A stretch of DNA of 36,119 nucleotides from a virus. Shown piece by piece: positions 1 to 36,119 of this stretch. The notes under the pieces are model-generated. The model did not search any database and was not told the DNA's origin. It worked only from the letters and a program-made list of their open reading frames with translations. How positions within the stretch are numbered: position 1 is the stretch's first letter; each line of letters starts with the position of its first letter. The position numbers and the translations under genes are program-made. The DNA lies in IMG/VR virus record IMGVR_UViG_3300025913_000957, positions 1 to 36,119 of that record; one strand, given 5' to 3'.

Positions 1-231
1 CTAAAGTGGGATTCTGAGCTGTCTCAATCGCTCGAGGTATTCCTTGGAGTCCGCAACATCGGCAGGATCAATCGGGCTGGCATAAGTCTTCCCGTCCTCG
101 TAGCCCTCAACACACCTTTTTTGTATTTGAATGAGTCTGCTCAACCTCAGAACACGAACTGCGTAAGAGATGTTCTTGTCTAGAAACTCCGCAGTTTCAC
201 GGTTGAACTCTTGTTCCAGCCCAGGCCTCAT
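1..231 (-). CDS. Hypothetical small protein (76 aa)
   Basis: I do not recognise this protein. It is hydrophilic, mixed-charge and probably helical, with a Leu/Arg-rich middle (RVLRLSRLIQIQKR) and no membrane segment or Cys cluster. I chose the ATG at 229-231 because GAGGG lies just upstream, overlapping the TGA of the preceding gene, which suggests translational coupling. A GTG at 274-276 would add 15 residues but would overlap the preceding gene by 35 bases. It is the last minus-strand gene in the window; its TAG occupies bases 1-3. It could belong to the phage or to flanking chromosome. Confidence 0.6.
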   Translation of the reverse strand: MRPGLEQEFNRETAEFLDKNISYAVRVLRLSRLIQIQKRCVEGYEDGKTYASPIDPADVADSKEYLERLRQLRIPL

Positions 232-241
232 TGAAATTCCC

Positions 242-772
242 TCAGAAACATTTCCAAGTAGGAGAAATTGAATCACTTATGAGTTCATAGGTCTCCCGAC
301 TCATTGGCATTAGGTCGCTGTCGGAAAGCCCCGTAACGTTCCCGTTGGTGTCAACGATACGCGTCAACTTGAGCGGTATTGTAGTGAGTTTGAAGCCCTG
401 CTTGTCTACCAGATCAACTGACATACTGCAAAGGTCAACACTGCTTAGGAAGGCCGAATCCGCCACATCGGTAGTTGGTTTAGCCTCAAACACCGTCACG
501 ATGTAGCGCAGGACACCCGTCTTCTGGTCACCGGGAATCCAAGAAGTGCGCACTGACAAGATCACTTCCCGAGGATTAGCGGGAAGCGGAGCAAACTGCT
601 GATTACCGCGGTAGTGTGCGGCGGAGTAGTCAGGCAATGCGGCCTTGGCAGCCGTAGCCGGATGGATGTAGTTGCGCACGGCCATGAACACGCCATAACC
701 GGCAAAGCAGAAGATGGCCGTGACGAGCCAGCCTAGAATGGTCCAACCGAATCCTGGAGATTCTTCTGACAT
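242..772 (-). CDS. Membrane-anchored hypothetical protein (176 aa)
   Basis: The protein has one hydrophobic segment at about residues 9-32 (GWTILGWLVTAIFCFAGYGV) after a short acidic N-terminus. About 140 soluble residues follow, rich in beta-type sequence (VILSVRTSW, YIVTVFEAKP) with two Cys. The likely topology is an inner-membrane anchor with a periplasmic domain. I do not recognise the family. It is probably co-transcribed with the 76-residue gene, whose ribosome site overlaps this stop codon. It starts divergently from the zinc-ribbon gene across a 174-base spacer with two dyads. A lysis or superinfection-exclusion role would be conceivable for a membrane protein at the end of a phage genome, but nothing in the sequence shows it. 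Confidence 0.65.
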   Translation of the reverse strand: MSEESPGFGWTILGWLVTAIFCFAGYGVFMAVRNYIHPATAAKAALPDYSAAHYRGNQQFAPLPANPREVILSVRTSWIPGDQKTGVLRYIVTVFEAKPTTDVADSAFLSSVDLCSMSVDLVDKQGFKLTTIPLKLTRIVDTNGNVTGLSDSDLMPMSRETYELISDSISPTWKCF

Positions 773-797
773 AGAAACTTTCGGGAGGGATCGTTAA

Positions 798-849
798 GTG
801 GCTCAATTGTGCCACACAATCAGCGCAAAAACGCAAGCGGTTAAACCGC
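798..849. promoter_or_regulatory. Two dyad-symmetric sites in a divergent spacer
   Basis: The spacer between the divergent genes starting at 772 and 947 holds a near-perfect 18-bp inverted repeat at 798-815 (GTGGCtCAATTGtGCCAC, one mismatched pair) and a 13-bp palindrome at 837-849 (GCGGTTAAACCGC). Such dyads between divergent genes are typical operators. No convincing -35/-10 pair was found, so this is only a candidate control region. Confidence 0.35.
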
Positions 850-946
850 AGAAATACTTTTAGGTCACTTGAAAGATCGGAAGATTTGACCCAATCTAAA
901 GCTACCCCGATGTTCGACCGTAAGTCACTTCCGTGAGAGAAAACAC

Positions 947-1327
947 ATGAGAGACCTGCTTTTTAGAGGAATGAAAGCTTTGAGCGCAAGTTTGAAGGAA
1001 GTTGCCGATGACATGGACCGGCGAGCAGGTGTGACGCGTGCCTCAGTTCCCAAAGTTGAGATTGAGAAAGTATCACATCCTCACCTAACCGAAGCCGTGC
1101 TCAAGTGCGTCTGCGGTCATGAGACAGATTTGATGAAAGAAATGTGCGAAGGCGAGATCATAGACATTGATGACGAATTTGAATGTTCTGAATGTGGCCG
1201 AGAGTATCGGGTCACTGGCCTGACGCCCTTTGAAGTCGATTACTTTAACTCAGAGGCAGAGGAGTACTTCAACAGAGAAGAACCCGACTTTTACTACGAC
1301 GAGCAACACGAAATGGAAAAGGACTAA
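947..1327 (+). CDS. Zinc-ribbon-like acidic protein (126 aa)
   Basis: Cysteines at about residues 54, 56, 80 and 83 (CVCG and CSECG) form a plausible zinc ribbon, with His58 and Cys67 between them. The N-terminal 40 residues are basic and helical, and the last 30 are very acidic and Tyr/Glu-rich. The start follows GAGAG at a good distance. It runs against the late operon, and its TAA overlaps the TAG of the next minus-strand gene within CTAA. Zinc ribbons commonly bind nucleic acid or act as structural modules, but the exact role is unknown. It could be a phage accessory gene expressed from the prophage. Confidence 0.6.
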   Translation: MRDLLFRGMKALSASLKEVADDMDRRAGVTRASVPKVEIEKVSHPHLTEAVLKCVCGHETDLMKEMCEGEIIDIDDEFECSECGREYRVTGLTPFEVDYFNSEAEEYFNREEPDFYYDEQHEMEKD

Positions 1328-1575
1328 GACTTCCTCCACCACCTGCCCAGAGCAGACATCATGTCCTGAAGGATGCTCTCCACTTCTACCTCAGAATCGG
1401 TTGGAACTCTGAGGAGCTTCCGCTCCGCGCTCATCTCTTCCAAAACCTGACCGATGGCGCTCTCAATCACAGAGAGATGGTCCTCAGGGGCAATTTGCTT
1501 CGCCAGTAAAACGATCACCCGACTCTGAACGTAGCGAGCCTGTTCTACCGACATCATCCCGAATCGCTGTGGCAT
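1324..1575 (-). CDS. Hypothetical helical protein (83 aa)
   Basis: The sequence is predicted mostly helical and amphipathic (SVIESAIGQVLEEMSAERKLL), ending in a Trp/Arg-rich tail (GRWWRKS). I recognise no family. It is the first gene after the tail-tip gene on the same strand, separated by 71 bases that contain a hairpin covering its probable ribosome site. In many siphophages lysis genes follow the tail genes, but there is no hydrophobic holin-like segment or enzymatic motif here. It is convergent with the zinc-ribbon gene. Confidence 0.5.
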   Translation of the reverse strand: MPQRFGMMSVEQARYVQSRVIVLLAKQIAPEDHLSVIESAIGQVLEEMSAERKLLRVPTDSEVEVESILQDMMSALGRWWRKS

Positions 1576-1584
1576 TGCCCGTGC

Positions 1585-1608
1585 CCCTGAAACCCTTGTC
1601 TTTCAGGG
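1585..1608 (-). promoter_or_regulatory. Hairpin overlapping a ribosome-binding site
   Basis: CCCTGAAA and TTTCAGGG form a perfect 8-bp stem with an 8-base loop, between the tail-tip gene and the 83-residue gene. In the mRNA the 3' arm contains the AGGGG that would serve as Shine-Dalgarno for the ATG at 1573-1575. The fold could therefore mask that site. There is no T-run, so it is not a good intrinsic terminator. Confidence 0.4.
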
Positions 1609-1646
1609 TGTGCTTTGTGTGACTGAGATCTCCGATGTGTAGCCCT

Positions 1647-4583
1647 TTACTGGATCGAGATTTCGTAAATGAACAACGAGCATGAGGCTCCGCCCGGTGG
1701 AGTACCAGCGGACATCGATGCTGTTGCGTTCACGGTAACCGTGGATAGGTTCGTCCCGGACGGAATCGTGAGTTGATAAACCGACTTGGCAAACGTGCCA
1801 CCGAAGACGGCCAATGAGTGATACGTCCCGCCGATGTTCACACCGAGATTTGCCGAACCGCCAGTACCGGAGATGAATTCAGCCGTGACGGTGATCATCG
1901 TCGATGACGTTGTTGTGACGTTCGGGAACCCGCTCCATGTGCCGTTGCCGTTTGCCGTCTGTGCGGACCCGCCTATATCCGTCCACCACGTCGCATTGAC
2001 CATCGCATACGTCGTCACATCGAGGTCATACGCACGGTTCGTTGACGTTGATGTCGTGGTGCCCGAATCCGTGAACGTCGAAGGCAAGTACGACTGGTTA
2101 TAGGTCGGCGTCGTAATTGAGCCGATGACATACGCACCGGGTACACCCGTGTAGTCAGCTTGATTCTGCGTTGCAATCGGTGTGATTATTCCACCCAAGA
2201 AATTCGGGTCGAAGTAGTACACGGTGTATCGCTGACCCGTATTCAGTCCCGTGATGATGTTCGGTGACGGTGTGCAGCTTACCGTCAGAACACCTAGTGT
2301 CGAATCGAAGTTATCGACCGTGATCTGAGCGGCTGTAGGCGAAATAGCCTGAGCCGTGAGCACGTTCTGACCGAGGAACGGGTTCCCGACCTTGCCCGGC
2401 ACGTGTGCGACCGGGGCACCGGAGAATACAGCCGAGACGACCGGGATGACGTTCACCGACGCTTCAACCCATTCACTCGGTACGTTTGCATGGTTCACCG
2501 CACGGACCTGAACGTTGTAGTCTTCTCCATCGATCACGGAACCGATGGACAGGTGGTCAACCGTTGCAGAGACCTTTGTTAATCCTGTCCACACCGTAGC
2601 GGTAGACAACTGGTACTGCACTTCAAGGTGTCCACCGAAGACCACGTTCGCGTCGTTGGGAACATCCCAACGCACGTAGATGGTGTTCGACACACGACCA
2701 TCCGCACCTGTAATGACAGTGGACGGATAGACGATGCCGTCAATCGTTGCGCCGTATCCGGAGTACGCGACAACATTCTCAGGTGGAGCACACACGCTGT
2801 TACCGACCGACTGAGGTTCTTTGTAGCCCTGCGGCGTCAGTTGCTCCGTGACAAGCCAGTCATAGATAGACGAGTCCGTCTCAGCGAGGTCTAGCTCCAC
2901 ATATGGCGTGAGAGCGCCGTTGTCCTTCTGCTCGAAGCCGAGCTTAGACGAGAGGACTTCGAAGTTCTTGTTCACCCACGTGTAGCGAGGATGCGTCAAT
3001 TGAATCACATCGAGAGCCACGGCCTGATATGCCTTCAACGTGAAGCGAGTGGTGAGCCGCATCTGATTGCGGAGCCTGAGCAAGGCAATCTTCGCCAGTC
3101 GCTGAGCTACGGCTGAGGAATTCGTACATGGGAAGTTCGTCTCAAGGAAGATTCGTTCTCCGCCGTCTTCGGCTAGGTACGGATCAGAGGCGTACCCGTG
3201 AGTGGCGTCCTGCATGTACGGCGGAATGTCCGCTTGCTGGTAATCATTTTCAGGGGACGACATTGCGCCTTTGACTGCATTCGCCGTGTCTCGAATACTC
3301 AGACGCGGCTTGAAGTGGATAGCACCGACAATGTCGCTGTCATTCAACTGAAGCGTGGGAGCAACCCAAGCGCCGGGGACGATGTTGTACGTTCCGCCCT
3401 GATACGAGATGCGCCCGGCACACGAGGACAGCAGATTCTTGAGAATGTTGCCGCGTGAGTCGTTCAACAGGAACGCCGTGTCACACGTGTAACGCTTCGT
3501 GAAGCCGCCCTGAGCCAGCGGTACGAGTTCGTCACAGACGTTTGCCGCCGCTATAAGCTGTGCGGTCGGGATGTCCGTACCGATAGTAAGACCGAAGCCG
3601 CCTTTAGACGTGGGCAGTGACAGGAAGTCAGCGATGCAGAGAGCCGGGTTGTTCGAGAACCCGCGAATCCCCGTGCGAGGGTCAAGGATGTCATTCTTGC
3701 CGTTGATGACGAAGCTGAGGTTAGGAATCGAGGATGGGAACACAGCATCGTCGTAGCCCATCTGAACGTACACCAGAGTGCGGCCTAAGCAGAGGTCGTT
3801 GTGTCCCCACGTGGTACCCGCGTTAAGCAGTGTCGAGAACGTCGTCGTGTGGTTGCCAGTCAGAAACGACACACGAATCTTGTCCTTATAGTCCGCGTAG
3901 AGCGTCCGCATGTAGCCACCGGATGTGGAGCCGTCTGTTCCGCCGCACACGTAGGTGAATGTAGAGTTATCAGCCGGGTTAGGCTGTGCGATGACCCACG
4001 TGCCGTTGTAGCTGTTGTCAGCAACGTTCGTGATCTGAATCTCAGTTCCGTCAAGATTAGGAACGCCGCTCGTGATCTGGAACGTCACGACGCCGCTACT
4101 CCGCGTCATGTTGATGATGTTAACCTTCAACTGAGTCGGCGAAAAGCTGACGTAGTCGGAGCCGGACGGAGTCATCAACACTTGCTTACCGTCAATGCGA
4201 AGTTGCCAGGAGCCGAGAGCACACGGATGAGCGGCTAGGCAATATACGCGGTGGAGTTGTTTGTCATTTGATGTCGAACCCGATACACCTGTGTTGTTGT
4301 TCGACTCTTCGAATATCTTGACGCCACCGACCTTCTGAGTGCCGTAGACATACGACCACGGAGCGATAGGGGTGGTGACTGCGACTGCGATTCCGCCCTG
4401 ATTCTTCGCGAGTGCGGATGCAACTCCAGTTAGAACCTGTGAAGCTCCGAACGAAGCGAGAGCGCCAGCGGCTGCACCTTGGGACAGGTACAGTCCAGCG
4501 ATTGCGATACCGCCAACCGGAACGACGAACGCGGCTCCAATGGCTGCGGCTCCGATGGCTACTTCTGCTATGGCTTTGCCCAT
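1647..4583 (-). CDS. Tail tip / host-specificity protein, J-like (978 aa)
   Basis: This is the large central tail-tip protein that contacts the host at the end of the tail. The N-terminal 50 residues are Ala/Gly-rich and hydrophobic. A PIAPWSYVYGTQKVGG segment and a domain of about 450 residues follow, as in phage lambda J-like proteins. A fibronectin-III-like domain lies near residues 600-720 (the SEWVEASVNV end is typical), then a Thr/Ser/Gly-rich beta region that probably forms the distal receptor-binding part. Length and position (last structural gene, directly after an NlpC/P60-like gene) match the family. The ATG directly follows the TAA of the preceding gene and has AGGA upstream. The call rests on domain style and synteny. 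Confidence 0.8.
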   Translation of the reverse strand: MGKAIAEVAIGAAAIGAAFVVPVGGIAIAGLYLSQGAAAGALASFGASQVLTGVASALAKNQGGIAVAVTTPIAPWSYVYGTQKVGGVKIFEESNNNTGVSGSTSNDKQLHRVYCLAAHPCALGSWQLRIDGKQVLMTPSGSDYVSFSPTQLKVNIINMTRSSGVVTFQITSGVPNLDGTEIQITNVADNSYNGTWVIAQPNPADNSTFTYVCGGTDGSTSGGYMRTLYADYKDKIRVSFLTGNHTTTFSTLLNAGTTWGHNDLCLGRTLVYVQMGYDDAVFPSSIPNLSFVINGKNDILDPRTGIRGFSNNPALCIADFLSLPTSKGGFGLTIGTDIPTAQLIAAANVCDELVPLAQGGFTKRYTCDTAFLLNDSRGNILKNLLSSCAGRISYQGGTYNIVPGAWVAPTLQLNDSDIVGAIHFKPRLSIRDTANAVKGAMSSPENDYQQADIPPYMQDATHGYASDPYLAEDGGERIFLETNFPCTNSSAVAQRLAKIALLRLRNQMRLTTRFTLKAYQAVALDVIQLTHPRYTWVNKNFEVLSSKLGFEQKDNGALTPYVELDLAETDSSIYDWLVTEQLTPQGYKEPQSVGNSVCAPPENVVAYSGYGATIDGIVYPSTVITGADGRVSNTIYVRWDVPNDANVVFGGHLEVQYQLSTATVWTGLTKVSATVDHLSIGSVIDGEDYNVQVRAVNHANVPSEWVEASVNVIPVVSAVFSGAPVAHVPGKVGNPFLGQNVLTAQAISPTAAQITVDNFDSTLGVLTVSCTPSPNIITGLNTGQRYTVYYFDPNFLGGIITPIATQNQADYTGVPGAYVIGSITTPTYNQSYLPSTFTDSGTTTSTSTNRAYDLDVTTYAMVNATWWTDIGGSAQTANGNGTWSGFPNVTTTSSTMITVTAEFISGTGGSANLGVNIGGTYHSLAVFGGTFAKSVYQLTIPSGTNLSTVTVNATASMSAGTPPGGASCSLFIYEISIQ

Positions 4584-5012
4584 TTAAATCCTGTATGCGT
4601 GTGTTGCGAGTGAGAGAGGAACGCGAAGCAAGCCGTGTCTGTACGGCGTCAATACTTCCGTTCCATGCATTGCGACGATGCCCAGAGTGGAGCGGCGTCC
4701 GGACTTGAGGACGACCGCATCACCACGTTGAGCACAGAGAACAGGTACTTCAAAGAAGCCGTGTTCCTCCGCGAGATGTTGAGCGACCGCTTCCATCGTC
4801 GGAAACCCACAAAGTGCTTTGATTTCAGCGAATGCCTCTGTACGAGTCGTGTACTTCCCTCGCAGGGAAGCTGCTACGTCAATGCCCGTCATGGACTCGA
4901 TAGCGCCAGCGGCGAATAGACCGCAATCTAAGGTTCCGTACTTGAACCTCGTGTGAGCACAAGTGACGATGTAGCTGCTCAGCCGTGTTTGCCAGTCGGG
5001 AAGCCTAGACAT
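4584..5012 (-). CDS. NlpC/P60-like phage tail protein (DUF6950 type, 142 aa)
   Basis: The segment around Cys30 (GTLDCGLFAAGAIESMTGID) matches the phage DUF6950 group, related to the NlpC/P60 cysteine peptidases that tailed phages carry next to the J-like gene. The later pattern QRGDAVVLKSG, then LGIVAMHG with His116, fits the second half of the fold. Known relatives are thought to cleave or bind peptidoglycan at the tail tip during DNA entry. Catalytic competence here is inferred, since only the Cys and a candidate His are visible. It overlaps the preceding gene by 8 bases and abuts the tail-tip gene. It is the only visible cell-wall-acting candidate in the window. Confidence 0.75.
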   Translation of the reverse strand: MSRLPDWQTRLSSYIVTCAHTRFKYGTLDCGLFAAGAIESMTGIDVAASLRGKYTTRTEAFAEIKALCGFPTMEAVAQHLAEEHGFFEVPVLCAQRGDAVVLKSGRRSTLGIVAMHGTEVLTPYRHGLLRVPLSLATHAYRI

Positions 5013-5622
5013 TGTTCACAGACGATGGCATTCTTCCCCAGAACGTCACACGTTCAATCAGACCGGGCACGTGAGAGAAGCCGGTGTCCACCGTTGTCGA
5101 TGGAAGGTGAAGCCGGGTGAGCGTGTCAGCCAAATCCATTTGCTGGTCGTCCGCCGTGAAGCGGCGATAGCAGGGTCTGTTCAAATCCACGAGGACGTTC
5201 TCCAGCGAGATGCTCACGGTGCAATGTTGCCCGTCGTCTGTCATCTCCGGTGCGTCCATCTTGCCTTGATACGACAGAATCGGGTCAGCGATGAGAGAAC
5301 CGTCCGCGTTGTAACAGGCCATCCAGATGTTGCAAGTTCCGAGGAGCCTGACTTCGTATGCGACTTCGAGAACGAGCGCCGAAGGAATTCCGGACAACGA
5401 CACGACGACATTCTTCGCTTCAACGTCCGAGTCTTCGCTAATCTCTGACACAGCACCGAGAGTGCCGACGCCAGTGAACGTCATCCCGTTCCATGTCATG
5501 TTTCCGATGCCAGACCACAGGTAGTAAGTGTTATCGCCGAATGTCAATTGAACGAACAGAGCGAGACGAACGTCCGAACTCGTGAGAGCGGCAATCATTG
5601 CGGGAGTCATCAGCCGAGGCAT
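5005..5622 (-). CDS. Distal tail / baseplate hub protein (DUF2163-like, 205 aa)
   Basis: The N-terminus MTPAMIAALTS, the strand-rich segment TWNGMTFTGVGTLG and the later DPILSYQGKMD resemble the DUF2163 / phiJL001 gp84-like tail family, found between the distal tail protein and the NlpC/P60 gene in gene-transfer agents and siphophages. These proteins form the hub ring at the tail tip. The gene starts inside the stop of the preceding gene (TAATG) and overlaps the next by 8 bases, so it is tightly coupled. No catalytic motif is seen. The family assignment is from sequence style and gene order. Confidence 0.65.
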   Translation of the reverse strand: MPRLMTPAMIAALTSSDVRLALFVQLTFGDNTYYLWSGIGNMTWNGMTFTGVGTLGAVSEISEDSDVEAKNVVVSLSGIPSALVLEVAYEVRLLGTCNIWMACYNADGSLIADPILSYQGKMDAPEMTDDGQHCTVSISLENVLVDLNRPCYRRFTADDQQMDLADTLTRLHLPSTTVDTGFSHVPGLIERVTFWGRMPSSVNNV

Positions 5623-6725
5623 TAGAGCGCCTCCCTGATACGCAACGGTGACACCCCATACGAGCCTGGTGTCACGCTGGACTTGTTTCCGCTGCTCCCC
5701 ACGAGTCGGAACAAACCCTTGCAGTTCCGCGTCTGGATGTTTGCTCCATCTGCGGGTAGATCACGGATGTTCGGCCATACAGGGATTGTCGCGTTGCCGT
5801 ATCCATCGCAAGAGACGGACGCGGTGACGCGGTACATGCGGACGCCCACCTGAATGTAGTCGCCGGGCAGAAGTACACCGTAGGTGGTCACAGTGGGATT
5901 GCACGCGTTTACTTCGCTGAAGCACCACGCCGTTGAACTCGTGCTCGATGACACCGCGTAATCAATCGTGAAGTATGCGGTGAGCGGAGGAGCATTCACG
6001 GTCACGCTCTGTGCTTGCCAGTTTCCATTCGCGACAGCAAAGTTCGAGACCGTTGTGCTGAGCAGCGTGTTGGCGAATGTCCAGCAGTTGATACGGAGAC
6101 AGGCAAACCCTGTCGCACCCACGAAGCCAATTCCCATACATGAGGCTGTGAGAGTGTTTCCGGGACTACACGGAATTTGTGCGCTGTTCACAATGGCTGC
6201 GGTACCGGGGCCAACGTATTTTGCAACGTACTGCTCGCCGCTTGGGCCACCGATGCCAGTAACGACGCTCCATCCTGTCTGAGGAGTCCATCCTGTTGAA
6301 CCTTGCAGGAAAGAAGGATTCGTCAGCGGGTTCGGCCACTGCCACCCATCGGTGACAAGCTGGTAGCCAGTCTGACTAGCACCGTTCACCAGAGGTGAGC
6401 CGACCGCAGTTCCCTTCGGAATCGCAGCTTTTGGATCGCCCATCATGAAGCAGTTCACCGGGCCACGACACGACATGATGAACGCATTGATAGCGTCGTA
6501 GCTGTAACGGTTCATCGCCGGAAACGAGACTTCACCATCGAGGATGGAACACATCCAGTCGTAGGTCTGAGTCTGAAAAGTGAACGGGGACTCATTCACC
6601 GCGACAGACTCTTGAGCGTCCCATTCGATGGACGACGGAGCCGTAACACCGGGCTGAGTGTCCCACGGCGTAGCTACGATGTTCTTCCCGTTGAACGTGC
6701 CGATTGTGCCTGATAGATAGCTCAT
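5622..6725 (-). CDS. Distal tail protein with an inserted beta-sandwich domain (367 aa)
   Basis: The start is the ATG at 6723-6725 (MSYLSGTIGTFNGK), inside the preceding stop as ATGA. A longer in-frame start at 6833 would add a low-quality leader and overlap by 112 bases. The first 125 residues and the last 90 (from LLPGDYIQVGV) look like one phage tail domain, with FPAMNRYSYDAINAF and an Arg/Cys-rich end. Between them lies a segment of about 150 residues starting NPLTNPSFLQGSTGWT, a typical opening of carbohydrate-binding beta-sandwich modules. Position before the DUF2163-like gene suggests a Dit-like role. The insert may help adsorb to glycans. Confidence 0.6.
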   Translation of the reverse strand: MSYLSGTIGTFNGKNIVATPWDTQPGVTAPSSIEWDAQESVAVNESPFTFQTQTYDWMCSILDGEVSFPAMNRYSYDAINAFIMSCRGPVNCFMMGDPKAAIPKGTAVGSPLVNGASQTGYQLVTDGWQWPNPLTNPSFLQGSTGWTPQTGWSVVTGIGGPSGEQYVAKYVGPGTAAIVNSAQIPCSPGNTLTASCMGIGFVGATGFACLRINCWTFANTLLSTTVSNFAVANGNWQAQSVTVNAPPLTAYFTIDYAVSSSTSSTAWCFSEVNACNPTVTTYGVLLPGDYIQVGVRMYRVTASVSCDGYGNATIPVWPNIRDLPADGANIQTRNCKGLFRLVGSSGNKSSVTPGSYGVSPLRIREAL

Positions 6726-7906
6726 TGCAGTTTGAATACTTTCGTGATGTCCGAGACGATGTAGATGGACGCTGTGCCAGCGGTTGACGACACCTGATCT
6801 AGCTGGACTTGTACGTCGGGTCCCGCTGTCCACGAGGAGTGATTGACTGGGATTCCACCAGCGTTCCCGCCCGTCGTCGCGTCAATGCTGCGATATGTGA
6901 CGGGAGTCTGACCTGCCGTCACGTCATAGAGCGTGAAGTAGTCGTACCAGTAGCAGTTTGACGAGTCGCCGTAGGAGCATCCCGGATCACGGTGCCCGTA
7001 CATGATGACGTGGTACCAGTGATTTGAAGTCGGAGTCCACGTGCTGAGGTCGGTTCCGCCACGCATATCCTTAAAAAGGAACTTCTTCCATCCGCTACAT
7101 CCTTGCGGGCAATATGCCCACATCAATAGACCGCGACCCCAGTGGAAGCCCCATCCGAAATATCCGCAGGGGTTGGTCACCGAGCCTGACGAGCATCCGC
7201 TCTGCGCATACGCGGTCGGCGAGGAGTTGTAGTTGACATCGTGTTCGTTGTCCCAAATCTTGCTTGCGTCCGGAGTCATGAAGTAGAAACTCCGCATGAA
7301 CCAGTTCGCCGAATCGAGCGTTGTGGAGTTCGTTCCGTAGTCGGAAGGCCACAGCATGGAAGTGTTCGGGTGTGAGGATGAAGTCGTCTGCGAGAAGAAC
7401 GCTGTTGCGCTCGTAGCACACCCAGCGGGGGATAGACCCGGAAACAATGTCGGGTCATTCGCGTGTGGATCACCGGAGCAGATGGTGTCATACGTGGTGG
7501 TGCCGTATTGATTCGTCTGAGCAGTGACGGAGTCGCTACCACCAGCACCGTGACCGTTGTCTACAGCCTGAATACCTGTGCCTGACGCAGTTGTCGTTAC
7601 GACGCCGCGAGTCGCACAGCCAGCGGCTTCCGCGGATGTCTTGATGGATGACGTTGCCCACAGCTGTCCGGTGGGATCACCGGAAGGCTGCACTACGCCG
7701 CCTGAGCAGCCTGTGCCGAAGTTGCCCAACTGCTTACGCGACGGACTTACACTGATGCCCGTGCTGGTGGCGTTGGACGAGAGGTCAACGCTCATCACGA
7801 CAATTGCAGTCGGATTGTTGCGGCTGCGTGTGTATCCGCCGTACTGAGCAGATGCACACGTCGCCATAAGCGCCCCGATGAGGAGCGCCGTGAATAATCT
7901 AGTCAT
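6722..7906 (-). CDS. Secreted lectin-like protein in the tail cluster (394 aa)
   Basis: A classical Sec signal peptide opens the protein (MTRLFTALLIGALMATCASA, cleavage likely after residue 20). The mature part is Ser/Thr/Gly-rich with many Cys. Its second half (WFMRSFYFMTP, HWYHVIMYGHRD, VQVQLDQVS) resembles a concanavalin-type jelly roll such as LamG or polysaccharide-lyase-like domains. I see no convincing catalytic motif, so lectin is safer than enzyme. It lies between the tailspike and the distal tail gene, overlapping the latter by ATGA, so it is transcribed with the tail operon although it should be exported. The ribosome site is weak, and translation may be coupled to the preceding gene. 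It could bind or degrade surface glycans. Confidence 0.55.
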   Translation of the reverse strand: MTRLFTALLIGALMATCASAQYGGYTRSRNNPTAIVVMSVDLSSNATSTGISVSPSRKQLGNFGTGCSGGVVQPSGDPTGQLWATSSIKTSAEAAGCATRGVVTTTASGTGIQAVDNGHGAGGSDSVTAQTNQYGTTTYDTICSGDPHANDPTLFPGLSPAGCATSATAFFSQTTSSSHPNTSMLWPSDYGTNSTTLDSANWFMRSFYFMTPDASKIWDNEHDVNYNSSPTAYAQSGCSSGSVTNPCGYFGWGFHWGRGLLMWAYCPQGCSGWKKFLFKDMRGGTDLSTWTPTSNHWYHVIMYGHRDPGCSYGDSSNCYWYDYFTLYDVTAGQTPVTYRSIDATTGGNAGGIPVNHSSWTAGPDVQVQLDQVSSTAGTASIYIVSDITKVFKLQ

Positions 7907-7907
7907 T

Positions 7908-10900
7908 TTAATTTGCGCCTATGTTCCAGTTGATGCTTGAACCAGCGGACACTGAAGCGGTCGCTGAGGAGTTGCAGAGACGCCAGCCCATGGTTCCGGC
8001 TGAGACAATGCGAGTCGAGATATAGAGCGTGCCACCCGGCCCGAATCCTGACACCGTAGCCGGGTCAGAACCCGTTGCGGTCGGTGCGGTGAGGGTTGAT
8101 GTGGTGAGCAAGCCTGTCATCGTCACGCTGGTCTCTGCTGTGCAAGAGAGAGCCGCTACAGACGAAGTCCCGGTCGTGATCTGAACGTTCGTGATAGCGG
8201 AACCTCCGCCGCCACCTGTGGTGCTATAACCTTGCGAGATTACCCACCCCTGCGTAGCGACCGTTCCGCCGCCCGCAGGGAGCGTCAGCGTACTGCTGTC
8301 AGCGGTGGTCGGTCCCGCAATCTTCGTGAACCCGGAGAGGCCATACACGTAAAGGCTTTTCGAGTACCAGTCGCCGGGTGTTGAACCACCGAGGTTCGCC
8401 CACGCTCCGGCACGTGCGGCATTTGATCCAATCCAAGTGCCGCTCAGAGTTCCGCTCAAGTCGGAAATCTGGTAAGGCATTAACCAGTTCAAAGCGTTGA
8501 ACGCAGTACCAGCACCAGCCAACCTCCCGATTCCGTTGCCTGACCTATCCACCATGTAGACGGAACGTGCCGGGTTGACATTGAGGTCAGTCGTCGAAGT
8601 TGTATCCGTCTGAACTGTGTTGGTCTGCGTCGTGTCGATTTGTGCAGTGCCCGTCAAATGCGGTGAAGCTGCCAGAACGTGACTCCCTGTTCCCGTACAT
8701 GTAACGGCTTGCAACGCGCCCGCAGAGGTTGTGTTGAGTCCGCACGCGCTAGGTAGTCCGCTCACGGTCGCTGCGGATACCGAGAGAGGCATGTTCAGGA
8801 CTGATGAGCCGCCCACGGCACCTGAGCTAAGAACACGAGAGAATGCTGCTTCCGTAGCAGCGGTACCAGTCAGTCCGGTCATCACTTGCACGTTGGCGAC
8901 AGAGACGACGGCACCTGCGGCGTCGTTTGGAAAAGCAACGAGCGTGAAGTTCGTACTCGCGGTTTGATTGCTTCTATACATCACCAGACGAGTCCACTTA
9001 CCAGCCTGTAGCGGAATCACCGCGTTGCTGGTCGTTCCGAAGAACCCAACGAAGTAGTTCGTGTCCACTGAGGACTTCAGCATGAGCGAAACCATCACGT
9101 CGAAGGCTGAAGCCGGGGGTGATGTGACGATGTTGTTTATCGTCCAGCGATTCGTGCTGGAGCTTCCCGCTGACGCAGAGTGAGTGATGGTGTTGATTGG
9201 TCCCCACAGAGGGTCAGTTGTGGTTCCAGCGGTTGACCCGGACGATGCCGTTAATGCGGGTGCGCTGGCGTTCCCAACGAATTCGTTCGTGACTCCTCCC
9301 GCTGTGTAGATGGGAGTACCGAACAGAGAGAACTGTGAGACGGTTCTCAGACTCTGCGGCCAGCTACGAACCGAACCAGCGATTCCGATTGCTGCCTGAC
9401 TCCCGGAGAAGCCGACGCTGCTCGTTGTGTCCGTCGATACGAGATTGCCGAAGGACTGACCATAGCCAGCGGCATTGACAAACTCGATGGAGGAGTGGTC
9501 GTTCGCAATCGCCCATGGGTTTGCTTGTGCGTCACCGTTGAAGACGTGATCGACGTAGACGGTCGCGTGACCCGTAGCAAAGATCGTTGCACGAGAAATC
9601 GTGTGACCGTCGATGGTCACAGATGAAGCACCCGAAGCATTTCCTTCTGGAGCGCCACCGACCAGATAGAGGTTCGAACTATTCGAGCTTCCGAACACGG
9701 CTACCGCAGCAACCGAGTTCGTGAGGAAGGCAGTGTTGTAGAAGTAGTTCGAACCTTGAAGCAGGTTTGGTGAGTACTGAATGACACCTACCGTGTTGCC
9801 CGTTATCTGACCGCCCATGAAGTTGATGCTGTTCGCACCGCCAGCCGTAGCGTCTGAGTAGAGCTTCGCGCCAACGTAGTTGTTGTAGAGGCGCGGGCTG
9901 ACGATGTCAGCAAACTGAGTCGCGTTGAACACGATGCCAGCGGTACCGCAGTCATGGATGTTGGGAGCAATCAGTTCAACCTGAGCGTGATTGCCGATGG
10001 TTATTCCAGTTGTTCCGGTCTGGCTGCTTCCGTCAATCTCAAGACCTTCGATAACCATCTTGCCGTTGGTCTGTAGAGTTGCTCCACCACCGATGGTAAG
10101 CACCGTTTGGTTCGCGGCTGAAGGAATCAGCTTCGCTCCCCATCCCTGAATCTTGGTGTAGGTGGAGAGCGTCAGTCCGCTCACCTTGCAGGTTGAACCC
10201 TGCGGGAATACGACGATGCCTGACGTGCCCGCTGCGGTCACCGCGCTGGCAATGGCTGTCGTGTCGTCGTGTGATCCATCGCAGAAAGCGTTGTAGGGTG
10301 ACGCAAGCGGGTTGATTTGCTTGTTGACGCTGGATGTAACGGTGGTCGATGCGACCTTAGATGTGACGGTGATACCGTTCGCGCCGTCACTGGCTAAGCC
10401 CGCGATTGATCCGACAGCCGCAGCACCAGCCGGACCAGTCGGTCCTGTGGCACCTGTCGGTCCTGTGGCTCCTGTTGCACCAGTTGGGATGCCGACCGTC
10501 AGTGCATACGGACCACCAGTCGGACCTGTGATCGAAGCTGTCGGCGCACTTCCAGTGGGCAGTGAAACCGCAGAACTGGTGATAGACCCGACAGGGACCA
10601 CCGCCGTTGCCGGGTCGAACGTATCGAGCGTCCACGTCGAACCCGTGATGCTTGTCATTCCCCAGTCGCGTAGCACAGCGCCTGTGAGGCGATTCGCAGC
10701 CGTGATGTGGTAGTAGGTGCCGACCGGGTTTGGCACAACGACAAGACCGCTCTGAAGCACGCCATTGCTAATGAGGCCACAGACTGGCGTGGTAACAACC
10801 TGTACACTTCCGACCCTGAAGCCAGTAGCTGCACCAGTCGCATCGACAGGAGCGAAGCACAGCTTTGCTGAAGAGATAGGACGGCTAAAGGAATCCGAGA

Positions 10901-10988
10901 CCGCCGACGCGGAGATGGAAGTCGAAGACTGAGCCGATGCTCCGACCGTGAGAGCAATGAGTGCTGCGAATGTAAGGAGTCTACGCAT
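7908..10988 (-). CDS. Tailspike / tail fibre with signal peptide, collagen-like and beta-helix regions (1026 aa)
   Basis: Residues 1-19 form a Sec signal peptide (MRRLLTFAALIALTVGASA, then Q). Residues about 20-130 form a beta-rich N-terminal domain, and 167-189 are GxT/GxP collagen-like triplets (GATGPTGATGPTGPAG). From about 225 (NAFCDGSHDDTTAI) to about 480 lies a right-handed beta-helix of the pectate-lyase-3/tailspike type. Beyond it are Ser/Thr/Gly-rich beta modules, including a TTGGGGGGS hinge. Tailspikes of this build bind or cleave host polysaccharide. The signal peptide is odd, because virion proteins normally assemble in the cytoplasm. It starts 2 bases after the preceding gene. 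The architecture is well supported; the export question is open. Confidence 0.75.
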   Translation of the reverse strand: MRRLLTFAALIALTVGASAQSSTSISASAVSDSFSRPISSAKLCFAPVDATGAATGFRVGSVQVVTTPVCGLISNGVLQSGLVVVPNPVGTYYHITAANRLTGAVLRDWGMTSITGSTWTLDTFDPATAVVPVGSITSSAVSLPTGSAPTASITGPTGGPYALTVGIPTGATGATGPTGATGPTGPAGAAAVGSIAGLASDGANGITVTSKVASTTVTSSVNKQINPLASPYNAFCDGSHDDTTAIASAVTAAGTSGIVVFPQGSTCKVSGLTLSTYTKIQGWGAKLIPSAANQTVLTIGGGATLQTNGKMVIEGLEIDGSSQTGTTGITIGNHAQVELIAPNIHDCGTAGIVFNATQFADIVSPRLYNNYVGAKLYSDATAGGANSINFMGGQITGNTVGVIQYSPNLLQGSNYFYNTAFLTNSVAAVAVFGSSNSSNLYLVGGAPEGNASGASSVTIDGHTISRATIFATGHATVYVDHVFNGDAQANPWAIANDHSSIEFVNAAGYGQSFGNLVSTDTTSSVGFSGSQAAIGIAGSVRSWPQSLRTVSQFSLFGTPIYTAGGVTNEFVGNASAPALTASSGSTAGTTTDPLWGPINTITHSASAGSSSTNRWTINNIVTSPPASAFDVMVSLMLKSSVDTNYFVGFFGTTSNAVIPLQAGKWTRLVMYRSNQTASTNFTLVAFPNDAAGAVVSVANVQVMTGLTGTAATEAAFSRVLSSGAVGGSSVLNMPLSVSAATVSGLPSACGLNTTSAGALQAVTCTGTGSHVLAASPHLTGTAQIDTTQTNTVQTDTTSTTDLNVNPARSVYMVDRSGNGIGRLAGAGTAFNALNWLMPYQISDLSGTLSGTWIGSNAARAGAWANLGGSTPGDWYSKSLYVYGLSGFTKIAGPTTADSSTLTLPAGGGTVATQGWVISQGYSTTGGGGGSAITNVQITTGTSSVAALSCTAETSVTMTGLLTTSTLTAPTATGSDPATVSGFGPGGTLYISTRIVSAGTMGWRLCNSSATASVSAGSSINWNIGAN

Positions 10989-10989
10989 T

Positions 10990-11373
10990 TTATATGTCCG
11001 CTGCGGCTGACCAGATAGCAGCCCATGTCGTTGAAGTTGGCGAAGGGTTTAGAGCGAAGGGAGAGCCGAGAGGCTGTACTTCTTTGCCAGATAGCGAGTC
11101 GAACAGAATCGCCATGAATTGCGCATCCGGTGCGTCGAGTGAATCTGTGGTGCTGTCCACCGTGAATGACGGGATGGTCAGCGAACCGCTGTTCACGTTA
11201 CACGCGACCAGTCGGTAAAATCCGCCGACCGACGCTGAGAGTGGGAATCCTCTCGGATACACGGTGCCGCTGGACGCGGTGAATGTCTTCGTCGCATACA
11301 GACGAAGCTGGATGCCGCTGGAGTTCCCTTGCCAATTCGACAACACCAATTGAGAAATAGTGATCAGGGCCAT
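10990..11373 (-). CDS. Tail-associated hypothetical protein (127 aa)
   Basis: This is a small beta-rich protein (ITISQLVLSNWQG, GGFYRLVACNVNSGSLTIPS, DAQFMAILFD) without signal peptide or membrane segment. I know similar segments only loosely, as N-terminal modules of fibre or surface proteins. It lies between the tape measure and the tailspike. AAGGA overlaps the stop of the tape measure gene and gives a good ribosome site for the ATG at 11371-11373. It could be an adaptor that mounts the spike or a small virion protein. No enzymatic motif is visible. Confidence 0.6.
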   Translation of the reverse strand: MALITISQLVLSNWQGNSSGIQLRLYATKTFTASSGTVYPRGFPLSASVGGFYRLVACNVNSGSLTIPSFTVDSTTDSLDAPDAQFMAILFDSLSGKEVQPLGSPFALNPSPTSTTWAAIWSAAADI

Positions 11374-11375
11374 AT

Positions 11376-13751
11376 TTATCCTTGTGGTCTACGCCTTGCT
11401 CTGTCTGCGATTTGTCGTTGGGCGTGCGCAGAGCCAATCTGTGCGCCTTGCCGAATCGCACGGGCGACAGCAGCGTGAACCATTGCGGCGTCTGTTCCGC
11501 GAGCATCGATGTTGTAGGTCGGTGACGAACCGGGACCACCATTCGGAACCACGTGTGAGCCAGACGGGAGATAGAGAGTTTCAGGCCCGAGTTCGCCGAT
11601 GCGATAATTTCCGCCGACCCCAACGTCACCACCACCCGCGAAACCACCTAGGATGGAGCCAGCACCGAACAGCTTCCCGCCGAAGAGCTTGCTGAAAAAG
11701 TTGCTGTCATTGAACATTCCAAGAATGCTCTTACCGATTCCGCCTGTGACTGCTCCGAGAGGATTGGAGCCGGAAGGTCCGACGATATTCGGAAGACCAG
11801 CCATCTGGACATAGAGAGCGTCGGCTGCGCTCTGGCCTTTGCGTTGCGTACCGAAGCCCAATCCCTTGGCGAGCGAGCCCTCTACCTTCTCAATGCCAGT
11901 CTTTGCGAGCGACTCAGAGGCAGAGCGGAACACTCCCTCAAAGCTCGGACGCTGCCCGGTTATGCCCTTGGCAAGCTCGGTGTTAATCCCATCCACAAAG
12001 CGACTGGCAATCTGCTGAAGCTGCTGCTGTGTCTGATGAGAGCGAGCAATCAGCTCGTCAAAGACGCTGTCTACCATCCCTTTCCATGTGGTTGAGAGTG
12101 CGCTCTGAGCATCGGTCAGTGAGGTGATCTTCGCTTGAGCCTGTACCTGGGCAATCTGCGCACGAATCTGAGCCTGTTGCGCATGGTTCTGGGTGTCTTC
12201 ACCTAACAGCGCGGAAGACCAGTCCTCCCCTCTCAGGCGCTCCAGTTCGTCATTCAGTGTTTTGAACTGCGCCTTGTATTCCGTAATGTGAGCGGACTGT
12301 GCAGCCAGAGCAGCATCATGAAGTGTGATTTGCCCGATCAGGACACGGTATCTGTTCGTTGCCTCCGTCACCTCGGCATTGAGCTTGGCTTGTTCCTCGG
12401 CAGCGCGGGTGCTGATTCTTCCCAGAGCATCCGCTCCTCTGGTATCGCCAACAGCAAAGAAGCCGGGTGCTGTGCCAGCGGTAGACTGGCGAATCTTTTC
12501 AAATTGCCGGGAGAGCTGTACGGAGCTAGTCGCGAACTTCTCCAGTACAGAGTTGTAGGCTCCGGTGCCCTCGTGGAGTTCCTTGAGTCGCTCTTCCCAG
12601 AAGGCTCGCTCACCAGCTACAGAGACTCCGTACATTTGCTTCTCGCGAGCGAAGGTTGCCTCAAACTGTTTGAGCCGCTTGGCGTCCTCCTGCTCTAGAG
12701 CTGCGTTGGCGTCCTTCTTGGCGGTCAGACGCGCCATCGTTGCCTTATCGGCCTCGTTCTGAGAGCGTAGCGTTAGGTAATCGGATTGGCCGCCAAACTC
12801 CGACAGCATCCCGCTAGACAGCGCAATGCGGTTGTCCATGTTGCCCGCGTTGAAGCCCGTGACACCCACACCGGGATACCGAGACGCGAGCTGGTCCCGG
12901 GTAAATTTACCCGACTGCCAATCGCGCTGATAGTTCCTCGCGGAGGTGGCACTGCGGTAGACGTCCTGCGCGAACCGGGAACCCTCGTCATAGAGCTTGC
13001 GGAGATTTTCATTCATCTCCTTCTCGGCATCGTCTACGGCTTCCTTAGAGCCGCTATCGCGAGCAGCGCGGATACGACCAGTGCCTTCGTTCTTCGCTTC
13101 GGTGATTCGCTCGTCAAGGTCTTTCCACTTCTGTTCAATGTCATCGGTGGAAGCAGCACCGAAGAGCTGTTGACGGAGCGAGCTCGATTGCGATTTGAGT
13201 AGCTGGGAGAACTTCTCAAAATCGGTGTCGAGCTTTTTGCCGAGTTCGTCCGCAGAGACCGCTGCCTCGTCAAGCATCAGCTTGAGATTGTTTTCCGGCT
13301 TGCCCTCGAGCTTGGCGATAGACTTCTCTAGCTCATCGTTGGAGACTCGGAGCTGGTCATTGGTCAGGACAAGACCGCCCGTAACCTCCGCCCAGGCACG
13401 TTTGTTCTTCTCGGCAGCTTCCGCGTTCTTCTGGGCGAACTCATAAACCTTTTTGCCAGCTTCAATCGCTACAGTGATAAATCCGACCACGGCGATGGCT
13501 GAGAAGGCAGCATTAATGGCCCGGGCGACAGCCTGATTCTCAGCGACCAGATTCCGCAGCTCACGGGGCAGCTTGACGCCGATCTCATCGCCCAAGAGCA
13601 TGAGTGCGCCGCGAGCCTCATGGGTCTGAGCGCGCATTTCTGACGAGAACTTCTTGGCCTCGTTGGTGGCTTCCCCAAGAGCAGCCTTGAACTGAGCCGT
13701 CTTGGCCTGCAGCTCTACATAGATTTCAGCTACTTTTGCTTGGCTTGCCAT
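11376..13751 (-). CDS. Tail tape measure protein (791 aa)
   Basis: This long, mostly helical protein sets tail length. The N-terminus (IYVELQAKTAQFKAAL) is typical of tape measures. A hydrophobic patch near residues 85-105 (FSAIAVVGFITVAIEAG) and long coiled-coil stretches rich in Lys, Glu, Gln and Ala follow. The C-terminus has the Gly-rich signature FAGGGDVGVGG and ELGPETLYLPSGSHVVPN seen in many tape measure proteins. At about 1.5 angstroms per residue the tail would be roughly 120 nm. It follows the chaperone genes with a one-base TAATG overlap, as expected. I see no lytic transglycosylase or peptidase motif inside it. Confidence 0.9.
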   Translation of the reverse strand: MASQAKVAEIYVELQAKTAQFKAALGEATNEAKKFSSEMRAQTHEARGALMLLGDEIGVKLPRELRNLVAENQAVARAINAAFSAIAVVGFITVAIEAGKKVYEFAQKNAEAAEKNKRAWAEVTGGLVLTNDQLRVSNDELEKSIAKLEGKPENNLKLMLDEAAVSADELGKKLDTDFEKFSQLLKSQSSSLRQQLFGAASTDDIEQKWKDLDERITEAKNEGTGRIRAARDSGSKEAVDDAEKEMNENLRKLYDEGSRFAQDVYRSATSARNYQRDWQSGKFTRDQLASRYPGVGVTGFNAGNMDNRIALSSGMLSEFGGQSDYLTLRSQNEADKATMARLTAKKDANAALEQEDAKRLKQFEATFAREKQMYGVSVAGERAFWEERLKELHEGTGAYNSVLEKFATSSVQLSRQFEKIRQSTAGTAPGFFAVGDTRGADALGRISTRAAEEQAKLNAEVTEATNRYRVLIGQITLHDAALAAQSAHITEYKAQFKTLNDELERLRGEDWSSALLGEDTQNHAQQAQIRAQIAQVQAQAKITSLTDAQSALSTTWKGMVDSVFDELIARSHQTQQQLQQIASRFVDGINTELAKGITGQRPSFEGVFRSASESLAKTGIEKVEGSLAKGLGFGTQRKGQSAADALYVQMAGLPNIVGPSGSNPLGAVTGGIGKSILGMFNDSNFFSKLFGGKLFGAGSILGGFAGGGDVGVGGNYRIGELGPETLYLPSGSHVVPNGGPGSSPTYNIDARGTDAAMVHAAVARAIRQGAQIGSAHAQRQIADRARRRPQG

Positions 13752-14182
13752 TATTGAACCCTCACGAGACCTTTGTTGATGGCTTCTGGTGTGGCGATGG
13801 AGTTCGCCAGCCTGACCAGTGCTGCTTCATCGGAATCGTCTTCATCGCGTCCCCACCGGGACGGCATGAAGTCTGTAATCTGCGGGGTGTAGTCCTTGGG
13901 TCTACACATGCTGAAACTGACAACGTTTCTGTTGATCAAAGCGAGAAGGAACTCCTGCCGCTCTTGCTCCCGCTTGTGACGCTTAACAAGGTGCTGAAAC
14001 TGTCGTGGCGTAAGGCTCATGAACTCGCTGTCTGAGAGCCGTAGGTCATACCGTGCTTGGGACCAGTGAAGAAGCCAGCGTTCTTGCCGGGTCAGGACTG
14101 GTCCTGCTGAGGGTCCGAAGGTTCCGGTTCCTCGTCTCTTTCCGCAGCGCCTTCGGTGAGCGCCTTCATTGAAGCCAACCAT
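13751..14182 (-). CDS. Second tail assembly chaperone reading frame (G-T-like extension)
   Basis: From about 14100 down to 13751 this frame encodes a credible protein of about 115 residues (RYDLRLSDSEFMSLTPRQFQ, ending the core with YTPQITDFMP), in the place of the lambda T-like chaperone domain. Its first 30 residues, read in the overlap with the upstream chaperone, are low-quality. The ATG at 14180-14182 has no ribosome site. The real product is therefore probably a -1 frameshift fusion with the upstream gene, or starts at a CTG overlapping the upstream TGA (CAGGA lies 6-7 bases ahead). Such chaperones bind tape measure and tube protein during assembly and are absent from virions. Confidence 0.65.
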   Translation of the reverse strand: MVGFNEGAHRRRCGKRRGTGTFGPSAGPVLTRQERWLLHWSQARYDLRLSDSEFMSLTPRQFQHLVKRHKREQERQEFLLALINRNVVSFSMCRPKDYTPQITDFMPSRWGRDEDDSDEAALVRLANSIATPEAINKGLVRVQ

Positions 14183-14445
14183 GCTTTGGTCATCGTGCTC
14201 ACGGAGTGAATCAGTCCCTTCACCTGTTCGGTGGTCAGCTCAGGGTGACGAGGGCGAGCGAGAGCGAAGAACATATCCCGCACGAAATCAATCTTTGGTT
14301 TCTGCTGAACGTCGTAGATGACCTCCATCAGCAGAGTCTTGTTAAGAATCTGTTCAGCTTCGGCAATGCTGTTGTAGTCATAGAGAAGCTGGTACTCTTT
14401 CCCGCCCAGCTTCACTTTTACTGGCTCTGCGTAGGGTGTTAGCAT
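14092..14445 (-). CDS. Tail assembly chaperone (G-like, 117 aa)
   Basis: The protein lies between the tail tube and tape measure genes, the fixed position of the first tail assembly chaperone. Its content fits: VKLGGKEYQLLYDYNSIAEAE is the common opening of phage proteins that sense a folded tube or tape, followed by a helical core and an acidic, disordered C-terminus (EEPEPSDPQQDQS). The last 91 bases overlap a second open frame in the -1 register. It is divergent from the plus-strand BssS-like gene only 36 bases upstream, so its transcription must come through that gene from the tube side. Confidence 0.75.
   Translation of the reverse strand: MLTPYAEPVKVKLGGKEYQLLYDYNSIAEAEQILNKTLLMEVIYDVQQKPKIDFVRDMFFALARPRHPELTTEQVKGLIHSVSTMTKAWLASMKALTEGAAERDEEPEPSDPQQDQS
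14417..14445 (+). promoter_or_regulatory. Candidate promoter for the BssS-like gene
   Basis: TTTACT at 14417-14422 and TAGCAT at 14440-14445 are separated by 17 bases and each match the sigma-70 consensus at 4 of 6 positions. This would start transcription about 30 bases before the plus-strand gene. The element lies inside the start of the chaperone gene on the other strand. The match is weak and could be chance. Confidence 0.3.
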
Positions 14446-14481
14446 GGTTCCTCAATGCAGGGATCACAGGAGCCTGCAATC

Positions 14482-14739
14482 ATGGATGAGATCGAACTTA
14501 AAGTTGATAAAGGCGGCGTCATCACACATCCTGTTACGGGTTGGGGAACTAAACCTCTGGACGGAATGATGGTGCTACTGGCCATTCAGTACGTAGAGAC
14601 CCCGGAGCAACTCGAAAATGGTGAGCGACTTCAGATACAGGCATTACTAAACGCTGACAAGGCTCTAGAGCTTGCAGAGGCACTGAAAAGGGCAGCGACA
14701 ATTGCGATGAATCCACCGCCTTCTGGGAAGATGCATTAG
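14482..14739 (+). CDS. BssS-like small protein, likely moron (85 aa)
   Basis: The order of features resembles the BssS family: a THPVTGW motif, then a hydrophobic strand with VLLAIQYVETPEQLE, then a C-terminal helix (NADKALELAEALKRAATIAM). E. coli BssS (THPLVGWD..., LRLHYQTP..., helix) is described as a biofilm regulator, and short BssS-like proteins occur in phages with unknown roles. The ATG at 14482 has AGGAG ten bases upstream; an ATG at 14455 has no ribosome site. It is the only plus-strand gene inside the late operon, placed between tube and chaperone genes. This suggests a moron with its own promoter, expressed in lysogens. The function is inferred only. Confidence 0.6.
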   Translation: MDEIELKVDKGGVITHPVTGWGTKPLDGMMVLLAIQYVETPEQLENGERLQIQALLNADKALELAEALKRAATIAMNPPPSGKMH

Positions 14740-14791
14740 TCCTAATTGCCATAGCTCACCAAACAGAAGTCCCACCCATTCCTATATGGAC

Positions 14792-15268
14792 CTAGCTGCC
14801 AACCGTAACAGTGACGGCGGTCGTGATCTGAACAGTTAGCTTCCAAGAGAGGATTTTGGAGACATCAATCCCGTCGGGAAGAGGCTGCTCAAGAACGAAG
14901 CCGCTGAACGTGTACAGATTGCCCGTCGTGGTCTGGCTGAACTGCGCCAGCGGCGGGAACTGTACCTTGAAGTCGCGGATGGTGCTTGCTAGGAAGGCAG
15001 CGTTTGCGGCAGCCAAACCGGCGTCCGCAGGCAGGTAGATTGCGTTGCCCGAGAACTGTCCCGGCTCGATGACCGTGGGCAAGTACTCCTTGATGGTCGC
15101 CGCACCCAACGTGGGAGAGGACAAGCAGGATGCGTCCTCTGTATTGAGCTTGGGCTGGGTCCATGAGATGGAACGGATTTGAAGAATGGTCGTGAACGTC
15201 TCTCCGGTACCGGGGGTACCGATGGAAACAGTCACACCACTGCCAGTAGCGCCTTTGGTTGCCGCCAT
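14792..15268 (-). CDS. Major tail tube protein (158 aa)
   Basis: Size, beta-rich sequence and position (after the tail completion gene, before the chaperones) fit a siphophage tube protein of the lambda gpV fold. Visible features are an N-terminal Gly/Thr-rich segment, the LQIRSISWTQPKLNTEDASC strand region, and a C-terminal strand pair (SWKLTVQITTAVTVTVG). Hexamers stack to form the tail tube. The start has GAGG nine bases upstream. It ends 52 bases from the end of the convergent BssS-like gene. Confidence 0.8.
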   Translation of the reverse strand: MAATKGATGSGVTVSIGTPGTGETFTTILQIRSISWTQPKLNTEDASCLSSPTLGAATIKEYLPTVIEPGQFSGNAIYLPADAGLAAANAAFLASTIRDFKVQFPPLAQFSQTTTGNLYTFSGFVLEQPLPDGIDVSKILSWKLTVQITTAVTVTVGS

Positions 15269-15297
15269 TGTGTTGTCCTCGCTGTGTTGGGTTTGGA

Positions 15298-15693
15298 TTA
15301 ATCCGCGTACTGTAGAACCGCGTGAACGGTAGTTCGGGAAATTCGGGAGCCGTCGTCAAACCCATCAACGAGGTTGACGATTTGAGACTCATAAACCTGT
15401 GGGCCACCGCCCGGAAGCATTCCCTGATAGCTAGACAGGACTGCCTTCACTGCTCTGGCTAACGAGTAGGCATCCCCATACCGAAGTCCGTAGCAGTTGA
15501 AGACGACTCGCGAGGTTGTGACCCCATCCGAATTCGTCAAGGTGTAGCCGGGGAGATCGGAGGCAACTTGGTACGTCACGCAGGGATACTGTGACAGGTC
15601 CTCGGGAGCGGGGATCGGGAGAATCCTGTCGTTCACAAACCCGCTCACAGTTCCATCATTGCGGAGGAGCGTGACTAAGCCGTTCACCAGCAT
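15298..15693 (-). CDS. Tail completion / terminator protein (DUF3168-like, 131 aa)
   Basis: The pattern LVTLLRNDGTVSGFVNDRI, then a YPCVTYQVAS strand and a C-terminal RTTVHAVLQYAD strand, is typical of DUF3168 tail completion proteins (HK97 gp10-neighbour, lambda gpU-like role) that cap the tail at the head-proximal end. The start is the ATG of TGATG overlapping the preceding stop, with AGGAG 7 bases upstream; a GTG one codon earlier is also possible. Its place between the gp10-like gene and the tube gene fits. Confidence 0.8.
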   Translation of the reverse strand: MLVNGLVTLLRNDGTVSGFVNDRILPIPAPEDLSQYPCVTYQVASDLPGYTLTNSDGVTTSRVVFNCYGLRYGDAYSLARAVKAVLSSYQGMLPGGGPQVYESQIVNLVDGFDDGSRISRTTVHAVLQYAD

Positions 15694-16160
15694 CACTCTG
15701 CTCCTTCGTTGCTTGCCAAGCCTTCAGCGAGCTTCTGTACGAATGCGTCAACCGCTGCTTCGCCCGACTCGTCTACGGAGCCTTCCATAAAGAATTTGCC
15801 CGGTATCTCACGAATCTGCTTCTTGCCGTTCTTCGTCTTACGAGTCAGCATCCATCCGTTGTTCTGCCACCGAGCCACGTGTCCCGCTATCTCTGATGGA
15901 CCAACCCTGAGCCGCGCTCCCTGCGTTGCGGAAACCGAAACCTGCGTGTGTAGGTCTTCCCTGAGAATCCCGGGAGGGAGCGAATCAGAACTCGGTGTGG
16001 GTTCGTCCGTCCGTTCTGGTGCCAGTGCCTTCATGGTCCCGAGAAGCACGTCGCCGCCAGCCTGAAGAGCATCGCGCATGATCTTCCCCGACACTTTCAG
16101 CGGGAGCTGCGCCAGCTTGGCGTCAAACTTAGATGTGTCAATCTTGAGGTCAAATTCCAT
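15693..16160 (-). CDS. HK97 gp10-like head-tail protein (155 aa)
   Basis: The opening MEFDLKIDTSKFDAKLAQLP, the helix GKIMRDALQAGGDVLLGTMKALAPERT and the later FMEGSVDESGEAAVDAF are characteristic of the HK97 gp10 family. These proteins sit near the neck or tail completion and belong to the head-tail connection set. Each of its ends overlaps a neighbour by one base, so translation is coupled through the block. Length is normal for the family. The precise structural role in this family is less settled than for the tube or capsid. Confidence 0.85.
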   Translation of the reverse strand: MEFDLKIDTSKFDAKLAQLPLKVSGKIMRDALQAGGDVLLGTMKALAPERTDEPTPSSDSLPPGILREDLHTQVSVSATQGARLRVGPSEIAGHVARWQNNGWMLTRKTKNGKKQIREIPGKFFMEGSVDESGEAAVDAFVQKLAEGLASNEGAE

Positions 16161-16768
16161 CAGAGTGTCGTTGGCCGAACCTCGTAACGAACCTGAACTT
16201 TCAAAGTTGAATCGCCGACCGTCAGCACCCCCGGCTGGCGAAGCACGAGTTTAATCGGCTGGTTCTCTGCTGGAGGTGTGTCGAGCGCGAAACCATATCC
16301 ACCCGCATCGGATGTAGGGAAAGCTAGAAATCCGCCTGAAGATGTGCGTGTGAGCACTGCCGATGTGCTGTTGCCTTCGCTTACTTGCATCGCATCGGTG
16401 GCGATACCAAAGTTCCCCGGCTGCGCCGGGTTGCCATAGCAAATAAACAGCCAGCGGTTGCCCGGTGCTGTGACTTCGGTTGCGGAGAATGCGACCGTTC
16501 CGAAGTTCAGGTAGAAGAACACGTCGTAGACCTGAACGTACTTGCCCACGCCGGGAGCCGGAACCAGAGTGATGTAAGTCGCAGCCAGATTCTTGATTTG
16601 CGCTGTCGTCAGAGTCGTGGTAGTTGACCGCAGAGTTTGCGCGTAGCCGTCCGTGACGTTCCACTGCGTTCCGTCGTCGGTGTAGACACAACCAGTATCC
16701 GTCGCGGTGAAGGTGCTGCCGGGATATCCGGCTGGCGGCATTTGTGAAGCGAGGCCAATGTGATTCAT
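16160..16768 (-). CDS. Hypothetical virion-associated protein (202 aa)
   Basis: I do not recognise this protein. The first 40 residues look like a short loop-and-strand motif (PPAGYPGSTFTATDTGCVYTDDG) often seen in phage surface proteins. The rest is beta-rich and ends LTVGDSTLKVQVRYEVRPTTL. It is inserted between the head closure and gp10-like genes, where the standard module has no gene. One-base overlaps at both ends show it is well embedded. A decoration or neck-associated role is possible by position only. Confidence 0.6.
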   Translation of the reverse strand: MNHIGLASQMPPAGYPGSTFTATDTGCVYTDDGTQWNVTDGYAQTLRSTTTTLTTAQIKNLAATYITLVPAPGVGKYVQVYDVFFYLNFGTVAFSATEVTAPGNRWLFICYGNPAQPGNFGIATDAMQVSEGNSTSAVLTRTSSGGFLAFPTSDAGGYGFALDTPPAENQPIKLVLRQPGVLTVGDSTLKVQVRYEVRPTTL

Positions 16769-17136
16769 CAGTTCGTATCTCCGTCAATTACGAGGCAATA
16801 CAGCTTTACCACCCGATTTCTTCGCAACACGTTGTCTACTGCCTGAACCAAGAGAATGTTGTCCTTGTACACAACGCGCATCCCTGGCTCTAAATCAATG
16901 CCGATCCCGGGCCAGCGGATCGTGACCACGTCCGAGGCTTGAGAGGCGATGGCGTTGTTCTGAATCAACTCTTTGTAAGCGAGCGAAGTGACGCTCTCAA
17001 TCTTTGCCCTCGTGGTCAGAACCGGAATCCAGGTTGATGAAGTCTGCCCGAACGAATCTCGCGAGGATGAAGCCTCTTGAACCTCTATCGGGTGTCGGAG
17101 GTCTCCGGGTTGAAGCAGTAGCGGGTCGTATGGCAT
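16768..17136 (-). CDS. Head closure / head-tail adaptor protein (122 aa)
   Basis: The start PGDLRHPIEVQEASSSRDSFGQ and the following TRAKIESVTSLAYKELIQ are the hallmark of the SPP1 gp16 / HK97 gp7-type head closure family. The family closes the portal channel after packaging and provides the tail docking site. The length is usual. It starts immediately after the connector gene and overlaps the next by one base. Confidence 0.88.
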   Translation of the reverse strand: MPYDPLLLQPGDLRHPIEVQEASSSRDSFGQTSSTWIPVLTTRAKIESVTSLAYKELIQNNAIASQASDVVTIRWPGIGIDLEPGMRVVYKDNILLVQAVDNVLRRNRVVKLYCLVIDGDTN

Positions 17137-17808
17137 TTACACCCACCTGAACGAATCAAATGTTTCGCCAGCGAGCAGCGCGTCCACACCAATCTCAATC
17201 GCCTTTGGTACGACCATCTCCGCGGCATCGCGGTGGTTGTACCAGTAGGAGATGAGCAGAAGCATGGCCTGCTTGATGGTTGCGGGGCAGTTGTCCACGG
17301 TGACGCCGTCCCCGTAGGTTCCAGCCACGTAGGTCACACAGACTGAGCCGGGAAGGTAGGACTGCGAGTAAGGCCAGTAAGTTCCGGGGTTCGGCACAAT
17401 CCTTGCCGGCTCGCTGTTCACATCCACGAAGTAGGCGGAGGGGTCTAGAGTGTGCGAGACCGCATTGAAGTCCAAGTACGTGATTGAGGTGACGGAAACG
17501 CAGGCAGGCTTGGGGAGTCTGATTGCTATCTCGTTCCAGAACTCACCGAACATGACGTGCCGATCGTTCGGATTGGTGGTCCCGCCATAGGCGGAGTACG
17601 GGAAGAAGTCCAGCCAGAGCTGTACCGTGCGGTTGTAAATGGCCCGGTTTGTCTTCTGTTCCACGAGCTGACGAGCAGCCGTAATCAGGGCAGTGATGAG
17701 GCTGTCATCGTCCGTGAACGTGGCCTCAACGACACACTGCTGACGAGCTTGGGCCAGCGTCACTGGCTCGGCAACTGGCTTACTTGTATCGCGGAAGCTG
17801 AGTGGCAT
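17137..17808 (-). CDS. Head-tail connector protein (gp6 / phiE125 gp8-like, 223 aa)
   Basis: The segment PVTLAQARQQCVVEATFTDD followed by LITALITAARQLVEQKTNRAI is diagnostic of the HK97 gp6 / SPP1 gp15 connector family in its longer phiE125 gp8 form. These proteins form a dodecameric ring below the portal. The C-terminus carries a second helical part (PATIKQAMLLLISYWYNHRD). It is the first gene after the capsid gene, separated by 88 bases holding two hairpins. Confidence 0.88.
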   Translation of the reverse strand: MPLSFRDTSKPVAEPVTLAQARQQCVVEATFTDDDSLITALITAARQLVEQKTNRAIYNRTVQLWLDFFPYSAYGGTTNPNDRHVMFGEFWNEIAIRLPKPACVSVTSITYLDFNAVSHTLDPSAYFVDVNSEPARIVPNPGTYWPYSQSYLPGSVCVTYVAGTYGDGVTVDNCPATIKQAMLLLISYWYNHRDAAEMVVPKAIEIGVDALLAGETFDSFRWV

Positions 17809-17831
17809 GAGTGCTCACACACAACAAGGCA

Positions 17832-17889
17832 TCGGGAAGGGTGATCGGTCCTTCCCGAGCCGGGTGAGTCTCGGGGTAGATTTACCCCG
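17832..17889 (-). other. Tandem hairpins downstream of the capsid gene
   Basis: In the minus-strand transcript the capsid stop is followed by a 7-bp stem with a 4-base loop (CGGGGTA/TACCCCG, 17872-17889). A 9-bp stem with a 9-base loop follows (TCGGGAAGG/CCTTCCCGA, 17832-17858). A U/G-rich stretch comes next but no clean T-run. Such structures after the capsid gene could stabilise its mRNA or partially terminate transcription, giving more capsid than connector. Confidence 0.5.
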
Positions 17890-17896
17890 GGATTGA

Positions 17897-19150
17897 TTAC
17901 CGTCCGATTACGCAAACGATAGGAGCGGGTGAGCCGTTCACAGAGCCGGGATTTGTGATGCTTCCGCCCACACGAGCGAAGGCCACAAAGCCCGTCTTGT
18001 TGAGTTCGGCATAACGCTCGTCCAGACGACGAAGCATGATGGTCCCGAGTCCAGGAACCTTGCTCGGCACATCCGGCGAAGCCTGGACTTCACGCAGCGT
18101 GTAACCCGCTTCAAAGTTCCCGAAGTGAAGGTAGAAGTTGCCCACTCCGTTGTTGGGGCTGTACTGGTTGAGCTTCACAGGAAAGCCCAGCAACGTTCCC
18201 GTGAATCCCGAGACTGCGCCGTCATTGAAGGGCAGGAAGATGGGACGGCCATTGGTATCTGTGATGTTCATGATCTGGTTTGTCAGAGTCGCGTTGTTCA
18301 TCACAAACGCAGCGCCGATTGCGTAGGCCGGGTCAAGAGCAGCGATTGCGCCGACAATGTCCGCATACTTCGTGACCAGAGTGGTGGCTCCGGTCAGGCC
18401 GGTAACATATCCACCTGTCACTGCGTACCCGGCAACATTGCTGGTATTGCCCACGGTGATCCACTTGGACATAGTGCGAAGGTATCGGGTCTGGCAGGCT
18501 GTGGTGATGTAGCCCACCAAGTCAAAGCCCACGTCCTGAATGAGCGAGTTCTCAATCAAGATTGGGTTCATGCGGATATCGTCCACCTGCGAGGTGACTC
18601 CGCCTGTCGCCGGGTCTGTCACGGTCACGGAAGCCGAATTCAGAACGAACAGGTTTGCCGTGTCGTTCAGGTAGGGAATCTTGATTCCTTCACCTGTCGT
18701 CGTCCTCATCTTGTTGACGAGGTCGTACACCGAGCCGTAGGACTGCTGAGCAATCCGGGGATCGCTTGTGCCTACTGGAATCATGACGCTGCCGTTGCTG
18801 CCAACGGTCAAATCACGACGCTCAAAGGTGCGCGACACTTCGGGGTCGGAAGAGAACCAAGTGCGCAGAGCGCGATTGGTCGCGACACGACGCTCTTCCC
18901 ACGAACGGTGATCCATGTATGTGGGATTGTCGTTGCCGGGGTTGTCGCGGGGGACAATGCGGTTGCTGCTGGTGCGGGTTTCCGCCTCAATCGACTCCAG
19001 CCGCTCAATGTCCGCTTTGATGGTGTTGGATTCCGCCAGCATCGCGTCCACCTGGGTGCGGTGCTCTGCCGTGACGTTGGCTCCGCTCATAATTGCCTGA
19101 GCATCTACCAACAGCTTGTTGCGCTTCTCGCGCAGCTCCTTGATAGTCAT
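17897..19150 (-). CDS. Major capsid protein, HK97 fold (417 aa)
   Basis: The N-terminal 100 residues form a charged helical delta-like scaffold (TIKELREKRNKLLVDAQAIM, then DIERLESIEAETRT) that the prohead protease would remove. The rest is a Thr/Val/Gly-rich HK97-type capsid core with typical segments such as ENSLIQDVGFDLVGYI and AAFVMNNATLTNQIM. I start at the ATG at 19148-19150, which has GGAG upstream; an in-frame start 14 codons earlier lacks one. It sits directly after portal and protease genes. A leader hairpin precedes it and two hairpins follow it. Confidence 0.9.
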   Translation of the reverse strand: MTIKELREKRNKLLVDAQAIMSGANVTAEHRTQVDAMLAESNTIKADIERLESIEAETRTSSNRIVPRDNPGNDNPTYMDHRSWEERRVATNRALRTWFSSDPEVSRTFERRDLTVGSNGSVMIPVGTSDPRIAQQSYGSVYDLVNKMRTTTGEGIKIPYLNDTANLFVLNSASVTVTDPATGGVTSQVDDIRMNPILIENSLIQDVGFDLVGYITTACQTRYLRTMSKWITVGNTSNVAGYAVTGGYVTGLTGATTLVTKYADIVGAIAALDPAYAIGAAFVMNNATLTNQIMNITDTNGRPIFLPFNDGAVSGFTGTLLGFPVKLNQYSPNNGVGNFYLHFGNFEAGYTLREVQASPDVPSKVPGLGTIMLRRLDERYAELNKTGFVAFARVGGSITNPGSVNGSPAPIVCVIGR

Positions 19151-19186
19151 TGGAATTCTCCGATTTGGATTTGGCGCAGGACAGGT

Positions 19187-19203
19187 CACCACGGCAGGTG
19201 GTG
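19187..19203 (-). other. Leader hairpin ahead of the capsid gene
   Basis: CACCAC and GTGGTG form a 6-bp stem with a 5-base loop, 37 bases upstream of the capsid ATG. This is within the 138-base protease-capsid spacer, the longest spacer in the head module. It may shape the 5' end of the capsid message. No promoter could be assigned. Confidence 0.3.
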
Positions 19204-19288
19204 TCTTCTCAGCAGGTGGACAGACGAGTGCGATTGAACGCAGCTCTCTAGGAGCGCATCCGTCTACCGTGAAACTGAAAGTCAGTTC

Positions 19289-20020
19289 TTAATCAGCGAG
19301 TGCTAGACGAAGTCGCATTCTACGGTTCTCGTCTGCCTCGCGAAGAGACCTCTGGTTGGCGGTACAGTTGGGGTCGTCACACTCAGGGTCCGAGCAGTTG
19401 TCACAGTTGTCTTCTACACACTCAGGGCACCCGCAATAGCAGCCGTTGTCGTTTGCTTCCTCGGCTTCGTCGTCCTCGCTACGCTTGGCAATGCGGGAGC
19501 GAAGCTCTGCAGGTACAGCTAGGCCGCGCACGTCAACACGGGTTGCCGGATACGCGGGGAAGCTACACGGCGAAATCTCAAACAGATCAACCCGCTTCAG
19601 GGTACGGACCACATTGCCTGATTCGTCTGCTGCCCATGAGTCATCCAGCGTGACGAAGCCAAAGCTGTTTCCGTCTAAATCACCACGGTCAATGGACTCC
19701 GACAGGTCACGCGCCTGTGACGTCTTCGGCATTGCGCAGGAAAACTGTAAGCCATCCTTGCCGTCAACGAGCTTCAACGTCCCGCTCTTGGTCCTTCCAA
19801 GTAGGATTCCGGGATTATGATCCCTTAGCATCAAGACATCAGACTCAGGAGCGAGAGCGTCGGAAAACGCACCGGGAGCAATCATCTCGCGGAAGCCACC
19901 AAGGTCGTGACTCATCGCGTTGTACGGAATGATGCCAGTGAGGGTCTGACTATCGCCTTCAGACGAAACTCTCAACTCTGTCGTCTTCAGTGACCGCACT
20001 TCCTGTTTTCTCTTTGCCAT
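19289..20020 (-). CDS. Prohead protease (HK97 gp4-like) with Cys-rich tail (243 aa)
   Basis: This serine protease matures the capsid by cutting the delta domains. His68 (LRDHNP), Ser119 (LDGNSFGF) and Glu148 (DLFEIS) match in context and spacing the catalytic His65, Ser114 and Glu146 of HK97 gp4, followed by the conserved SFPAYP. I start at the ATG at 20018-20020 (MAKRKQEVRS), overlapping the portal gene by 62 bases; 34 extra in-frame codons upstream are portal shadow. The odd part is residues 194-219, with eight cysteines in 26 residues (CYCGCPEC and three more pairs), a probable metal-binding knot not usual in this family. It precedes the capsid gene. Confidence 0.88.
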   Translation of the reverse strand: MAKRKQEVRSLKTTELRVSSEGDSQTLTGIIPYNAMSHDLGGFREMIAPGAFSDALAPESDVLMLRDHNPGILLGRTKSGTLKLVDGKDGLQFSCAMPKTSQARDLSESIDRGDLDGNSFGFVTLDDSWAADESGNVVRTLKRVDLFEISPCSFPAYPATRVDVRGLAVPAELRSRIAKRSEDDEAEEANDNGCYCGCPECVEDNCDNCSDPECDDPNCTANQRSLREADENRRMRLRLALAD

Positions 20021-21668
20021 CGCCAAGTAACCCCTTGATTGCGCTTGCTGCGCCAGCTTCCCGATTAATCCCAACCAAAAGAGAGCGAACCGAACGTGCC
20101 AGTTCCGCTCCCGTGATGTCATCTGCCTGAGCAGTGGTCCACAGGGACGCGCGTTTCTCCAGCGACTTCAGAACATCCTTGAGGATGCGCTCTTGCGATT
20201 CGTTCCAGCCGTCATTCAAGCCAAACCGGGCCGCAGCTTGGCGCTCAACCTCTTCCGCAATCGCCACTAGAACAGGCCGGAAACACGCTTGAATGGCGTC
20301 CGAATCACGCTTATTGCGTGTGGTAATGCGTCCTACAGCGTCCCTAAAGAGCCGAATGTAAGCTGCGGTCAGCTCACCCATCACGGAACGCTCTGCGGCC
20401 GTCGGCTGAGCTTGCGGCTCTGGTGCCTTATCGGGAAGAGCCTTCGCGTTGATCATGTTGACCGGAGCGAAGTATGCGTCTAGCTCCGAGCCGCCGGGAT
20501 TCATTCCCAATGCGCGGCGGACGTCGTTGCCTGTGAGCCAGCCCCATTGACGACCAGTAGCAAATCCCGCCATCGTCGTTTGGAAATCCCCGCGCAGCCG
20601 CTCTGTCACGTCAAATGAGACCACGTACTTGTTCGCCTTCCGTCCCTGCGTCGGGAGGAGTTTGCGAACTATCTCTGCTTCAATGCGTGATAGGTATGGA
20701 CGGAGTGTGTCCGTTACAAATGACAGTGATTGCTGTTCGTGATTGCTGTTCGACAGACGCGATGTGTCCCCGATGTAACTTGGTGGCACTCTGAACCAAC
20801 CGCAAATCTCGGTCCTTTGGAACTGCCGGGTAGCGAGGAACTGTGAAGCTTCAGGTGACAGCGATATCTGGGAATAGGTCCAATCTCCCCAGAGGAACGC
20901 AGTCTTGCCCTGATTGATGCCGCCCTGATTTGCTTCCCATGATTCCTGCAGCTCCTTGCGGGTCTTAGGGTCGGGAGTCGTCTTGCTGGAGAGAATCCCA
21001 CCGGGACGTGAACCGTTGCCGAAGAACCGAGCGCCGTACTTCTCCGCTGCCTTTGCCAAACCGAACGATTGCGCAGCAAGCTCTACCGGGCTGAGACCAA
21101 GAATGCCGTTGAAGCTGAATAGCGGACAGTGAAGCACGTCCTCAGCCGCGATAATCCGCTCCTGACCGTTTGGCGAGCCGTCCGTTGTCTTGTACGCGAG
21201 CGTGTTGTCCTTGAGCCGAAATGGAAGAGTCTTCTGCGGATGCAAAATCCAGAGAGCAGTGGGCTGGCCTACTCCGTTGCGTTCGATCTGCGCATAAGCA
21301 TTCCCGCAGAGAGCAAGACACCCAACAAAGGTTTCAAAGAAGCCGAAGGAAGATTGTTCCGGATTCGGCGCAACACTGAGCAAGTAATACAGCGGAGCAT
21401 CAACGGCTTCCTGCTTGCCGCTCGGTAGGAGTTCGTACAGCTTCAGAGGAAGCGAAGCAACGCTCTCAGCCAAGACGCGAACGCAGGCATAGACATCAGG
21501 AACTGTCAGCGAGTTCTGAATGTTGATGCGCTCGCCGCTGGCTGTCTCGGACCCACCAACAACCCATTGCCACGCAGCCGGACTGTTAATCGGGACAGAA
21601 GCATCGTTCAGACCACCCGAACGCAGCTCTCCCCAAAACGCGCGTAGCGCATTCATCATTCCGGCCAT
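19959..21668 (-). CDS. Portal protein (HK97 family, 569 aa)
   Basis: This is the dodecameric DNA channel of the head. The segment SLTVPDVYACVRVLAESVAS, then LPLKLYE, LYYLLSVAPNPEQSSFGF and RRALGMNPGGSELDAYF, is the standard HK97-type portal signature. The core of about 420 residues carries a helical C-terminal extension of about 150 residues (from AAERSVMGELTAAYIRLFRD), a common variant. AAAGGA precedes the ATG. It follows the large terminase by 17 bases and overlaps the protease gene. Confidence 0.92.
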   Translation of the reverse strand: MAGMMNALRAFWGELRSGGLNDASVPINSPAAWQWVVGGSETASGERINIQNSLTVPDVYACVRVLAESVASLPLKLYELLPSGKQEAVDAPLYYLLSVAPNPEQSSFGFFETFVGCLALCGNAYAQIERNGVGQPTALWILHPQKTLPFRLKDNTLAYKTTDGSPNGQERIIAAEDVLHCPLFSFNGILGLSPVELAAQSFGLAKAAEKYGARFFGNGSRPGGILSSKTTPDPKTRKELQESWEANQGGINQGKTAFLWGDWTYSQISLSPEASQFLATRQFQRTEICGWFRVPPSYIGDTSRLSNSNHEQQSLSFVTDTLRPYLSRIEAEIVRKLLPTQGRKANKYVVSFDVTERLRGDFQTTMAGFATGRQWGWLTGNDVRRALGMNPGGSELDAYFAPVNMINAKALPDKAPEPQAQPTAAERSVMGELTAAYIRLFRDAVGRITTRNKRDSDAIQACFRPVLVAIAEEVERQAAARFGLNDGWNESQERILKDVLKSLEKRASLWTTAQADDITGAELARSVRSLLVGINREAGAASAIKGLLGDGKEKTGSAVTEDDRVESFV

Positions 21669-21685
21669 TCACTATTCCTTTTGGG

Positions 21686-23365
21686 CTACGCGAAAAACAT
21701 CCCGACTGTTTCTTGCTGATAGGTCATCGCTCGTCCCAATGCGTTCAGTAGGGCGACAATTCCGTCAATCTTTTCGCGAGACTTTTCTTTATCCGGCTTC
21801 ATCAAGCCTGTCGGGCCAACCTTGACGACTACGTTTCCCGCCATCCAACGCATGACCGGGTTGGCACCGTGGGCCAGCTCCTTGGTGAGCACCAGCTCTA
21901 GTAATCTCTTGAGCGGTGCGGTCATGGAGACGTCGCCTTGCCGGAAGTTCACCATGGTCATCCCGTCTGTCTGTAGCTGTGTGACGATCTGAGTTGCGTT
22001 GTATGGGTCAAAAGCGATTTCGAGAATCTGGTACTTCTCAGCGAGCTGGTTGACCTTGGCCCGTATGAAGTCGTAGTCAAGGATGTTGCCGTCGGTTAGT
22101 TGAAAAAGACCCTTGCGCTCCCAGACGTCGTAGGGAACCCGGTCACGTTGAACGCGCTGGGTGATGTTGTCCTTCGGCAGAAAGAAGTGAGGCAAAACAC
22201 GCCAGAGCTTGTCTTCTCCGTAGGGCGGGAACAGTAGTACAAATGCGCTAATGTCCTTTGTGGTTGAGAGGTCCAATCCGCCGAAGCAGGGCCTTCGTTT
22301 CAGCGCTTCGCCATTTACTGGGTCGCTACACTGGTCCCATGCCTCCATCGGCATCCAGGCGGTTATGGATTCGGTCCAAACTGAAAAGTGAAATCTCAGG
22401 GTTTCGTTAAGTTCAGCGGGACTCTCTTTGGCTTTCTTCGCCTGTGTGCGCAGGAAGTCAAGGGAAACCGCAACTCCTAAACTCGGATTTGCTTTGATCC
22501 AATTACGCTCTTCATCCCAGTGCCCAAGATCTTCAACGTCAAGTCCACACACCCAACCAAACCAAGAGTCGTCGGGTACTGAGCCATCGAGCACGCGCGT
22601 GGTGTATTCCCGCTGCTGATAGCAAATGCTATGCCGATCCCAACCGCTGTTGGTGATGGCGAACATCATCGAGTTCTGACGCTTGCCTAATGCCGTAGCA
22701 AAAGTCCGCCAGACTTCATTCGTGTCGTGCATGTGCAACTCGTCCAACACCACGAAAGAAGGCCGGGACGCCGCGAAAATACTCTTCTTATCCGCCGAAC
22801 ACGGTTCACACTTTGAAGCAGTCTCCGTGATGAAGAGGCTGCTTCGGAAGGCTCCGATGCGCCGCTTCAGGTGAGGGGATAGCCGGACCTGCTGGGCCGC
22901 TGTGTCGAACACTACCCTTGCTGCTTTGGCATCGGTGGCCGCTGTGTAGACCGACGCACCTTGCGTACTTATCAGCTCGTACAGACAGAGGGCGGAGGCC
23001 AGTGTGGATTTGAGGTTCCCTCGGGAAATCTCAACGTAGGCAAATTTGAACCGACGCAAACCGGTGTCGGCCCAAGACCAGCCGTACAGAATGTACAGCA
23101 GGGCGGCAATCCAAGGCTCTACGATCCACGGTTCACCGGCTCTCTCGTCTTCTACTCGCGGGACGAACTGCTCAATGAAGGCGATCACTCTGAGGCCCAT
23201 CTCAGGTGAGAACTTGATTGGCTTCTCGCGGAACGGACCTTCCGCTAAATCTCGAACATGACGCTCAATCGTTTGCCGAACCCATTTGCTGACAATCTGC
23301 TTCCCATTCAAGACATCAGCAATGTATTGCTCCGGCTTATTGCTTGGTTGTGACTTGCTGGTCAT
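21686..23365 (-). CDS. terL: Terminase large subunit (559 aa)
   Basis: This is the packaging motor. The ATPase has a Walker A-like SRGNLKST near residue 115 and a Walker B VVLDELH near 206. The nuclease half has GGLDLSTTKD (Asp about 363), then IAFDPYN and KIDGIVALLNALGRA, as in the phage terminase-1 family. I use the ATG at 23363-23365 (MTSKSQP), overlapping the small terminase by 29 bases; a TTG four codons earlier is possible. Neither has a clear ribosome site, which suggests coupling. An HNH gene upstream and a P27-type small subunit point to HK97/P27-like packaging. Confidence 0.93.
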   Translation of the reverse strand: MTSKSQPSNKPEQYIADVLNGKQIVSKWVRQTIERHVRDLAEGPFREKPIKFSPEMGLRVIAFIEQFVPRVEDERAGEPWIVEPWIAALLYILYGWSWADTGLRRFKFAYVEISRGNLKSTLASALCLYELISTQGASVYTAATDAKAARVVFDTAAQQVRLSPHLKRRIGAFRSSLFITETASKCEPCSADKKSIFAASRPSFVVLDELHMHDTNEVWRTFATALGKRQNSMMFAITNSGWDRHSICYQQREYTTRVLDGSVPDDSWFGWVCGLDVEDLGHWDEERNWIKANPSLGVAVSLDFLRTQAKKAKESPAELNETLRFHFSVWTESITAWMPMEAWDQCSDPVNGEALKRRPCFGGLDLSTTKDISAFVLLFPPYGEDKLWRVLPHFFLPKDNITQRVQRDRVPYDVWERKGLFQLTDGNILDYDFIRAKVNQLAEKYQILEIAFDPYNATQIVTQLQTDGMTMVNFRQGDVSMTAPLKRLLELVLTKELAHGANPVMRWMAGNVVVKVGPTGLMKPDKEKSREKIDGIVALLNALGRAMTYQQETVGMFFA

Positions 23366-23930
23366 CGGCACCGGCAATGCTGTTCATGAAGGAAACGAAC
23401 GGATCATCCTGCTTGCTGGGCGGGGCAACGCTGATACGGCTGCGGCTCGCCGGGGTCATGCCGAACTGCGAGCTGAATTTGTCTATCTGCGTCAGGCACT
23501 GATTGACCACCGCGATTGCTGGGTTGCTCTTTAGAACTCCGGGGACCGCGCTGGGCACCAGCAATCCGTGCTTCTTTACTTCGCGCTCGGCTTCTATCCA
23601 ACGCCCGTATGCACAGCAGTATGCGGCGAGTTCTGCCGCATCGACTCCCGTTAACAACCCAAGCTGTTCAAGCTCCACGCTGACTCTGCGCCACTCGCGC
23701 TTCGCGAGAGCGGTGAGGTGAGACGGGCAAACTGCTCTGCTGGCAGGCTTCGGTTCGTGTTTGTTAAGCGGACGATGGCCGGGATTGCCTTCAAGGATCT
23801 TGAGATTGGTGGGTTTGGGGAGTCTGCCGTTCATAAGAACTTGTTTGTTTCCAGGCGTTGGCTGTTTTCGCGTTTGCGTATACGTTGCGGACATGCGGTT
23901 GATCGGGATTGCTTGTTTACGGACAAACAC
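23337..23930 (-). CDS. terS: Terminase small subunit (P27 family)
   Basis: The segment GRLPKPTNLKILEGNPGHRP is the signature of P27-family small terminases, which recognise the packaging site. The helical remainder (LAKREWRRVSVELEQLGLLT, DAAELAAYCCAYGRW) is also typical. The start is uncertain. A GTG at 23928-23930 has AGGGA nearby. ATG at 23894 and ATG at 23834 (MNGRLPKPT, where family members usually begin) lack good ribosome sites. The gene ends inside the large subunit gene. Length and neighbours fit a complete gene. Confidence 0.88.
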   Translation of the reverse strand: MFVRKQAIPINRMSATYTQTRKQPTPGNKQVLMNGRLPKPTNLKILEGNPGHRPLNKHEPKPASRAVCPSHLTALAKREWRRVSVELEQLGLLTGVDAAELAAYCCAYGRWIEAEREVKKHGLLVPSAVPGVLKSNPAIAVVNQCLTQIDKFSSQFGMTPASRSRISVAPPSKQDDPFVSFMNSIAGADDQQVTTKQ

Positions 23931-23953
23931 ACCCTATCCCTGTGGCGGAGTTC

Positions 23954-24301
23954 CTATTCCCCGCGAGCAGTGCGACTAGAGTGATGGGGACGGCAGAGCG
24001 GCATGAGGTTGTCTTCCTGATACTTCGCTTCCGGATGCTCCGCCAGCTTGAGGATGTGGTGAAGCTCTTGAGCCACACTCACGACTCCTTCTGCTTGACA
24101 GTCTCTACAGAGCGGGAACCTTCTGAGGAAGTCGCGTCGGAAGTAGAACCACTGAGTGTCATATCCTCGGCTGCTCGGACTCCCACGGAACCTGTCATAC
24201 ATTCGCTCACTGCTCTGAGTCTGATGAGCGGAGCAGTAGCCATTCGCTACCAGTGCTCTACATCCTGTCTTCCTACACGGTCTCTTTGCTGCGTCGGGCA
24301 T
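23954..24301 (-). CDS. HNH endonuclease of the packaging module (115 aa)
   Basis: The HNH core is visible as ELHHILKLAEHPEAKYQEDN followed by LMPLCRPHHSSRT. Zinc-type cysteines lie at CRKTGCRALVANGYCSAH near the N-terminus and at LCRDCQ. In HK97-type phages an HNH protein encoded beside the terminase genes stimulates cohesive-end cleavage with the large terminase. The gene directly abuts its upstream neighbour (TGA then ATG) and precedes the small terminase by 23 bases. Length is normal for packaging HNH proteins. This favours cos-type packaging, though the cos site itself was not identified. Confidence 0.88.
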   Translation of the reverse strand: MPDAAKRPCRKTGCRALVANGYCSAHQTQSSERMYDRFRGSPSSRGYDTQWFYFRRDFLRRFPLCRDCQAEGVVSVAQELHHILKLAEHPEAKYQEDNLMPLCRPHHSSRTARGE

Positions 24302-24511
24302 TCATGGCTTCCGAGTGACCGCAAACTCGTTATTCCGATATCGGAATGGTCTGCCACTGAGCACTCCATCACCGCTCGTCATCCACTTGGCGAGCACTTC
24401 TGCCTGCTTCTCGCGAGGAGTGTCACGCAAGAGGATTTCAATCTGCTCCGCAGTAGTGCGAGGCTTCTCTTGGCCGGGATTGGGCGAAGCAGAATGTGCC
24501 TTCTTGGTCAA
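24302..24511 (-). CDS. Hypothetical protein (69 aa)
   Basis: This is a hydrophilic basic protein with a helical segment (TAEQIEILLRDTPREKQAEV) that resembles short phage proteins ahead of HNH genes, but I do not recognise a family. The start is TTG, overlapping the TGA of the preceding gene (TTGA), with only a weak GGGG further upstream. It abuts the HNH gene without a gap. It is probably translated by coupling. Confidence 0.55.
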   Translation of the reverse strand: MTKKAHSASPNPGQEKPRTTAEQIEILLRDTPREKQAEVLAKWMTSGDGVLSGRPFRYRNNEFAVTRKP

Positions 24512-24810
24512 TGTGAACGGGTGCCCCTACCCTTGATTGCACAACTATTCGCTTTTCCGCCGCTGCGCTTGGCTGAGATTGTCGTCCCTGCGGTGCGGAG
24601 CATCCTGCGAGCAGTAGATTCCGGGATGCCTAAAATATTTCCTGCGTCCTGGATTGTATGACCTTCAAGAATTAGCCTTGCCAGCTTCTTCGTCTTGCCT
24701 TTCAGTTCGCGAATCACATCGTTGGCTGCGGTCTCTGCGCTGAAGTCATAGTCTACAAACTCATAGACGTCCTCACGAAACTCGCGAGTGTCTCGGTCGT
24801 TGATCTTCAC
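24508..24810 (-). CDS. HTH protein, sigma-region-4-like (100 aa)
   Basis: Residues about 40-73 (KKLARLILEGHTIQDAGNIL, then GIPESTARRMLRTA) form a helix-turn-helix of the sigma-region-4 or LuxR type. It is preceded by an acidic segment and followed by a basic Gly/Lys/Arg tail. Such small proteins near the head of a late operon often act as late transcription regulators or as packaging-site DNA-binding proteins. It starts with GTG inside the previous stop (GTGA) and overlaps the next gene by TTGA, so it is translated within the block. Which role applies cannot be decided from sequence. Confidence 0.65.
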   Translation of the reverse strand: MKINDRDTREFREDVYEFVDYDFSAETAANDVIRELKGKTKKLARLILEGHTIQDAGNILGIPESTARRMLRTAGTTISAKRSGGKANSCAIKGRGTRSH

Positions 24811-25040
24811 TTCTTCGCCTTCTTCTTCTTGACCTTCACTTTCTTCGGCTTTGGATCAGGAGGTCGCTTGGTGCGCCAACTGGGCGGAGAGCCTTGCCAG
24901 TAGCTGACGATGAGCTTGGCCTTCTGACTGCCGCAAGCGAAAGACCACATCATGCTCACTCCCGGTCTGAGACTAGGCGCGGGTACCGGGAACTCATGAA
25001 TTTGCTTTTCTACTTCGCGTACCTGGGCTCTGCTATTCAT
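24807..25040 (-). CDS. Hypothetical protein with lysine-rich tail (77 aa)
   Basis: I start at the ATG at 25038-25040 (MNSRAQVREV), which has AAGGAAGG just upstream and overlaps the preceding gene by 8 bases. The C-terminal 20 residues are nearly all Lys, Pro and Val (KPKKVKVKKKKAKK), a typical non-specific nucleic-acid-binding or disordered tail. The middle holds MMWSFACGS and VSYWQG, but no family is recognised. It is the second gene of the late operon. Confidence 0.6.
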   Translation of the reverse strand: MNSRAQVREVEKQIHEFPVPAPSLRPGVSMMWSFACGSQKAKLIVSYWQGSPPSWRTKRPPDPKPKKVKVKKKKAKK

Positions 25041-25278
25041 CCTGACCTTCCTTGGCAATTGGAATCATCAATTCACCAGCGCGGAAGTATCGTTGCCCGG
25101 TCGGAGCACTCACTATGTTTGCGGGCATGCCGAACGATGTTCGATTGGATTCGAGGCTGGCCAGGAATTGCTCCACGCTCTCAAGCCGAGAGAGGATTCT
25201 GAGCGGGATTGGTGGAGTGCGACATACAAGGTATCGCTGGCAGTGGTGTAGGTTTTCTATCGCAAGTGCGACGGTCAT
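25033..25278 (-). CDS. Hypothetical protein, first gene of the late operon (81 aa)
   Basis: I do not recognise this small mixed-charge protein (ESVEQFLASLESNRTSFGMP). The ATG at 25276-25278 has a strong AGGAG nine bases upstream. It is the first gene of the long minus-strand structural operon, lying after a terminator that closes the replication operon. A promoter should therefore lie within the next 100-200 bases upstream. Confidence 0.6.
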   Translation of the reverse strand: MTVALAIENLHHCQRYLVCRTPPIPLRILSRLESVEQFLASLESNRTSFGMPANIVSAPTGQRYFRAGELMIPIAKEGQDE

Positions 25279-25361
25279 CCGAGTGTGCTCCTAAAACAAC
25301 AATCGGAAGTTTGTTTTTGCTCCGGCACTAGCGATTTAATACTCGCTGTATACTTGCGCCC
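25279..25361. promoter_or_regulatory. Candidate promoter region for the late operon
   Basis: This 83-base spacer is richer in A/T than its surroundings and has -10-like hexamers in both directions: TATTAA on the minus strand (complement of 25335-25340 region) and TATACT at 25349-25354 on the plus strand. TATACT ends 7 bases before an ATG at 25362, the spacing of a leaderless transcript. No convincing -35 was found for either. Because the terminator at 25512-25547 blocks readthrough, the late operon needs a start here. Confidence 0.35.
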
Positions 25362-25466
25362 ATGATCCGACGTGTTCTAGCAGTTGCCTGTATCCTGTTT
25401 GCTCTCCTCAGCCTTTTGGCAACTCTTCAAACGTGGGAGCGTGGCCCATCTATATCGGTCTTTTGA
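25362..25466 (+). CDS. Possible 34-residue membrane peptide
   Basis: A short plus-strand frame encodes a basic start and one hydrophobic helix (MIRRVLAVACILFALLSLLA). In another frame from 25433 the DNA continues with a second hydrophobic helix (IYIGLLNLALFDVCAAVLLW), so a two-helix protein may be split by a frameshift. TATACT stands 7 bases before the ATG and there is no ribosome site, so translation would be leaderless. Small membrane peptides can be phage morons, but this may be chance. Confidence 0.3.
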   Translation: MIRRVLAVACILFALLSLLATLQTWERGPSISVF

Positions 25467-25511
25467 ATCTCGCGTTGTTTGACGTTTGCGCGGCTGTGCT
25501 CCTATGGAAAG

Positions 25512-25547
25512 CAAAAGAAAAACCCGGAGCCACGTGGGCGTCCGGGT
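25512..25547 (-). terminator. Intrinsic terminator ending the replication operon
   Basis: On the minus strand ACCCGGA, GCC-rich inner pairs and TCCGGGT form a strong GC-rich hairpin (25522-25547), followed at once by TTTTTCTTTTG. This is a textbook intrinsic terminator. It lies 28 bases after the stop of the 46-codon gene and 230 bases before the first late gene, separating replication and late transcription. Confidence 0.8.
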
Positions 25548-25574
25548 GTCTGAGGAATGTGAACTCTGATTTGT

Positions 25575-25715
25575 CTACCCGACTTTGTATGTGCCCTCAA
25601 AGCACTCGCGAAGCTCAGCCAAGCCGCAAGTACAGCGAGCACGGGGTGTGGTCAGGGTGCGGCAATGGTTGAGGTGCTGGCACTGTTCTAGAAATCGTTG
25701 AGCGGCGGTGAGCAT
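25575..25715 (-). CDS. Cys-rich 46-residue protein
   Basis: The frame MLTAAQRFLEQCQHLNHCRT, then CTCGLAELRECFEGTYKVG, has five cysteines (about residues 12, 18, 28, 30 and 38) and a helix-like amphipathic start. This is a composition unlike random DNA and similar in style to small conserved phage proteins with a CxCG core. It ends 28 bases before an excellent terminator on the same strand, which supports it as the last gene of the replication transcript. The ribosome site is weak (GAG 13 bases upstream). Role unknown; metal binding is possible. Confidence 0.5.
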   Translation of the reverse strand: MLTAAQRFLEQCQHLNHCRTLTTPRARCTCGLAELRECFEGTYKVG

Positions 25716-25812
25716 ACAAACTGATACTCGCAAGGCACGTGCGCGGCGGGTTCTGTCAGTGTTTTAAGAGAGGTCGGAAAACACTTGCTAGGCCATTTTT
25801 TCCATATACTCT

Positions 25813-26048
25813 GCCCCCCCAAAAATCTCATTAGGCTTTTACCCAGCCTAACGGGAGCCTAATAGAGCTACCTAATCCAGAAATGAGAAGACCTAACTAT
25901 AAGAAATATATATATATAATTTTCTTTTTTATTGGGGGGCACACTATATCGGGAAAATGGCCTAATCCGACTCGGGTCAGAGAAAAGTGACCGGATTCGG
26001 AGCCTAATCGTAGGCTGTTTAGAAAGCGGAGCCTAACAGAAAGCCTAA
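25813..26048. other. Candidate replication origin: CCTAA repeats around an AT-rich core
   Basis: Eight direct CCTAA copies (starting 25847, 25858, 25871, 25892, 25961, 26003, 26032 and 26044) and one inverted copy (25831) lie in about 220 bases. Chance would give less than one. Several extend to GGAGCCTAAY. They flank a 31-base stretch of almost pure A/T (25901-25931). Inverted G/C runs, GCCCCCCCAA (25813-25822) and TTGGGGGGC (25932-25940), bracket the left half. Iterons plus an unwinding element directly beyond the 3' end of a primase-ATPase gene are the classical layout of a phage or plasmid origin. No DnaA box was identified with confidence. Confidence 0.65.
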
Positions 26049-26060
26049 TCGGGAAAGCCC

Positions 26061-28592
26061 TCAAACGTCTCTCAGAGACTTGACGAGAACCCACACCGGA
26101 GTTTTCACAGCGATGCTTTCCTTCTGAGTTTTCGGGTCCCACTTTCCGATTGAACCGTCGTCTAGCATTGCCTTCTTTGTCTGATTGACGAGCGACGCAC
26201 CGAAGCGATACGCACCGCAGCTCTGCGCCATCGTTGGCCAGTGAATCAGACGATGCGCAATCTTGGGATCATCACAGACCTGACTTGGCTGTGGCGCTCT
26301 GGGGAACACAACCTTGCCGCTCTTCTGGTCCTGATACACCTTCATGATCTTGCGTTGTAGACGCTCATAGCACTTCGCTGGCTTGTCTTCCTCGCTGCGA
26401 CTGCTGCGGAACTTCCGACGAATCTTGAGCTGCCACTCACAGAACGCCATTGCGTGGTCTAGTGAGTTCTGGGAAATTTCCGGTTCGCCATTGAAGGACG
26501 ACTGGATCAAAGCAATACGACGCGCCAGATTGCCCGCCCGGTTCCAAACATCAGAGCAGAGCAGGCTCTTGCCCCAGTCGTTCGTGATCTTGTAGGCGCT
26601 CTTTGGCACCACGCAGCCGCAGGGTTTCGTTTTAGGCTTCGGGTATAACTCGAACCCTTCAAAGTCTAATGCTGTGTCGGTGTACCCGAAGATTAGTCGA
26701 TCTAGAAAGCCTGAGTTGGAGTCTTTGCCGAACAGCTCCGCAAAGTCTTCCTCAGTCTTGACGGCTAGACCACCGAGCAGACTTGGCTCGCCGCTACACG
26801 TGAGTTCTTTGCCGACTGGAGAGTACTTGAAGGACTTCTCATAGAACATCGTGCAGAGCAGTTCGCCTAGGATGGAACCTTCAAGGCGCATCAGCTTCAG
26901 CAAGCTCTTGAACTCATCAGCGACGAAGACTTTGGTGTCTCCCTGTTCGCCAATGGCGTTGATGAGACCGGGAGCCGACACTGGAAGTCCCGGGTAGACG
27001 TTCGGCTCTGCTAGACCAATACTCCTTTTTGCTGCGCTCATCACCGTGCTCTTACCCCCGGACACTCCCCCAATCAGGGCGCAGTACAGGTTTGTGTTCT
27101 CCGGCCATGGTGCGCGGTGCCATACGTCCGGCAGCGCAGCAGCACAGGTCAGCAATGATGGGTAGACCCAACCCAACGGGAGGTTCGACTTGGTCAGCTC
27201 CTCCGCAATCCTGCCCAATTCGCCATGGAGAGCATTCTCATCGAATTTGAGATCGTCGGCGGTCTCAGACTCTTCGTTCTCTTCCTCTGCCATCTGTGGC
27301 TCAGCAGTATCCTCTTCAGCTTCATCGTCGTCGAGCACTGCCACGCTGCTGTGGTGGTCATAGTCCGCCGGAAGCAGCAAACGACGCGCACGATTACCTA
27401 AACCAGCGAGGTCATCTTCTCCCACATGCTGCTTCAACCATGCGTGCTCTTCCGGTGTGAGCGGACTATCGGGGCTTCTCGTCTCGACGGCTGGCTCTGG
27501 CTTCTGCTCTGTCTCCGCATCGGGTTCAGCAATTTCTTCCCACGCCCATTCGCTATCGTCGTCTTCCTTCTCTAGGTACACAGGACCCTCGTACCGCTCG
27601 TATCCCGCTTCGTGTAGATGACGCAGAACATCCCCCATTGACCATTCCGACGCAGGGCAACTGCCGTGGTGACACTTGAAGCCCAGCCCCTCCTTCAGAA
27701 TCAAGCGAGCCGGAGCGCCAGCGTGTGGTTTGCCCCAGCCGGGACATTCAGACAGATAGAAGACACCATCCTGTGAGCCGGGATACACGTTGAAGTCGTA
27801 GTGACGGCAGAAGGCTTCAAAATCAAATTCCGGGTCCATATCACGAGGAACCGCCACGGACTCCCGAGCATCCTGCGGAAGCAGATTCACAATCGAGTTC
27901 AGATCATCTAGCGATAGCACATCCGGTTGCTCGGGGAGCGTGATGATGTCAGACCGACGCCACGGACGACTAGGCTTCTCCGCTCCTTTACGCGCCCAGG
28001 TGCCTGCCAGCTTTGTAATCCTGCTTGGGTTCCAGACGACGGTGTCAATGTGGGCAGCTTCCAGATGTTTGAATGTGTGGGCCAAAGCGCGAAGCACATT
28101 TGACACCAGTACACGGTTCTCAGCAGTGTTCTCAAGATCGAGCTTGTAGAGCAGATGGTATCCGTTTCCCGAGTCTACGACGCCCGGTTTGGGCCAGCGG
28201 TGGTCACGGCGAAGCGTGCGCTCGACCTCAACCACCATGTCCCAACAAGCCTTCTTTTCATCGTCAGACGAATTGTCTTCGCCTTCTGGCTTGTGGGTGT
28301 CAAAGTCAATCAGCAGATTACGGTAGTGAGTGATTTGGTTATCGTTCACTGCGCTGTGATCGGGCATCACAAGCTCGTCCGTGAGCGGATTGAGTGTGAT
28401 GTAGACAGCTTTAGAAGTGGGACGACAGCTGGCCTTATATGCGGCTAGAGCGGCTTTGTCTGGGCTCTCGTAGAGAGCAGGTCGCATACCCTTGTCCGAA
28501 GTCAGCAGCCGCATCTCAAACGTGCCAGTAGGGTGAAGCCACGTGATGAACTTCGTGATGTCCTGAACGATTTGTTCCTGACTCTTCTCCAT
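26061..28592 (-). CDS. Replication protein: AEP-type primase fused to P-loop ATPase (843 aa)
   Basis: The N-terminal third looks like an archaeo-eukaryotic-type primase: LLIDFDTH (Asp96 and Asp98), SGNGYHLLY (141-149) and HIDTVVWNPSRITKLAGT (181-198). A Cys/His knot follows (Cys283, then KCHHGSC at 306-312). An acidic linker, about 340-450, leads to an ATPase with Walker A GGVSGGKST (508-516) and Walker B VFVADEF (555-561), similar to the DUF3987-type replicative ATPases of mobile elements. It would prime and perhaps unwind DNA at the adjacent CCTAA-rich origin. It is followed by that origin and the terminator. It could also be an origin-binding initiator. Confidence 0.82.
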   Translation of the reverse strand: MEKSQEQIVQDITKFITWLHPTGTFEMRLLTSDKGMRPALYESPDKAALAAYKASCRPTSKAVYITLNPLTDELVMPDHSAVNDNQITHYRNLLIDFDTHKPEGEDNSSDDEKKACWDMVVEVERTLRRDHRWPKPGVVDSGNGYHLLYKLDLENTAENRVLVSNVLRALAHTFKHLEAAHIDTVVWNPSRITKLAGTWARKGAEKPSRPWRRSDIITLPEQPDVLSLDDLNSIVNLLPQDARESVAVPRDMDPEFDFEAFCRHYDFNVYPGSQDGVFYLSECPGWGKPHAGAPARLILKEGLGFKCHHGSCPASEWSMGDVLRHLHEAGYERYEGPVYLEKEDDDSEWAWEEIAEPDAETEQKPEPAVETRSPDSPLTPEEHAWLKQHVGEDDLAGLGNRARRLLLPADYDHHSSVAVLDDDEAEEDTAEPQMAEEENEESETADDLKFDENALHGELGRIAEELTKSNLPLGWVYPSLLTCAAALPDVWHRAPWPENTNLYCALIGGVSGGKSTVMSAAKRSIGLAEPNVYPGLPVSAPGLINAIGEQGDTKVFVADEFKSLLKLMRLEGSILGELLCTMFYEKSFKYSPVGKELTCSGEPSLLGGLAVKTEEDFAELFGKDSNSGFLDRLIFGYTDTALDFEGFELYPKPKTKPCGCVVPKSAYKITNDWGKSLLCSDVWNRAGNLARRIALIQSSFNGEPEISQNSLDHAMAFCEWQLKIRRKFRSSRSEEDKPAKCYERLQRKIMKVYQDQKSGKVVFPRAPQPSQVCDDPKIAHRLIHWPTMAQSCGAYRFGASLVNQTKKAMLDDGSIGKWDPKTQKESIAVKTPVWVLVKSLRDV

Positions 28593-28598
28593 TTTCGT

Positions 28599-28802
28599 TT
28601 ACATACCTTCCGTATCCCCCAGCGAGAGGAGGTCGTCCTTCAGCTTTGATTTGGGCTTCGCTAGCAGCCGAGAGAGCTTTGCCACCCTCTCGGCGATGTA
28701 GCGGTCAATGCCTTCTGTGTTGAAACCGCGTTCTTGCGCAGTATCACGGCGGCATATAGCCGCTGTGATTTCCTGCTTCAACTGTTCGCGCCGTTTGCTC
28801 AC
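28599..28802 (-). CDS. Hypothetical helical protein (67 aa)
   Basis: This is a charged, helical protein rich in Lys, Arg and Glu (SKRREQLKQEITAAICRRDT, IAERVAKLSRLLAKPKSKLK). I start at the GTG at 28800-28802, which overlaps the preceding stop as GTGA; a GTG six codons earlier is possible. It ends 6 bases before the primase-ATPase gene and probably shares its transcript. It may be a replication accessory or a small regulator, but no family is recognised. Confidence 0.55.
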   Translation of the reverse strand: MSKRREQLKQEITAAICRRDTAQERGFNTEGIDRYIAERVAKLSRLLAKPKSKLKDDLLSLGDTEGM

Positions 28803-29032
28803 AAGTCGTAGTCGTCCCACAAGTCCGGATCGATGATGTCCGGTAATGGAGTAGGAGTAGGCTTTGGCTTCTCAAGGTATTGGGCGGGGATAAACGGAAG
28901 CACACAGTTCGGCACGAAGAATGTGACGCCCTTAAACTTCGCGAAAACTGTGTGTGGCCCCAGCCCCACGCCAAGTGCGTAACGCATCCAATAGCAATCT
29001 CGTCTGGTCAGGCTGCTACGAAGAATTTGCAT
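28799..29032 (-). CDS. Hypothetical protein (77 aa)
   Basis: I start at the ATG at 29030-29032 (MQILRSSLTRRDCYW), which has GAGGGAG at a good distance; a start seven codons earlier lacks one. The protein has an N-terminal basic part, a hydrophobic middle (VTFFVPNCVLPFIPAQYL) and a Pro/Asp-rich tail (PLPDIIDPDLWDDYDL). No family is recognised. It is the first well-supported gene of the transcript that leads into the replication gene, preceded by a 319-base gap. Confidence 0.6.
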   Translation of the reverse strand: MQILRSSLTRRDCYWMRYALGVGLGPHTVFAKFKGVTFFVPNCVLPFIPAQYLEKPKPTPTPLPDIIDPDLWDDYDL

Positions 29033-29351
29033 AAAGACTCCCTCAGGCTCCACGAGCCTGTGTTGCGCCGAATTGTTACGGGAGTCCTTTCAGGCTCCCA
29101 CTCTAGCCCTGCGACCCAAGACACCTTCCAATTGGCCCTCAAACGAGATTCCCCACTCACTGTGCATATGCCGACCCCAAGAGGATTGGGGAGGGCCAAC
29201 TCTGTGAGAAGAATTGACCCTGCTGAGGACCACTGGGCTTGGGAAGCCACGAGTGGGACATATGCCTTTCAATACTGGTTCTGTGAAGTGAGCAACTCAT
29301 ACTTCCTACCCATGAGTTGCGTATTCACATTCCGATTTCATTAGCGAGATT
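29033..29351 (-). other. Gap with dyads and a doubtful 80-codon frame
   Basis: The stretch has a perfect 9-bp inverted repeat spaced by 11 bases (GCAACTCAT/ATGAGTTGC, 29292-29320), an operator-like element. It also has two small hairpins: CCCCAA/TTGGGG at 29175-29191 and AGGCTC/GAGCCT at 29045-29059. The octamer CATATGCC occurs twice (29165 and 29259). A minus-strand frame from GTG at 29250 to 29008 is open (80 codons, with ANWKVSWVAGLEWEPERT) but overlaps the next gene by 25 bases and has no ribosome site. I do not call it. Confidence 0.4.
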
Positions 29352-29618
29352 TCAGACTTCGACTTCCTCCTCTCCGAACAATGCCTCTTCAAGCCCTTGC
29401 CGAATTTCTTGAAGCGCAGTGCTCAGCGGCTCGTCTGGGATGTCGTTGGGGTTGCCGCCGAAGATGTTGCGGTCTTGCATGAGCTGTAAGGCGCACGCTG
29501 CAGCCAGTGGCAGCGGCATAGGGTTGAGAGTTGCTTGAAGGTAATCAAGCACCTCGTAAGCGTCCTTACCGCGAGGTTTGAAGTGTGCGGCAAAGTCGCG
29601 CACAAAATTCGAAGTCAT
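29352..29618 (-). CDS. Hypothetical acidic protein (88 aa)
   Basis: The gene has a good ribosome site (GGGAG 7 bases before ATG). The protein is helical, with AYEVLDYLQATLNPMPLPLA and a strongly acidic end (EALFGEEEVEV). I recognise no family. It stands alone between the HTH-like gene at 29839-30633 and the replication transcript, with non-coding gaps of 220 and 319 bases on its sides. The gap above it has a tandem GATGAGGCA repeat (29720 and 29731). A role in early control or host takeover is possible but not shown. Confidence 0.55.
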   Translation of the reverse strand: MTSNFVRDFAAHFKPRGKDAYEVLDYLQATLNPMPLPLAAACALQLMQDRNIFGGNPNDIPDEPLSTALQEIRQGLEEALFGEEEVEV

Positions 29619-29838
29619 TGTCCACTCCCGAAATACAAAACATCAGGGATGTACTAGACCACGGGAACAACGCGGACTTCAATGAGAATTTGCGCTACCA
29701 AAAATGTGTTTGCTGCAAGGATGAGGCAGCGATGAGGCAATTTTCCCTGTCCCACAGCGATTCTTCCGCCGTCACTTACTTTTCGCAATCTGAGACGAAA
29801 AATGTGATATGGACAACGCTTCGCGACCACATCTGGTG

Positions 29839-30633
29839 CTAGTCCGGCTCAGAGGCCATAGAGTGAGAGTTCCTGTGTTCCGCTACCGGAGTGAAGACCT
29901 CGCCGAAGCCGGGATCATTGACGTTCAACACCGACTGGCCCAAGCAGTCCGGCGATTTGTAAACGATATAGCCGCGCCTCGCTGTCTTCTTTTGCGTAAG
30001 CCCGGTCCCAGTCGCGCTTGCCTTGGCAGTCAGACCGCGAATGTAAGCCGCCAATCCCCGCGCCTGTCGATCGAATACGCTGAGCGCCTTATTGCCTCCA
30101 GCAGCACCGAGTATTTCGGCAGCGTGACGGAACGCTCGACGCACATCCGCCCGGTGAACGCGGTACGCATCAGAAATCGTCTGGTAGCTGCGCGATCTGG
30201 CGTACAGCTCAATGGCGGCGGACATCTCGACACCCGGCAAGATGTGCTCTGCGTTCTCGCGCTGAAGAATCACCGCCATCGCATCGCGTTTGGGCGTACT
30301 CATCAGAACGATTGCCCCTAGCTGCTCAACACCCTCTCGAATCGCGGTGCTACACATTGTCTGCGTCTGGCGATGAATCACCGCCAAAGTGTTCTGCGTC
30401 TTGCCAGCCAGATAGTAGGTGAGAAGGATTTCCTGACTCTCCTTGTCGATGTGGCGCAGGCTACGCAAGAACTGCGCGAAGTTCTGCTGGATGTAGTCGA
30501 GCACTCCATCCCGAGAACCCTCTTCCGTAGTTTCCAAGCTCACCAGCGAAGAGCCCGTGAGAGCTTGTTCTTCAGACAGCAATACAGAACGTTCGCTGAT
30601 GACGAATTCAAAATAGGGACTGTTCTCCGGCAT
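29839..30633 (-). CDS. Putative DNA-binding regulator with two HTH-like segments (264 aa)
   Basis: Two helical segments look like helix-turn-helix units: residues about 62-110 (ESQEILLTYYLAGKTQNTLA, then VIHRQTQTM) and about 138-178 (SYQTISDAYRVHRADVRRAF). The first resembles sigma-region-4 style motifs. The C-terminus (GYIVYKSPDCLGQS) is unfamiliar. GGAGTG precedes the ATG. It is divergently arranged with the NusG-like operon across a very short spacer, so the pair may share a control region. A phage transcription regulator or sigma-like factor is the best reading. No close family is recognised. Confidence 0.5.
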   Translation of the reverse strand: MPENSPYFEFVISERSVLLSEEQALTGSSLVSLETTEEGSRDGVLDYIQQNFAQFLRSLRHIDKESQEILLTYYLAGKTQNTLAVIHRQTQTMCSTAIREGVEQLGAIVLMSTPKRDAMAVILQRENAEHILPGVEMSAAIELYARSRSYQTISDAYRVHRADVRRAFRHAAEILGAAGGNKALSVFDRQARGLAAYIRGLTAKASATGTGLTQKKTARRGYIVYKSPDCLGQSVLNVNDPGFGEVFTPVAEHRNSHSMASEPD

Positions 30634-30664
30634 TACGCACTCCGTTTTGAGGTATTACTTAAAA

Positions 30665-30826
30665 GTGCGCCAACGTCCCGTGAAGCGCCATATCGTGCTA
30701 CGGTTCCGCAGTTGTCAGCAGACTGATGGCACAGTGCGTCTCACCACCATCAAGCGCGATGTCATTCTTCCCCGAGTACCCGACATCGTGATTCGGAAAG
30801 CAAAGCGAATTGTTGTGGCGGTCTAA
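30665..30826 (+). CDS. Possible small basic protein upstream of the NusG-like gene (53 aa)
   Basis: A GTG-started frame (30665, or 30680 for 48 residues) encodes a very basic, strand-rich protein (VKRHIVLRFRSCQQTDGTVR, ending KRIVVAV). Its TAA overlaps the next ATG as TAATG, the arrangement of a translationally coupled pair. The NusG-like gene has no ribosome site of its own, so coupling would explain its translation. A weak GAGG is 11-12 bases ahead of the first GTG. No family is recognised. Confidence 0.45.
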   Translation: MRQRPVKRHIVLRFRSCQQTDGTVRLTTIKRDVILPRVPDIVIRKAKRIVVAV

Positions 30827-31959
30827 TGCTTCTGTATGCCGGTGACAGGTCACTACTCGTTGACTTGCCTTGGTATTGCGCTGAACTCGCCAACTACGCT
30901 TCTGGGCGCTCTACTTTCGTGAGCACCATCAAACGTCTCGCTCGGCATCTTGGGAGTTTCCCAGTCGAGGTTTACATTCCCCAAGATCTGTCTGATGCAA
31001 ACAAGACCTTGGCTCTGCGTACAGGAAACCTCATCTTCATTCGAGCGGAGACCTTGAGCAAAGTGAAGTCGCTCACAGCCGTTGCCGGAGTTCAGCACCT
31101 CGTCACCAAAGATGGAAATCCGAACTATCGGACTGCGCTCCGGATTGACGACGACTTTGTTCAGACCATGCTCGCTCAGGAGCAGAAGGAGAGAGCCGAA
31201 AGAGCAGCAAGCATCAACCTGGGATCGTGGGTCCGCATAATCGACGGGACCATGCGCGATTTACACGGGACGGTGACAGCACTTGGCGGAGGTACCGCTG
31301 TGGTCACCGTGAAGATGCTGACGCGCACTTTGCTCTGCGAGGAACCGCTCGGGAACCTTCTGCCGATGGATCATGTTCCGCAAAGCCAGAGAGTCTGGTT
31401 CTACTGCGACACCGTCAGAGAGTTTGATGAGAGTCGCAACTCCGAAAGCCCGTCTCTGATTGGTCTGAAGAACTATCACGACTCCGGGTCCGCAGCTTCG
31501 TTGAAGATGTGGGCCAATCTTAGCCTTGAGAGCCGCGAGCGTCATCGTCAGAAAACGCAAGCTGCTATGGCAAAGAACTGGGCGGGGGCTGGGCCGCGTC
31601 GTTCAACGATGATTGCCGCGATCCGCAAGGGGCGCGAAGCCTACTACTCTTCCATGGGCAAGCACCGACCAGACGACAGGACGCAAGCAAAGCAATGGTA
31701 TCGACGCACGCCAGAACAGCAAGCTGCGCATACAGCCAAGATGGTGGCAGGTATCAAACGGTTCTGGGCGACTGCTTCACCTGAGAGGAAGGCAGAGATA
31801 TCTGCTATGCATCGTGAGGTTCTGCGTTTGCGCACACCAGAGGAGCGCAAAGCTATCGGAGTGAAATCTGCGGAGACTTCGAGACGGAAGAAATCTGAAA
31901 AAGCCAGTCTCGCAGCGGAACTCACAGCCAACTCGCTAAAAATATTTTTACGAACGTAA
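30826..31959 (+). CDS. NusG-like NGN-KOW protein fused to NUMOD3-like repeats (377 aa)
   Basis: Residues about 14-118 read as a NusG N-terminal (NGN) domain: an early Trp-Tyr, then VEVYIPQ, GNLIFIRAE and AVAGVQHLVTKDGNP. Residues 131-180 are a clear KOW domain (GSWVRIIDGTMRDLHGTVTA, then NLLPM). The C-terminal 150 residues are basic, with repeated units of about 20 residues beginning S/T-P-E (TPEQQAAH, SPERKAEI, TPEERKAI, earlier SLESRERH), as in NUMOD3 DNA-binding repeats, but no HNH or GIY-YIG nuclease follows. NusG paralogues bind RNA polymerase and promote processivity or antitermination. The repeats may tether it to DNA. It heads the plus-strand early operon. Confidence 0.72.
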   Translation: MLLYAGDRSLLVDLPWYCAELANYASGRSTFVSTIKRLARHLGSFPVEVYIPQDLSDANKTLALRTGNLIFIRAETLSKVKSLTAVAGVQHLVTKDGNPNYRTALRIDDDFVQTMLAQEQKERAERAASINLGSWVRIIDGTMRDLHGTVTALGGGTAVVTVKMLTRTLLCEEPLGNLLPMDHVPQSQRVWFYCDTVREFDESRNSESPSLIGLKNYHDSGSAASLKMWANLSLESRERHRQKTQAAMAKNWAGAGPRRSTMIAAIRKGREAYYSSMGKHRPDDRTQAKQWYRRTPEQQAAHTAKMVAGIKRFWATASPERKAEISAMHREVLRLRTPEERKAIGVKSAETSRRKKSEKASLAAELTANSLKIFLRT

Positions 31960-32133
31960 TGGCTCAGTAACTGGCCACGCTAATCCCTCCGACTCCTCGC
32001 TTCTATCTCAGATGAGTTCTCTGGAACTGCTGTCCCGCAGCGGAATTTACACCGCGCTGTGGTTTACGCGAGATGCGATCTGAGTTTCGATGAGCTTCGC
32101 ACTCGCACATACGCGAGGCAAAGGAGAAGCTCA

Positions 32134-32535
32134 ATGAACACACTCGTTACGATTCCCGTCGAACTCACCGAACAGCAAACCACCCTCACCAACACCATTT
32201 CGCAAATCGGAAAGCAGATAGCAGAGCTGATGACTCAGAAGTCCGACGCTGAAATCGCGCTGCGCCGGATTGATACCGCCGTCAGGTTTCTGCGCGGTGA
32301 ATCTGTCGCGCTGGTAAAGCCCACGCCAGCCGGATCAGACGGCAAGCCGAAGAGGGCGATGTCAGACGAAGCGAAGCAGAAAATTCGCGAGGCGATGTTG
32401 CGTCGGAGCGGCAAGGCCGCCCAACCTACGATGGCCGCTCCGGTGCCGGAGAAGCACGAGACGGCATCAGTGGCACCCGCGCCCACCGCTTCGCTCACCG
32501 CAGCGAAGAAGGCCGCAAAGAAGGTGGGCAAGTGA
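32134..32535 (+). CDS. Coiled-coil protein with NUMOD3-like motif and histone-H1-like tail (133 aa)
   Basis: I start at the ATG at 32134, with AAGGAG 8 bases upstream; 25 in-frame upstream codons lack a ribosome site. Residues about 10-55 form a likely coiled coil (TEQQTTLTNTISQIGKQIAE). Residues 75-93 (AMSDEAKQKIREAMLRRSG) resemble the repeats of the NusG-like protein, and the end is Ala/Lys-rich (SLTAAKKAAKKVGK) like histone H1 tails. A DNA-binding role is likely; specificity is unknown. It lies 174 bases after the NusG-like gene and overlaps the next by GTGA. That gap holds only weak hairpins. Confidence 0.65.
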   Translation: MNTLVTIPVELTEQQTTLTNTISQIGKQIAELMTQKSDAEIALRRIDTAVRFLRGESVALVKPTPAGSDGKPKRAMSDEAKQKIREAMLRRSGKAAQPTMAAPVPEKHETASVAPAPTASLTAAKKAAKKVGK

Positions 32536-32819
32536 AGCCGCTCCAGCTTGGCAGGACGCTTGCTACTCCCGCTGCGTTGGCGGTTTTAGAAGAGGCCGGA
32601 ATTGATCCGGCCTCTCTGCTTTTCAGACACCAGTACGGAGACGACGGAGACGACTTGAGCGCCGCCGACCGCGCAGCAAACCTGATGGCTCACTATTCGG
32701 GTGCGCGGGTTCTCTCGGCATACAACGTGAACGGAGTCCGGCTATACGTGATCAGCGAGGCTGTTGGCGATGACGGTCATCGGGCTTGTACGACGATTTT
32801 GAGGTCCGACGAATACTGA
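32532..32819 (+). CDS. Conserved mobile-element protein of unknown function (95 aa)
   Basis: The architecture matches a small family common on plasmids, integrative elements and prophages: LGRTLATPAALAVLEEAGID, then a RHQYGDDGDDLSAADRAAN segment, then ARVLSAYNVNGVRLYVISEA and a TTIL..EY end. I know the family by this pattern but no function is established. The start is GTG, overlapping the preceding stop as GTGA. A strong terminator follows 27 bases later, so this is the last gene of the NusG-like operon. Confidence 0.75.
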   Translation: MKPLQLGRTLATPAALAVLEEAGIDPASLLFRHQYGDDGDDLSAADRAANLMAHYSGARVLSAYNVNGVRLYVISEAVGDDGHRACTTILRSDEY

Positions 32820-32845
32820 CCCGTGCTCACTGAGATTACACAAAC

Positions 32846-32876
32846 AACGGCCAGCTTTGGGTTGGCCGTTTTTTAT
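32846..32876 (+). terminator. Intrinsic terminator after the NusG-like operon
   Basis: AACGGCCA (32846-32853) pairs with TGGCCGTT (32863-32870), an 8-bp stem with a 9-base loop, and is followed by TTTTATTT. It ends the plus-strand operon 27 bases after the last stop codon. Confidence 0.88.
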
Positions 32877-32879
32877 TTG

Positions 32880-33262
32880 AGTGCGCTTGACTAAACCTCA
32901 CGCATGTTGAGGAAAAACCTGTGGAATTGTGACCGTCGTAAGAGTTACCGAGTCTGAGGTTTTCAGCCAACTCAGCTCAGTTAAAAACAACTGGGCCCAG
33001 CTACGTGATCTCGGCTTGTTTTTGCTGGGTAACAGGTACTGAAGACCTCAACTTTCGCGGTTACGGTAACCGATGGGATCTAGATGCATTTTCAAACCAC
33101 AGATTAGGTACTTTCTGGGTCGCTAGCTGAGATACCTTAGCGAAGCTGTTAGGCACTCGCGCTCTGACAATTTCCGAGAGCGGAACCCAACGCAAATTCA
33201 ATTGACGAAAAAACTGCTCAACAGAGCGGCACAGGAGAGCTGTGTCTTATTGGAGGACATTT
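32880..33262. promoter_or_regulatory. Non-coding control region with palindromes
   Basis: About 380 bases without a credible gene separate two plus-strand gene groups. It holds a perfect 15-bp palindrome at 33058-33072 (CGGTTAC-G-GTAACCG), two further GGTAAC/GTTACC half-sites (about 32943 and 33028), a CTGGGCCCAG palindrome near 32991 and a weak CCTCA/TGAGG hairpin at 32896-32912. This looks like an operator region for the genes that follow, possibly including lysogeny control. No promoter pair was convincing. Confidence 0.4.
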
Positions 33263-33496
33263 TTGCCGAAGAAGCGTAGCACCCAGTACACACCCAATCT
33301 CTGGATGGAAAGATCGTTCGATCACTTGCTCGGAAAGCACAAAACGCGAGAGGGACTGCACCTCGCCATCGAGATGCTATTCGCTCTGCGTGATGGCGCA
33401 AAGGACGCTGGGGAACCCGATGACACCCAAATCAGCGCACAGAACATGATCGATGATCTCTGCAATGTGTTGTGCGGAACCTTTCACGAAGTCTAG
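33263..33496 (+). CDS. Hypothetical protein (77 aa, TTG start)
   Basis: I start at the TTG at 33263 because a near-perfect GGAGG stands 6 bases before it. A GTG at 33242 has none. The protein is hydrophilic and helical (LHLAIEMLFALRDGAKDAGE, NMIDDLCNVLCGTFHEV). I recognise no family. It is the first gene of a run of small plus-strand genes, each with its own strong ribosome site, and follows the palindrome-rich region that probably controls it. Confidence 0.6.
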   Translation: MPKKRSTQYTPNLWMERSFDHLLGKHKTREGLHLAIEMLFALRDGAKDAGEPDDTQISAQNMIDDLCNVLCGTFHEV

Positions 33497-33508
33497 AAGG
33501 AGACCCAA

Positions 33509-33661
33509 ATGATCCGTCAGCAAAAACCAACTGACACCGTAGAAGTCAAGAAGCTGACCACTGAGGCTCTGGTCATGATGGGTTGGCGCAATGCTGGACA
33601 TCGCTTCAACGCCGATGGAGTCACTCTGGAAACACGTCTGGCCAATCCGTTTGCTGCTTGA
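33509..33661 (+). CDS. Short protein sharing an N-terminal motif with a downstream gene (50 aa)
   Basis: AAGGAG six bases before the ATG makes this start strong. The segment KKLTTEALVMM closely matches SKLTTESLVMM in the gene at 33871-34167, at both protein and DNA level. After it the two proteins have nothing in common, and this frame stops at 50 residues. A second open frame in the +1 register overlaps its last third. This suggests either a truncated duplicate or a frameshifted gene. Function unknown. Confidence 0.5.
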   Translation: MIRQQKPTDTVEVKKLTTEALVMMGWRNAGHRFNADGVTLETRLANPFAA

Positions 33662-33773
33662 TCAAAAGCCGCTCGATCACGAGAAACTTAACGCTCTCAT
33701 CGATCCGGTGCTGGCAATGGGAACACCGACTGGCGGCTTCCTGGAGCGTCTGGGAAATGCTACGCGAAGCTGA
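33591..33773 (+). CDS. Overlapping frame, possible 3' part of the preceding gene (60 aa)
   Basis: The frame reads as a plausible helical protein (ESLWKHVWPIRLLLDQKPLD, AMGTPTGGFLERLGNATRS) and is better in composition than the end of the 50-residue frame it overlaps. Its ATG at 33591 has no ribosome site. A +1 shift near codon 28 of the upstream frame would join it to MGWRN of that gene. It may be a separate coupled gene, the second half of a broken gene, or chance. Confidence 0.35.
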   Translation: MLDIASTPMESLWKHVWPIRLLLDQKPLDHEKLNALIDPVLAMGTPTGGFLERLGNATRS

Positions 33774-33870
33774 TAGGCAATACACCAACCTCACGATGGA
33801 CCTTGAATAGTTCATTGCTGGTCCCGTTCACAGTCTTGATCGTGCGCAAATTTACGTATGAGGAGGCACC

Positions 33871-34167
33871 TTGACGGAAGACGCTAAACCAATCACCGCA
33901 ATCGAACTTTCCAAGCTCACCACGGAGTCCCTAGTGATGATGTTCAACTTCATTCCGAAATATTGCGGTGAAGACTGCGAGCACCTTCTGGTCGCGGGGG
34001 TCAAAGAAGAGCTTCTTCGCCGCAGTGTCATCAAGGTTCACCCAGAGGGGACCGAATGGAGATTGGACCAAGATACGCGAGAGGAACTTCGCGACGTTTG
34101 GGAAGTGGACGAAATGCTAGAGAGATTTCTGCAGATCTGCGATGACCGCAATTACGAGAAATCGTAA
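33871..34167 (+). CDS. Hypothetical acidic protein (98 aa, TTG start)
   Basis: GAGGAGG lies just before the TTG, a strong ribosome site that fixes the start. After the SKLTTESLVMM motif shared with the gene at 33509, the protein continues with a Cys pair (YCGEDCEHLLVAGVKEELLR) and a helical acidic C-terminus (REELRDVWEVDEMLERFLQI). I recognise no family. A hairpin repeated 400 bases later follows it at 34197. The cluster of small early genes is typical of host-takeover or lysogeny-control loci, but no role is shown. Confidence 0.6.
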   Translation: MTEDAKPITAIELSKLTTESLVMMFNFIPKYCGEDCEHLLVAGVKEELLRRSVIKVHPEGTEWRLDQDTREELRDVWEVDEMLERFLQICDDRNYEKS

Positions 34168-34196
34168 GACGGCCAGTGGAGCACAGTGCAACCAAA

Positions 34197-34224
34197 TGCG
34201 GCAGGGTCACTGCGCTCTGCCGCA
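34197..34224. repeat. Hairpin repeat copy 1
   Basis: TGCGGCAG and CTGCCGCA form an 8-bp stem with a 12-base loop. A copy differing at a few loop bases occurs exactly 400 bases downstream (34597-34624). There is no T-run, so this is not a simple terminator. It lies in the 80-base gap ahead of the gene at 34248. Confidence 0.7.
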
Positions 34225-34247
34225 CAACCATGAAGGAGAACAAGCAA

Positions 34248-34592
34248 ATGTTAGGTGGCAATCGCAAAGTCCAGGTCGCCTTGCTGGCCGTGGAGATTGA
34301 AGAAACGAAGTTGCTCAAGACAGGCAAGGGCCTGCTCTTTGAGAACGGAAACATGGACATGATGATGTTCGTCCGTTTTCTGATTTCACTGATCAGGCAT
34401 ATCCACTACAACTCCAAGGACTACCCCCGCGATCTGGAACGTGTAATGACCCCCGTCTCCTATGCGCTCGCAGTGCTGGGGGCAGAGGATGCTCAATTTA
34501 AACCATTCTGGGAAGCTGCTATTCGGTTGCACGGATCCTCCGCTGCGGCAGCCCAAGAAACAGAGCGCGGGCAAAGTGAGCAAGGCCAGTGA
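34248..34592 (+). CDS. Hypothetical protein flanked by hairpin repeats (114 aa)
   Basis: The ATG at 34248 has AAGGAG 9 bases upstream; earlier in-frame starts (34176 and 34230) lack a ribosome site. The protein has a Met-rich segment (NGNMDMMMFVRFLISLIRHI) and a Ser/Ala/Gln-rich disordered end (GSSAAAAQETERGQSEQGQ). I recognise no family. Near-identical hairpins stand before and after it, suggesting it may have been moved or duplicated as a unit. It is convergent with the excisionase-like gene. Confidence 0.6.
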   Translation: MLGGNRKVQVALLAVEIEETKLLKTGKGLLFENGNMDMMMFVRFLISLIRHIHYNSKDYPRDLERVMTPVSYALAVLGAEDAQFKPFWEAAIRLHGSSAAAAQETERGQSEQGQ

Positions 34593-34595
34593 ACA

Positions 34596-34625
34596 TTGCG
34601 GCAGGAACTCTGCGCTCTGCCGCAA
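34596..34625. repeat. Hairpin repeat copy 2
   Basis: TTGCGGCAG and CTGCCGCAA form a 9-bp stem with a 12-base loop, nearly identical to the element at 34197-34224. Both copies are preceded by GGCCAGTG. It lies between the stop of the 114-residue gene and the convergent excisionase-like gene and may serve both strands. Confidence 0.7.
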
Positions 34626-34647
34626 TTCAAAGGTGGATAGTGAATCA

Positions 34648-34842
34648 CTAGGCAGCCCGTCTCGTAAGCCAATCGGCTACCACATCCCCATCAAATTTCA
34701 CCCGGTATCCAACTCTCACACAGGGTAGTTTTCCCTCGCGGACCCAAGCGTAGATCGTCATGGGATGCGATCCTAACAGCTGTGAGAGTTGGCGGACTGA
34801 GAGCAGTCCCTGAGCCGATTTCAGTTTCTCCGTAGTCGTCAT
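34648..34842 (-). CDS. Excisionase-type HTH protein (AlpA/HTH_17-like, 64 aa)
   Basis: The compact winged-HTH pattern LLSVRQLSQLLGSHPMTIYA followed by WVREGKLPCVRVGYRVKFD and a short C-terminal helix (VVADWLTRRAA) is the HTH_17 / MerR-like excisionase family. It lies 35 bases after the integrase on the same strand, so it is probably co-transcribed. It would act as directionality factor in excision or as a regulator of integrase expression. The ribosome site is weak, which may mean low or coupled translation. Confidence 0.8.
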   Translation of the reverse strand: MTTTEKLKSAQGLLSVRQLSQLLGSHPMTIYAWVREGKLPCVRVGYRVKFDGDVVADWLTRRAA

Positions 34843-34877
34843 GTTCCTTAATACTCCGGCACTGCTCTTATGTCTGA

Positions 34878-36119
34878 TTAAGCAACTCCTACTAATTCAG
34901 GTCGTGGACGTACAATGCTCCCGAACATCTTGTTGGCCTGATTGCGCGAAGTCGCACTCCGACTGTCAGCCGCCTGCAAGTAAATCAAGGTTGTCTCGAT
35001 ATCGCTGTGTCCAAGCCATGTTTGAATCGTGCGCACAGGAACACCAGCTTCGTGGTGCAAGGTTGCGAACGTCTTTCTAAATTTGTGCAGCTCCCAGTCC
35101 TTGCAGACCGGATTTGTCTTGCAGGATTTTCCGACCTTGTTTTTACAGTGACCACAATTCAAGCCAGCTTCCAGAGCCAGAGTCTTCAACCTCCGAAGCA
35201 TATGGCCGTCCGGACCACCCTGCCCGTTGGTGAAGATCAGCTTGCCCGTGGGGTCCAGTTTGCGACGCTCTTTGAGCATATCTAACAGGTCATCGGCCAG
35301 AGTGATCTCGCGCTCTTCCGAGTCTTTGGGCTTGAACCCGAACTCAGGATGATCACAGACTTTGAAGGTGCCGTCCTCGAATCGCACATCTCGCCAGCAG
35401 GCATACTGCACTTCTTTCTCTCGGCAACCTGTTCCGAGGAAGAACGCAAACAGAGTCCGCTCCTCAGTGTCAGCATCAGCCAACAACATGGCAACCTGAT
35501 TGGGACTGTAGGCACTGACCTTCTTCTGCGTGTACTTGGGCCACTCCGCATTGGGAAGCAGCTTGGGAACCTTCACAGCTTTCAGGAACGTGTCCACAGT
35601 ACAAATCCTGTTGTAGACAGTCCTGTCTCCCAGACCTCTCTCCTTTTGGTCGCGGATGAAGGTGAACATGTCAGCACGAGTCAGCTTCTCAAGGTACTGC
35701 TTTCCGCAAACTGATTGGAACTGACGCAGGACATACTCGTAGCTGTGCGCCGTCCTCAGGTTGCCGAGGGCAGCCTTCTCATCGAGGTAGGTGTTGATGG
35801 CTTCATCAAGCGACCTCCAACCCTCCGGTTCGGCTTCGTCCTCTACATGGAGACCCGTTGCTTTCGCGGCGAGCTCCGCGGACTTCCGACGCTGTGCCTG
35901 CACAGCAACGTCGAGCTGATCACCCACATCCTTGAAGACCAGCTTATTGCCTTGCTTGTACCTCAAGGAATAGGTCGAGCCAGGGAAGTGTGTCGGCACT
36001 CCCTGATACACAGCCCACTGGTGTTTGATCTTGTTTTTGTTTGAGACAGGTTTGAGGTATGAGCGTTTTCCGTCTGAGGTTTTCACTCTCAGCAGAAGAC
36101 TGACTGTCAGATTGGCCAT
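34878..36119 (-). CDS. int: Tyrosine-recombinase integrase with Cys-rich insert (413 aa)
   Basis: The catalytic set is complete: Arg233 (GTGCREKEV), a Lys in the FKPKDSEER hairpin (about 263-265), His345 and Arg348 (ELHKFRKT), His371 (WLGHSD) and Tyr380 (TTLIYLQ). The core-binding domain is at about 100-195 and an N-terminal arm-binding part precedes it. Between the Lys hairpin and the HxxR box lies CGHC-x7-C-x5-C (Cys322, 325, 333 and 339), a probable zinc knuckle. The ATG coincides with the end of the window, so the gene is complete, but its promoter and any adjacent attachment site lie outside. It would integrate and excise the prophage. Confidence 0.93.
   Translation of the reverse strand: MANLTVSLLLRVKTSDGKRSYLKPVSNKNKIKHQWAVYQGVPTHFPGSTYSLRYKQGNKLVFKDVGDQLDVAVQAQRRKSAELAAKATGLHVEDEAEPEGWRSLDEAINTYLDEKAALGNLRTAHSYEYVLRQFQSVCGKQYLEKLTRADMFTFIRDQKERGLGDRTVYNRICTVDTFLKAVKVPKLLPNAEWPKYTQKKVSAYSPNQVAMLLADADTEERTLFAFFLGTGCREKEVQYACWRDVRFEDGTFKVCDHPEFGFKPKDSEEREITLADDLLDMLKERRKLDPTGKLIFTNGQGGPDGHMLRRLKTLALEAGLNCGHCKNKVGKSCKTNPVCKDWELHKFRKTFATLHHEAGVPVRTIQTWLGHSDIETTLIYLQAADSRSATSRNQANKMFGSIVRPRPELVGVA

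Follow-up and report, generated by a model that had tools for sequence, protein, structure and literature searches.

The repeat array that lies behind the rep gene of virus record IMGVR_UViG_3300025913_000957 is, to judge from sequence comparison, very probably an iteron replication origin of a phage or prophage, which the C-terminal half of the Rep protein would bind. The whole record, 36,119 bases long, was analysed and is called the window here. An earlier note on this DNA had proposed an iteron-type origin tied to a primase-ATPase gene, and the comparisons below speak for that proposal. It is the best supported reading because repeat clusters are enriched next to rep in related loci, because the side on which they lie follows the protein tree, and because the same layout has been published for phage-inducible chromosomal islands (PICIs).

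The array sits between the HNH-terminase side and the minus-strand rep gene, in a gap of ~780 bp that is upstream of the minus-strand HNH-terminase genes. The genes concerned are these.

21686-23377, minus strand: terminase large subunit gene (context)
23337-23930, minus strand: terminase small subunit gene (context)
23954-24301, minus strand: HNH endonuclease gene, on the far side of the array from rep
26061-28592, minus strand: rep gene (843 codons), the putative initiator

The virion genes in the record include those for an HK97-type portal, prohead protease and major capsid protein as well as the terminase subunits, and a tyrosine integrase is encoded at 34878-36119 (minus strand). No ParA/ParB-like match appeared among those ORFs that were scanned with Pfam and PHROGs, a part of the total, and the 36,119-base record has no terminal direct repeat of 10-299 bp. 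Both record ends coincide exactly with ORF ends (an ORF at 1-276 and the integrase at 34878-36119, both minus), a pattern that a trimmed provirus call would give. An ORF of 100 aa (24508-24810, minus), located between the HNH gene and the array, has similarity that is HTH/sigma-region-4-like or terminase-small-like. A 377-aa ORF at 30826-31959 (plus), divergent to the rep side, has weak similarity to UpxY/RfaH/NusG-type antiterminators over residues ~65-165.

The repeat array and its A/T core

The word CCTAA occurs nine times within 25831-26048, a span of 218 bp, with eight copies on the plus strand and one on the minus strand. This agrees with the nine repeats in about 220 bp, eight in the same orientation, that had been counted before. 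They account for 9 of the 32 CCTAA matches of the whole window. The words fall into two groups, five at 25831-25896 and four at 25961-26048, with an A/T core between them. Only 12 bp separate the last copy from the stop codon of rep; the array does abut the 3' end of the replication gene, as had been claimed. The features are listed in the order of the record.

25789-25825, no strand: left arm of a 37-nt inverted repeat (81% complementary), includes a C run
25829-25853, minus strand: terminator-like hairpin made of the inverted iteron and its neighbour, then a T run (consensus match only)
25831-25835, minus strand: single inverted iteron (AAAGCCTAATGAG), word match
25847-25851, plus strand: iteron CCTAA (CCAGCCTAACGGG), word match
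25858-25862, plus strand: iteron CCTAA (GGAGCCTAATAGA), word match
25871-25875, plus strand: iteron CCTAA (GCTACCTAATCCA), word match
25892-25896, plus strand: iteron CCTAA (AAGACCTAACTAT), word match
25898-25928, no strand: A/T core, 93.5% A/T, presumed unwinding element
25928-25964, no strand: right arm of the 37-nt inverted repeat (81% complementary), includes a G run
25961-25965, plus strand: iteron CCTAA (ATGGCCTAATCCG), at the outer end of the right inverted-repeat arm
26003-26007, plus strand: iteron CCTAA (GGAGCCTAATCGT), word match
26032-26036, plus strand: iteron CCTAA (GGAGCCTAACAGA), word match
26044-26048, plus strand: iteron CCTAA (AAAGCCTAATCGG), 12 bp from the rep stop codon

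The repeat unit is longer than CCTAA. It mostly reads (A/G)GCCTAA(T/C), with GCCTAA in seven of the nine copies, and on the rep strand the word is TTAGGC. The earlier note had let its reading hang on the density of CCTAA elsewhere. The equal density that would have counted against it is not seen: outside the array, no 218-bp stretch of the record holds more than two copies, and none of 300 doublet-preserving shuffles of the window put more than four copies into 218 bp, a number reached three times. When all 5-mers with at least three different letters were scanned for clustering, CCTAA gave the strongest cluster of the window, with a score of 12.1 against a best of 7.9 among 60 shuffles. The spacings had been described as helical-turn-like. 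Those of 11, 13, 21 and 42 bp are indeed present, but so are 69, 29 and 12 bp, and a phasing of the iterons at 10.5 bp was rejected as not significant (R 0.29, p ~0.5). The array, which is irregularly spaced, is absent from the output of Tandem Repeats Finder. An Rfam search gave no match. GC skew, which had been suggested as a check, shows no turn at ~26 kb in 1-kb steps, a profile confounded by gene orientation.

The core at 25898-25928 has the highest A/T content of any 31-bp stretch in the record, the next best outside the region being 0.74; likewise 25894-25933 is the highest of any 40-bp stretch, with the next best outside at 0.70. Thus the 31-bp A/T core of the earlier note holds up as the A/T peak of the record, although it is 93.5% rather than wholly A/T and its longest pure run is only 20 bp (25904-25923). 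The inverted G/C runs noted before are present too, and are better described as parts of the 37-nt inverted repeat. In the hairpin at 25829-25853, the T run that follows the stem is on the strand transcribed for rep. The hairpin may end the rep transcript, and one element may serve both as an iteron pair and as a terminator.

The Rep protein

Rep consists of an N-terminal archaeo-eukaryotic (AEP) primase domain (~residues 20-335), an acidic linker, and a diverged DUF3987-like P-loop ATPase with a C-terminal region (~450-843). AEP primases have catalytic DxD and sxH motifs. Over residues ~20-335, Rep is 29-33% identical to aligned AEP-type proteins from a Bacteroides phage, from a faecal phage contig and from a Methanomethylovorans plasmid, and an acidic pair and a DSGNG-H motif are invariant across Rep and these proteins. 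In A1, the catalytic DxD and sxH motifs read IDFD and DSGNGYH, and D75, D77, S120 and H125 are invariant in the numbering of the aligned fragment; the wording sxH for motif II of AEP primases is that used in the sections of PMC5862659 available to us.

The C-terminal half contains a P-loop, read from the sequence as GGVSGGKS. Its match to DUF3987 (PF13148) is below the cut-off, at 18.3 bits against 27, and is confined to residues 483-525. The AlphaFold model of this half has a pLDDT of 34.7, too low to use. No described plasmid initiator family in Pfam or NCBIfam matches the 843-aa Rep, which sets it apart from the Rep proteins of classical iteron plasmids. Direct searching found no close relatives of the whole Rep, but only matches to its N-terminal part. 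The only relative detected for the ATPase half is encoded on a contig of an Acidobacteria MAG (L119), at 28% identity. No more were found among 199 genomes of the same phylum, in viral_contigs, or in 294 genomes of the phylum of another locus (L122), the last being a search run without a positive control. On the Acidobacteria contig, the ATPase and the primase are encoded by two genes whose order is reversed, the ATPase gene coming first. The start of that contig (1-240) is taken up by a near-perfect 15-bp tandem array (CTTACCCGTCTCGCG) together with an A/T tract, immediately ahead of the ATPase gene.

We propose that Rep would bind the (A/G)GCCTAA iterons, most likely via the part that follows the ATPase domain, and would assemble on the iteron groups at 25831-25896 and 25961-26048. 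It would then melt the A/T core at 25898-25928 between the two groups. The ATPase domain would unwind the DNA, the N-terminal AEP domain would prime, and a host polymerase would presumably extend after priming. Since the origin would be located behind the stop codon, it and the C-terminal half of Rep could move as a unit.

Arrays beside related rep genes

The AEP alignment search supplied the best 80 of 110 viral loci plus 35 genome loci. Among 116 loci examined, rep is a closed ORF of 550 aa or more in 106 (105 fetched plus the window). An array was counted where a 6-mer cluster had E<1e-3. In these 106 loci, the 600 bp before rep hold 22 clusters (0.354/kb) and the 600 bp after it hold 12 (0.194/kb, window included); inside the gene there are 4 in the last 600 bp and 6 in the rest, and elsewhere there are 54 (0.053/kb). 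Repeat arrays are several-fold enriched within 600 bp on either side of rep in the AEP family. The counts take the loci as independent, and L044/L060/L084 and L123/L129 are near relatives. At this strict threshold, 69 of the 106 loci have no cluster near rep. Two further tests used 102 loci, four near-copies having been dropped. Clusters occupy 6 of 24 rep-flanking non-coding gaps of at least 150 bp versus 16 of 254 other such gaps (Fisher p 0.006), and in 25 loci, where 10.3 are expected, the most A/T-rich 40-mer is no more than 600 bp away from an end of rep.

The position of the array, 5' or 3', follows the Rep protein tree. The tree was made of 108 AEP domains, and loci were labelled UP or DOWN for an array 5' or 3' of rep and LAST for one in the last 600 bp of the gene. 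With labels set by hand, all 18 UP rows are in one half of the tree, and all 13 DOWN and all 3 LAST rows are in the other. The three labels together need 3 changes on the tree versus 13.1 in label shuffles. Labels set mechanically give 18 up, 0 down in the first half and 12 down, 4 last, 3 up in the second, where the exceptions with an upstream cluster are L026, L052 and L086. Also in the DOWN half are L095, L096, L098 and L099, in which an array ends ~530-570 bp upstream and its midpoint falls outside the 600-bp rule. The window is on a long end branch (1.84), and its place in the tree is therefore unsure. In L083 (10299-10549), and also in L080 and L066, the final 500 bp of the rep ORF contain the repeat cluster, which would place the presumed origin within coding sequence.

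Several arrays that resemble that of the window start no more than 12 bp from the rep stop. They are found in L044/L060/L084 (CTACCC), L076 (GGTTAC) and L088 (AGCCGG), and in each there are two repeat groups around an A/T-rich stretch, as in the window, over a span of ~275-290 bp versus 218 bp. Arrays of looser or different layout lie behind rep in L132 (GCAACA), L058 and L021 (GTCACA) and L123/L129 (AACCTG). Leaving aside L122 and L094, which lack an array, the A/T-richest 40-mer of the array region ranks in the top 1% of the locus in 9 of 11 array loci; the exceptions are L084 at 1.4% and L132 at 6%, which is weak. The order Rep, array, HNH can also be read in L044/L060/L084/L076. The motors differ, being VapE-like in L044, DUF5906 in L076 and L088, AAA_25 in L132 and DUF3987-like in the window.

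One set of these loci appears to record a natural swap. Over the first 250 columns, the L084 protein is 42-56% identical to that of L044; beyond about column 400 the figure is mostly 90-100%, with one block at 80%. Against L076, it is 56-74% identical in the first 400 columns and 14-30% after them. The iteron word of L084, CTACCC, is that of L044, while that of L076 is GGTTAC. When the DNA of the four arrays is aligned, conserved stretches such as AACCATGCGG are seen between the repeats, and CTACCC stands at several places where L076 has GTAACC. As read from these alignments, the repeat word and the C-terminal half of Rep switch together. This fits recognition of the iterons by the C-terminal half, but it is no proof, since that half and the array are physically adjacent and one crossover carries both.

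The word of the window itself was sought more widely. A pattern of three AGCCTAA in viral_contigs returned at least 120 stretches, of which 80 were examined as loci. At least five GCCTAA per 300 bp were present in 29 of the 80, with spacings that are all multiples of 3 in 24 of the 29, and neither the A1 nor the A2 profile detected a Rep relative beside the word in any of the 80 loci. TerL is encoded in the same record as a Rep relative in L021, L044 and L084, and no phrog_9 TerL was found in 9 of 16 records of Rep relatives, several of them fragments and some cellular genomes. The 15 records behind the TerL relatives L002-L016, many of them fragments, gave no Rep relatives.

The position of the array upstream of the HNH-terminase genes, with the HTH/sigma-like ORF at 24508-24810 between, would also suit an operator or regulatory cluster, at which a repressor or activator bound to CCTAA controls that operon; moreover, initiators can act as autoregulators too. 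We regard this as unlikely. The clusters of the relatives stay with rep on either side of it, the side follows the Rep tree, no promoter of the sigma-70-like type was found in 25279-26100, and an operator with as many as nine sites, placed about the record's strongest A/T peak, would be unusual. The terminase small and large subunit genes are ~2-4 kb away, near enough to raise the idea that the array is the packaging signal (cos or pac) for that terminase. This is very improbable, given that clusters are attached to rep across the AEP family, including in records in which no phrog_9 TerL was found. Plasmid iteron arrays serve as centromeres too, and a partition centromere or incompatibility region in place of an origin deserves slightly less credit again, as no ParA/ParB-like match was seen among the ORFs scanned and an integrase is present. 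Chance or a low-complexity artefact is hardly credible; the A/T tract is of low complexity, but shuffles never come near the observed CCTAA cluster.

Comparison with known systems

A PICI is a satellite element without a full virion gene set of its own. The record encodes its own terminase, HK97-type portal, protease and major capsid protein, and for this reason it is not a PICI, nor by gene content a satellite. The likeness is in the origin. As described in the available parts of PMC6092414 and PMC7581432, PICI/SaPI origins follow the initiator gene directly on its 3' side, their short iterons form two sets that flank an A/T-rich region, and primase and initiator are sometimes fused. The array of the window is likewise directly 3' of rep, and its five words, A/T core and four words amount to two iteron sets flanking an A/T region. 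The PICI/SaPI initiator binds its iterons via a C-terminal domain. The likeness is drawn from this layout and not from a SaPI-type Rep sequence, and the window differs in having an ATPase that is DUF3987-like at a sub-threshold level. Comparison supports the origin reading well, and the array would work like a PICI/SaPI origin. The suggestion that the origin is more like that of a plasmid or phage-plasmid was half right: the closest layout described is that of phage satellites, and the record encodes an integrase, with no partition gene seen in the ORFs that were scanned.

Other systems share parts of the arrangement. The alpha protein of bacteriophage P4 joins primase and helicase parts in one polypeptide and binds origin repeats with a winged helix, but its primase is of the TOPRIM type, according to the portions of PMC4234260 available; the Rep of the window also joins primase and ATPase parts beside repeats, whereas its primase aligns with AEPs. 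In the archaeal plasmid pRN1, the same source places the origin downstream of orf904 as a large stem-loop without iterons. ORF904 thus resembles Rep as a primase-helicase protein with an origin just downstream of its gene, and the difference is between a stem-loop there and iterons here. Lambda-type origins have their iterons inside the initiator gene, and the array of the window is outside the ORF, as the earlier note had rightly stressed. In the PrimPol-PV1 supergroup, AEPs are fused to VirE, DUF927 or DUF3987 ATPases that are predicted to be new helicases, a fusion like that of Rep (PMC5862659); the word iteron is absent from the main text of that paper, as far as the text was available. 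The open-licence literature yielded no report of an origin layout of this kind in AEP phages, and the accessible portions of PMC7145576 and PMC10803314 contain nothing closer to it.

A wider proposal is tentative, and we hold it with slightly more doubt than trust. AEP-primase phages and prophages may widely use satellite-style origins, in which the exchangeable unit would be the ATPase, the C-terminal binding region and the iteron array. By exchanging such a cassette while keeping a conserved primase in front of it, phages would gain a new origin specificity in one crossover. The window would then be a remote member of the group, having TTAGGC as its private word and a DUF3987-like motor. The natural domain swaps among L044, L084 and L076 are material for locating the iteron-reading part of Rep. 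The array would also be a predicted substrate for DUF3987-like ATPases, which have so far been predicted helicases in the available text of PMC5862659. If the origin reading is true, the satellite-type origin layout would extend to phages that have their own virion genes and a different motor family.

Follow-up and report, generated by a model that had tools for sequence, protein, structure and literature searches.

The antitermination systems best studied in phages, lambda N, lambda Q and HK022 put RNA, act on or together with host factors, which for N include the host NusG. To our knowledge, little is known about transcription control in phages of Acidobacteriota. A viral record from IMG/VR (IMGVR_UViG_3300025913_000957; 36,119 nucleotides, analysed whole and called the window below) raises the question of what a NusG-like protein might do when the phage itself encodes it and extends it with a long basic tail. 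The window carries an integrase at its right end and minus-strand genes for terminase, portal, protease, capsid and tail, and looks like a temperate siphophage; it is a soil phage, probably of Acidobacteriota, a host assignment taken from its relative Tunturi_5. The initial annotation had read the protein, here P0001, as a NusG/RfaH-type factor fused to NUMOD3-like DNA-binding repeats in an early operon, and had proposed a site-specific antiterminator. New here are a family of phage NusG-like proteins, the differing C terminus of the window's member and the recurrence of the family with a Q-like regulator (Table 1).

Table 1 Features of the NusG-like locus and its surroundings in the window
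Feature	Position	Strand	Basis or remarks
Terminator-like hairpin, TTTTTCTTTT tail	25512–25547	−	−19.7 kcal/mol, z −2.3; absent from consensus scan list
Partner, 264 aa, Q-antiterminator/sigma-region-4-like helix-turn-helix	29839–30633	−	Sub-threshold PF06530 and sigma70 matches; homologs
Divergent intergenic region, 192 bp	30634–30825		May carry promoters for both regulators
NusG-like protein P0001, 377 aa	30826–31959	+	ATG to TAA
NGN domain, residues ~14–105	30865–31140	+	Family/phage NusG alignment, AF2 element order, Foldseek to NusG/RfaH
KOW domain, residues ~130–182	31213–31371	+	Profile matches to Spt5 KOW, NusG, L24; five predicted strands at 135–180
Basic C-terminal repeat region, residues 218–345	31477–31860	+	51-residue repeat, S/T-P-E motifs
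Downstream gene, 133 aa	32134–32535	+	Looks like coiled coil, then basic KRxMSxEAxxKIxxAM segment
Downstream gene, 95 aa	32532–32819	+	Family shared with Tunturi_5 gp87 and bacterial plasmids
Intrinsic terminator	32846–32870	+	11-bp stem, T tail; fold z −4.2

A phage-encoded NGN–KOW module

The reading frame and the motifs first reported for P0001 are present (GNLIFIRAE at residues 67–75, GVQHLV at 88–93 and GSWVRIIDG..LHGTV at 133–150). Codon statistics place the strongest coding signal of both halves in the annotated frame, with 24.4 bits for the N half and a weaker 7.4 bits for the C half, for which the remaining five frames are negative. Among NCBIfam models, P0001 matched UpxY (E = 4e-5), RfaH (E = 1.2e-3) and NusG (E = 1.4e-3) over residues 65–167 and no other family. 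Because its scores lie far below the curated cut-offs (23.7 bits against 100 for UpxY, NF033644; 18.9 against 144.5 for RfaH, TIGR01955; 18.5 against 135.7 for housekeeping NusG, TIGR00922), P0001 is a remote member of the group rather than a UpxY, an RfaH or the housekeeping NusG itself. The NusG model was also matched by five other members of the family described below. The top phage family was PHROG 6386 (‘transcription antiterminator’), in a collinear match. A two-sequence profile retrieved Spt5 KOW domains and A. aeolicus NusG from the PDB, and a profile search placed matches to the KOW domains of Spt5, NusG and L24 at residues 104–180, directly after the NGN domain. In hhalign, the family profile aligned with four other phage NusG-like proteins at 94.7% probability (E = 6e-8), against 1.1% for an unrelated domain used as a control.

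An AlphaFold model built from four sequences has moderate confidence over most of residues 1–190 (ten-residue means mostly 62–85, lower at about 21–30 and 51–70) and arranges the elements of P0001 in an NGN-like order followed by a beta barrel. Foldseek, a check that the initial annotation had proposed, matched 28 PDB entries at E ≤ 0.001, each of them a NusG, an RfaH or a structure that contains Spt5. NusG, RfaH and Spt5 took the top ranks (probability 1.00, E from 1e-5), and the viral proteins matched in BFVD carry the names NusG and RfaH. The low global TM-scores are in keeping with a model in which the domain orientation and the C half are uncertain. NCBIfam, hhalign, the family and the modelled fold agree on a NusG/RfaH-type first half, and P0001 combines the NGN domain and the directly following KOW domain of the NusG/Spt5 superfamily. 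Judged by sequence and model, residues 1–200 are an NGN–KOW (NusG/Spt5-type) module, for which we predict polymerase binding.

The module departs from housekeeping NusG in its KOW domain. The phenylalanines F137 and F161 are invariant in the phage NusG alignment, but neither position is Phe in the family members compared. In housekeeping NusG, the KOW aromatics (of the GPF loop and the IFGR phenylalanine) serve contacts with S10 and Rho. With such aromatics lost, P0001 is therefore unlikely to bring in Rho or S10 as NusG does.

A small family with a different C terminus

A tblastn search of 50,697 phage records recovered a single relative, gp25 of Tunturi_5 (XOB77468, annotated ‘transcription antiterminator’), which is homologous to P0001 over residues 1–197 (37.8% identity, E = 2e-19). 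Tunturi_5 is a 309-kb jumbo phage, a myovirus, of Tunturiibacter (Acidobacteriota) (PMC11924767). Pattern scans added five further members from IMG/VR (L020, L033, L035, L037 and L038). No relatives were found on plasmids or in the genome collection, although the latter was scanned with short exact patterns, which can pick up none but close relatives. By these comparisons, the front half of P0001 is common to a few otherwise unrelated phages.

Beyond the KOW domain, a C-terminal domain of about 110 aa is common to five of the six relatives (Tunturi_5, L020, L033, L037 and L038), and L033 and L037 extend it with a cysteine-rich tail. The sixth is frame-broken: the NusG-like gene at L035:5619–6597 has a frame break where KOW begins, which may be an assembly error or real. 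We rejected the idea that the C half of P0001 is a version of this domain (hhalign 0.1%; profile score −0.7, equalled by 85 of 322 scored shuffles), and a BLAST extension to about residue 251 against L037 and L033 was likewise unsupported by the profile-versus-shuffle test. Set against its relatives, P0001 no longer has the usual domain, through either loss or replacement.

A Q-like regulator recurs with the NusG-like gene

The strongest contextual evidence is the gene that diverges from that of P0001, to which the initial annotation made no reference. Its product is weakly similar to the phage antitermination Q families, and its L038 homolog (41% identity, E = 3e-51) has a weak, collinear match to them over the helix-turn-helix region. 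Scores against PF06530 fall below the gathering cut-off of 26 bits both for the partner (18.3 bits) and for that homolog (24.2 bits, E = 3.5e-5), which also matches PHROG 79 (‘anti-termination protein Q-like’; E = 7e-4). The partner differs from Q in scoring below the cut-off, in a second putative helix-turn-helix and in a weak similarity to sigma region 4; its structure model is poor (pLDDT 39).

In the 50,697 phage records, the only relative of the partner is gp346 of Tunturi_5 (38.9% identity, E = 9e-55), so that the single record with the NusG-like gene is also the single record with the partner. GenBank calls gp346 (PP885688.1, 301753–302487) an ‘exonuclease’; given its homology to the window's Q/sigma-4-like protein, that annotation is probably wrong. 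When the window's 273 reading frames with 60 codons or more were compared with the whole Tunturi_5 genome, three gave convincing matches: the partner, the NusG-like protein and a 95-aa ORF. We discounted the last from the module because its family also occurs on bacterial plasmids (of Methylobacter, Xanthomonas and others). By that test, therefore, the two regulators are common to phages that share almost nothing else. In Tunturi_5 the two genes lie about 32 kb apart, across the circular join, whereas in the window they are divergent and adjacent.

Partner homologs also occur on two of the five contigs that carry the other relatives, namely G013 (the 463-kb contig of L033) and G016 (that of L038, where the NusG-like gene follows the homolog on the same strand, about 1.2 kb downstream). 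None was found on G012, G014 and G015, which may be fragments. The evidence for pairing is good but not conclusive, because the records are few and the association may owe something to a host phylum in common.

Organization of the locus and candidate termination sites

The NusG-like gene comes first in a short rightward unit, continues with the genes for the coiled-coil and 95-aa proteins and is closed by the intrinsic terminator; the unit diverges from the long leftward array of replication and structural genes. The label ‘early operon’ is unproven for a gene that heads such a unit. No sigma-70 consensus promoter was found in the divergent intergenic region. A possible basic ORF of 59 codons with a TTG start (30647–30826, plus strand) has a stop that overlaps the NusG-like start as TAATG, and the two may be translationally coupled. 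The 133-aa downstream protein had no convincing family match.

The long array extends leftward from the Q-like gene, by way of the primase, to the structural genes, and the terminator-like hairpin separates the primase and origin-like region from the late genes. We regard this hairpin as a candidate antitermination target, although it could simply end the early unit. The origin-like region (25789–26068), beside the primase, has a 37-nt inverted repeat (81%) that encloses an AT-rich core, together with several repeats of the CCTAAT type; no relatives of the primase were found among viral contigs.

Among possible recruitment elements, nothing resembling ops, nut or boxA was identified, and Rfam gave no match. 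Two near-identical 28-nt hairpins (TGCGGCAG...CTGCCGCA; 34197–34224 and 34597–34624) flank the ORF at 34230–34592; they are the sole copies in the window and were not linked to the NusG-like protein. An ops-like string in the first was discarded, as a 10-mer with two mismatches is by estimate expected many times by chance.

These features bear on whether P0001 acts at a phage site at all. It could instead be a host-takeover factor that competes with the host NusG for RNA polymerase and globally lowers Rho-dependent termination or the coupling of host transcription, with the tail as a non-specific DNA tether and no specific phage site. Such a factor would fit the loss in the family of KOW aromatics that phage NusGs conserve, the basic tail (net charge +20 for residues 205–377, against 0 in the N half), the lack of a recruitment site and a gene that heads not a long operon but a short, separately terminated unit. 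We nevertheless think it rather unlikely, as recurrence alongside a Q-like regulator points to a defined circuit of the phage. The site-specific antiterminator proposed initially is a plausible role for P0001.

A basic repeat tail in place of the usual domain

The C half contains an ungapped internal repeat of 51 residues (218–268 against 280–330), with a BLOSUM62 score of 66 where 300 shuffles gave a mean of 29.2 (sd 5.3, maximum 57). Motifs of the form [S/T]PE stand at residues 295, 318 and 337, and at least three were found in 0 of 10,000 shuffles. AlphaFold predicts helices here at low confidence (pLDDT 26–51). No homologs of the C half were found in searches that included the 50,697 phage records, and Pfam, PHROG and the PDB gave no convincing match for the repeats. 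A match to the repeat protein 4bwr (E = 0.02) was weak and probably compositional, and the downstream coiled-coil protein showed no similarity. Since the C half has no homolog and its model is of low confidence, it is the charge and the motif that lead us to describe the tail as a basic, probably helical repeat region that probably contacts nucleic acid.

The weak coding bias, the missing homologs and the low model confidence could also reflect a degenerate or drifting extension that makes non-specific contacts at most, leaving the NGN–KOW half as the only part that matters. This is distinctly unlikely, given an internal repeat that scores far above shuffles and 173 codons that stay open without a stop.

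By eye, the serine- or threonine-started basic helical segments recall NUMOD3 (PF07460), the identity given to them initially. The S/T-P-E motifs, above shuffles, and the basic charge hold; the NUMOD3 identity is not supported, as PF07460 matched nothing in the 36-kb record at E ≤ 10 and Pfam scans found none either, and we treat the resemblance as one of motifs only. In L038, a GIY-YIG nuclease gene with S/T-P-E segments (3422–4051; Pfam E = 1.1e-7) immediately precedes the Q-like and NusG-like genes. It may be a mobile element within this locus and makes capture of the tail from a mobile nuclease imaginable. Capture of the C half from the DNA-binding part of a NUMOD3-like homing endonuclease, which would let it recognize a specific DNA site, is very unlikely: its basic helices do begin with S/T-P-E and such a nuclease does adjoin both genes in L038, but the profile is unmatched and the pairwise similarity to the nuclease C terminus is no better than that of shuffles (116 of 500 equally good).

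Proposed mechanism and known systems

With the front half shared and the usual tail exchanged for basic repeats, P0001 is therefore probably a custom antitermination factor. We favour, with moderate confidence, a specialized NusG homolog with an exchanged tail, encoded by the phage, that would work with its Q-like partner and carry transcription past the hairpin at 25547–25512. The NGN domain is predicted to dock on the elongation complex of the host RNA polymerase at its clamp helices and gate loop, so that pauses and terminators are resisted; NGN domains in general make these contacts and act against pausing (PMC7819879). Through the tail, the factor would gain further contacts, with upstream DNA or with nascent RNA, that confer selectivity or affinity. 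In the simplest circuit, the NusG-like and Q/sigma-region-4-like proteins together would carry polymerase leftward through the replication genes and past the hairpin into the structural genes. A broader and more tentative idea, which we would not yet bet on, is that the two proteins form a system spread among otherwise unrelated phages, probably of Acidobacteriota, in which an exchangeable C-terminal module, here the basic repeats, sets the specificity for nucleic acid.

P0001 shares its NGN–KOW architecture with UpxY, RfaH, LoaP, TaA and ActX, and like them would be a specialized NusG homolog and likely an operon-directed antiterminator (PMC7819879, PMC12691694). It differs from them in scoring below the curated cut-offs, in being encoded by a phage, in its extra C-terminal region and in its pairing with a Q-like protein. 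LoaP is a NusG paralog able to antiterminate alone (PMC12691694). RfaH, with a KOW that switches fold, is directed by ops, and LoaP is recruited by a small RNA hairpin in the leader of its target; P0001 has no assigned ops element or LoaP hairpin. T. maritima NusG has gained an extra domain, DII, that stabilizes binding to the elongation complex (PMC7819879), whereas the addition in P0001 is another one, the C-terminal basic repeats. Tunturi_5, otherwise unrelated to the window phage, is closest in having both regulators, but its gp25 ends in the common domain of about 110 aa.

Implications

If the proposed mechanism is true, a phage with its own NusG homolog and a Q-like regulator would represent a different way of holding RNA polymerase on phage DNA. 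The exchanged tail would be a natural domain-swap experiment on the target selectivity of NusG paralogs. Both Tunturi_5 and its host are in culture (PMC11924767), which opens the pair to tests in an isolate; if confirmed, it would offer a first way into the transcription control of phages of Acidobacteriota.
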